Assembly (NCBI RefSeq): GCF_000189635.1
Contig: NW_002476368.1
Location: 372,001-436,000, forward strand
DNA from: Tetrahymena thermophila SB210
Taxonomy: Eukaryota > Ciliophora > Oligohymenophorea > Hymenostomatida > Tetrahymenidae
Reading direction: 5' to 3'
Length of the DNA stretch: 64,000 nucleotides
In this document: positions 1 to 64,000 of the stretch, one piece after another
How positions within the stretch are numbered: the first letter of the stretch is position 1
Layout: the number at the start of each line of letters is the position of its first letter
Notes under the pieces: model-generated
Seen by the model: only the letters and a program-made list of their open reading frames with translations
Database searches by the model: none
What the model was told of the DNA's origin: nothing
Translations under genes and position numbers: made by a program

Positions 1-504
1 TTGAAATTAACAATTTGCTTTAAGTTGTAATATAATCAAAAATTTAAGTCTTATATTTAATTAAAAATAACTAAAATTAATTTATCATGTTTTAATTTAA
101 AGAAATATATAATCAAATTAGTAAAATGCTTATTAAAAAAATAAGACATACTCTTAGTAAATATAAATCAATTTATTATTTCTTTTCTTTGAAAATACTA
201 AAAATTATAATTTATTTAATTCAATCTCATATAAATTACTTAATTATTGTCATCAAAATATTTGATAAAAACAAGAATATTCAAAATAATAAAATAGAAA
301 CATATCCAATGAATTTTTATATAATATATATTTAAGTAATTAAGTAAGAAGATTAAAAGGTGGTAACAAACAGCTCTTTATTTTGATAAAATCAATAGAC
401 ATATCAATAATAAATTAATCAAGTATTGACAAAACAAGTATTAATTAAAATAACAAAAATTTGTTTGAATTGTTGTTTCTTTTATAAAAGAATAATTGAT
501 AAAA
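1..504. other. gene-free AT-rich flank
   Basis: No coding signal is seen. A 69-codon stretch at 126-335 has the low-complexity Lys/Ile/Asn/Tyr composition expected of random AT-rich DNA and no recognisable motif. The last roughly 40 bases before 505 presumably hold the leader of the acid phosphatase gene. Confidence 0.6.
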
Positions 505-2223
505 ATGATAGCTAAAAACTTAAAGCTTTCAATTAGCTCTGTCTTTTTAATTTTAATTGCTTGTCAAACTATATAAAGTAGTTCATTAAATGAAGGCTTG
601 GAACTCATTTAATTAATCGAGCTTTCAAGACATGGCGCTCGTGCTCCTTTTTATGACCTTTGGGATTACAGAACCAATTGGAATGTACCATTGACCACAC
701 TTACTAATGTAGGACAAAGATAACATTTTTTGATAGGCTAAGAGCTTTACAGGAGATATAATTCTACTATATTCAATAATGGAAAGTAAATTAAGATTGA
801 TAGATTAAATTTTACTTAAAGGTTCATAAAAATTGAAGACATTTAATAAAGTATCATATCATATTTAAGTAAATGAAGAAAGAATTAAGTTCTTTAACAT
901 ATTTTTTAATCTAAAAAAATGTGCTGAAATATTAAAACTTTTTTATTTAAGCTGTAATATATTCTCATATCAAAATTAATAAATAATTTTAGAATAAAAA
1001 ATGAAATAATTTATTTGATTAGTATAATTTTAATAAATAATTTAGATTTTTTGAATAGCTTAAATAAAAATATTTATTGAAATGAACTTTAGTTTTTTGA
1101 AAGGTTTAAATAATTTTATATAAAAATGATAATAAATAAATAATTGAAAATAATTTTGAAGTAAAATAACATTACTTTAAAAGTGCTTTTAAAAAATAAT
1201 TATAATGTTTTATTTAAAAAAAGCTATAGCCCTTAGAATGTTAGTGTACTTAGTACTAGTTCAGATAGAGCTTAACAAAGCGCTTTGAGTTAACTGTTTG
1301 GAATATTTTAGCAAAAAGGAGAAAATATGTAATAAGATTGGAAATTCAATCCAAGCACAGATTTGCCCCCTTTTTAAGTTGCAGATGGAAAGTAGATTTT
1401 AGAAAATTTAGAAGGTAAAAATCTCCCCAACAGTTATGTTCCTATCAACGTTTTGATACCTGATGATAAAAGACTTTTAGAACCCTCTGACACTTGCCAT
1501 GGATATGATGTCTTAAAAGCATTCAATTTCAACACTGATGTTTACAACTAATTTGACGAATCTTTAAGAGAATTTAAACAAGAATTTATTGAATTGTTTG
1601 GTTTATAAAGCACCATGACTGTTGAAGACGTCACAATTAAGGTAATTGCTAATTATTGGGACTCAGTCATCTGCGATATTTACTAATAAATTAAATTGCC
1701 ATCCAATTTCACAAATTAATTTATCTTAAAAATGAATTTTGTTTATGACTTCTAACAACTTTACTTAGATTTCAACAGTGACAGTGGAGATTTATTAAAA
1801 ATGTAAACAAGCACTATTTTCAATGATTTAATAAGTGTTGTAAGAGATTAAAAATACAAGTTTAGATTTTATAGTGCTAGTGATGGAAATGTTAATGCAG
1901 TATTAATTGCTGCAGGATACTCATCCTATACTACAGATTTCCAAGAGTGGCTCCATCCATCAAATAATAAAAATCACAGCAATGCTCCTTTTGCTTCCAC
2001 AGTATTATTTGAAATTTATTAAGATAAGCAAACCTCTAAAAAATTCATTAAAATGATTTACAATGATAAGCCTATTCAAATTAAAGGATGCTCTGATATC
2101 ATATGCGATTTCGAAAATGAATTTGTTTCATCAATGATAAATGAAGCAATACTGCCTCAAAGTAAATTTGAAACTGCTTGTGCTTTAGGTTTTTAGACTA
2201 GTTTAAGACATACAAATTATTGA
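505..2223 (+). CDS. secreted histidine acid phosphatase-like protein, one intron
   Basis: This is a member of the histidine phosphatase superfamily, acid phosphatase branch (phosphomonoester hydrolysis in lysosome or medium). Exon 1 is 505-821 and exon 2 is 1230-2223, giving about 436 residues, normal for the family. The ATG sits in an aaaaATG context and opens a signal peptide (hydrophobic residues about 10-20). The catalytic loop R-H-G-A-R-A-P is at residues 42-48. The 408-base intron (donor GTTCAT, acceptor TATAG) is inferred: it joins the exons in frame just before the conserved V-S-V-L-S-T-S-S-D-R-A block, which matches the family's VRST-D-R motif. TAA and TAG are read as Gln; the stop is TGA. 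Oddity: where the family has S-A-H-D, residues 321-324 read S-A-S-D, so the HD-motif His is replaced by Ser while the Asp is kept. Activity may be changed or lost. The family call is firm; the exact donor is less sure. Confidence 0.85.
822..1229 (+). other. intron of the acid phosphatase-like gene
   Basis: This is a very AT-rich 408-base insertion containing in-frame TGA codons. It separates two halves of one acid phosphatase reading. GT at 822-823 and AG at 1228-1229 restore the frame. The donor is not the usual GTAAGT type, so the left boundary could shift. Confidence 0.6.
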
Positions 2224-2844
2224 AAGATAAATAAAATGAATAAGTTTTGCATACAATTATATATTTGTGAAATTAATTATATAAAATATCATTAAAAAAT
2301 TCAAACATTTTAATAAAAATTTCCATTTTTAACAAATTATAATTATTTTATATTCAAATAAAAAAACTTACCTTTCAACAATCATACCTACCCAAAAAAT
2401 AAAAAATAATATATTTGTTTTAAAGTAAAAAATATTTTTATTAATTATTTCTAAGATTTTATTTAATATGAAAGGAAACTTGATCTCTATTTTTTTTATA
2501 AAATATAAAAATTAGGGGATTTATAATAAATAATATCTTTATTCTCAAATTACATGATAAGCAAAAAATTGATTGTCTATGAGAAGATGATTGATAAATT
2601 ATAACATTTCACTTTTCTACATATTAACAATTACTGATTAATTTCTTTGATTTTGTTAAAGGAGAAACAAATTAATTTTTGATTTTTTAAAGGTGACACA
2701 AAATATAAATAACAAATGTAAACTAATTAAATTTATTTACTCAAATATAAGATCCAATAAAGAATTATCAACAAAAAGATTAATTAAAAAATATAAGAAT
2801 AACATAAAAAAGCTAAAAAATAACAAAGTAAATATAAATAAAAA
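2224..2844. other. intergenic spacer, no gene seen
   Basis: AT-rich DNA with short A and T runs. There is no ORF with recognisable content on either strand. It presumably holds the 3' end of the phosphatase gene and the promoter of the VIT/VWA gene. Confidence 0.5.
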
Positions 2845-5550
2845 ATGAGAATCTGTAAATGCATGACAGGTCTATACAAGCAGTTAATAATAATAACTTA
2901 TAATTTATAGAATAACCAATAATAAGTTCCAGCTACTTTAGTAAAGCAGCAATACAACTGCTTTGTTATTAATAACATTCTCAAAATGACTGTAAATTAG
3001 ACATTTAAAAGTGTTTAACCTTATGAATACTCTGAATCAGTGTATATGTTTCCTCTTTCTGAAGACATTTGCTTAGAATCTTTCTCAGCCCAATACTAAG
3101 ATAAAACTATAAAGGGAGTTGTAAAATCAAAATTCAATGCATAAAAAGAGTATCAATAAAACAAGAGTGAAGGAAATTTGGTTTCTTATGCTGAATTAAC
3201 TACTTTAGACTAAGATGAATATTTAAAGATAAGCTTAGGAAATTTACCACCTAATGAAGAAGTTAAAATAACTTTAACTTTTTCTTAATAGCTCTAAACC
3301 TATTTAAATAAATTTTATCTTGTAAACATTCCTATTTCTTAAGTTGATCATGTTGAAAATGAAGTAGAAGTAAAACTTGGAAATAATCTTCTCACGCTTA
3401 ATATTTAATGTACAGGTAAAATAACTTCAATGGAAGCTATGGATAAAAAGAATCCAATTGAAAAGAAAATCATAGATGAATTTAACACCTAATTTTAGCT
3501 TTAAAAATTAGAAAAATAATAAGATCATTACCATTTCAAAGTATTATTTCAATTTGAAGGAATGTTTGAGCCTTAGGTAATATATGGACACAGTAGTATT
3601 TATGAAGAAGATAAAGTAAAAGAATTTCTCATCCCATAAAGAGAATCTATTATGGTTTCCTTCTTACCAGATATGAATTAAAAACAAACTGAAGAACTAG
3701 ATGATGCAATTAAAGCTTCTTTATAAAATGGAGAAGATTTCGTTACTGAACAATTTGAAGATAAAGTTAATGAAGAATTAATTGATCACTTAAAATCCTC
3801 AAGAAGTGAATACATATTTTTAATTGATAGAAGTGGATCTATGAGAGGTAAACCTCTCACTAAGGCTTTGGAGGCTTTGCAACTTTTCCTGTAAAGTTTA
3901 CCCCCAGATAGTTACTTTAACATTGTTAGTTTTGGTTCCAATTTCAAAAAATTATATGAAAGATCATAGAAATATAATAGCTAAACACTTAAATTTGCTT
4001 GTAATAAAATTAAGGACTATAGTGCTGATATGAACGGTACAGATATTTTATCTCCATTAAATAATATCTTTTACTACGGCTAAAATATAAGAGGTTATAA
4101 TAGACAAATATTTGTGCTTACAGACGGTGCAGTTTAAAATCGCTAATCTGTAGTTAGAGAAATCAAAAGGAATAATAAGAAAAACAGAGTCCATTTTATA
4201 GGATTTGGTTCTTCAGCTGATAAAATTCTTATTCAAGAGAGCGCAATTGCTGGAAAGGGAATACACGAAATGGTTTAATTTGAATAAGATCTTTCATCAA
4301 TTGTCATTAAAATCTTATGTAAAACCATCTCAGCAACTCTTGATAAATTTAAAGTTACCTTTGATTAGCAAATATTTGAATCAGTTTACCCTAATCCTCA
4401 AAATATTCCTTTTATATTAAAAGAAGAAGTTTTTAATTTGCATTTCTTCCTTCAACCTCTTGTAAAGATTAACGAAATCCCCGAAGAAAAGAAAGTAATT
4501 ACTATTTAATATTATGATTCTTCTAAGAGTTAAGAGGTAGTAAAATAAATCAAATTGTAAAGTAGTGATTCATTTACTTGCAACTAAGAACTTAAAGAAT
4601 CAGTATTTAAATTAGGAAAGCTTTAATAAATAACATTCTAATCTGTGAATAATGAAATAAGCCCTCAATCAGCAGAACAGTAAGCTATAGACTACTAATT
4701 AATTACTAAAGATACAGCCTTGATATGTCTTATCTAAAAAATAGATGATTAATAAAGAGCACAATTTGAATCTCTTCCTAAAGCATATTACAATCCAGTG
4801 TATGCTATGTAATAATATATTTTGAATCCTCCATTTAAATATAGTTCTAATATGGTTTTTTCTTCTCCTCCTAATTTTGCACCTAGGTCTGTTCGTGGAA
4901 TTCAACAGAACGATAATATATATATGGAATGTAAGGGTATCCCATAAACAAGTAGCCTATCTTAAACTCAAGCTGTTAATAGACCTTAGAGTAGCCTTTC
5001 TTATATGAAAAAAGCTGCTTCTTCAGTCTAACCCATATTTAATGAATGTAAAGAAAAAGCTCCTTTAGTATAACAGAAGAGTAAAGCTTATTTTGATGCA
5101 TCAATGAGTATTTAAAAAATTGATGAAAATAAAATTACATTGAATGCTAAAAATGAAAAACCATCAATAGTTGTTGAAAGAAAAAAAGAATCTTAAAAAT
5201 TAGAAAATGTAAAAATAGATGATCTTAAATAGCAAGATTCAAAATACATGAAGCTAGAGTAGCTCCTAAGTTTAGCTAGCTCAGAGGGAATACTAAATTA
5301 CGACGAAAAAATAGTTAAATAGTTTATTTCTTCTAAATTATAAGCATTTACAAGTCTTGATAATGAGTTAAAAAATAAAACAATTCTTATGACGATTCTT
5401 TTTATTTGTCTATTGGAAAAGCTTTATACTTAACAAAAGTAGAAGTGGATTCTGATTAGCAGAAAATCAATATCAAGTGTGAAGGAATAAATCTCATAAG
5501 AACAATTTAATAACTTAAAATAAGTTATTCTAAATATAATATAAGAGTGA
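2845..5550 (+). CDS. VIT + von Willebrand factor A domain protein
   Basis: An uninterrupted 901-residue frame, TGA-terminated, with many TAA/TAG Gln codons. The N-terminal part (about residues 25-200) resembles a VIT domain: the V-N-Q-T-F-K-S strand, a Y-x-F-P-L segment and an acidic G-N-L-P-P-N-E-E-V-K-I-T-L turn. A VWA domain follows at about 320-510 with a complete metal-ion-dependent adhesion site: D-R-S-G-S (D328, S330, S332), T399 in N-G-T-D and D427 in L-T-D-G. The C-terminal third is polar, Gln/Lys/Ser-rich and probably disordered. There is no signal peptide or membrane segment, so a cytosolic protein is likely. VIT-VWA proteins (inter-alpha-trypsin inhibitor heavy chain and PARP4-like families) mediate protein binding; the partner here is unknown. 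The start is the ATG just before the VIT fold. An in-frame ATG at 2716 is possible but would add only low-complexity residues. Confidence 0.9.
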
Positions 5551-6444
5551 ATGATATAGATTTATTAGTGATCTTAAAATAATTATATTTTAATTTGTTG
5601 ATTTTTCATAAATAAATTGTTATTACTGTTTAATTATTTATTTTATATACAAATTTTCCTAAAAGTAAGTTAGTCTATCTATCTATTAATAAAATAATTG
5701 ATTAAAATCTAAAAAAAAAAACACTTAAATAAGAAATACTAAATTTAAAAGAAATAAAAACAAACCATAACCAATTATTAAGTTATTATGCTTTTATTAA
5801 TAGTAAAGTAAAAAATTTAAAAATTCTTCTTCTCACATTTTTGTTTTTTTATTGTAAAAATAAAACACAAATTTAATAAATTAATTAATAAAAGTAAAAA
5901 TTTATTATTGGCTTCTTTTTTTGTGAAATATGAGAAATGATATCTGAAAATTAGGGTATGAAATTCTAGTGATTGAGGTATTACGAAGTATTCGTATACT
6001 TTACTACTTTAAACTTCGTAGTTCGTAAAAATATAGAGAGGGTAAGTAAAAATTTACAATATTTAAAGTATTGAAATATTTTTTGTTATTTAAGAATTAA
6101 AAACCCAAAATTCTCTGTAAATAATATGTAAGTTATGAATTTATGAAAAACATCTTAGCTAGCTATTTCATGCAAATAGAAGTTTTAAGGTCACTTTGTA
6201 TTAAATTAATTAGGTTACAAGATAAATTTTTTAGTTTTATTTTTATTAAATATATTTTTATCGCATATATCTCTAAAATAAAAAGCATTAACTATAAATT
6301 TTGATTTATTTATTTATTTATGAAATATTTGTAATATGAAAAAAAAAATGAAAGATATTAATAATTTTATTTTATTTATTTTTCGAAACAAAACAAAAAT
6401 TGATAATATTTAGACTTAAATTTAGTAAGTCATCAAGTTATATT
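5551..6444. other. convergent intergenic spacer with a short palindrome
   Basis: This lies between the 3' ends of the plus-strand VIT/VWA gene and the minus-strand LRR gene. No coding content is seen. The one striking element is at 5981-6028, where TTACGAA and TTCGTAA enclose a stem-capable core (ACGAAGT/ACTTCGT), with a local G+C content above the surroundings. Confidence 0.5.
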
Positions 6445-9400
6445 TCAGTAGAAATATTGATTTGCTCTTATGTCATAAAGAGTAATATGTTCTGAGCTAG
6501 CGATTATATGAGTCAAGCTATCGAAATCAATTTGTTCTCCACTTTTATTTAGTTTAAGATAAAATTTAACAAATTTAAAAGAAAGCTAAATAAATAAAAA
6601 AGAAATTTTTTACTCAAGATCTCCCTCTGAATGTTAGTTTCTCCTTTAGATATTTTAGTTAATATTAAAAATTGTTAAAAAGGTATTAAAATAGAAAAGT
6701 AATTTAAAATTATAAAAGAGTTAAAAAGCTGATAATACCCGAGTTTTAGGTATAAGGAAGATAGATTAGTACAAAGAACTAAATTTTCATAAAGCTTTTA
6801 TGCCCCTTTTAAACCGAAAGAATTTTCACTTTATGAATTATTAAAAGTTAATTAATAAAAAATTAAGTTAATAATAAATAACTAACCAACTATTTATCAA
6901 ATATAAAAGTATAGTTTAACTTCAAAAATTGAAGAAAAAAAACAATTTTTATTACATGAGACTAAGATGTAACCATGAGAGTTTTGAACATTTTATTAAA
7001 GATTAGCTAAACTTTTCTATGTCTTCATCATTGATTTGATTATAACTTGATATTTTAATTTAATTTTAAATGTTTTTTAATTAAATTTTAGATGAATGGT
7101 AAATTTAAATAAAAAAAAAGCAATATTAACTCTAAATTTATATCAATTTTAGATAAGTTTTCGCAATTTCCAAAAGCGTTTCCTAACATGAATATCCCTT
7201 CTTTTTCCATTTAAGCTCTGTAAGTATATATTTTATTTGATTAATTTAATATCTTAATTTATAAATTATGAAAGAAACAAAAAAAATTGAAATAAATAAA
7301 AGTATTTTTAGCAAGAAAAATAACATTTTACAATTCAAGTACTATATCAGAGAGATTAGAGCAAATAGAAAGTGAATGTTAGAAGCTTTAAATACTTTGC
7401 AATCCAATATTATCTAAACTTTTTGTAAATAAAAATATATTTTTAAATAAACATATTTTAGTTATTTTATATTAATTTCTGCTTTTAGAAAAATAAATTT
7501 AAAGTTTTAGTATAATTAAGAAGAATTTTATTCAAAATAAAAATAAAAATCATTGTAAATAAGATATTATTAAATATCAATTACAACTATAAACGAATTA
7601 AAAAATTATTTTTACTTGAAATATAGATTTAATTTGGAGAGTAAATGACATTTACTTAGGAAATTTGACAAGCTTACTAACCCTTCATTTCCAATTTTTA
7701 CTTGTCTTTAATAAAAAATACTTTTAAACATATCATAATAAGTGGAAAGTAATAAACTGATAAATTATTATAGAATTTTAAGATGAAGTTGAAATAAAAA
7801 CTCTGTGATTTATTTATTATAATATGCAAATTTATTTTAAATTCTAATAAATATAAAAAATACTGCATCATTAATGTCAAAGATTGAAGAGTTTAGGAAC
7901 AACTTAATGCAGAAAATAAATTCTAAGCTCCTTAAGCTTATAAGAGATAGTTATCCCTTTTTTATTAGTTTAAATATAATGTTAATATAGTAAATTTATA
8001 CAATAAATATTAAATTTTAATTATTTTTTTTGAGAAAAGCAAAGTATATTTTAAATAAAATATATTTACTTCAAATTGAGAGTTAGAGTTTCTAAATTGT
8101 TGCAATTTGCCAAAATAGAACCAAGTTTATATGCTTCTTAGTCATTAATTGAGCTTTTCATTTTAATTTTTTTAAATTAAATTTTAAAAATGTACTTTAG
8201 TCATTCAAAATTCGTAGTTAAAAAAAAAAATTAACTAAAATCCAAAATAAAACTAATTTGACATGTATTTTTACTATATACCAAGATCCAAACTTCTAAT
8301 TATTGAGCTATTTATAAAATTAATTGCAAAACCCAATTCTCCTTATTGATTTTAGTAAAACTACTTACTGCTATTATACCTTAATATTTATATGCAAGTT
8401 AAAAATTATTTTAGAACTTGAAAAATTTAATATAGTTAATAATAAATATTTTAATGATAACATAAACTAATTAATACTCTAGAGAAAGTTTTAAGCTCAA
8501 TTAATTCTCATAGCTTGTTAAATCTAAGCACAATTATTAATCCAAATTCGATGCAAATATTTTATTATGCCTTTTATAATTAGTTAAATATAAAATTTGT
8601 AAAAATATTTTGAAGGATTTTTCTATGTGTTCTTAATTCTTAGAGTAAACTAATATGAGCTTTATATCAAATTAATTATTTGAGTAATAATTAATGCGTT
8701 TCTGAATTTATATTTAATAATTCTTGGCTTTGTTGGTTTTTTTGATTGTGTATAATATTATAATTATTCACAAAAAACTCATTTTAATTACTCACTAATA
8801 AAATAGCTCTATTTTTAGTCAATTTACTTTAAATCTAGTGATAAAGTAGAAAGATTAGTACAATGAGCTAAAGCAGAAAGTATACTTTAAGCACCTATTT
8901 TTCCAATATGATTATAGCTTTTTTAAACAATTCAATTTAATTTCTTACTTAATCAATTTATTTTACCCTAAGTTAAGCTCTAAGTTTTAAAGTTATTTAA
9001 ATTTCATTAAACAATTAGATAAACATTATGCACCAAGTTCTCCTATATTGTTTAAACTTTAATTTATTTAATTAAATTAATCAAAAATTATTGTTAATTC
9101 TAAAGAAAATTTTTTAATTATAAAATTAATCCTCAAAATATCACCTGTTTACTTAATTCACTAGCAGTGAATATAAACTTAATTTAAATTTAAAAACTTT
9201 TGAATTTTACTGATTTTTTAATTTAGCATTTTTATTTTTTTTTTTTTTGTAAATCTGTGATTCTTCAGACTTATAATTATCCATACACTCAATTATAAAT
9301 TATAGTTTTAAGATAATAAAATTATAACAAAAGTAGTCCCAATTAATTTTTTATTTGAAATAAATTGCTATTAATAATAAAATTTAAAAAATTTTCTTTT

Positions 9401-9812
9401 TAATGTGATTTTTCTTTTTAAATAACTTTTGAGGATTGATTGATTCATTTTAAATTAAAATTTTCAAAACTATTTCTAATAGAAAACTAATTATTACTAG
9501 AAATTAAGCAATAAAGTAGAGATTTTAGTTTAACTTTCTAATGATGCTGTTAAATCTGCTATTCCTTTATTATCTATACAATTGTTTCTTTTAAAATATA
9601 ATATAAATAAGTTATAATTAACAAAAATAAAAAGTATATTTCGAATTTAATAAAGTATTAGTTTTAATTAAAAGTAATAAGTAAACTTGTAAATTATTAA
9701 TTGATATCTATATTTTTGGCATTATATTAATTAAAAACTACTCTTACCCAAAGTAAAGCTCCACTTTTTAAAGATCTGAACATTTGGTTAAAGCTGTGCA
9801 TACACTTTCCAT
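6445..9812 (-). CDS. multi-exon leucine-rich repeat protein (about one LRR per exon)
   Basis: Proposed exons in transcript order: 9812-9748, 9587-9498, 9056-8967, 8917-8828, 8367-8275, 8153-8070, 7956-7864, 7705-7616, 7418-7332, 7217-7131, 7045-6956, 6828-6739 and 6643-6445. The spliced frame is 1248 bases (415 residues) ending in TGA. Each internal exon is 84-93 bases, a multiple of three, and encodes one ribonuclease-inhibitor-type repeat: N-x-I-G-x-x-G, then L-x-x-x-L-x-x-C-x-x-L-x-x-L-x-L. All 12 introns (49-460 bases) are GT-AG, enter at phase 2, and restore the repeat register at the joins, for example L-G-Y-N-H-I-G and L-D-Y-N-Q-I. No signal peptide or membrane segment is seen, so an intracellular binding protein is likely; the partner is unknown. 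The start ATG at 9812 is also present in the decayed duplicate near 18.6 kb. More 5' exons, or one hidden in the 460-base intron, are possible. Confidence 0.75.
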
Positions 9813-10849
9813 TTTGGTGTTGCTTTATTAAAATTAAATATTTAATTTTTGTCTCAATGAAATAATAATAACAATAAAAATAATAAATCTTGATCAAAAT
9901 ATTTTTATTTAAAAAAATAGATTTTATAAAAATATCATAAAAAAGTTTATTAAACTGTATCTAAAAGTAAAAGTTAAAGAAAGAAATTTATTTTTGATTT
10001 ATTCATGAAATTAAATATTTTTATGACTCATCGATACCAATAGCAGATTGATTAATCAAAGAGGATATTATTGACTTTTAATGAAATAAAAAATTGGTTT
10101 AGATAATAAATAATAAGAAAATATTAATATACTTCTAAATATTAATTTTATTACTAATTCTATTCTATCATATTTTTTTTTTATTTTACAAGTGTTTTCC
10201 TACTAATTAAATTTGGAATTAAGATAAATTATTGTTTTTTATTAAAAAATATCACTAATTAAATAAATAAAATAAACATAGAAAATAGACAGTATTCTTT
10301 TGATTCTTTTAAATATATCTATTAGAAATTAATTTTTCCTTTGTAATTCTTAAAATTTAATTTTACCTTTATTCCTTATTATTGCTAATTTTTATAGATT
10401 CAAAGCAAAAATAATATGGAAATATCAATTTAACATTTTTATTTATTTTTGAATTACTGTAATACCTCAATAAGAAATTTTTACTACTTGCGAGGTAAGA
10501 GGTAAGGCGTCTTAAAATTGAAATTTAAAATTTCTACATTTTAGTTGCTCTGCTAATAGATTCAAAAGAGGTTTATTAAAGTAATTAAATTAAAAAGAAC
10601 CATAAAAGGATATAGATAGGAATGCGGAATTGATTAAATATTTTATTATTTTAATAAATTTTCTTTTTTTAATTGCATTAAAATCATCGCCATATATGAT
10701 CAGAATAATATCCCTTATCCTTTTATAATTCAATAACTTTATGAATTTATTACATAATTATTTAAAAAATAGCTAATTTTCTGAAAATTCTTTTGCTTTT
10801 TTATTATTTTGCTCTTAAAATATTTATTAAATTTCTAGTTCTATATCTT
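9813..10849. other. region upstream of the LRR gene
   Basis: The part up to about 10440 is duplicated at about 18660-19245. Weak antisense LRR-like readings (around 10025-10075, reading N-Q-S-A-I-G) hint at extra 5' exons or relics, but no clean splice was found. The stretch 10450-10520 is locally richer in G+C and carries GTAATACCTCAA at 10459-10470, the inverse of TTGAGGTATTAC at 5974-5985. Confidence 0.35.
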
Positions 10850-13800
10850 AAATATTAAATAGCATTTTTTAAGAAAATAAAAAGTATGGAGTTTATTATT
10901 AAGGATAATATAAAATTTTATGGAAAATTATCTTATATATTCATAAAAAATAATTAATTTAACTTAGTTTTTATTGCAAAAAAAAAAGATTAGCAATTTT
11001 TTAAAAACCCATCTTACTTGATGATATATTTTTTTGAGTAATTCCAACTATGTTTTTATAAATTTTTAAAATTGCTTAGTTTTGCTCTTTAAGATAAAAT
11101 AAATTTAACAATTTTCTATTTTTAAATAAGTTAAATAGATATATTACTCACTGTGAGGTATCTATTTGTAAAGAATAAATTTTACCAAATATATAATAAT
11201 TTGCTAAAGTTTATTAGCGAAGTGAAAAAAATATTTAAATCAATATACAAATTAGAGATCAAGCGAATTTTAGGAAAAATTGAATTTTATGACTAAAATA
11301 GAAGTTTTAAAATGCCCAGTCTTTGGTTGAAATATAAATATAATATTCAATCTTCAACTATATAATTTAAAAGAACCTTTCTATTTTTTCTTCAGTATTT
11401 TAATTCATTTAAATTAATACTTTTAATAACCCTTTTTTCAAAACAAAATTTAGAGTACTTAAATTTTCTGTTTTTACTTCTCATTTTCTTTTCTTGATAA
11501 TAAATAAACATGTTATAACTTAAAGTGATGTGATTATCTTAAAGAAATAAAATCAATGTGAAATTGGTTAATAGTTTATTTTGGGTACTTTTAAATCAGA
11601 AGAAAAAAGAGAAATATTGATATTATCTAGCATAGTTTGCTTTTAAATATATATCTGCTCAAATAATTAATTTAAGGAGCAAAAGAATAAAATAAAATAT
11701 TCAATAATTTATAATCAATTAAAAAATTACCATTTTATTTTAGAAATTATGACTTTTTGTTTTGCTTTTAGGATCATTAATAAAAAAATTTTGATTTTTA
11801 GAGTAAAAATTTGTTGATGTTTCATTTTTTATTAAGATATTTGACAATTATTGCTTCTAGATTCAAGATCTTTAGCTGTTATTAGCATAAAATAATTGCT
11901 TTTATCTGATAGTTATAAAATTAAATGCTAATCATTGATAAATTAATAAAATTATCTTAATGGCTAACAAAATAAATAATTTCATTTTAGATTCTAGATA
12001 TTTAGCTATTATTAGTGAAAATAATCGCTTTTAGGTGATAATCATTGACAAATTAATAAAGTTATCTTAATCATTAGTAAATTAATTAAATTTTATCTAA
12101 TACGCATTCAAATTAATAAAAGCTTTAGAATTCAAGCTACTATCATTTGTAACAAATTATCTATCAAATATTATAAAAACTAACTATACATTTCATATTT
12201 AATATAAGTTATGATATTGCTATAATCTGGAAATTATGTATTTTAAGTTTTATTGAATTTCTAAAAACATAAATATTTATAGTTAATCTAAAAACATTTA
12301 AATATATTATCTGTTATTTGTAAATACTGAAATTTATTCATAATAAATGATAAAGCTATGTATGAAACTTTTAATTTCAAATATCTATCCTTGTATAAAT
12401 TTTATTTGATTTGACTGTAACAATCACATTAATAATATAAAAAAATTGGTCCTAATTTACTTAAAATTAATTCGGGAGGTTTAAAAATCAAATTAAAAGC
12501 ACACATAAATTCACTTCAATAATGAGATAAAGTTCAGTTTATGGTAATTAAAAATTTACTGAATTTTTGCAATTATCGCTAGTTTGATAGGATTAATTTG
12601 ATCAGTGTAGAAATTTAAGATCAATGTAAAAAATTCAATTAACTTTGAAATCAACCATTTTAGTAACACCTTCAAACTACTAAATGCAAAAATACTTTTC
12701 ACATCCTTATTCCCTTAAATTTACTTCTGGTAAATATATTTTGCTAATATAAACATTTATTTACCCAAAATTTTTAATACATTACTACTATTAAAATTAA
12801 GTAATATAATGTAAGTAGCAAGCATGAAATTTAATATATGTTTTTGATGATTAATATTATTAAGTAAAATAATAAGTGATTTACAATCAATCATTAATTA
12901 AATTATGATTCTTGTAATTACTGTAAATGATTTGTTGGCTTATTGATATTTTGTAGGCTATTTCCAGATAATATTTTTAAATATAATTATTTTATTAGAA
13001 TTTTTAAAGATTTATGATTATTATTTTTATCAAAAACAGCCTCAACTTCTCTTTTAAGTTGTTAATGGAAATAATTGTTAAATTATTAATTTTGGTTTGA
13101 ATAAAATCTTAATTTTATGAAAAATGTGGAAGAAATTAATTTTTAATTTTAAATAAAATTTTAATGTGGCTAAGATTAATTTAAAAGCCATCAATTAATA
13201 ATATAGAAAAACTGGAAATTTTTAACTCAAGTAACATTAACATAAATGGAAAATTCAGATAAATATTTTATATAATTTAAGGGAATATAGACAAAAAATG
13301 TGATCTAAATAAAACATTTTAAATGCATATGAAATAATAATAGTTGATTGAATATAAAAAGAATATGCTTACACAATTTGATAATTAAATATAGATTTAA
13401 TATAATATAATAATTAAATGTTCCTATTTAATAAGGATAATTACCTCACTTTTAAATGCGATATAGTTTACAATTATTAAAAATTAGGTTTTTGAAGGTG
13501 ACTATTTGTATGATTATTTCTATTTCTTAAAATTTATGGTTATAAACATATTATATTTCAAATTTAATACTTGAAAATGTATATTGAGACATATGACTCG
13601 CCTAGTCAGCTAGCTTACAAAGAAAAATTATATTAATTATTTTAAGTCTTTGAAAATCAAAATATATGCAAAAGATAGAATAGAATTTACACTACCATAT
13701 CTTCATTTTCATTAAATATATTAAATTAAACTAATTTATTTTTAAATTTCAAGCAATTATGTATACAATAAACATTAATTTTATTTATTTTTATTCTAAA

Positions 13801-14590
13801 GTTTTACTGAAATTTTATTCTAAAAATAGTTAATAATATTCCAAATAATTAATAATTGAAGAATAAATTCATTTTAAGTATTATAATTATTATTATTTTG
13901 TCTTTCAACATAGATATTTAATGCGCTAAAGTCATCTAATTCTTATTATAAATTACCTTTTTTAATGTGCATATTATATTTTCTTAGTATATTAAATCAA
14001 TCGATCTAAATTGATTAGAAAAAATTTCAGTGAAAAATCGACTCCTTAATTCTTCTTAAAACAGTAATTATCTAATTTAGAAATGAATAATTAAACTTGA
14101 ATTAAAAAAAATAAGGTTTTTCATTTAATTAACCAAATATTTAATTTGAAATACTATTACTATTCTCTCCACTGATACCTTATTAATTTACTGAAGCTAA
14201 TATATTCCATATAATTTAATTACATTGTAATTTCATGAAACAATATTTAAATAGCTTAGATTATTTTGAGATATCTATTATTTTACAATCAATTAAAGAA
14301 ATAAAATTATTTACTAAACATTTTCTTTATTTCTAAATACCCATTTAAGGATATTTATTTAGTAAAATTGAGTTATGTTCTATTCAAAAAATATATTCTC
14401 ACATTCAATTTCAAAGATAAAATCTTACTTACACTTTAATTCATTAATTAAAGCCAAGATTGAACTTTCTTCACTGATAGCATTAATATTACAATTTTTA
14501 TTGACGTAATTGATAATTCAGCTTGCAAATTAAAGTCTGTAAATAAGTTTCTAATTTACCATATTAAAAATTTTCTATTAAAAACCACTT
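10850..14590 (-). repeat. spacer block alpha, copy A, with antisense LRR-like segments
   Basis: This is the longest form of a block repeated upstream of six surface genes (others: 21115-23220, 26100-29640, 32560-35480, 38560-41915, 47110-50025). On the minus strand it contains short readings with LRR-like periodicity: near 14510-14395 (S-E-E-S-S-I-L-A-L-I-N-E-L-K-C), near 13970-13920 (L-D-D-F-S-A-L-N-I-Y-V) and near 13070-12980 (H-K-S-L-K-I-L). Homologous readings recur in other copies with substitutions, but no full splice chain was assembled. It may be a live intron-rich gene or a relic. The block also holds two short repeat units (about 11850-12120) with hairpins. Confidence 0.45.
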
Positions 14591-14591
14591 A

Positions 14592-14713
14592 TTTAATTAG
14601 CTATTTTAATTAATTGATAGATCTATTTCTTTAATTTATTTTTGTATAAAACCAAAACAGATTTTCATTTTTTATAAATAATAAATAACTAAATTATTAA
14701 TTAACAAAAACTA
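14592..14713 (+). promoter_or_regulatory. conserved 5' flank of the surface-protein genes (copy A)
   Basis: About 120 bases just before the start codon are nearly identical before genes A to F. The block reads TTAATTAGCTATTTTAATT, then an AATTGATAGATCTATTTCTT-like stretch, then GTATAAAACCAAAACAG, and ends in A-rich leader at the ATG. Matching blocks lie at about 23218-23360, 29643-29780, 35482-35616, 41916-42043 and 50025-50163. Genes G and I have diverged flanks. The TATAAAA-like element and strong conservation suggest a core promoter and leader; recent duplication alone could also explain part of it. Confidence 0.5.
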
Positions 14714-17173
14714 ATGCAACTCGAACTCAGTTTATTTTTGCTTCTTATTTTCTTTGCTAAAAGCATTTACGCTCTTAGCAAATGCTTATGTACTGTAGAT
14801 TCTTCTTCTTTTCCAGGTTCTAGTGCAGTTCCACCTGCATCTCTTTCTTTATCATCTGAAAACGAAGTTGTTGGAAATACAGATGTCGGAAAACTTATTG
14901 CTGTAGGCTCTATTCAAGTACTATAGTAAGTTTTTTAAGTTACAAAGTGGTCTAGTATAGCACTTAATCACAATTGCCCTTTTGGATATACTCCTCTTAC
15001 TAAAGATGACTTAACTACCATAATTGGAAGATCTGATATAAAGTCTTTAGTTGGACCAACATACTTAAATCTTGATTTTACAAAAAATGTTTACTATTCT
15101 TCTACTAAGGTAAACGCTACAGCTACTAGAGGTAGTGATAATAATTCATATAACTACTTTTCTTTAGCTGTTGATAAAAATAATAACTTTACTATTGAAG
15201 GTTCAAGCACGTATTGGGAATCTAAAATAAAATCTACTATTTGCAAAAGGGATATGTAATTGTTTTCTGTTTCTCTAAATGGCTATGAAGGTTTCGATTT
15301 AGAAAAAGGAAAATCCTACTAAATTTAAATTAATAACAAGAATGTTTAGCAATATTACATTTATGATAGCAATGGAAATAAATTTACTACTTAGACCTTC
15401 AATTATATTCATAATGGAGATTCTTTATGGGGATGTGCTACGCTTAATTTCAAGCTCTAGCTATTTGGTGGAATTATTGCTGGCGATTGCCTTGCAATTT
15501 GGACTTAAAATCAGATGGCCTTTAATGCCGATTCTAGCAGTTTCAATATGAATTCAATCAAAACTGCTGTCTTGTCAGGAGTTAAAGCAAATGTAAATAC
15601 AGGATTCTTTTTCAGTCCTGGTTCAGCACCTATAGCTCCAATTATAGGTGATTCAAGTTCATTTTATGTCTATTACTCAGTACAGACATCAAACTAGCTG
15701 ATGGTTTAGAAGGTTTCAAGTACAGGTACTCCGATTGGAGCTGCTATTGATACTAAATAAACTGGTCAACCTTTCGATATTACCTCTACTGGATTTGGCT
15801 TTGTAGTAATGGCAGCAGATTCGACATAAAGAGCTTTCATATAAGCTATAAATAAAGACGGAACTTAGAGATGGTTAAGAAATTTAATTAACAATGGTGA
15901 TGCACCAGAAAGCCCAAAAGAATAGATTGAATTTTTCTAAAGTGATAAATGTGATTTACCCTTTGGAATGAATTGCATGTTCAGGCCTCATAATGGTAGA
16001 CTTAACTATGCGAGAGGAAAAATTTAAGCAGTTTGGGCACATTATAATCACTTTGGATATAGAAAAGGTGGAGGTAGAAATGATCACACTGGAGATACAA
16101 TGATAAGCTTAGACGCTGATACAGGCTATAATTAGACTATCTTTTGGAGTTTTGCAGCTTCTCACTCTTTGTATTAGGATATGCACTATGATGGAAAGAA
16201 TTTATATGTTGCTTCTCTTGCAGATGCTTACCCAATGAATATTTTATTTTAGGTTTGCAATATCGATACTTATCAATGTAAAGATAGTGGTACTGTAGTT
16301 TAAGGAGATATACCTGGTAATGGTGGCGGTTCCTCATCAGGTAGAATTGGTGGTTTCTTTAGCATTATAGGAAACAGAACACAAAAGCTATTTGTTTATT
16401 AGAGAAAGGCAAGCAATGGAGGATACAGCGGATCTGTGTCAAATAATACAGTAAATGAACTTGCTGTACTTAAGTTTGATTCCTAGCTGAACTATATTTC
16501 AACTACAACTCTTTTGAGTGGTGAAGTAGCTTCTAGAGTAAATAGTATAAAATCAGTACCCTATGGTAAAAATATTTTACTTGCTTACACAGTTATTCCT
16601 ACTTCTGAAGTTCAAAATTTCAACCGCTAAGGCAGCAATAACAAAGTAGATTAAGCTTATATTGCTTTATTAAGTGGTGTTGATGGATCATTTTTAGTAT
16701 AACCAACCTAACTATCTACCTTCCAAATAAATTCTTCTGATGACTGGAGGATACTAGAAAATGGAAGCATCGCTTATACATATATAGACAACAGTAATAA
16801 TTTAAATATCTACTACACTCCTTCACTTACAATTCCTAGTTATCCAAATCCTATTCTACCATATGATAGCATATATGGATTTGGTAACTTTACAAATACC
16901 TAATAGTAACCCATTATAAATAACTACAACTATGTTTGTGTTAAGTAAAATAATACAAATTGGAGTATTGTAGACTATAGCAAAACCATATCAAGCGTAG
17001 CAAGTAGTAATAATCCATCAAATAGCAATAATCCATCAAACAGCAATAATCCATCAAACAGCAATAATCCATGTGTTCCTGGCAGTAACTAAGCTAATGA
17101 TTGTATCTCTTCATTTAAAAATATCATTAATAACTTATGTATCTTTTTAATAATAATAACATTCCTTTTCTGA
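14714..17173 (+). CDS. array gene A: secreted, probably GPI-anchored surface protein (819 aa)
   Basis: Single exon, TAA/TAG read as Gln, stop TGA. Residues 1-20 form a signal peptide ending A-L-S-K before C24-L-C26. Residues about 60-330 carry conserved N-C-P, T-I-C-K, W-G-C-A and G-D-C-L-A-I-W cysteines. Residues about 335-760 have repeated beta-strand units resembling a propeller (for example I-S-L-D-A-D-T-G and the Y-D-G-K-N-L-Y-V-A-S segment). Then come a stalk with three N-N-P-S-N-S hexads, P-C-V-P-G, and a hydrophobic tail (N-N-L-C-I-F-L followed by Ile/Thr/Phe) with no charged end, as in a GPI-attachment signal. The function is unknown. Copy-specific features are K-W-S-S-I-A-L before the first N-C-P and a R-K-G-G-G-R loop at the H-Y-N-H-F-G site. 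The copy 3' flank runs directly into block gamma. Confidence 0.9.
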
Positions 17174-17252
17174 TAAAACTCAATTCAGAAAAATTTAATG
17201 TTTATAATTAATTTGTTTTATTTGAAGCAAACAAATAATAAATCGTATAAAA
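17174..17252. other. 3' flank of gene A
   Basis: Short AT-rich flank, similar to the flanks after B to F (each contains a TTTGAAGCAAA- or TTTGATAGAAAC-like motif about 60 bases past the stop). It may hold 3' processing signals. Confidence 0.35.
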
Positions 17253-19245
17253 AGTAAACTAATTAATACTCTAAATAAACTATTAAGCTCAAATAATTTT
17301 CATAGCTTGATAAATCCAAGCAATATTGTTAATCCAAATTTGATTTAAAGATCAAATTTGCCCTTTTATATTAGTTAAATATAAAATTTGTAAAAATATT
17401 TTGAAGGATTTTCCTATTTGTTTTTTAAATAATTCTTAGAGTAACTAATATGAGTTTTATAAAGAGTTTATTGTTTGAGTAATAATTAATGAATTTCTGA
17501 AATTTTATTTAATCAATTCTTTGGTTAGCTGATTTGTTTTACTTGTGTAAATTAATATAATTATTCACTAAAGACTCATTTAAATTACTCTCCAATAAAA
17601 TAGCTCTATTTTTAGTTTCAATTTACTTTAAATCAAGTGATAAAGTAGAAAGATTAGTACAATGAGCTAAACAGAAAGTATACTTTAAGCTACTATTTTT
17701 CCAATCTTATTATTGCTTTTTATTTAAGAATAAATAGCTTAATCTATTTCTTACTTAATATCATTATTCATAATAAAAATATAAAAAAATTAAAATTTTA
17801 TTTTTCCTATTGCTAAGCTATATGTCTTAAAGTTATTTAAACTTCATTAAAAATGTAGCTAAACTTTTTACACCAAGATCTTCTGTATCATTTATACTTT
17901 AATTATAAATTTAATCTTCAAAATATTGCCTGCTTACTCTATTAGCAGTGAAGGTAGAATTTTTTATAATAAGGAAAATCTAACTTAAATTTAAAAACTT
18001 TTGAATTTTACTGATTTTTTTTGTAAATCTGTGATGACTCAAATTTATTATTATCCATCAACTCAATTATAATTCTAAGGCAACAAAATTATTAACATGA
18101 ATAGTCCCAATTTATTTTTTATTTTTAATAAATTGGTATTTATAGTCAAATTTTAACAATTTTCCTTTTAATGTGATTTTTATTTTTAAATAATTTTTGA
18201 GGATTAATTTATTCATATAAAAATAAAAATTTTTTTGCAATAATTGTCAAAGACTATTTCAAATAGAAAACTAATTTATACTAGAAATTAAGCAATAAAA
18301 AAGAGATGCTAGTCACGCTTTCTAATGATGCTGATAAATATGCTATTCCTTTATTGCTTATACAATAGTTTCCTTTAAAGTAAAATAAATTATAACTAAA
18401 GATAAAAAAAACTTTTTAAAAAAATAAAAAGTATATTTCCAAATTCTTAAAGTGTAAGATTTAAATGAAAGTAATAATCCAACTTGTAAAGTTATTAATT
18501 TATATCTAAATTTTTGAATTTAATAAATAGTTAAAAAATTTTAATATATTAATTAAAAATTGCTCTTATCCAAATTAAAGCTCCACTTTTTAAAGATCAG
18601 AACATTTAGTTAAAGCTAAGCATACATTTTTCATTTTGATGTCGCTTTAAAAAAATTTACTATTAAATTTTCGTGTAAATATAATAAAAAAAATTACAAT
18701 AATAAATATTAATCAAAATATTTGTATTTAAAAAAAATTTTTTTGAAAATATCATAAAAAAGTTTATTATTTATTATGTATCAAAAGTCAAAGAAAGAAA
18801 TAAAATAAATGAATTTATTTTTGATTTTTTCATGAAATTAAAATTTTTATTACTCAGTGATATAAATAGCCGTTTGATTACTCAAAGAGGATATTATTAA
18901 CTTTTAATTAAATGAAAAATTAGTTTAGATAGTAAATAATTAGAAAACAGTAATATACTTCTATATCTTAATTGTATTACTAATTATATTATGTCATACT
19001 TTTTTATTTATTTTACAAGTATATTTCTTCAAATTAAATTTGGAATTCAGATAAATTATTATTTTTTATAAAAAATAGCATAAACTAAACAAATATAATA
19101 AATATATAAAATATAAGTATATCTATTTAATTTTTAGTTTTTCCTTTGTAATTATTACAATTTAATTTCAACTTTTTTCCTTTTTATTGCTAATTCTTTG
19201 AGATTCAAAGCAAGAATAATATGGAAATATCAATTTAATACTTTT
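17253..19245 (-). pseudogene. decayed duplicate of the 5' half of the LRR gene (block gamma)
   Basis: About 2 kb is colinear with 8461-10440. Counterparts of LRR exons 1-4 are recognisable: exon 1 near 18637-18573 (start ATG kept, then L-T-K-C-S-D-L-Q-K-V-E-L), exon 2 near 18370-18280 (N-K-G-I-A-Y-L-S-A-S-L-E), exon 3 near 17900-17813 (M-K-F-K-Q-L-Q-D-I-Q-L), and exon 4 near 17720-17630. Lesions: the exon 1 donor GT is AT, the exon 3 donor region GGTAAA is GGAAAA, one base is inserted at the exon 2 acceptor, and one base is lost in exon 4, shifting the frame. Exons 5-13 are absent. This contrast supports selection on the intact copy at 6.4-9.8 kb. Confidence 0.7.
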
Positions 19246-19960
19246 ATACAAATTAGAATATTTTAAATTAAATTAAAAAAATTTTAATTTAAAAATAATA
19301 AAAAAAACAAAATAACTAAAAAAATAATCTTAAAAAAAAGGATTAATTTAAAAACAACAAAACAAAATAAATATATAGACTAATAATTACAGTTAGTGTT
19401 GTTCAAAATAGACTAGGTCGAAAGACATACGAAAAGTGGAGGAGCTAAATGTTTCGGATTCACTGTAAAGTTTTTAAATGAAAATTATTGGTTTTAGTTT
19501 TTAAATTTTTTTTAAAGTTTGTCAAATTAAGATTAGCGAAAAATAAGTTTAAAATTATAAGACTACAAGATCATAAAATAATTAATTTGAGGTTAAATAC
19601 TTTAGATGGAATAATTCATGAAAACAATAAGTAAATATAAATTCTTAAATTTTCTTTTATTAAATGATAAACTAATTGATTTAAATTAAAAAAGTTTAAT
19701 AAAGAAAAAAATGAATAATTAGTCTAGATGCTAAGAAAATTTTGAAGAAAATAACGATGATTGGCTAGTAAAAATCAGAAATAATTAACAAATGAAAATA
19801 AAAAAAGTAACCCTTTAATATGAATATGAAATTATGAATTATTTAGAAAACTAATTTTATAGAAATTTATATATATTATCTTTTGAGCAACATTTTTTTC
19901 CAGGGGTATATTCGTATCAATACAACTAAATTTTTAATCTATAACAGAATAAATAGTATT
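19246..19960. other. unique part of the A-B spacer
   Basis: AT-rich DNA without a recognised counterpart in the window. A slightly more G-rich patch lies at 19400-19460. No gene is seen. Confidence 0.4.
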
Positions 19961-21110
19961 CTTTTGATCTTAAATTTACTTTTAGTAAATTTGTTTTGCT
20001 AATATAAATATTTATTTCCCCGATTTCTTAATTAATAATTAGCTATTAAAATTAAATCATATTTGATAAGTTGTAACCTTGAAATCAATTAATACTTTTG
20101 ATGATTACTATTAATAATTAAAATAATAAACCTATTGTCATCATTCTTTAATTAAAATATGATTTTTGATATTTAATTATTGGCTTACTAATATGCATTT
20201 AGTAGATTAGATAATCTTTTTAATATATAATGATAATGTTTTAAAATGTATAATTAATATATATATTTAATAAGTATTATTTTATTAGAATTATCAAGTA
20301 TTTATGATTATTATTTCCAATTACAATAATGCTTTGTCTTCTCTTAAATTTATTAATAGAATTAATTATTAAACTATCAAAAATGTGGATGAAATCAATT
20401 CTTTTAGAGTTTTAAATAAAATTTGAGTGTGACTAATATATCTAAAAACCATCAATTAATATTTTTAAAAATTTTGAAATTTTTAGATCAAGTAACATTC
20501 AAATAAATGGAGAGTTTGAATTGGTATTTTAAATAATTTAAGGGAATATAAATAAAAATCATGATCTAAATAAAACATTTTAAGTATATGCGAATTAATA
20601 ATATATTGATTGAATATAAAAAGAATATGCTTACACAATTTTATAATTTAAAATAGAATTAATTTTATACTTTAATTAAATGTTCTGTTAAATAAGGATA
20701 ATGATTTCATTTTTAAATATGATTCAATTAAAATGATTAAAGTTAAACTTTTAAGATGAATAGTTGTATGATTTATTCTATTTCATAAAATTTATGATTA
20801 TAAGCATTTCTATTCTAAATTTAATACTTGAAAATTTATTTTAAGACAAGTGGATCAACTAGTCTACAAGTAAAAAAATAAATTAATTATTTTAAGTCTT
20901 TAAAAATCAAAATTATGCTATAGATTGAATAAAATTTACACTACCTTATCTTCATTAATTTTTAAATTTCAAGCAATGTCTACAATAAATATTAATTTCA
21001 TTTATTTTTTAAAGAAATTTACTGAAAATTTTCTTCTAAAAGTAGTGTATAATATCCCAAGCAATTGAAAAACAAATACATTTTAAGTATTATAATAATT
21101 AATTTTATTG
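19961..21110 (-). repeat. partial extra copy of block alpha (middle part)
   Basis: This matches the alpha segment of copy A from about 12720 to 13880, including the TTTGCTAATATAAATATTTATTT stretch, the CTTGAAAATTTATTTT region and the TTTCAAGCAAT region. It is followed at once by the start of a second alpha copy, so two alpha units abut without a surface gene between them. A lost gene or an unequal exchange is inferred. Confidence 0.5.
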
Positions 21111-23220
21111 ATTTTCTATTTTATTAGGCAATTATTACTTTTATTTTCAAGATCTTTAACTGGTGTTAGTGTAAAATTATCTATTTTAATAGATAGTCTA
21201 TAAAAATAAATAAGATTATCTTAATAGTTGACAAAATAATAAATTTCATTCTAAGTTCAAGATCTTCAGTGTTATTAGTTAAAATAATCACAGTTAAGCG
21301 ATAGTCTACAAAATTCAATGCTAATCATTGATAAATTAATAAAATTATCTTAATAACTAACAAATTAATTAAATTCTTCTAATAGGCATTAAAGATTTAG
21401 AATTCAAGCCAAACCTACCATATAACAAATTATCTATCAAATATTATAAAACTAAATTATCCAATCCATATTTATATAATTTATTGAATTTCTAAGTACT
21501 TAAATATTTTTTGTAAATCTAAAGATGTTCAAATATATTATTTTTTATCTGTAAATATTAAAATTTATTCTTAACAAATTAGCAGAGTTAAGTATAAACC
21601 CTTTAATTTAAAATATCTATCCTAATATATTTTTTATTTTATTTGAATGTAACAATTGGATTTATAATTTACAAAAATTAGCCCTAATTTACTTAAAATT
21701 AATCTGGGAAAAGATCTAACTATCAAATTAAAAGCATAATTACATTCACTTTAATAATTAAATAAAGTTGAGTTTATGGTAATTAAAAATTTACTGATTT
21801 TTTTTAATTAACAATAGGTTGATAGGATTAATTTAATCAATAGAAAATTAAGATCATTCATATAAAAAACTCAAGAAACTATGAAATCAATCATTAATAG
21901 TAACACTTCAAACTTCTAAATGCAAAAAAACTTTTACATCCTTTTTTATTTAAAGAAAGTATCCCTTATTAGAATTAGTAAGTATTTATTATTATAGTTT
22001 CAAATTATAACAGTACCTTGTCTTCTCTATAATTTGTTAATAGAAATAGTTATTAAATTATTAGTTTTGATTTGAATAAAATCTTAATTTAAAAAAATTT
22101 GAATGCAAATAATTTATAAAATTTGAAAAATTTTAATTCAAGTAACAATTAAATAAATTGAGAATTCGGATAGATATTTTATATAATTAATGGAATATAT
22201 AAACAAAATTCTAATCTAAATAAAACATATTAAATGCAACTAATTAAATTTATTTATTGAATTTAAAAAGAATATGTTTACACAATTTTATAATTAAATA
22301 TAGAATTAATATAATACAAAAATTAAATGTTCCAATTAAATAAGGATAATGGCCTCACTTTAAAATCTGATTCAAATTACAATAATTAGAATTAAGCATT
22401 TTAAGATGAGTTAGGTGGCTCACCTAATCAGCTAGTCTACAAATAAAAAAATAAATTAAGTATTTTTAAATCTTTAAAAATCAAAATAAACACAATAGAT
22501 AGAATAAAATTTATACTACTATATGTTCATTATCATAAAATATTAAATTTCAATAAATTTTGTATGTCTAAAACAATAAACATTTATTTCATATATTTTA
22601 TTTATGAAATATTATTTTAAAAGTTGTTAATAATATCCCAAACAATTGAAAATAAATATTTTGTTTTTCTATATAGGTAAATAATCTGTTAAAGTCATCT
22701 AATTAATATTTTTAATTACATTTTTCAAAATAATTTTGTACATGTTATATTTAAAAAGTATATTAAATTAATGGGTGTATATTAACTAAAAAAAATTACA
22801 ATTATTTTTCTAGCATTAGAGAAAAATGGACATAATTTAATTACTTTATTGCTTCATGTAATAAAATTAAAATACTTTAAATCCTTTTGAGATATTTAAT
22901 ATTTCCCAATCAGGAATACATATTTAAAAAATATAAAATTGTTTATAAAATATTTTCTTTTTTTTTTTAATCCATTGAAGAATATATGTTTAGTAGAATT
23001 TTATGTACTATTTAAAATTATCTACTTCATCTTCAATATTAAAGACAAAATCTTACTTAACTTTTAAATTAATATCTAATGATAAGATTGAACTTTGTTC
23101 ACTGATAAGATTAATATTAAAATTTTTATAGATGTAATAGATAATTCAGTTTGTAAAATTCGATTCTGTAAGCAAGTTTTTAATTTATCATATTAACAAT
23201 TTTCTATTAAAAATCACTTA
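21111..23220 (-). repeat. spacer block alpha, copy B (internally shortened)
   Basis: It begins at the TTCAAGATCTTTAACTGG unit and runs to gene B, but the central part is shortened relative to copies A and C. It carries hairpin TATCTA/TAGATA at 21178-21195 and a minus-strand reading near 23150-23035 (I-S-E-Q-S-S-I-L-S-L-D-I) homologous to that of copy A. Confidence 0.45.
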
Positions 23221-23360
23221 TTTAATTAGCTATTTTAATTAATTAATAGATCTATTTCTTTAATCTATTTTTCTATAAAACCAAAACAGTTTTTCATTTT
23301 ATTATAAATTATAATAAATAAATAAAAATAATAAACTAAATTATAAATTAAGAAAAATTA

Positions 23361-25790
23361 ATGTAATTCAAGTTCAGTTTATTTTTACTACTTCATTTCT
23401 TTGCTAATAGCATTAATGCTCTTAGCAAATGCTTATGTACTATAGATTCTTCTCCTTTTCCAGGTTCTATTTCTACTCCACCTGCATCTCTTGTTTTATC
23501 TTCTGATAGCGAAGTTGTTGATAATACAGATATAGGAAAACTTATTGCTGTAGGCTCTATTCAAGTACTCCAGTAAATTTTCTAAGTTTAAAAGCATTCT
23601 AGTGGAGAACTTGGTAATAATTGTCCTTCTGGATATATCCCTCTTACTAAAGATGATATTACTACAATAATAGGAAGGTCTGATGCAATATCTTTAATTG
23701 GACCAACATACTTAAATCTTGATTTCACAAAAAATACCTATTATACTTCTACTAAGGTAAACGCAACAGCAACAGACGGTAGTGATAATTAATCATATGT
23801 CTACTTTACTTTATCTTTAGATAAAAATAATAACTTTACTATTGATAAATCAAGCACATACTGGGAATCTAAAGTAAAATCTACAATTTGCAAAAGAAAT
23901 TTGTAGTCATTTTCTGTTTCTCTAAATGGCTATGAAGGTTTCGATTTAGAATAAGGGAAATCCTACTAAATGAAAATTGCTAATAAAAATGTTTAGTAAT
24001 ATTACATTTATGATAATAGTGGAAACAAATTTACCTCTTAAACCTTCATTTATACTCATAATGGAGATTCTATATGGGGATGCGCCACACTTAACTTCAA
24101 GCTATAGCTCTTTGGAGGAGTTATAGTTGGTGATTGCCTTGCAATTTGGACATAAAATTAAATTGCTTTTAATGCCGATTCTAGCAGCTTTAATATGAAT
24201 TCTATCAAAACGGCTGTCTTGTCAGGAGTTAAAGCAAATGCAAATACTGAATTCTTTTTCAGTCCTGGATCAGCACCTATTGCTCCAATTATAGGAGACT
24301 CAAGTTCATTTTATGTCTATTACTCAGTTTAGACTTCAAACTAGTTGATGGTTTAGAAGGTTTCAAGCACAGGTACTCCGATTGGAGCTGCAATTAACAC
24401 TTAATAATCTGGTAAACCTTTTGATATTACCTCTACTGGGTTTGGCTTTGTAGTAATGGCAGCAGATCCAACTTAAAGAGCTTTCATATAGGCTATAAAT
24501 AAAGATGGATCTTAGAGATGGTTAAGAATACTCGTTAACAATGGAGATTTACCAAAAAGTCCAAAAGATTAGATTGAATTTTTCTCAAATGAAAAATGTG
24601 AATTACCATTTGGAATGAATTGTATGTATGAACCTCATAATGGTAGACTTAATTATGCTAGAGGGAAAATTTAAGCAATTTGGGCACATTATAATCATTT
24701 TGGATTTAATGATGACGGAAGTAATGATGATCATACTGGAGATACAATGATCAGCTTAGATGCTGATACAGGCTATAATTAGACTATCTTTTGGAGTTGG
24801 GCAACATCTCACTCTTTGTATTAGAATATGCATTATGATGGATAGAATTTATATGTTGCTTCTCTTGGTGATGCTTACCCAATGAATATTAATTTTTAGG
24901 TTTGTAATATCGATACTTATCAATGTAAAAGCAATAACATAGTTTAAGGAGATATTCCGGGTGATGGTTATGGTGAGGCATCAGGTAGAACTGGTGGTTT
25001 CTTTAGCATTATAGGAAACAGAAATCAAAAGCTATTTGTTTATTAGAGAAAAGCAAGCAACGGAGGGCATGGCGGAACTGTCTCAACAAACACAGTAAAT
25101 GAACTTGCTGTTATTAAATTTGATTCCTAGTTGAACTATATTTCAACTAAAACTCTTTTGAGTGGTGATATAGCTTCTAGAATAAATAGTATAAAATCAG
25201 TGCCTTATGGTAAAAATATTTTACTTGCTTACACAGTTATTCCTTCTTCTGAACTTCAAAATTTCAACCGTTAGGAAAGCCATTTTAAAGTAGACTAAGC
25301 TTATATTGCTTTATTAAGTGGCGTTGATGGATCATTTTTAGTATAACCAACCTAACTATCTACCTTCCAAATAAATTCTTCTGATGATTGGAGAATACTA
25401 GAAAATGGAAGCATTGTTTATACATATATAGACAACAGTAATAATTTAAATATTTATTACACACCTTCACTTACATTTCCTAGTTATCCAAATCCCATTC
25501 TACCAAATGATAGCATATATGGTTTTGGTAACTTTACAAATACCAAATTGAAAGCTACTGTAAATAACTACAACAATGTTTGTGTTAAGTAAGGTGATTC
25601 AAATTGGAGTATTGTAGACTATAGCAAAACCATATCAAGTGTAGCAATTGTATCAAGTAGTAATAATCAATCAAACAGCAGTAATCCATGTGTTCCTGGT
25701 AGTAACTAAACTAATGATTGTATCTCTTCTTTTAAAAATATTACCAATAACTTGTGTATATTTTTAATAATGATGGCATTCCTTTTCTGA
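23361..25790 (+). CDS. array gene B: surface protein paralogue (809 aa)
   Basis: Single exon, ATG after A-rich leader, stop TGA. The architecture is as in gene A: signal peptide with L-L-L-H-F-F-A-N-S core, K-C-L-C-T, propeller-like body, stalk, hydrophobic tail. Distinctive points: H-S-S-G-E-L-G-N-N before the first C-P; G-D-G-Y-G-E-A-S-G-R-T where A, C and G have G-N-G-G-G-S-S-S-G-R-I; a short stalk with K-T-I-S-S-V-A-I-V-S-S-S and only one degenerate hexad, giving one of the shorter proteins. The N-terminus and stalk are closest to gene F, suggesting that B and F share a recent ancestor or exchange sequence. Role unknown; cell surface inferred. Confidence 0.9.
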
Positions 25791-26099
25791 TAAAAACTCA
25801 ATTTCAGAAATGTTTAATGTTTAAAATTAATTTGCTATATTTGAAGCAAATACATAATAAATGATATTAAAAATTTTATTTAATAAAAGTTTTTCTCATT
25901 TTGTTTGGCTCTTTATTTTATAAATAATAAAAACTTTTCCATTTTTATTTTATTCTAATCTTTATTATTGTGATTTCATATTTAGTACTTTTCAAAAAGT
26001 GAAAACTCAACTAATAATCAAAAATAAGTAAAAAATTTATTAGGATGATTATTTGGGATTAATTTTAGCACAATGTAAATTTTCCAAATAAGGTCTCTT
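25791..26099. other. 3' flank of gene B
   Basis: AT-rich flank resembling that after gene F (52687-52920), with shared TTTCCATTTTTATTTTATTC and ATTTAGTACTTTTCAAAAA stretches. No gene. Confidence 0.4.
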
Positions 26100-29000
26100 T
26101 CATCTGATATTTTTTACTTACTAATTTTCTATTATATTTTAAGGAATATTATCTTTATATTCATAAAAAATTTAGAAGAAAAATGAAAAATTGCAGAAAA
26201 TTTTTGAATTATTTATTGCAAAAAAAAAAGATTAGCAATTTTTAAAAATTACATCATCTTTAATGATAAATTTTTTGACTAACTTCATCTTTTCTTTTAT
26301 AATCTTTTAAAATTGCTTAGTTTTGCTCTTTAAGATAAAATAAATTTAACAATTTTTATTTGTGTATTAGATAAATAGATAGATTACTCATTATAGGGTA
26401 TCCATTTCTAAGGAATAAATTTTACCAAATAGAACAAATATAATTGTTATAGTTTATTAGTGAGGTGAAAAAAATATTTAAAATCAATATAAAAATTAGA
26501 GATCAAGCAAATTTTAGGAAAAACTGAATGTTATGGCTTAAATCGAAGTTAAAATGTCCATTCTTTGGCTGAAATAAAAATAAAACACTCAATCTTCAAC
26601 TATATAATCTAAAATAATCCTTCTATTTTTTTCTACAGGTTTTTAAAAAAATTTAGAGTATTTATATTTTTAGTTTTTTCTTCTCAATTTTCTTTTCTTG
26701 ATAATAAATAAATATGTAAAAACTTAAAAATATTTATTATTTTAAAGAAATAAAAGCAATTCAAAATTGGGTAACAGTTTATTTGGGTATTTTTAAATCA
26801 GAAGAAAAAAGATAAAAATTGATATTATCTAGCTTAAATTGCTGCTATTAGTGTAAAATAATCACTTTTATGTGATAGTCTATAAAATCATATGCTAATC
26901 ATTGATAAATTAATAAAATTATCTTTATAGCTAACATAATAAATAATTTCATTCTAGCTTCAAGGTATTCAGCTATAATTAGTGATAATTATAGCTTTTA
27001 GGTGATAGTCTATAAAATTGAATGGTAATCATTGATAAGGCAATAAAGTTATCTTAATCACTAGCAAATTAATTAAATTATATCAAATACGCATTCAAAA
27101 TAATAAAAGTTTAATATTTTCACTATCATTTGTAACAAATATCTATCAAATATAATAAAAACTAACTATACAATGCATATCTAATATAAGTTATGATATT
27201 GTTATAATCTGTATAATCTCGAAATTGTGTAGATTTAAGTTTTATTAAATTTCTAAATACTTTAATATTTTTATTGCTAAAAAATTTAAATATACTATCT
27301 GTTATTTGTAAAAAATAAAATTTATTCATAACAAATGATCAAAAATAAGTATGAAACCTTTAATTTCAAATATCTATCCTTATATATATTTTATTTAATT
27401 TGAATGTAACAATCATATTTATAATATGTAAAAATTGGTTCTAATTTACTTAAAATTAAGTTGGGAAAAGGCCTTACAATCAATTAAAAGCACACTTAAA
27501 TTCACGTTAATAATTAGATAAAGTTTAGTTTATGGTAATTAAAAATTTACTGAATTTGTGCAATTATCAATAGTTTGATAGGATTAATTTAATTAATAGA
27601 GATTTTAAGATCATTCAAGTAAAAAACTCAAGAAACTATGAAATCAATCATTTTAGTAACAACTTCAAACTCCAAAATACAAAAATACTTTTAACATCTT
27701 TTTTCCTTTAAATTTACTTCTGACAAAGATATTTTTCAAACATAAATATTTATTTACTCTCATTCTTAAATATATAATTAATTATTAAAATTAAATAATA
27801 TCATGTAAGTTATGTAAGTTGTAAGGTTGAAATTTAATTTGTGATTTTGATTATTAGTATTATTAAGTAAAATAATAAGTTATTTGCCATCAATCGTTAA
27901 TTAAATTATGAATCTTGTAATTGACACAAATTAATTGTTGGCTTACTAATATGTATTAGGTTATTTCAAGATTATCTTTTTAAATAAAATGGATAATATT
28001 TTAAATGTTTTTATAAATATATTAAGAAGTATTATTTTATTATAATTATTAAGTATTTATGATTATTATTTTTAATAAAATCTTCTTCATCTTATCTTCA
28101 ATTTGCTAATGGAAATAGTTATTAAATTATTAATTTTTGATTTGAAAAAAATCTTAATTTTATGAAAACTGTGGAGGAAATTTATTCCTTTTTAATTTTA
28201 AATAAAATTTTAATGTGGTTAAGAATCATTTAAAAACCATCAATTAATAATTTAGAAAAACAGGAAATGTTTAGCTCAAGTAACATTCAAATAAATGGAT
28301 AATTTGGATAGATATTTTATATAATTTGATCTAAATAAAACATTTTAAATGCGTGTGAAATTATATTGAATAGATAGAATCTAAAAAGAATATGTTTACA
28401 AAATTCTATAATTAAATATTTTCTTAATATATTACAATAATTAAATATTCCTGTTTAATAGAGGTAATGGTCTCACTTTTAAATGTCATTCAACTTACAA
28501 TTTTAAAAATTAAGCTTTGTAAGATTACTATTTGTATGATTAATTCTTTTTGGTAAAATTTATGATTATAAACATATTATACTTCAAATTTAATACTTGA
28601 AAATTTATTTTGAGGCAGGTGACTCACATAGTCAGCTAGTTTACAGATAAAAAAATAAATTAATTCTGTTAAATCTTTGAAAATCAAAATATACAGAAGA
28701 CAGAATAAAATTTGAATTAATATATCTTCATTATCATCAAATATATTAAAATAAACTAATTTATTTTTAAATTTCAAGCAATTATGACAAAGACAATAAA
28801 CATACATTTCATTTATTTTTATTCTAATTTAACTGAAATTTTATTCTAAAAATAGTTAATAGTATCCCAAATATTTGAAAAATAATTACATTTTAAGTAC
28901 AATAATTATTATTTTGTATATTAAAATTGATATTTAATGTGCTAAAGTGATCTAATTAATATTATGAATTGCCTTTTTTAATGTGCATTTTATATTTTCT

Positions 29001-29640
29001 TAGTAAATTTAAATCAATGGATGTATATTGATTAGAAAAATTTCAATTAATTTTTCTAGCACTCGAGTAAAATCAACTCCTTAGTTCTTCTTAAAACAGT
29101 AATTAACTAATTTCGAAAAGAATAATTTAACTTGAATTAAAAAATATCAGGTTTTTCATCTAATTAAAAACTAATCAAAAATTTAATTTGAGATACTATT
29201 ACTATACTTTCAACTCATACCTTATTAATTTACTGAAGCAATTTTATTACAGATAATTTAATTACTTTCTAGCTTCATGTAATAACATTTAAATACCTTA
29301 TATCTTTGAGATATTTATTAACTCAGATTCAGGAAATACAATATTTAAAAAAATAAAATTATTTACTAAATATTTTCTTTATTTTTAAATATCTTTTTAA
29401 AAGTATTTATATTGTAAAATTGAGTTATGTTCTATTCAAAAAATATTAGCTTCACACTAAATTTCAAAGATAAAATCTTACTTACATTTTAAATTATTAA
29501 CTAAAATCAAGATTGAACTTTCTTCACTGATAATATTAATATTAAAATTTTTATTGACGTAATTGATAATTCAGTTTGTTAATTCAAGTCTTTAAACAAG
29601 TTTCTAATTTACCATATTAAAAATTTTCTATTAAAAACCA
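26100..29640 (-). repeat. spacer block alpha, copy C
   Basis: Nearly full length and colinear with 10850-14590. The hairpin ATCAC/GTGAT is at 26861-26876. On the minus strand, 28807-28577 reads 76 codons in the standard code, containing F-D-D-N-E-D-I and H-L-P-Q-N-K-F-S-S-I-K-F-E-V; the latter half recurs in copies A and E with substitutions and has the spacing of an LRR second half. Another reading near 29080-29000 (V-D-F-T-R-V-L-E-K-L-I-E-I-F) recurs in E and F. These look like exons of a minus-strand gene whose completeness I could not establish. Confidence 0.45.
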
Positions 29641-29780
29641 CATATTTAATTAGCTATTTGAATTAATTGACAAATCGATTTCTTGAATCTATTTTTGTTT
29701 AAAACTAAAACAATGTTTCATGTTTTTATAAATAATAAATAAATAAATAAAATAACTAAATTATTAATTCAGAAAAACTA

Positions 29781-32180
29781 ATGTAACTGAAACTCAGTTT
29801 AATTTTGCTTCTTCTTTTCTTTGCTAATAGCATTAATGCTCTTAGCAAATGCTAATGCACTGTAGATTCTTCTTCTTTTCCAGGTTCTAGTACTGCTCCA
29901 CCTTCATCTCTTACTTTCTCATCTGAAAACGAAGTTGTTGGAAAGACAGATGTAGGAAAACTTATTGCTGTAGGCTCTATTCAAGTACTATAATAAGTTT
30001 TTTAAGTTTAAAAGCAATCTAGTGGAGGACTTAATCACAATTGCCCCTCTGGATATATTCCTCTTACTAAAGATGACTTTACTGTCATAATAGGAAGATC
30101 TGATATAAATTCTTTAGTTGGATCAACATACTTAAATCTTGATTTCACAAAAAATGTTTACTATTCTTCTACTAAAGTAAACGCAACAGCTACTAACGGT
30201 AGTGATAATAATTCATATGTCTACTTTACTTTATCTTTAGATAAAAATAATAACTTTGCTATTGGTAATTCAAGCACATATTGGGAATCTAAAGTAAAAT
30301 CTACTATTTGCAAAAGGAATTTGTAGTCATTTTCTGTTTCTCTAAATGGGTATGAAGGTATCGATTTAGAAAAAGGAAAATCCTACTAAATGCAAATTAC
30401 TAACAAAAACGTTTAGCAATATTACATTTATGATAACAATGGAAATAAATTTACTACTTAAACCTTCACTTATACTCATAATGGAGATTCTTAATGGGGA
30501 TGCGCTACACTTAACTTTAAGCTCTAACTTTTTGGGGGAGTTATTGTTGGTGACTGTCTTGCGATTTGGACTTAAAATCAGATTGCTTTTAATGCTGATT
30601 CTAGCAGTTTCGATATGAATTCGATCAAAAGTGCTGTATTGTCAGAAGTTAAAGCAAATGTAAATACAGGATTCTTTTTCAGTCCTGGTTCAGCACCTAT
30701 AGCTCCAATTATAGGTGATTCAAGTTCATTTTATGTCTATTACTCAGTATAGACATCAAATTAGCTGATGGTTTAGAAGGTTTCAAGTACAGGTACTCCT
30801 ATTGGAGCTGCTATTGATACTAAATAAGCTGGTAGACCTTTCGATATTGTATCTACAGGATTTGGTTTCGTAGTAATGGCAGCAGATTCAACTTAAAGAG
30901 CTTTTATATAAGCCATAAACAAAGACGGATCTTAGAGATGGTTAAGAATACTAATTAACAATGGAGATAAACCAAACAGCCCAAAAGATTAGATTGAATT
31001 TTTCTCAAATGATAAATGTGAATTACCTTTTGGAATGACTTGTATGTATAATCCTCATAATGGTAGACTTAACTATGCAAGAGGAAAAATTTAAGCAATT
31101 TGGGCACATTATAATCACTTTGGATTTAAAGATGACGGAAGTAGAAATGATCACACAGGAGACACAATGATTAGCCTAGATGCTGATACAGGATATAATT
31201 AGAATATCTTTTGGAGTTGGGCTACTTCTCATTCTTTATATTAAGATATGCATTATGATGGATAGAATTTATATGTTGCTTCTCTTGGTGATGCTTTCCC
31301 AATGAATGTTAACTTTTAGGTTTGTAATATAGATACTTATCAATGTAAAAGTAGTAGCAAAATAGTTTAAGGAGATATACCCGGTAATGGTGGCGGTTCT
31401 TCATCAGGTAGAATTGGTGGTTTCTTTAGCATTATAGGAAACAGAAATCAAAAGCTATTTGTTTACTAGAGAAAGGCATCCAACGGAGGATACAGCGGAT
31501 CTGTCTCAACAAATACAGTAAATGAACTTGCTGTAATTAAGTTTGATTCTTAGCTGAACTATATTTCAACTACAACTCTTTTGAGTGGTGATGTAGCTTC
31601 TAGAGTAAATAGTATAAAATCAGTACCCTATGGAAAAAATATTTTACTTGCTTACACAGTTATTCCTTCTTCTGAAGTTTAAAATTTCAACCGTTAAAAT
31701 AGCAATAACAAAGTAGACTAAGCTTATATTGCTTTATTAAGTGGTGCTGATGGATCATTTTTAGTATAACCAACCTAACTATCTACCTTCCAAATAAATT
31801 CTTCTGATGATTGGAGAATACTAGAAAATGGAAGCATTGTTTATACATATATAGACAACAGTAATAATTTAAATATTTACTACACACCTTCACTTACAAT
31901 TCCTAGTTATCCAAATCCCATTCTACCAAATGATAGCATATATGGTTTTGGTAGCTTTACAAATAGTTAATTGAAAGCCCCTGTAAATAACTACAACAAT
32001 GTTTGTGTTAAGTAAGGTGATTCAAATTGGAGTATTGTAGACTTTAGCAATAATCCTTCAAACGGCAATAATCCATGTGTCTCAGGTAGCAATTAAACTA
32101 GTGATTGTATCTCTATCTCATATAAAAAAATCATCAATAGCTTGTGTATATTTTTAATAATGATAACATTCCTATTCTGA
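29781..32180 (+). CDS. array gene C: surface protein paralogue (799 aa)
   Basis: Single exon, stop TGA. Begins with a Leu-rich signal peptide and K-C-Q-C-T (a TAA Gln where A and B have TTA Leu). The body is nearly identical to gene D, with N-V-Y-Y-S-S and H-N-G-D-S-Q-W-G-C-A. It has a minimal stalk: a single N-N-P-S-N-G hexad before N-P-C-V-S-G, and the K-T-I-S-S-V-A segment of A, B and F is absent, so V-D-F-S joins the hexad directly. The C-terminus N-S-L-C-I-F-L plus hydrophobic residues is intact, so the short stalk is a natural length variant, not a truncation. Secreted and membrane-anchored by inference. Confidence 0.9.
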
Positions 32181-32559
32181 TAAAACTCAATTTCAGAAAA
32201 GTTTGATGTTTATAATTAATTTGTTTTATTTGATAGAAACAAATATTAATTGATATAAAAATATTATTTAGTAAATAATTTTAAATATTTTGTTTAGCTC
32301 TTTGTTAAATATTTAATAAAAATGTTTCCATTTTTATTTTATTAAAACTATTTCTCATTTTTATTTTTGTGATTTTATATCTATTGCTATCCTCTAACAA
32401 TAATTACTAAGGTAGGAAATATATATTTAATAAAATAATAAATATTATTTTATAAATTAAAAGAAAGTTTAAAATAATTAAAAAAGGTACCAAATTAGGT
32501 TTAGAACCTGAATAAACAAAAAAAATCTTTTTTTTATAAAAACATTTATTAAAGCCAGT
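32181..32559. other. 3' flank of gene C
   Basis: AT-rich flank sharing TTAATTGATATAAA, TTTCCATTTTTATTTTATTAAAAC and TAGGTTTAGAACCT elements with the flank of gene D (38161-38480), showing that C and D duplicated together with their flanks. Confidence 0.4.
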
Positions 32560-35480
32560 AAGTGAGACATCTAAACTGAAATCGAGGTAGCCTTAACATA
32601 TGAATCTTTCCAGTATATAAAATTAAATATTCAATCTTAAATTATATAATCTAAATGAATTCTTAGGTTTTTTTTCAGCTTTTCATTCATTTGAATTATT
32701 AATTTTAACCCTCTTTTCAAAATAAAATTTAAATTATTTTAATTTTCAGTTTTTTCTTCTCAGTTTTCTTTTTTTGATAATAAATAAACATGTTATAACT
32801 TAAAGAGATATCATTATTTTAAAGAAATAAAAGCAATATAAATTGGTTCACAGTTTATTTGGATATTCTTATATAAGAAGAAAAAAGATAAATTGCTGTT
32901 ATTAGTGTAAAATAATCACTTTTAAGTGATAGTCTATAAAATTAGATGCTAATCATTGATAAAATTATCTTAATAGCTAACAAAATAAATAATTTAATTC
33001 TAGCTTCAAAATATTCAGCTATTATTAGTGAAAATAATATCTTTTATAATCTAAAAACTTAAATGATAACCATTGATAAGTTAATGAAATTATCTTAATC
33101 ACTAGCAAATAAATTAAATTATGCTTAATATGCATTCAAATTAATAAAAGCTTAAGAATTCAAGCCATTATCATTTGTAACAAATTATCTATCAAATATA
33201 ATAAAAACTAACTCTACAATATGTATTTAATATAAGTTATGATATTGCTTATATAATCTGAAAATTATGTAGGTTTAAGTTTTATTAAATTTCAAAATAC
33301 TTAAATAATTTTATTGTTAAAGACATTTAAATATACTATCTGTATTTGTAAAAAATAAAATTTATTCATAACAAATAATCAAAGTTAAGTATGAAAACTT
33401 TAATTTCAAATATCTATCCTTGTATATTTTTTTTTAGATTTGAATGTAACAATCATATTTAGAATATAAAAAAATTTGTCCTAATTTACTTAAAATTAAT
33501 TTGACATCAGTAATTAAATAAAGTTTAGTTTTTGGTAATTAAAAATGTAATTTGTGCAAATATCACTAGCTTGATAGGAATAATTTAATGAATAGAAATC
33601 GTATGCAAAAAAATTAATTTAAATTGAAATCAATTCTTTTGGGTTATATTTTTAATTTCCAAAATGTAAAGATACTTTCCACATCCTTTCACCCATAACT
33701 TTACTTATAATAAAGATACTTTGATAATATAAATATTTATTTACTCCAATATTAAAATTAAACTATAACTCAGATCATATTTTCTCTTTTATATATTCTT
33801 ATTGAGTATAAATGAAAACCTGATAAAAAATTTTTTTAAATCAAGCAACTCTCTTTCTTTAACATAGAAAAATTTTTAAATTATCTCAAATTTTTAATAA
33901 TTATTTTTCTAAAGCTGCTCTTTCATAAGATTTATATGGAATTGTTTGATTCTTTACGGTTTCAAACATTAATAGATTACATATATATCATGTAAGTTGT
34001 AAGCTTGAAATTTAATTTATGTTTTGATTATTAGTATTATTAAGTAAATAGTAAGTTATTTGTTATCAATCCTTAAATTAAATTATGATTCTTGCAATTT
34101 TCATAAATTAATTATTGGCTTACTGATATTTTGTTGGTTATTTCCAGATAATCTTTTTAAATATTATGGATAATATTTTAAATCTTTATATAAATATATT
34201 AAAATGTATTATTTTATTAGAATTATTAAGTATTTATGATTACTACATCAAAAATAAATGTGGAGGAAATTTATTCTTTTTTAATTTTAGATAAAATTTT
34301 AATATTCAATAAGATTTATTTAAAAACCATCAATTAATAATTTAGAAAAAATTGAAATTTTTAGCTCAAGTAACATTCAAATAAATTGATAATTCGGATA
34401 GGTATTTTATATAATTTAACTGAATTTTAATAAAATATGTGATATAAATAAAACATTTTTAAATGAATGTGAAAAAATAATGAATTAATAGAATCTAAAA
34501 AGAATATGCTTACAAAATTTTATTATTAAATATATTTTTAAAATAATACAATAATTAAATATTCCTGTTTAATAGGGATAATGGTCTCATTTTTAAATGT
34601 GATTCTACATATAATTATCAAAATTAAGCTTTACAAGATTATTATTTAAAATGAATAAAATATACACTGCCATATAACTTGATTATCATCAAACATCCTA
34701 AAATAAACGAATTTATTTTTAAATTTATTACTGAGGCAATAAACATTAATTGTATTTTTTATTCTAATTTAAATGAAATTTTATATTAAAAATAGTTAAT
34801 AAAATTATTTAATTGAATATCAACATAGATATTTAATATGTAAAAGTGATCTAATTAATATTATGAATTTCCTTTTTAAATGTTCATTTTATATTTTCTT
34901 AGTATATTTAACTTAATGGATGTATATTAATTAGAAAAAATTTCAATTAACTTTTCTAGGATAAGATTAAAATTAATTCCTTAATTCTTCTTATTTCAGT
35001 AATTAGCTAATTTGGAAAAGAATAATTTTACTTGAATTAAAAAAAATTAGGTTTTCATCTAATTAAAAACTAATCAAATATTTAATTTGAGAAATTATTG
35101 CTATACTTTCAACTCATACCTTATTAATTTACTGAAGCAATTTTAGGAAAGATAATTTAATTACTTTCTAGCTCCATGTAATAACATTTAAATATCTTAG
35201 ATCTTTGAGATATTTTTTATTTCATAATTAGGATATACAATACTTAAAAGTATAATATTGTAAAATTGAGTTAAGTTCTATTCAAAAAATATTTGCTATA
35301 TGCTCGATTTCAAAGATAAAATATTATTACACTTTAAATTATTAATTAAAGTCAAGAACTTTCTTCACTGGTAATATTAATATTAAATTTTTTATTGACG
35401 TAATTGATAATTCAGCTTGTTAATTCAAATCTGTAAACAAGTTTCTAATTACCATATTAAAAATTTTCTTTTAAAAACCA
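32560..35480 (-). repeat. spacer block alpha, copy D (decayed)
   Basis: Colinear with copies A and C but with several deletions. The minus-strand readings kept elsewhere are broken here: TGA interrupts the N-Y-x-F-K-K-N segment near 35000, and bases are missing in the S-E-E-S-S segment near 35360. The hairpin ATCAC/GTGAT is at 32915-32930. An insertion near 33770-33980 is not seen in the other copies. Confidence 0.45.
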
Positions 35481-35616
35481 CATATTTAATTAGCTATTTT
35501 ATTTAATTGACAGATGTATTTCTTGAATCTAATTTTGTATAAAACCAAAACAATTTTTCATGTTTTTATAAATAATAAATAAATAAAATAACTAAATTAT
35601 TAATTCAGAAAAACTA

Positions 35617-38160
35617 ATGTAACTGAAACTCAGTTTAATTTTGCTTCTTCTTTTCTTTGCTAATAGTATTAATGCTCTTAGCAAATGCTAATGTACTGTA
35701 GATTCTTCTTCTTTTCCAGGTTCTAGTACTGCTCCACCTGCATCTCTTACTTTCTCATCTGAAAACGAAGTTGTTGGAAATACAGATGTAGGAAAACTTA
35801 TTGCTGTAGGCTCTATTCAAGTACTATAATAAGTTTTTTAAGTTTAAAAGCAATCTAGTGAAGGACTTAATCACAATTGCCCCACAGGATATATTCCTCT
35901 TACTAAAGATGACTTTATTGTCATAATAGGAAGAACTGATATAAATTCTTTAGTTGGATCAACATACTTAAATCTTGATTTCTCAAAAAATGTTTACTAT
36001 TCTTCTTCTAAGGTAAACTAAACAGCTACTGACGGTGGTGACAATAATTCATATATCTACTTTACTTTATCTTTAGATTAAAATAATAAATTTGCTATTG
36101 GTAATTCAAACACGTACTGGGAATCGAAAGTAAAATCTACTATTTGCAAAAGGAATTTGTAGTCGTTTTCTATTTCTCTAAATGGGTATGAAGGTTTCGA
36201 TTTAGAAAAAGGAAAATCATACTAAATGCAAATTACTAACAAAAACGTTTAGCAATATTACATTTATGATAACAATGGAAATAAATTTACTACTTAAACC
36301 TTCACTTATACTCATAATGGAGATTCTTAATGGGGATGCGCTACACTTAACTTCAAGCTCTAACTTTTTGGGGGAGTTATCGTTGGTCAATGTCTAACGA
36401 TTTGGACTTAAAACCAGATTGCCTTTAATGCTGATTCTAGCAGTTTCAATATGAATTCAATCAAAACTGCTGTCTTGTCAGGAGTTAAAGCAAATGTAAA
36501 TACAATATACTTTTTCAGTCCTGGTTCAGCACCTATAGCTCCAATTATAGGTGATTCAGGTTCCTTTTATGTCTATTACTCAGTACAGACATCGTTTTAG
36601 ATGATGGTTTAGAAGGTTTCAAGTACAGGTACTCCTATTGGAGTTGCTATTGATACTAAATAAGCTGGTATACCTTTAGATATCGTATCTACTGAATTTG
36701 GCTTCGTAGTGATGGCATAGGATTAAACATAAAGAGCTTTCATATAAGCCATAAACAATGATGGATCTTAGAGATGGTTCAGAATACTAATTAACAATGG
36801 AAATAAACCAAACAGCCCAAAAGATTAGATTGAATTTTTCTCAAATGATAAATGTGAATTAGCTTTTGGAATGACTTGCATGTATAACCCTCATAATGGT
36901 AGACTTAACTATGCCAGAGGAAAAATTTAAGCAATTTGGGCACATTATAATCACTTTGGATTTAAAGACGATGGAAGTAGAAATGATCATACTGGAGACA
37001 CAATGATCAGCCTAGACGCTGATACAGGATATAATTAGAATATCTTTTGGAGTTGGGCTACTTCTCATTCTTTATATTAGAATATGCACTATGATGGAAA
37101 GAATTTATATGTTGCTTCTCTTGGTGATGCTTTCCCAATGAATATTAACTTTTAGGTTTGTAATATAGATACTTATCAATGTAAAAGTAGTAGTACTATA
37201 GTTTAAGGAGATATTCCTGGTGATGGTTAAGGTAACTCATCAGGTAGAATTGGTGGTTTCTTTAGCATTATAGGAAACAGAAATCAAAAGCTCTTTGTTT
37301 ACTAGAGAAAGGCAAGCTAAGGAGAACATGACGGAGCTGTCTCAACAAATACAGTAAATGAACTAGCTGTACTTAAGTTTGATTCCTAGCTGAACTATAT
37401 TTCAACTACAACTCTTTTGAGTGGTGATGTAGCTTCAAGAGTAAATAGTATAAAATCAGTACCCTATGGAAAAAATATTTTACTCGCTTACACAGTTATT
37501 CCTTCTTCTGAAGTTAAAAATTTCAACCGCTAAAACTGCGATAACACAGTTGATTAAGCTTATATTGCTTTATTAAGTGGTGTTGATGGATCATTTTTAG
37601 TATAACCAACCTAATTATCTACCTTCCAAATAAATTCTTCTGACGACTGGAGGATACTAGAAAATGGAAGCATAGCTTATACATATATTGACAACAGTAA
37701 CAATTTAAATATTTACTACACACCTACACTTAAAATTCCTAGTTATCCAAATCTCATTCTACCAAATGATAGCATATATGGTTTTGGTAACTTTACATAT
37801 AGCTAATAGGAAGTCCCTATAAATAACTACAACAATGTTTGTGTTAAGTAAGGTGATTCAAATTGGAGTAATGTAGACTTTAGCAATAACTCATCAAACG
37901 GTAATAACCCATCAAGCGGAAATAACCCATCAAATGGCAATAACCCATCAAACGGCAATAACCCATCAAATGGCAATAACTCATCAAACGGCAATAGCCA
38001 ATCAAATGGCAATAACCCGTCAAACGGAAATAACCCATCAAATGGCAATAATCCATGCATCTCTGGTAGTAAATAAACTGGTGATTGTATCTCTATCTCA
38101 TATAAAAATATCATTAATAACTTATGTATATTTTTAATAATTATAGCTTTCCTATTCTGA
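35617..38160 (+). CDS. array gene D: surface protein paralogue with longest stalk (847 aa)
   Basis: Single exon, stop TGA. It is nearly identical to gene C in signal peptide and body, but its stalk has about ten hexads of the N-N-P-S-N-G type (37880-38056) before N-P-C-I-S-G. The hexads include variants N-N-S-S-N-G and N-S-Q-S-N-G. Copy-specific body changes: V-G-Q-C-L-T-I-W in place of G-D-C-L-A-I-W, M-A-Q-D-Q-T-Q in place of M-A-A-D-S-T-Q, and L-A-F-G-M-T-C in place of L-P-F-G-M-T-C. All cysteines are retained. The stalk would lift the folded part further from the membrane if the tail is a GPI signal (inference). Confidence 0.9.
37880..38056 (+). repeat. 18-bp tandem repeat coding the stalk of gene D
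   Basis: About ten tandem units of the type aataacccatcaaacggc, in frame, each coding Asn-Asn-Pro-Ser-Asn-Gly. Units differ by synonymous and a few replacement changes. The reverse strand has an open shadow frame (F-D-G-L-L-P repeats) that is not a gene. Confidence 0.9.
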
Positions 38161-38559
38161 TAAAATTTAATTTTAGAAAAGTTTGATGTTTATAATTAAT
38201 TTATTTTATTTGAAGGAAACAAATATTAATTGATATAAATATATTATTTGTAAAAAATATTAACTGTTTTATTTAGTTTTATGTTTTTATAATAAAAATT
38301 TTCCATTTTTATTTTATTAAAACTATTTCTAATTTTTATTTAATTTTGTGATTTCATATTTTATTTCTATTATCTAATAATAATTTCTTATGTAGGAAAT
38401 ATATAATTAATAAAATAAGTAAGTTTAAAATAATAAAAAGGGTATCGAAATAGGTTTAGAACCTATATTAACAAAAAAATCTAAATTAAAAAAAAATTTT
38501 TCATTTTAGAATTTATGATTTTTATTTTTCTTAGAAGGGATTTATAATAAAAAATTTTG
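38161..38559. other. 3' flank of gene D
   Basis: AT-rich flank homologous to that of gene C; no gene seen. Confidence 0.4.
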
Positions 38560-41500
38560 GATTACTTTTTATTTACTATCTTATGAAAATAAAATAATCA
38601 AATTAATAAAATTAATATAGTATAAGCTTTATTTGTTTGATATTTTAAGAGTAAAAGTTTGATGACATTTTTTACTTTATTTGGCAATTACTGCTTCTAT
38701 TTTCAAAATTTTTAGACATTGTTAGTGTAAAATAAATGCTTTTAATTATTAGTCTATTAAACTAAATGTTAATCATAGATAAATTAATAAAACTATCTTA
38801 ATAGCTAACAAAATAAATAATTTCATTCTAACATAAAAATCTTTAGATGTTATTAGTAAAAATAATCCCTTTTAGGTGATAATCTACATAATTGAATTTT
38901 AATCATTGATAAATTAATAAAATTATTTTAATAACAAACAAATTAATTAAACTTTTTCTAATGTGAATTAAAGCTATAATATTTAAGTCAATCCTATCAT
39001 TTGTAACTAATTACATCAAAAATTATAAAAACTAAGCTATACAATTCGTACTTAATAATAGTTTTGATACTGCTTTTATCTGAATATTGTGTAGTTTTTA
39101 AGATTTATTGAATTTCTAAGTACTTAAATATTTATTTTAAATCTAAAGATATTCAAATGTATTATTTAATATCTATAAATATTAAAATTTATTGATAAAA
39201 AATAAGCTAAGTTAAGTATTTGCCTTTTAGTTTCAAATATCTACCTTATATATATATTTGATTTGATTTGAATGTAACCATCATATTTATAATATAAAAA
39301 AATAATTAATCTGGGAAAAAATCTAACAATCAAATTAAAAGCACACTTAAATTCACTTCAATAATTAGATAAAATTCAGTTTATGGCTAATAAAAATTTA
39401 CTGAATTAGTGCAATTAATTTGGTAGGATTAATTTAATATTGATTTTAAGCGATAAAATACAAAATTGAATGCTAATGAATGATTGATAAATTAATAAAA
39501 TTATCTTAATAAAGAACATATTAATTAAATTCTTTCTATACTTTAGAATTCAAGCCAGTCTTATCATATGTAACAAAATATCTATCAAAACTTATAAAAA
39601 CTATATTATAAATTCCCTATTTAATAATAGTTAAGATATTGATTTTATCTGAAATTTTGTAGTTTTTAAGATTTATTGAATTTCTAAGTACTTAAATATT
39701 TATTTTAAATCTAAAGATATTCAAATATATTATTTGTTATCTTTAAAAATTAAAATTTATTACCACCATTGAGCTAAGTTAAGTATGTGCCCTTTATTTT
39801 CAAATATCTATTCTTATTTATATTTTATTTGATAAGAATGTAACAATCATGTTTAAAATAAAAAAAATTATCCCTAATTTACTTAAAATTAATCTGGGAA
39901 AAGATCTAACAACCAAATTAAAAGCGCACTTATATTGGCTTCAATATTTAGATAAAGTTCAGTTTATAGTAATTAAAAATTTACTTAATTTCTATAATTA
40001 ACACTGATTAATTTAATTAATAGAAATTTAAGATCATTCATTTAAAATTCAAGCTACTATGAAATCAATCATTTTTAGGAACACCTTCAAACTTCTAAAT
40101 GCTAAAATTCTTTTCGCATCCTTCTTACCTTAAATTTACTTCTGTTAAATATGTTTTGTTAATATAAATATTATTTATCCCAATTTCTTAATACATAATT
40201 AGCTATTAAAATTAAATCATGTCTAATTAGTTATAACCTTGAACTGAATTTATGATTTTGATGATTACTATTACTAAATAAAATAATAAATTATTTACCA
40301 TCAGTGATTAATTAAAATATGACTTTTGTAATTTTTATAAACTCACTATTGGCTTACTTAAATGTAATAATAATTTTTTTAAAATTAATGGAAAATAAAT
40401 ATTTTAATTTAATATATAAATATATATTTAAAAAGTGTTATTTTATTAGAATTATTAAGTATTTTTGATTATTATTTCAAATTATAATAGTGATTTATTT
40501 TTTATTAAGTTTATTAATGGAAATAGTTATTGAACTATTAATTTAGATTTGAATAAAATCTTAATTTTATGAAAAACGTGGATGAAATTAATTCTTTTAT
40601 TGTTTTAAATAAAATTTTAATGTGACTAAGACTTATCTAAAGGCCATCAATTTATAAATTACAAAATTCAGAAATTTTTATTTGAAGTAACATTCTAATA
40701 AATGGATAATTTAGATTAGTATTTTATATATTTTAAGGGAATATATATAAAAATTGTGACCTAAGTAAAACATATTAAACGCAGATGAATAAATAATGTG
40801 TTGATTGAATCTAATAAATAAGAATATGCTTACACAATTTTATAATTAAATATAGAATTAATATAATACAATAATTAAATGTTTTTGTTAAATAGGGATA
40901 ATGATCTCATTTTAAATTTGATTTAATTAAAATTATTAAAATTAAGCTTTTAGGATGACTATTTGTATGATTTATTCTATTTCATAAGATTTATGATTAA
41001 AAGCATATTCTATTTCAAATTGAATACTTGAATATTTACTTTGAGATAGGTGTCTCACCTAATCAGTTAGTCTACAAATAAAAAAATAAATTAAATATTT
41101 TAAGCCTTTAAAAACCAAAATATATGCTTAGATACAATAAAATTTACACAACCTTATCTTCATTAATTTTGAAATTTCAATCAATTATGTTTTTCATGAA
41201 ATCAACAGAAATTTTATTCTAAAAGTAGTGTATTATACCTCAAATAATTGAAAAATAAATACATTTTAAGTACTTTTATTATTATTTTGAATTTCAATAA
41301 GGCAAATAATGTGAATTAAAAAAAATTTCAATTAATTTTTCTAGCATTACAGAAAAATCGACTCCTTAGTTTCTCTTAAACTAGTAATTATAATTTAGAA
41401 AATAATAACTTAACTTGAATAAAAGAAAATTAGGTTTTTTATCTTTTAAAATTAATCAAATATTTAATTGAAATACTATAACTATTTTTTCCACTCATTG

Positions 41501-41915
41501 CTTAGTAATTTACTCAAGATATTTTATTTCATGTAATCTATAATTTTCTAGCTTAATGTAATAACATTTAAATACCTTAGATTCGTTTGAGATATCTATT
41601 ATTTCATAATCAGGATATGAAGGATTTAAAAAAATATGGTTTGTAAAGTATTTTCTTTACTTTTTAACATTTACTTAAGAATATTTATTTAGTAGAATTT
41701 TATGCTTTATTCAAAAAATATTAGCTTTATTCTCAATATCTAAGATAAAATCTTACTTAACCTTTAAATTATTAACTAAAATCATGATTGAATTTTGCTC
41801 ACTGATAAAATTAACATTAAAATTTTTACTGATGTAATTGATAATTCAGCTTCTAATATTCGAATCTGTAAACAAGTTTTTAATTTATCATATCATAATT
41901 TTGTATTATCATTTA
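38560..41915 (-). repeat. spacer block alpha, copy E, with an internal tandem duplication
   Basis: An alpha copy in which a segment of about 550 bases is duplicated in direct tandem: about 38885-39435 and about 39445-39995, both running from an ATTGATAAATTAATAAAATTAT element to a GTTCAGTTTATAG/GG-type element. The minus-strand readings L-E-K-L-I-E-I-F-F (near 41370-41315) and V-R-H-L-S-Q-S-K-Y-S-S-I (near 41065-41020) persist; a TGA breaks the one near 40480. Confidence 0.45.
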
Positions 41916-42043
41916 TTTAATTATCTATTTTAATTAATTGATAGATTAATTTTAAATTTTGTATAAAACCAAAACAGATTTTCATTTTATTATAAATTAT
42001 AGTAAAAAAATAAAATAACTAAACCATTAATTAAGAAAAATTA

Positions 42044-44443
42044 ATGCAATTCAAGCTCAATTTATTTTTGCTACTACTTTTCTTTGCTAATAGCATTTAT
42101 GCTCTTAGCAAATGCTAATGTACTATAGATTCTTCTTCTTTTCCAGGTTCTAGTACTGCTCCACCTACGTCTCTTGTTTTATCTGCTGATAATGAAATTG
42201 TTGGAAATACAGATGTAGGAAAACTTATTGCTGTAGGTTCTATTCAAGTCCTTCAGTAAATTTTTTAAGTCGAAAAGCAATCAATTACAGGACTTAATCA
42301 CAATTGCCCTTCTGGATATATTCCTCTTACAAAAGATGATATTACTACCATAATAGGAAGATCTGATATAATTTCTTTAGTTGGATCAACATACTTAAAT
42401 CTTGATTTCACAAAAAATGTTTACTATTCTTCTACTAAAGTAAACGCAACAGCGACTAACGGTAGTGATAATAATTCATATTTCTACTTTACTTTAACTT
42501 TAGATAAAAATAATAACTTTGCCATAGGTAATTCAAGCACACACTGGGAATCTAAAGTAAAATCTACTATTTGCAAAAGGTCTTTATAGTCGTATTCTGT
42601 TTCTCTAAATGGCTATGAAGGTATCGATTTAGAAAAAGGGAAATCCTACTAAATGCAAATTACTAATAAAAATGTTGAGCAATATTACATTTATGATAAT
42701 AATGGAAACAAATTTACCACTTAAACCTTCAATTATACTCATAATGGAGATTCTTAATGGGGATGCGCTACACTCCACTTCAAGCTATAACTCTTTGGTG
42801 GAGCTATTGCTGGTGATTGCCTTGCAATTTGGACTTATAATCAGATTGCCTTTAATGCCGATTCTAGCAGTTTCAATATGAATTCAATCAAAACGGCTGT
42901 CTTGCCAGGGATCAAAGCAAATATAAACAATGCATTCTTTTTCACTCCTGGCTCAGCTCCTATAGCTCCAATAATAGGAGACTCAAGTTCATTTTATGTC
43001 TGCTACTAAGTTTAGACATCAAAATAGTTGATGGTTTAGAAGGTATCAAGTACAGGTACTCCTATTGGAGCAGCTATTGATACTAAATAAACTGGGAGAC
43101 CTTTCGATATAGTTTCTACAGAATTTGGCTTTGTGCTAATGGCAGCAGATTCAACTTAAAGAGCTTTCATATAAGCCATAAACAAAGATGGATCTTAGAG
43201 ATGGCTTAGAATACTAATTAACAATGGAGATAAACCAGACAACCCAAAAGATTAAATTGAATTTTTCACTAATGAAAAATGTGACTTACCATTTGGAATG
43301 AATTGCATGTTCAATCCTCATAATGGTAGACTTAACTATGCTAGAGGAAAAATTTAAGCAATTTGGGCTCATTATAATCATTTTGGAAAGAATGGTGATG
43401 GAGGTAGAGATGATCACACTGGAGATACAATGATCAGCTTAGATGCTGATACAGGATATGATTAGAATATCTTTTGGAGTTGGGAAACTTCTCACTCTTT
43501 GTATTAGAATATGCACTATGATGGATAGAACTTATATGTTGCTTCTCTTGGAGATGCTTACCCAATGAATATTAACTTTAAAGTTTGTAATATTGATACT
43601 TTTTCATGTAAGGGAAGTAGTACTATAGTTTAAGGAAATATTCCAGGTGATGGTTATGGTGACGCATCAGGTAGAACTGGTAGTTTCTTTAGCATTATAG
43701 GAAACAGAAATCAAAAGCTATTTGTTTATTAGAGAAAGGCAAGCAAAGGAGGACACAATGGATCTGTCTCAACAAATACAGTAAATGAACTTGCTGTACT
43801 TAAGTTTGATTCCTAGCTGAAATATATTTCAACTACAACTCTTTTGAGTGGAGATCTAGCTTCTAGAGTAAATAGTATAAGATCAGTACCATATGGTAAA
43901 AATATTTTGCTTGCTTACTCAGTTATTCCTTCTTCTGAACTTAAAAATTTCAACCGTTAATACAGCGATGAGAAAGTAGACTAAGCTTATATTGCCTTGT
44001 TAAGTGGTGTTGATGGATCATTTTTAATAGAACCATAATAATTACCTGCCTTCCAAATAAATCCTGCTGATGACTGGAGAATACTAGAAAATGGAAGCAT
44101 TGTTTATACATATATAGACAAAAATAACAATTTAAATATCTACTACACTCCTGCAATTACAATTCCTAATTATCCAAATCCGATTCTACCATATGATAGC
44201 ATATATGGTTTTGGTAATTTTACAAATACATAATTGAAAACCCCTTTAAATAATTACAACAAAATTTGTGTTAAGTAAGGTGATTCAAATTGGAGTATTG
44301 TAGACTTTAGTAATAACCCATCAAACAGTAATAATTAATGTGTTTCTGGTAGCAAGTAAACTAGTGATTGTATCTCTATCTCATTTAAAAATAGTTTCAA
44401 TAGCTTCTGTATATTTTTAATGATAATAACATTCCGTTTCTGA
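42044..44443 (+). CDS. array gene E: surface protein paralogue (799 aa)
   Basis: Single exon, stop TGA. Family architecture with K-C-Q-C-T start. Distinctive: an extra cysteine and changed strand at F-Y-V-C-Y-Q-V-Q-T-S-K-Q (others F-Y-V-Y-Y-S-V-Q-T-S-N-Q), W-T-Y-N-Q-I-A-F, the loop G-K-N-G-D-G-G-R-D-D-H, I-D-T-F-S-C-K in place of I-D-T-Y-Q-C-K, and a very short stalk (one hexad, then N-N-Q-C-V-S-G). The C-terminal tail ends T-F-R-F, an Arg inside the otherwise uncharged hydrophobic end, which may weaken a GPI signal. Body segments shared with G (T-F-x-C-K-G-S-S-T-I-V) suggest patchwork exchange. Confidence 0.9.
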
Positions 44444-45529
44444 TAAAACTCTATTTCAGAAATGTTTAATATTTATAATTAATTGCTTTATTTGGTAATA
44501 AATGATATGAAAAATAAAACTTTTGTTTTTAAATTTTAGCTGTTTTTTTTAAAATAATAAAAAATGTTCCATTTCTATTTATTAAAACAATTTCTCATTT
44601 TATTTTTGTAATTTCATTTATTGTACTTTTTAAAATGTTGAATTTTTAAACTAAACTATTAGAAAATAAGGATAAAATCCAATTATTTAACTAAAATAAT
44701 ACAATGATGGATTATTTCATTTTTTTAAAATAAACATTTCTTGATTTAATTAAAAGGCAATATTAGAAAAATAAGGTTTTTTTTAAAATTTGAATTTTTT
44801 GAAAGCCATAAGAGTTTTTTAAGTAAAATAATAATTAATACATACAGACAGAGCCAACTATATTCTCCATGCATTAATTCAATATGGCTCATCAAGGTAA
44901 AAATAACATAATCATTTTAAAATAATCAAATAAAAATAATCTAATTTAAAATTTGAAATTAATCAAATTAAGATAATTATTTAATGTCTATAGATTATAA
45001 AATAAGAGAAATGTTAAATAATAATTATATATTTATATAGTACCCTAAGGTACTGCCTTTTTTCAAGGCTACATACATGAATAATAATAAGATTTATTTT
45101 GAAAAGACTTCTATTTAAATTTTTATGATTTAAGATTTACATTCTCACCTCTTCAAAGTATAAGCTATTTTATAAATAATATTAATAATAATAGATAAAA
45201 ATATTTAATATAAGAACTATAACCACCAATTTTATTGGATGTTAATTATTTTCAAAATTTAAAAATTATTTTAAAAAATAGACTTAAATATTAAATCAGA
45301 GAAATATTTTTAATCAAATCCACTTAAACATATTAATAATCTCAAAATTAAAAAAAAATTTAATTCTGTCTTACTAAAGTTTCTAGATGATGCAAGTGGT
45401 TACTTTTTTTATCTTTTATTTTTTTAAGTAAATAGATAAAAATGTAAAAATAAGCTATCTAATTAATGGTTATTAATGTAGAATGTATTTTTTTGAAAGA
45501 TTTAAATTTATGTGTGAGTATATATTATT
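44444..45529. other. unique part of the E-F spacer with two hairpin sites
   Basis: No gene seen. Two features stand out from the AT background. At 44851-44890, GAGCCA and GGCTC can pair around an ATATT/AATAT inner stem. At 45039-45069, two adjacent perfect stems AGTACC/GGTACT and GCCTT/AAGGC are followed by a short gap. A small structured RNA is possible but unproven. Confidence 0.4.
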
Positions 45530-46790
45530 TTCAAATTCAATACAAATATCAATATAATTTATTTTTATTTTATATAAATTATCTATTTCTAATTCTTACA
45601 AGATTAAAAATTATCTAATGGCAAATTTTAGGTGTTATCTCAAAATAATTTATTTGGTTATACTTGTAAAAAATTTTATTAGTACTTACTTTTAGAACTC
45701 TATTGGCTAATTAACTTAAAGATTAAGTATATTAGATACCATTTTTCTATCAAATATTCCAAATTTTTTATTATTTAAAAAAAGTTAAATACTATTGACA
45801 TTTTCTAAAAGTTTTATTAAAAAAAAATAAGTTTTAGATGTTTCTTTTAAATATATATATTTGAGTTCCAATAATCATTTTTAAAGAAATCTTTTGTGGT
45901 TGTGGCAATATATTTGATTATAATTAATGTTTAATTAATTAGAATTAATCATGTTTAAAGCATATGTTATAAACCTCCATTTTTAGAATTAATTTCAATC
46001 AATTAGCATAAAATTTTATTGAACTTTTAGAATCAATCTAATTTTATATAATTTTTATTTAATCTAAAATAAAATATATCATTCATGAAAATTTCAAGTT
46101 TTATACTAATAATTAGGCTTAAAAACACATAATTTTAAGAACAAAAGTCTCTCTTTCTCTAAATATTTTAAATATAATTTTAGAAATAAGAAAAAACATT
46201 TTAGAATTCTTTTAATGAGAATCTAATTTTTTTTTTCCTTTAAATTCTTTAAATAAAATATTGCTTTGAGCATCATAAGCTTGAGATTTTTAGATATTTT
46301 ATATTAACTATAACTTATATTATTAATAATAAATATAAATTGCCATCAATTTTATAAATTAAATAAGATTTTTGAAATTTTCTGAAATGAATTTTAAATA
46401 AAGGTAATTAAGGGAATACATATTTAAAGATCTAAGTGTAGAATATTAAATATAATTAAAGTAGATTATTTATCTAAATTATTAATGCAAAATTTTCTTG
46501 TAATAATTTTAGTATTTTATAAAAAAAATTAATCTAATTTTAATTTTATCTGATATAAAAACTATAAATGTTAAAAACAATATAAAATAATGTTAAATTC
46601 GTCCAAAAATAATTGTTATCTTTTGGTAAATAAATAGATTATTTTAAAATTAAATTTAATATGTCTCATTTACTGAATATATATATAATCTATTATAATA
46701 TTTATAATATTATTCTTGAAAAAAAAGGAAAAAGTTTAAATACAAATAACTCAGCCTTCATTATATAATATTCTAATTAAAATATTTTTA
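45530..46790. repeat. spacer block beta, copy 1
   Basis: About 1.25 kb homologous to 53220-54560. Shared landmarks: CTTGTAAAAAATTTTATTAG, a TTTTTAGAATTAA stretch followed by TTTTAGAATCAATCTAATTT, and ATCATAAGCTTGAGATTT. A minus-strand LRR-like reading in copy 2 is interrupted by TGA here. Confidence 0.55.
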
Positions 46791-49700
46791 AATAAATATT
46801 GATATTTTATTTTTATTTTAATCAGTAAATATAATAAAAAACTTATTTAATAGTATTTTTTCTGCATTTGAATTTTATTTAAATATATAAACTATCTGCA
46901 CATCTAATTTTTTTTTTAATTTAAATTTTAAATTTGATTTAATATATTGTATCTTATCAACACAAAAAAATTACAGTAAAACACTCAAAAAGCTTTAATA
47001 AACACAAAATGTTTTAAGAATTAATCTATGTAAAATAATTAAATCAGTATTTTTTATCCTTATTATAAAATCATCCTTAATTAAATTCCTCTTATACTAT
47101 AGAATTGACGGTATATCAGCTAAAATTTGACATTTAAGTAGTAAAAGAATAATATAAAATTTTCACTTCATGTTTATTTTAGAAATTGTGCTTATTTGTT
47201 TTTCTTCTAGGATTTTTAATAAAAATATTTATTACTATTTATTTATTTAGTATTTTATGAAAAATAAAATAGTCTAATTAATAAAATTAATATTGTATTA
47301 ATCTTCACTTAATTAATATTTTAAGAGTAAAAATTTTATGAAATTTAAATTTCTATTTTATTTTGTAATTATTATTTCTATTTTTAAGAGCTTTAACTGG
47401 TGTTAGTGTAAAATAATCTATTTTAAGAGATAGTCTATAAAATTACATGCTAATCATTAAAAGATTAATAAAATTATCTTAATAGTTGACAAAATAATAA
47501 ATTTCATTCTAATTTTAAGATCGTCAGTGTTATTAATCAAAATAATCGCTATTAGGCGATAGTCTACAAAATTGAATGTTAATCATTGATGAATTAATAA
47601 AATTATCTTAACAACTAATAAATTAATTAAGTTCTTCTAATAGGCATTAAAGTTTTAGAATTTAAGCCAAACCAATCATCTGTAACAAAATATCTATTAA
47701 ATATTATAAGAACTAAATTATCCAATCCATATTTAATAATAGTTAAGATATTGCTAATATCTGAAAATTGTGTAGTTTTTATGATTTATTGAATTTCTAG
47801 TACTTAAATATTAATAGTAAATGTAAAGATGTTCAAATTTTTTATTTATTATCTTTAAATATTAAAATTTATTCATAACAAATGAGCAAAGTTAAGTATA
47901 AACCCTTTATAAGGATAGATTAGAATGTAAAAATTGTATTTATAATTAAAAAATTTACTTAAAATGAATCTGTGAAAAGAGCTAAATTTCAAATTAAAAG
48001 CATAGTCATATTCACTTCAATAATTAAATAAAGTTGAGTTTATGGTAATTAAAAATTTACTGAATTTTTACAATTAACAAAAGTTTGATAGGATTAATTT
48101 AATCAAAAGAAATTTAAGATCGTTCATGCAAAAAACTCTAGATACTATGAAATCAATCTTTATTAGTAACACCTTCAAACTTCTAAATGCAAATAAATTT
48201 TAACATCATTTTTCCCTTAAATTTACTTCTGATAAAGATGTTTTGCTAATATAAATATTTATTTACCCTCAATTTTTTAATACATAATTAGCTATTAAAA
48301 TTCAATCTTATCATTCATGTAAGTTGTAAGCTTGAAATTTAATATGTGTTTTTGAGGATTACTATTATTAAGTAAAATTATAATTCATTTGTGATCAATC
48401 ATTAAATAAAATATGATATTTCTAATTACCATAAATTAATAGTTTGATTTACTGATATTTCGTTGGCTATTTCCAAATAATCCTTTTAAATATAATAGAT
48501 AATATTTTAAATGTATATTTAGAAATATTTTTTTATTAGAATTATTAAGTTTTTATTATTATTATTTTAAATTATAACAGGGCCTTGTCTTCTCTATAAT
48601 TAATTAAAGGAAATAGATATTAAATTATTAGTTTTAATTTGAATAAAATCTTAATTTTAAGAAAAATATGGATGAAATTAATTCCTTTTTAATTTTAAAT
48701 TAAGTTTTAATGCGATTAAGATTTATCTAAAAACCATCAATTAATAATTTATAAGATTTGAAAATTTTTAGTTCAAGTAACAATCAAATAAATGGAGAAT
48801 TTGGATTGGTATTTTATATAACTAATGGAATATATTAACAAATATTGTGATCTAAATAAAACATTTTATATCCAAGTGAGTTAAAAATTCATGAATTGAA
48901 TCTAAAAAGAATATGCTTACCAAATTTGATAATAATATAGATTTAATATAATATAATAATTAAATGTTCCAGTTAACTAAGGATAATGGCCACTCTTTAA
49001 AATAAGATAAAAATAACTAATAATTAGAATTAAGCTTTTTAAGATGAAATAGGTGACTCAAATAATCAGCTAGTCTACAAAAAAAAATAAATTAAATTTT
49101 TTAAAGTCTTTAAAAATAAAGATTTTTGCTATAGATAGAATAAAAGTTACACTACTATATCTTCATTATCATCAAATATTAAATTTAAAGTAACTGCGTA
49201 TTCTAAAACAATAAATTTTTTTATTTCATTTATTTTTTTTATGAAATATTATTCTAAAAAAAGTTAATTATATCTCAAACAATTTAAAAAATAAATATTT
49301 TGTTTTTCAACATAGGTAAATAATGTGTTAAAGTGATTTGATTAATATTTTGAATTGCCTTTTTCTAAATTTTTGATGTGCATATTATATTTAGTAAGTA
49401 AGTAGATTAAATCAATGGATGTATATTAACTAAAAAAAAATTCAATTAATTTTTCAAGCATTAGAGAAAAATCGACTACTTAGTTTCTCTTAAACCAGTA
49501 ATTAGCTAATTTAGAAAAGAATTACTTAACTTGAATAAAAGATAATCCGGTTTTTCATCTAATTAATCTAATTTTTAATTTAAAATACAGGAGCTAATTT
49601 TTCCACTCATTTCTTATTAATTTACTAAAGCTATTTTATTCCTATTAATTTAATTACTTTATTTATATCTTCATGTAATAACATTTAAATACTGTAAATC

Positions 49701-50025
49701 CTTTTGAGATATCTAATATTTGCCAATCAGAATATGTGAGATTTAAAAAATATAAAATTGTTTATAAAATATTTTGTTTATTTTTAAAATCCATTAATGA
49801 ATATTATTTAGAAGAGTTTTATGCACTATTTAAAATTATCTACTTCATACTCAATATTAAATACAAAATCTTACTTAACTTTTAAATTATTAACTAAAGT
49901 TAAGATTGAACTTTGTTCACTGATATGATTAATATTAAAATTTTTATAGATGTAATAGATAATTCAGCTTGTAAAATTCAATTCTGTATACAAGTTTTTA
50001 ATTTATCATTATTAAAAATCAATTA
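46791..50025 (-). repeat. spacer block alpha, copy F, and its left junction
   Basis: Alpha begins near 47110 after about 300 bases of unassigned AT-rich DNA. It carries hairpin ATCGC/GCGAT at 47545-47560. The minus-strand readings I-S-E-Q-S-S-I-L-T-L-V-N-N-L-K (near 49925-49880) and L-M-L-E-K-L-I-E-F (near 49465-49440) are retained. The copy is closest to copy B over its right half, as genes F and B are to each other. Confidence 0.45.
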
Positions 50026-50163
50026 TTTGTTTAGCTATTTTAATTAATTGATAGATCTATTTCTTTAATCTATTTTGTATAAAAACAAATCAGATTTTCA
50101 TTTTATAAAAATTATAATAAATAAATAAAAATAATAAACTAAATTATTAATTAAGAAAAATTA

Positions 50164-52686
50164 ATGTAATTCAAGTTCAGTTTATTTTTGCTACTTCATT
50201 TCTTTGCTAATAGCATTAATGCTCTTAGTAAATGCTTATGTACTGTAGATTCTTCTTCTTTTCCAGGTTCTAATACTACTCCACCTGCATCACTTGTTTT
50301 ATCCTCTGATAGCGAAATTGTTGATAATATAGATGTAGGAAAACTTATTGCTGTAGGCTCTATTCAAGTACTCAAGTAAATTTTCTAAGTTTAAAAGCAT
50401 TCTAATGCTGAACTTGGTAACAATTGTCCTTCTGGATATATTCCTCTTACTAAAGATGATATTACTACCATAATAGGAAGATCTGATGTAAACTCTTTAG
50501 TTGGACCAACATACTTAAATCTTGATTTCACAAAAAACGTTTATTATACTTCTACTAAGGTAAACGCAACAGCAACAAATGGTGGTGATAATCAATCATA
50601 TGAATACTTTACTTTTTCTTTAGATAAAAATAATAACTTTACTATTGATAGATCAAACACATTCTGGGAATCTAAAGTAAGATCTACAATTTGTAAAAGA
50701 AGCTTTTAATCATTTACTGTTTCTCTAAATGGCTATGAAGGTTTCGATTTAGAAAAAGGGAAATCTTACTAAATGCAAATTACTAATAAAAATGTTTAGT
50801 AATATTACATTTATGATAATAGCGGAAATAAATTTACCTCTTAAACTTTCACTTATACTCATAATGGAGATCCTTTATGGGGATGCGCTACACTTAACTT
50901 CAAGCTATAGCTCTTTGGAGGAGTTATAGTTGGTGATTGCCTTGCAATTTGGACTTAAAATTAGATTGCTTTTAACGCTGATTCTAGCAGCTTTAATATG
51001 AATTCTATCAAAACGGCTGTCTTGTAAGGAGTTAAAGCAAATGCAAATACTAAATTCTTTTTCAGTCCTGGCTCATCACCCATAGCTCCAATTATAGGAG
51101 ACTCAAGTTCATTTTATGTCTATTACTCAGTTTAGACTTCAAACTAGCTGATGGTTTAGAAAGTTTCAAGTACAGGTACTCCGATTGGAGCTGCTATTGA
51201 CACTTAATAGGTTGGTTAACCTTTCGATATTGCCTCTACCGGATTTGGTTTTGTAGTAATGGCAGCAGATTCTACTTAAAGAGCTTTCATATAGGCTATA
51301 AACAAAGATGGATCTTAGAGATGGTTAAGAATACTTATTAACAATGGATTGAAACCAAATAACCCAAAAGATTAGATTAAATTTTTCACCAATGAAAAAT
51401 GTGATTTACCATTTGGAATGGATTGCATGTATAACCCTCATAATGGTAGACTTAACTATGCTAGAGGAAAGATTTAAGCAATTTGGGCACATTATAATCA
51501 CTTTGGATTTAAAGATGACGGAAGCAAAGATGATCACACAGCAGATACAATGATCAGCTTAGATGCTGATACAGGCTATAATTAGACTATCTTTTGGAGC
51601 TGGGGAACTTCTCACTCTTTGCATTAAAATTTGCACTATGATGGATAGAATTTATATGTTGCTTCTCTTGGAGATGCTTACCCTATGAATATTAACTTTT
51701 AGGTTTGTAATATAGATACTTATCAATGTAAAAGTAATAGCGCCATAGTTTAAGGAGATATACCTGGTAATGGTGGCGGTTGCGCATCAGGTAGAATTGG
51801 TGGTTTCTTTAGCATGATAGGAAACAGAAATCAAAAGCTATTCATTTATTAGAGAAAGGCAAGCAAGGGAGAACATGACGGAGCTGTCTCAACAAATACA
51901 GTAAATGAACTTGCTGTACTTAAGTTTGATTCCTAGTTGAAATATATTTCAACTACAACTCTTTTGAGTGGTGATGTAGCTTCTAGAGTAAATAGCATAA
52001 AATCAATACCCTATGGTAAAAATATTTTACTTGCTTACACAGTTATTCCTTCTCCTGATGTTCAAAATTTCAACCGCTAATACAGCGATAACAAAGTAGA
52101 CGAAGCTTATATTGCTTTATTAAGTGGAGTTGATGGATCATTTTTAGTAAAACCAACCTAATTATCTACCTTCCAAATAAATTCTAATGATGATTGGAGG
52201 ATACTAGAAAATGGAAGCATCGCTTATACATATATAGACAACAGTAACAATTTAAATATTTACTATACACCTTCACTTACAATTCCTAGTTATCCAAATC
52301 CTATTCTACCATATGATAGCACATATGGATTTGGTAACTTTACAAATATCTAATTGAAAGTCCCTGTAAATAACTATAACAATGTTTGTGTTAAGTAAGG
52401 TGATTCAAATTGGAGTATCGTAGACTATAGCAAAACCATATCAAGCGTAGCAATTGTATCAAGTAGTAATAATCCATCAAATGGTAATAATCCCTAAAAT
52501 GGCAATAATCCCTCAAACGGAAATAATCCCTCAAACGGCAATAATCCCTCAAACGGCAATAATCCCTCAAACGGCAATAATCCATGTGTTCCTGGTAATA
52601 ACTAAACTAATGATTGTATCACTTCATTTAAAAATATCATCAATAACTTGTGTATATTTTTAATAATGACAACATTCCTTTTCTGA
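50164..52686 (+). CDS. array gene F: surface protein paralogue with long stalk (840 aa)
   Basis: Single exon, stop TGA. The signal peptide and N-terminus are almost those of gene B (L-L-L-H-F-F-A-N-S). The stalk combines K-T-I-S-S-V-A-I-V-S-S-S, shared with B, with about six N-N-P-S-N-G hexads (52463-52585), one of them N-N-P-Q-N-G. Distinctive: G-C-A-S-G-R-I adds a cysteine in the glycine loop, P-G-S-S-P-I-A-P, and F-F-S-M-I-G-N. D-H-T-A-D-T-M replaces D-H-T-G-D-T-M, a change shared only with gene I. The tail ends N-N-L-C-I-F-L plus hydrophobic residues. Function unknown. Confidence 0.9.
52463..52585 (+). repeat. 18-bp tandem repeat coding the stalk of gene F
   Basis: About six units of the type aataatccctcaaacggc, in frame with gene F. 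They differ from the gene D units at the third codon positions (ATCCC versus ACCCA), so the two expansions look independent. Confidence 0.85.
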
Positions 52687-53219
52687 TAAAAACTTAATTT
52701 CAGAAATGTTTAATGTTTAAAATTAATTTGCTTTATTTGAAGCAAATACATAATAAATGATATAAAATATATTATTTTGTAAATTTATTTCTCATTTAGT
52801 TTAGCTCTTTATTTTATAAATAATAAAATCTTTTCCATTTTTATTTTATTCAATCTTTATTTTTGTGATTTTATATTTAGTACTTTTCAAAAAAATTGAA
52901 AACTAAACTGATGAATCAAATATTAACAAATAATAAAATTTAATTATAGCAAGATGCCATTCAAAAATTCTGTCGTTTGGAATTCACTTATTATGAAATA
53001 GATTTTTTAATTATTTATTAAAAAATCTGATTTTGATATTTTATAATAGAATTATAATTAATAATTTAATTTATTATAATTTCATAGATAAGTAATTTTT
53101 GTATATCGAAATTTTTAAATTTAGCTAAATTTTACTGTTAAATTTTCTTTAAAAAATTTAATATCCCTTTTTTTATAAAATATATGTATCATTTTGTTAT
53201 ATAGTCTATTTTTGAAAAA
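52687..53219. other. 3' flank of gene F
   Basis: The first roughly 230 bases match the flank of gene B; the rest is AT-rich and unassigned. No gene seen. Confidence 0.4.
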
Positions 53220-54560
53220 AATCTAAATTTTTAAAATTAATTTCAATTAAGAGATAATATAATTTATCTAATTATATTTCTTTGAAGGTTAAAAATTATC
53301 TAGAGATATATATATTAACAAAGTTATTTCAAAATAAATTATTTGATTACACTTGTAAAAAATTTTATTAGCAATTACTTTTAGAATTCTATCGACTTAA
53401 TAACTTAAAGAATAAATTAAGTAAAAAAAATTTTTCTATCAAATATGATAAAAAAATTGAATAATTTATTATTTAAAACAGTTAAATACTATTGATATTT
53501 TCTAAAAGTTTTTAAAAAAAATAAGAATAAGATTTTTCAATAAAATAAAATACTTAAAATATTTTAAAGTTATTGTCGCATAATTTTTATCTTAGCTATT
53601 TGAATTCCATAATAATTTTTAATGAACTTTTTAGTGGTTTAAATTGTGGCAATAAGAGTGATTATAATTTGTGTTTATTTATTTAATTAATTAATTAGAA
53701 GTAAACAAGTTTAAAGAGTATGTTATGAACCTCAATTTTTAGAATTAAATTCAATAGATTGGGATAAAATTTTACTGAATTTTTAGAATCAATCTAATTT
53801 GATAGTATTAATTTAATCAAAAGTAAAAGTAAGATAAGATAGATCATTCATGAAAATTTCAAGTTACATCCTAATAACTAGGTGTAAAGTCAACTGATTG
53901 TAAGAATAAAAACCTCTCTTTCTTTAATAATTTTAAATGCAATTTTTGATATAAAAAAAAATATTTTAAAATGTTTATTATGAGAAATAAATTTTTATTA
54001 ATCTAAATTTTTTAAATACAACATTGATATGAATATCATAAGCTTGAGATTTATTAGTATTCTTATAAATTAAATCATATTAACTATAACTTCTTTTATT
54101 AACAATAAATAAATTGCCATCAATTTGATAAATTAAAGCATACTTTTGAAAAATCCTTGAAATATATATTATATGAAGTTAAGAAAATAAATATTAAAAA
54201 ATCTTTTTTGGGTAAATGTAAACTATAAACTATAATTAAAATAGATTATTATCTAAATTATTATTGTAAATATTCTTATAATTATTTTAGTATTTAATAT
54301 AAGAAACTAATCTAATTTTAATTTTATCTGATATCTAATCTAAAGAATGTTAAAAACCATTTAAAAAATGTTAAATTACTCCAAAAATTAATTTTAGTTT
54401 TTAGTTAATAAATAGATTATTTTAAAATTAAATTTGTCATGTCTCATTTTCTGAATATATTTGTAATCTATCATAAAAGAAATTTAAATATAAATAACTC
54501 AATCTTAATTTCATTATATTCTAATTAAAATGTTTTAAATAAATATTTTATCATATTAAA
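53220..54560 (-). repeat. spacer block beta, copy 2
   Basis: Homologue of 45530-46790. On the minus strand near 53785-53735 it reads F-Y-P-N-L-L-N-L-I-L-K-I-E followed by GTTCAT, with LRR-like spacing; copy 1 has a TGA at the third codon of this stretch. One exon of a decayed LRR gene is possible. Confidence 0.4.
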
Positions 54561-55963
54561 AAAAAAATACATTTAATTTATAACTTGATTGGAATATAAT
54601 ATCTTCCTTTCAAGCATTCATTTAGATTGCTTTCTGACATTAGACGATCGATATTTTAGCTTACAATAAGAAAAATTAATTAATCATTATTACTTTTTAT
54701 GTGATGAATTCTATTTGATTAAAACTATTTACTGTTAATGATTAATATCTTAAATTAAATACTAGAAACATTCCTTAAAGTTAATTAATATTTGATATCA
54801 TGATCTTACAATTAAAACAATAAAATCTAGAGCTTACTATGAATACATATTTATAAATAAAAATACATAGAGATCTTAAATAGAATTAGGTTTATGCAAC
54901 CATAATATTATTTTTATTTGAGTTGTTAATAATATAAAAAATTTTTTTAATTTTTTAATTTTATATTAAATTTTCTTTTGATTTTAGTTGAAAAACTAGC
55001 TTTAAAGTTATTCAAGTGTATAAACAATAATATTTTTTGAATGTAGTAACTATATATCAAGATTTATTCCTTTTTTTATATATATTAATAATTTTTTTCA
55101 TGTAGAAAATATTTTAAAAGTATTTTTTCAAACTACACATTTAACTATCTGTTATAGCAGATAGAAAATTGAATATTTATTATTTTATTTAACTTAACAA
55201 AATTTTTATTGATATTTTTATCATAATTAGAACCAAATCAATGGCTCTTTTTAGTTCTTAATGTTTAAAGTTATTCAATTGTAAAAGATGATAATTAACC
55301 TGAATTCAAAGTTTAAGATAGGGGATTTTTGAAAGTTAATTATAAAAATAGCTGGCTGACTAGCTAGCTAACAATAATATTACAATCTAATCCACTAATT
55401 AATTTACTGAATTTATTTATAAATCAAATAATTAATTTACTTATTTTTGTGTTAATAAAGTAAGCTTTGACCTTCATATTTGGTTCATAAAATATATTGG
55501 GACTGTTTAGATTAGAAATCTTAAGCCATTTTATGTTAGGATTTCAGAAAATTTAAGTTTAACTTTTAATATCGATTTTAAAAGCTAAGTAGTATTTTAT
55601 ACATGAAAATTTACACTTCAATTAATATTTGGATATATTCACTGATTATTTAAAATATTGATTCTCGACTTGAAATTAAATTAAAGTCAAGCTTGAACTC
55701 CATTCTTCTTAACTGATTACATTAATATTAAAAAATTAGATGTGGATATTAATTAAAGATTCTCATTTATAGATGATTTTAATTTTATCTTATTTATACC
55801 AAATTTTTCTAAAATAACTAATTTTTTAATCCATTACAATTCACAAATCAACTTATTAAGAGTAATCATCAAACTTCATCCTTTTAAATTGAAAGTATGT
55901 TTTCCTTTTTATACAAATTATAATCAATAAAAAGAAAAATAATTGAAATAAATAAAAAAACAT
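54561..55963. other. diverged 5' region of gene G
   Basis: Mostly unique. Near 55690-55740 there is a worn counterpart of the alpha segment that ends with the GATAATTCAG element in other copies, so gene G probably once had an alpha block. A palindromic patch TAGCTGGCTGACTAGCTAGCTA is at 55349-55370. No intact gene seen. Confidence 0.35.
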
Positions 55964-58366
55964 ATGTAAGTTAAATTAAGTTTAATTTTAATTCTTCTTC
56001 TATTTACTAATAGCACTTATGCTCTTAGTAAATGCTAATGCACTGTAGATTCTTCTTCTTTTCCAGGTTCTAGTGCTATTACACCCACATCACTCACTTT
56101 ATCGACAGATAACGAAATTGTTGGAAATACAGATGTAGGAAAACTTATTGCTGTAGGCTCTATTCAAGTACTTCAATAAATTTTCTAAGTTTAAAAGTAA
56201 TCTAGTGGAGGACTTAATCACAATTGCCCTTCTGGATATCTCCCTCTTACTAAAGATGATATCACTGCTATAATTGGAAGATCTGATGTAAGCTCTTTAG
56301 TTGGATCAACATACTTAAATCTTGATTTCACAAAAAATACCTACTATACTTCTACTAAGGTTAATGCCACAGCTACAAATGGTAGTGATAACAACTCATA
56401 CGTCTACTTTACTGTATCTATAGATAAAAATAATAAATTTATTATTGGTAATTAAAGCACATACTGGGACTCCAAAGTAAAATCTACTATTTGCAAAAGA
56501 AACTTGTAGTCGTTTTCTGTTTCTCTAAATGGATATGAAGGTTTCGATTTAGAAAAAGGAAGATCCTACTAAATGCAAATTACTAATAAAAATGTTTAGC
56601 AATATTACATTTATGATAATAATGGAAACAAATTTACCTCATAAACCTTCACTTATACTCATAATGGAGATTCTTAATGGGGATGCGCTACACTAAACTT
56701 CAAACTCTAACTTTTTGGAGGAGTTATAGTTGGTGATTGTCTTGCAATTTGGACTTAAAATTAGATTGCTTTTAATGCTGATTCTAGTAACTTCAATATG
56801 AATTCTATCAAAACTACTGCCTTGTCAGGGTTCAAAGCAAATGTAAACAATGGATTCTTTTTTAGTCCTGGTTCAGCACCTATAGCTCCAATTATTGGTG
56901 ATTCGAGTTCGTTTTATGTATATTACTCAGTATAGACATCAAACTAATTGATGGTTTAGAAAGTTTCAAGCACAGGTACTCCGATTGGAGCTGCTATCGA
57001 TACTAAATAAGTTGGTAAACCTTTCGATATAGTCTCTACCGGATTTGGTTTTGTAGTAATGGCTGCAGATTCAACTTAAAGAGCTTTCATATAAGCCATA
57101 AATAAAGATGGAACTCAAAGATGGTTCAGAATACTAATTAACAATGGTGATAAACCAGACAGCCCAAAAGATTAGATTGAATTTTTCTCAAGTGATAAAT
57201 GTGAATTACCTTTTGGAATGACATGCATGTATAATCCTCATAATGGTAGACTTAACTATGCAAGAGGAAAAATTTAAGCAATTTGGGCACATTATAATCA
57301 CTTTGGATTTAAAGATGATGGTAGCAGAAACGATCACACTGGAGATACAATGATCAGCTTAGATGCCGATACAGGATATAATTAGAATATCTTTTGGAGC
57401 TGGGGAACTTCTCACTCTTTATATTAAAATTTACACTATGATGGAAAAAATCTTTATATAGCTTCACTTGGTGATGCTTATCCTATGAATATTAACTTTA
57501 AAGTTTGTAATATTGATACTTTTACATGTAAGGGAAGCAGTACTATAGTATAAGGAGATATCCCTGGTAACGGTGGCGGCTCCTCATCAGGAAGAATTGG
57601 TGGTTTCTTTAGTATCGTAGGAAATAGGAATCAAAAACTATTTATCTATTAGAGAAAGGCAAGCAATGGAGGGTATAGCGGATCTGTCTCTACAAATACA
57701 GTAAATGAACTAGCTGTACTTAAATTTGATTCCTAATTGAACTATATTTCAACTACAACTCTTTTGAGTGGTGATGCAGCTTCTAGAGTGAACAGTATAA
57801 AATCTGTAGCGTATGGTAAAAATATTTTACTTGCATACACAGTTATTCCTGCTTCTGAAATTTCAAATTTTAATCGTTAAAGCAGCAATTACAAAGTAGA
57901 TTAAGCTTTTGTTGCATTATTAAGTGGTGTTGATGGTTCATTTTTAGCATAGCCAACATAACTGTCTTCCTTCCAAATAAATTCTTCAGATGACTGGAGG
58001 ATACTTGAAAATGGAACCATCGTCTATACATATATAGACAATAGTAACTCTCTTAATATTTACTACACTTCTCCATTAACAACACCTAGTTATCCAAGTC
58101 CTATCTTACCAGCTGATAGTATTTATGGGTATGGTAGTTTTACAAATTCTTAACCAAAAGCTTCATTAAATAACTACAATAAAGTTTGTGTTAAGTAAGG
58201 TGATTCAAACTGGAGTATTGTAGACTATTAGGACTCGTCAAGCAGTAACGGAAATACTCCATGCAGTACTGCTAGTGGCTAAAACAATGAATGTAATAAA
58301 ATCACATATGATAATATTATTCACAGCATGATATTGTCTATAATTATATTGACATTGTTTTTATGA
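55964..58366 (+). CDS. array gene G: divergent surface protein paralogue (800 aa)
   Basis: Single exon, stop TGA. Start ATG TAA GTT in an A-rich leader that lacks the standard promoter block. K-C-Q-C-T start and a propeller-like body as in C, but the 3' part is the most diverged of the complete genes: A-S-E-I-S-N-F-N-R, S-P-L-T-T-P-S-Y-P-S-P, and a stalk without hexads (Q-D-S-S-S-S-N-G-N-T-P-C-S-T-A-S-G). The tail is H-S-M-I-L-S plus Ile/Leu/Phe residues, replacing the N-L-C-I-F-L motif, so the tail cysteine is lost while hydrophobicity is kept. That pattern fits selection for a membrane or GPI signal and not for a sequence motif. Confidence 0.9.
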
Positions 58367-58595
58367 GAAATTAAAAAAGAATATGTCTTTTTCAAAAATT
58401 AAAAACTGTTTAAATAGTATATTACTTTGAAATAATTAAATAGTCTAATTATAATATAAAAATTGATAAATTAAATTTGTATGTTTTTACATTTATCTAG
58501 TTTTTTTCGTAAATATATAAATTGTTGTATAAAATACTCAAATTAATACTTGATTTTTCTTAATTTTTTTAATAATTTGTATATTATTTATTAAA
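58367..58595. other. short spacer between G and the pseudogene
   Basis: AT-rich, no gene; the pseudogene homology begins abruptly at about 58596. Confidence 0.4.
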
Positions 58596-59736
58596 ACCAC
58601 AAATTAGTTGATGGTTTAAAAGGTTTCTGGTACATGAATACTGATTGGATCTACAAACGATGCTAAATAGGTAGAAAATCCTTTGATATTATTTCAATAG
58701 GTTTTGATATGTAGTGGTGGCAGCAGACTCTACTTAGAGAGCTTTTATTTAAACAATTTACAAGATGGATCTTAAAAGTGGCTTAGAATTTTAATAAACA
58801 ATTATAAGCCAAATAGTTCTAAAGATCAAATAAAAATCTTTTCAGTTAATAAGTGTAACCTTTTGGAATGGTCTCTATGTATAAACTTCATTATGATAGA
58901 ATTAACTATGCCGAGGAAAAATCTAGACTATATGGGTTCATTAAAGTGGTTTCAGATTTAATATAATTAATTCTAAAAATGGGCACACTGCTTATACTAT
59001 GATCAGTTTGGATGCAGACATAGATATAGCTATAATATAATTTGGGTTTTGTATATTAAATAAAGCTAAGCAATAGAAGACAAGCAGATACTACCTAAAC
59101 TAACTCAGTCAACGAGCTTACTTTTATTAAGTTTGATTCTTAGGTAAAATACATTTCCTATACAGCTCATCTAAGTAGTGAAAAAACTTCTAGAGTAAAT
59201 AGAATAAATCAGTAATTAAATGTAAAATATTAAACTTGCTTACACAGTAATTCCTTCTTTTTAATTAACAAGTTCCAATAAAATCCAATCGCTAAAAAAG
59301 TATAGATAAAGAAAATTTATCTTTTATTGGGTTTTATGGGTCAATCTTAGCATAAATGGCGTGGTTATATATCTATATAGATTCTTTATGATTAGAGGGA
59401 GAATACTGGAAAACAGAAGTGTTGCTTATACATATATTGACAGCAATAAAAATTTAAATATATACTATACTCCATCTTTTTTAATAATACCCAATTATCC
59501 AAATCCAAAATTGACAACATATATTGGGTTTTGTAGTTTTGTTAACTTGAAAGTCAGTATTCAAATTAACAACTATAATAATTTTTGCTCAAACTTGTTG
59601 ATTCTAATTGGAGTATTTAGACTTTTGAAGAAATTCATCTAATAATGGAAACATTGGTAATAATGTTCAAAAAATTTATAGATAATATTTCAAATTATAA
59701 AACAAATATACATGAAAATAATAATAATGATAGACA
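58596..59736 (+). pseudogene. truncated, frameshifted surface-protein pseudogene
   Basis: Homology starts in the middle of the gene (counterpart of N-Q-L-M-V-Q-K-V-S) and runs to the stalk. The first half of the gene is missing, several single-base losses shift the frame, and a block equivalent to about 63020-63290 of gene I is deleted near 59040 (from the F-W-A-W segment to R-K-A). The right end keeps the gene I-type stalk (S-S-N-N and a K-T-N-like segment), and the L-I-I-P-N-Y-P-N segment with the following T-T motif also matches gene I, so it derives from the I lineage. A 93-codon open stretch at 59361-59642 is a chance remainder. Confidence 0.85.
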
Positions 59737-61588
59737 GATCTGAGAGATAGATGTCTAAAAATTAAAATATGACCAAATAAGTATTTTTAAGAAACAGTTT
59801 TATTTTATTAATTAAACTACATTTTTTAGAAAATAATGATTTCTAAAGAGTAAAACCAGCTTGATATCAAATGTTAAATTTAGCTTTTAAAAACGAAGGA
59901 TATTTTAAAAATAGAAATTTGTTTTTGCTTTTAAGTATTACATTTAATTAAAGTATTAGTAAATCATTTATAGACCCTAATCCTATTTAATTATTTAAAT
60001 AGATACTATTTTTAGTGTAAATCCTCATAAACTAGTACCGAATTTAATTATAACCCAATTCAAAACAATATTTTTTTTAACCAAGTATTAAATCAAGGAA
60101 AAAAAGAGTTTTTCAAAAACCTTAATTAATTAGAATATGTGGTGTTTAAAGGATTCTTATTTTATTTTTGAGATTTGAAGTATTTAAAAAATTAAAAAAT
60201 TTCAATTTATTTTTGGAAAGTGGTTTTAAATTAAAATTCTATTTATTCTTAAAAATAATTAATCTAATTTTATTTTTTAAGTAGATTTTATGAGTCAGAT
60301 AATTTTAGTATAATCTATCTCATTTACAATCTTTAAATGAGTTCTATTAAAGAAGTGATATTAAAAAAATTAAAATTGTTTACATATTTTAATAGTACAT
60401 TCAATTTAATAATTTTCAAAACTCTACCACTTACAGCTAAAAATCTCATCTATATATCTATCTATTTATCAAAATAAATGATACTATTCATGTACCAAAT
60501 TATTTACTAATCAATTTTTTTTTACTAATTATTTTGAAGTTGTAAATAAATTAGAAAAGTAATGATAAGATTTAATAAAGCAACCTTTAATAAATTAAAT
60601 TAGATTTTTGAAATATTAATAAACTATTTTTCAAATAATGAAAATAGTAAAAAATCCTATAAATAATTAATTATAAAAGGCTATGGCTATTAGTAGATAC
60701 AACTGAAAAGTGTTAATTACTATGAGACTAAATAAACAGCATTTTAATTTATGATTATTGTATCAGTTTTTTATGAAATAATAGTAAATTTTAAATTTTA
60801 AAACCAAGAACTATATTTAAAATAAAATGATCTATTTAGCTAATATCTAGAAAAATCAGTGTGTAATTAGGCTGGATATTTTAGTTATTTTTGGAAATTT
60901 TTTGTAGAAAGTTTTATATTTGGTTTAAAATTAATTGTCTAAGAGATAATTATGCTGGCTTAAGGGAACCCTCCCACCTCAAAATTTTGAGCACTGATTG
61001 AATATTATTTAATAAATATTATCAGAAGATCAGCTATCAAAGTAATCTTCATTCTAGTTAGGTTTAAGTGAAAAAAATTAGTTATATTAATTTACTGAAT
61101 TATTTATTTTTCATGATTTTTTTTATCTGTAAGAAAGAAAAACAACTTTTTTATCTGAAATTTAGAAACTAGATCAAATTTATTGATAAAAAAGATATTT
61201 TATTTTAAATTTACCACTATCTTTTAGCCATTAACAGTAAAAATAGAACATTCATTATATAAACCTAACTAATAATAGTAATAATTAACTTTAATTAATT
61301 TTTTGATTAAAGTTTGAATTTTATTTTTTGTTTAAAAATAGAACATAATGTAAACTCATTATTTTTTTAATTAAATATTATATTTTAATTAACTTCAGTA
61401 AAATTTTATGGTAATGCTTTTGTTTTAAAAATAATACTACAAAATTAAAATCATGAGTGGTAAATGTAAAGATGTAATAAATTTTTGCGTTCATCTCTTT
61501 TAAATTATCAATTATCTTTTAACTTAATTAAAAAGAAGCTTTTGTTTTATGTATAAATTATTAATATTTAAAAAATATTAATCTTAAA
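59737..61588. other. spacer upstream of gene I
   Basis: AT-rich with no alpha or gamma homology recognised and no gene on either strand. A G+C-richer patch AAGGGAACCCTCCCACC lies at about 60963-60979. The last 90 bases lack the standard promoter block of genes A-F. Confidence 0.4.
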
Positions 61589-64000
61589 ATGCAAATTAAT
61601 TCAAGTTTATTTTTATTAGTGCTTTACTTAATCAGCTATGTTTAAGCTCTTAGTAAATGCTAATGTACTGTAGATTCATCTCCTATTCCAGGTTTGAGTA
61701 GTACTCCACCTCCTACTCTTTCTATTTCTCGTGATAATGAAGAAATTGATAATGTAGATTAAGGAAAGTTAATAGCTATTGGATCTATTTAAGTTCTTCA
61801 AAAACTTTTCTCTGTTTAATAGCAATCAAGTGCAGGTCTCAACTAAAATTGCCCCTCAGGATACATCCCTGTCACTTAAGATGACTTAACTTCTATCATC
61901 GCAAGGTCAGATTTTTAGTTTTTAGTTGGCTCTACATATTTAAACCTTGACTTCTCTAAAAATACCTATTATTCTTCTACTAAGGTCAACCCTACAGTTA
62001 CTAGTGGTAGTGACGCAAATGCTTATGTCTACTATACTTTATCTCTAGATGAGAAGAGTAAACCTGTTATTGGATAGGAAAATACATATTTTGATAAGAA
62101 AACAAAAGCTACAATTTGCAAAAGAAATTTGAAGCAATTCTCAATATCATTAGCTGGATATGAAGGATTTGATTTAGAAAAGGGAAAATCCTACTAAATG
62201 TAAATTACTAACAAAAATGTATTGTAATATTACATTTATGATAACAATGGAAATAAATTTACAACTTAAACCTTCTCTTATACTCATAATGGAGACTCTT
62301 AATGGGGATGCGCTACACTCAACTTCAAGCTCTAGCTTTTTGGAGGAATCTCAGTAGGTGATTGTCTTGCTATCTGGACATAGAATCAGATCGCCTTTAA
62401 TGCTGATTCTAGCAGTTTTAATATGAATTCAATATAAACTAGTGTCTTATAAGGAGTGAAAGCTAATGTGAATAATGGCTTTTTTTTCAGTTCTGGTTCT
62501 GCACCAATAGCTCCTATTATCGGAGATTCAAGCTCCTTTTATGTCTATTACTCAATTCAGACTACAAATCAACTGATGGTTTAAAAGGTTTCAAGTACAG
62601 GAACACCTATTGGACCTGCAATCGACACTAAATAGGTTGGTGATACTTTTGATATTGTTTCAACAGGTTTTGGTTTTGTAGTGATGGCAGCAGATTCTAC
62701 TTAGAGAGCGTTTATCTAAGCAATTAATAAGGATGGATCATAGAGATGGCTTAGAATACTAATTAACAATGGTGATAAGCCAAATAGCCCTAAAGATTAA
62801 ATAAAATTCTTTTCAGATGATAAGTGTAGCTTACCTTTTGGAATGACTTGTATGTATAGACCTCATAATGGTAGGCTTAATTATGCAAGAGGAAAAATAT
62901 AAGCTATTTGGGCTCATTATAACCATTTCGGATTTAAAAATGGAGCTAGAGATGATCATACTGCAGATTCTATGATTAGTTTGGATGCAGATACAGGATA
63001 TGATTAGAATATATTTTGGGCTTGGGGAGCTTCTCATTCTTTGTATTAAAACATGCACTATGATGGAAAAAATCTGTATGTAGCTTCACTTGGAGATGCA
63101 TTCCCAATGAATATTAAATTTTAGGTTTGCAACATTGATACCTTTTAATGTAAGGCTAGTAGTACTGTTGTTTAAGGGGATATTCCTGGTGATGGTAGTG
63201 GGAAAGCTTCAGGTAGAATAGGTGGTTTTTTTAGCATTTATGGAAACAGAAATCAAAAATTATTTGTCTATCAGAGAAAGGCATGCAATGGAGGATATGC
63301 CGGTAAAACTTCAACTAATTCAATCAATGAGCTAGCTGTTATTAAGTTTGATTCTTAGTTAAATTACATTTCCTCTACAACTCTTTTAAGTGGTGATATA
63401 GCTTCTAGAGTGAATAGCATAAAATCATTAGCTTATGGAAAAAACATACTGCTTGCTTATACAGTAATTCCTAATTCTGAATTGTAAAATTTCAATCGCT
63501 AAAATAGCAATCCTAAAGTAGATTAAGCTTTTATAGCTTTGCTGAATGGGGTAGATGGATCATTTTTAGTTTAACCATAATAGTTATCCAGTTACTAAAT
63601 AAATTCATCAGATGATTGGAGAATACTGGAGAATGGAAGTATTGCTTACACATATATTGATATCAATAAAAATTTAAATGTTTACTATACTCCTTCTTTA
63701 ATAATACCCAGTTATCCCCATCCTATATTGACAACAGACACTACATATGGATTTGGCAGTTTTACTAATTCTTAGGTCAGTATTCCAATAAATAACTATA
63801 ATAATGTTTGCCTTAAACAAGGTGATTCTAATTGGAGTATTGTAGACTTTGGAGGAAATTCATCTAATAATAATTCAAATAGTAAAACAAATAAAGATGA
63901 AATTACTAATAACGATAGTAGCAATAATAATTCAAATAGTAAAACAAATAAAGATGAAATTACTAATAAAGATAGTAGTGAATAAAATTCTTTTAAATAA
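61589..64000 (+). CDS. array gene I: divergent surface protein paralogue, cut by the window edge
   Basis: Single open frame of 804 codons with no TGA before position 64000, so the C-terminus is outside the window. The signal peptide (Q-I-N-S-S-L-F-L-L-V-L) and K-C-Q-C-T are clear. It is the most diverged paralogue in the N-terminal part (P-G-L-S-S-T-P-P-P-T, and E-K-S-K-P-V-I-G-Q-E for the usual K-N-N-N-F segment) but keeps the body motifs I-S-L-D-A-D-T-G, N-H-F-G and Y-D-G-K-N-L-Y-V-A-S. The stalk is of another kind: two copies of a Ser/Asn then K-T-N-K-D-E-I-T-N unit from about 63866 onward, charged where A-F stalks are neutral. The pseudogene to its left shares this stalk. Confidence 0.9.
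63866..63981 (+). repeat. direct repeat in the stalk of gene I
   Basis: Two in-frame copies of a 57-base unit beginning aataataattcaaatag, coding Asn/Ser runs followed by K-T-N-K-D-E-I-T-N. Unrelated to the hexad repeats of genes A, D and F. Confidence 0.75.

What the first reader, a model, noticed from the sequence alone, without database searches (positions are those of the whole stretch)
6445..9812. Intact LRR gene hidden in what looks like empty AT-rich DNA, with one repeat per exon
Thirteen short minus-strand segments each read as one ribonuclease-inhibitor-like LRR. Joining them at GT-AG sites gives a continuous 415-residue protein. Every join falls in phase 2, and every internal exon is a multiple of three. 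The repeat register is kept even where one intron is displaced by two codons (exon 5/6). Such exon-per-repeat regularity lets repeats be gained or lost without breaking the frame.
Basis: partly seen in the sequence, partly recalled or inferred. Interest (0 to 1): 0.75.

Follow-up and report, generated by a model that had tools for sequence, protein, structure and literature searches.

The report
Ordinary Tetrahymena one-repeat-per-exon LRR gene
A ciliate gene for a leucine-rich-repeat protein is really there, cut into one repeat per exon with every intron in the same phase, but this is the published hallmark of a large gene family in this same organism, so it is an ordinary gene rather than a new kind of thing.

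Summary
On the minus strand, 14 exons (9812..6445) join at 13 GT-AG introns, all phase 2, into 412 residues ending at TGA under the ciliate code. A profile built only from LRR exons on two other contigs recovers 10 of 12 internal exons, nothing else in the window on either strand, and nothing in 300 shuffles. The genome looks like Tetrahymena thermophila: a telomerase exon matches solved telomerase at 101 of 102 residues (species of those entries recalled). Xiong et al. 2019 (PMC6564038) describe this architecture there: 1,500 of 1,874 LRR genes have at least one 90-bp exon, with extreme phase-2 bias. So the kind is already known. Extra here: only 6 of 12 internal exons are exactly 90 bp (6 of 9 by the comparison script), against 164 of 167 in other arrays examined, marking an old or fast-drifting member that kept phase. 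A truncated, decayed copy of exons 1-5 lies at 17.2-19.2 kb, consistent with a tandem duplication whose left breakpoint is in intron 5. Expression could not be tested.

The parts
9748..9812 (-). exon 1, start ATG at 9812, 65 nt, half LRR (MESVCTALTKCSDLQKVELYF)
   Evidence: start conserved in copy B
9498..9587 (-). exon 2, 90 nt, one LRR
9057..9497 (-). intron 2, 441 nt, the longest; no lost exon could be shown in it
8967..9056 (-). exon 3, 90 nt, one LRR
8828..8917 (-). exon 4, 90 nt, highest-scoring LRR
8478..8570 (-). exon 5, 93 nt, divergent LRR
   Evidence: (lowest passing score); no peak in the splice-blind scan
8368..8477 (-). intron 5, 110 nt; holds the left breakpoint (about 8463) of the tandem duplication inferred for copy B
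8275..8367 (-). exon 6, 93 nt as modelled, divergent LRR; acceptor uncertain (8379 or 8370 also open)
   Evidence: below the threshold
8070..8153 (-). exon 7, 84 nt, one LRR
7864..7956 (-). exon 8, 93 nt, one LRR
7616..7705 (-). exon 9, 90 nt, one LRR
7332..7418 (-). exon 10, 87 nt, one LRR
   Evidence: below the threshold
7131..7217 (-). exon 11, 87 nt, one LRR
6956..7045 (-). exon 12, 90 nt, one LRR
6739..6828 (-). exon 13, 90 nt, one LRR
6445..6541 (-). exon 14, 97 nt, shortened last LRR and TGA stop
   Evidence: only; no profile support
17255..19247 (-). copy B: truncated, decayed duplicate of exons 1-5 and the upstream flank; exon-1 and exon-3 donors and the exact exon-2 acceptor lost, one-base deletion in the exon-4 equivalent

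Best explanation
The region is an intact member of the Tetrahymena 90-bp-exon, phase-2-intron LRR gene family (closest to group II of Xiong et al. 2019: at least one 90-bp exon, no nucleotide-level internal repeats). It encodes a 412-residue protein made almost entirely of about 13 ribonuclease-inhibitor-like LRRs, with no strongly hydrophobic stretch, so most likely an intracellular protein-binding solenoid. Each repeat sits in one frame-neutral exon, so recombination inside introns can add, drop or swap whole repeats. Shown here: exon anatomy, phases, non-chance, relatives in the genome, and a breakpoint of similarity inside an intron of this gene. Inferred: expression, splicing in vivo, location, ligand binding, and the recombination mechanism.
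For: Exons, phases and open frame; outside profile finds 10 of 12 internal exons and nothing else in the window, 0 of 300 shuffles; splice-blind scan, 11 of 13 listed peaks in exons, all 11 with a phase-2 donor within one codon; published class with >98% phase-2 introns before 90-bp exons and 1,500 of 1,874 T. thermophila LRR genes with at least one such exon; telomerase exon 101 of 102 identical; other arrays in this genome, 4 of 6 introns of one being 257 bp, the published T. thermophila group III peak, and 164 of 167 exons of exactly 90 bp in the 16 locus-strands with two or more exons, from 25 loci; leucine at 31 of 36 cells of the six leucine positions in the six 90-bp exons; similarity to solved LRR proteins, best E = 4.2e-7; exon indels 1 of 20 events; maximum 19-mer Kyte-Doolittle 1.02.
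Against: Only 6 of 12 internal exons are exactly 90 bp. Pfam LRR_6 is below its cut-off (12.6 against 23.4 bits). dN/dS with copy B is not below neutrality, and exons (16.4% differences) are no better kept than introns (15.0%), although copy B is a broken partner and blurs that test. Exons 6 and 10 miss the profile threshold, exon 14 has no profile support, and the exon-6 acceptor is ambiguous. No transcript was available.
Confidence: 0.9

Rival explanations
1. A recently silenced gene: the frame and splice sites are intact only because too little time has passed, and the locus is decaying in step with copy B.
For: Exons and introns differ from copy B equally (16.4% and 15.0%); dN/dS 0.80 is compatible with neutrality; repeats are divergent and exon lengths have drifted.
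Against: Copy B has 3 lesions counted (two donors, one deletion) over 427 aligned exon bases, the gene 0 over 1,236; at B's rate 8.7 would be expected, P about 2e-4; at half that rate P = 0.013, and at the lower 95% bound of B's rate P = 0.17. A fourth lesion in B, the exact exon-2 acceptor, was not in that count. Exon indels are depleted (1 of 20, P = 0.005), though AT-rich introns may be more indel-prone.
Confidence: 0.12
2. Real gene, but some splice choices are wrong (for example at exons 5, 6, 10 or 14), or some repeats are alternatively spliced.
For: Exon 6 has three open in-frame phase-2 acceptors; exons 6 and 10 fall below the threshold; exons 5, 6 and 14 give no splice-blind peak; intron 2 is 441 nt.
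Against: Every join as modelled keeps the frame and, by eye, the repeat register; no lost exon could be shown in intron 2.
Confidence: 0.25
3. A chance assembly of leucine-rich AT-rich reading frames.
For: AT-rich DNA under the ciliate code has only one stop codon, so long open frames are common (151 stop-to-stop frames of at least 150 codons in the window, six frames).
Against: 0 of 300 shuffles give a single exon above threshold, the region gives 10 and the rest of the window none.
Confidence: 0.001

Closest known systems
[quoted passage not shown] 2019, PMC6564038)
   Same: Apparently the same species; one LRR of about 30 residues per exon, phase-2 introns on both sides, three consecutive 90-bp exons (exons 2-4), coding GC 27.4% against about 27% published background, no long nucleotide-level internal repeat.
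   Different: Half of the internal exons are 84, 87 or 93 bp; introns of 49-441 nt lie mostly between the group II peak (about 56) and the group III peak (about 257).
Brown algal ROCO genes with shuffling LRR exons (PMC11378527, passages seen)
   Same: One LRR per exon, phase 2, exon shuffling proposed.
   Different: 72-bp exons, LRR of 23 residues, fused to ROC-COR; unrelated lineage.
Gonadotropin receptor LRR exons (as cited in PMC11378527)
   Same: One LRR per exon with phase-2 introns.
   Different: Animal receptor ectodomain, different LRR class (recalled).
Ribonuclease-inhibitor-like LRR proteins (solved chains such as 9y6s_8b; 5irm_A, recalled as NOD2)
   Same: Sequence similarity over up to 178 residues at E 4.2e-7 to 0.0066 (7 distinct sequences).
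   Different: Here about 30 residues per repeat, with two more residues between the LxL strand and the N than in the classic motif (classic motif recalled).

Membership tests
[quoted passage not shown]
   Telomerase exon 101 of 102 residues identical to solved telomerase, the mismatch at the exon edge (species of those entries recalled); 4 of 6 introns of 257 bp in the array on L021; TAA/TAG read as Q throughout
[quoted passage not shown]
   13 of 13 introns phase 2 in the model; phase control 0/0/10
[quoted passage not shown]
   6 of 12 internal exons are 90 bp, exons 2-4 consecutive
[quoted passage not shown]
   At the six leucine columns of 12 exons from L021/L022, the gene's six 90-bp exons have L in 31 of 36 cells, I or F in the rest; the published logo itself was not seen
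[quoted passage not shown]
   Only short matches between units, longest direct repeat 37 nt at 81%; introns 49-441 nt, 1 of 13 is 257 nt. The published repeat consensus set was not available.
Pfam LRR_6 (PF13516) | Score above the curated cut-off | tested here: not met
   12.6 against 23.4 bits
Functional gene | Spliced transcript | not testable with these tools
   No RNA data

The most novel reading that the evidence does not exclude
This gene is a natural test case of what happens to a 90-bp exon array once recombination stops homogenising it: whole-codon indels make exon length drift (84-93) while intron phase stays fixed, which would mean that the exact 90-bp length reflects recent copying and that only phase and repeat register are under selection.
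Probability: 0.4. Interest if true: 0.35.

Novelty: already known. Interest (0 to 1): 0.2.

Why it matters
It confirms that a genuine multi-exon ciliate gene was read from bare sequence, but the architecture is published for what appears to be this species. The useful extras are a drifted family member and an example of a duplication breakpoint falling in an LRR intron, both of which bear on how the arrays arise and age.

Tried and rejected
A lost exon inside the 441-nt intron 2: by eye two half-repeat-like stretches seemed present, but the profile scores no better than shuffles (32 of 60 and 39 of 60 shuffles reach the best N-half and C-half scores in the gene; 14 and 6 of 60 in copy B). Rejected. 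The same table of 24 tests (11 of the 13 introns, two halves each, and two for copy B; introns under 90 nt skipped) has one low value (intron 12, C-half, 0 of 60), which I treat as chance.

A short extra exon in intron 13 was weighed by eye: it would make the last repeat about 36 residues long, against 26 without it; left out as the less economical choice, not tested.

Purifying selection from dN/dS of the two copies: not shown. One codon of 142 was dropped because of the deletion in copy B.

Upstream exons before 9812: none above threshold on either strand of the whole window, and the start is at the same place in copy B. That scan does not detect copy B's own exons either, so a decayed or divergent exon could be missed.

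The confidence of the splice-choice rival was raised from 0.2 to 0.25 for the second of these.

Full report
WHAT IS THERE. Read on the minus strand with TAA and TAG as glutamine, 14 exons between 9812 and 6445 join into 1,239 bases: 412 residues and a TGA stop. The 13 introns are GT-AG and all phase 2. The 12 internal exons are 84 to 93 bases, all multiples of three, 6 of 12 exactly 90. Exons carry 23-35% G+C, introns 10-19%. Exon 6 has three open in-frame phase-2 acceptors, so its length is uncertain.

IS IT MORE THAN CHANCE. I made a profile from 12 LRR exons on two other contigs (L021, L022) and looked for phase-2 exons between AG and GT. The region gives a chain of 10 exons; none of 300 dinucleotide shuffles of it and none of 66 other tiles gives even one, and over both whole strands of the window only those 10 pass. 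Exons 6 and 10 do not pass. Without asking for splice sites, 13 peaks were listed in the region: the 11 best lie in the gene's exons and the 2 lowest in introns; exons 5, 6 and 14 give none. Ten of the 11 have GT exactly two bases after the last codon; at the eleventh (exon 10) the donor lies one codon earlier, still in phase 2. By phase, 0, 0 and 10 candidate exons pass. Elsewhere in the window the best half-repeat peak by that scan is in copy B (42.8), and isolated peptides reach 27.6, above the weaker true exons (20.8), so a half-repeat score alone is not diagnostic.

WHICH ORGANISM. The genome is 101 Mb in 445 contigs. A telomerase exon on contig C60 matches solved telomerase chains at 101 of 102 aligned residues; the one mismatch is the first residue, where the reading runs over the exon edge (I recall these entries as T. 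thermophila). One LRR array, on contig C229, has introns of 257, 251, 249, 257, 257 and 257 bases; 257 is reported as the main T. thermophila group III peak.

WHAT IS KNOWN. Xiong et al. 2019 (PMC6564038; I read the abstract, sections 10, 11, 19, 25, 26 and 27, and found passages) describe this class: 1,500 of 1,874 T. thermophila LRR genes have at least one 90-bp exon, more than 98% of introns before such exons are phase 2, and exon shuffling by unequal crossing over, possibly with a retrotransposon, is proposed. A second literature search with terms for the class listed only this paper. One-repeat-per-exon, phase-2 LRR genes are also described in brown algae and, as cited there, in gonadotropin receptors (passages of PMC11378527). 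I could not check whether this particular gene is annotated.

THE FAMILY IN THIS GENOME. A search with the protein gave 112 matches, a lower bound, including the gene's own exons and one in copy B. In 25 loci (L018-L042: 24 around such matches and the telomerase locus L030), 16 locus-strands from 15 loci hold two or more array exons: 167 exons, 164 exactly 90 bp; in all, 0, 9 and 168 candidates pass in phases 0, 1 and 2. The loci were chosen by similarity and the profile, which here included the window gene's own 90-bp exons, penalises other lengths, so this favours 90. The same script finds 9 of the 12 internal exons of the window gene, 6 of them 90 bp and the others 84, 93 and 87. Against that yardstick the window gene is a drifted member: length uniformity is partly lost, phase is not.

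THE SECOND COPY. At 17255-19247, minus strand, lies a copy of the gene's exons 1-5 and about 630 bases upstream, 77% identical over 2.1 kb. Its exon-1 and exon-3 donors and its exact exon-2 acceptor are gone and its exon-4 equivalent has a one-base deletion. Similarity to the gene stops at about 8463, inside intron 5, and gives way at 17253/17255 to the 3' flank shared with the next unit of a tandem array; the looser alignment runs some 20-25 bases further. A tandem duplication of about 8463-17253 would leave just this junction. On that reading copy B was born without exons 6-14, and its lesions say nothing against the intact gene.

CONSTRAINT. Differences are 16.4% in exons and 15.0% in introns; dN/dS is 0.80 (0.46-1.50), and 24% of neutral simulations are as low. 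Indels: 1 of 20 events in exons, which make up 428 of 1,350 bases, P = 0.005; AT-rich introns may simply be more indel-prone. Lesions: 3 counted in copy B, 0 in the gene; P between 2e-4 and 0.17 depending on the rate assumed. Together these favour, but do not prove, a working gene.

HOW IT MOST LIKELY WORKS. About 13 RI-like LRRs with no strongly hydrophobic stretch (maximum 19-mer 1.02; 0.38 near the N terminus; no signal-peptide program was run) suggest a curved intracellular binding protein. Solved relatives found by sequence are mostly named LRR proteins (7 distinct sequences, best E = 4.2e-7). Pfam LRR_6 stays below its cut-off. Ligand and role are unknown; Xiong et al. suggest roles in sensing bacteria or neutralising digestion by-products.

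VERDICT. Observation right, interpretation right in the main, kind already published for what appears to be this organism.

Noticed in passing
window 14618-58366 (+), eighth match near 61594-63850: Tandem array of seven stop-to-stop reading frames of 833-920 codons, 74-91% identical to one another, plus an eighth nucleotide match. One of them, read through, has hydrophobic N- and C-terminal ends that suggest a GPI-anchored surface protein; no Pfam family over its cut-off in any of the seven; one of seven searched against solved structures, no match.
   Followed up: partly
window 17255-19247 (-): Decayed 5' fragment of the LRR gene, consistent with a tandem duplication that also copied one unit of the surface-protein-like array.
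   Followed up: yes
window 2683-5550 (+): Stop-to-stop frame of 955 codons with VIT and von Willebrand A domains.
   Followed up: no
L003, L004, L006-L010, L013: LRR relatives read in one frame without splicing elsewhere in the genome, 25-33% identical over 169 to 380 query residues: the same kind of repeat apparently without an intron per repeat.
   Followed up: no
window 6445-9812 (-): The 412-residue protein contains no proline.
   Followed up: no
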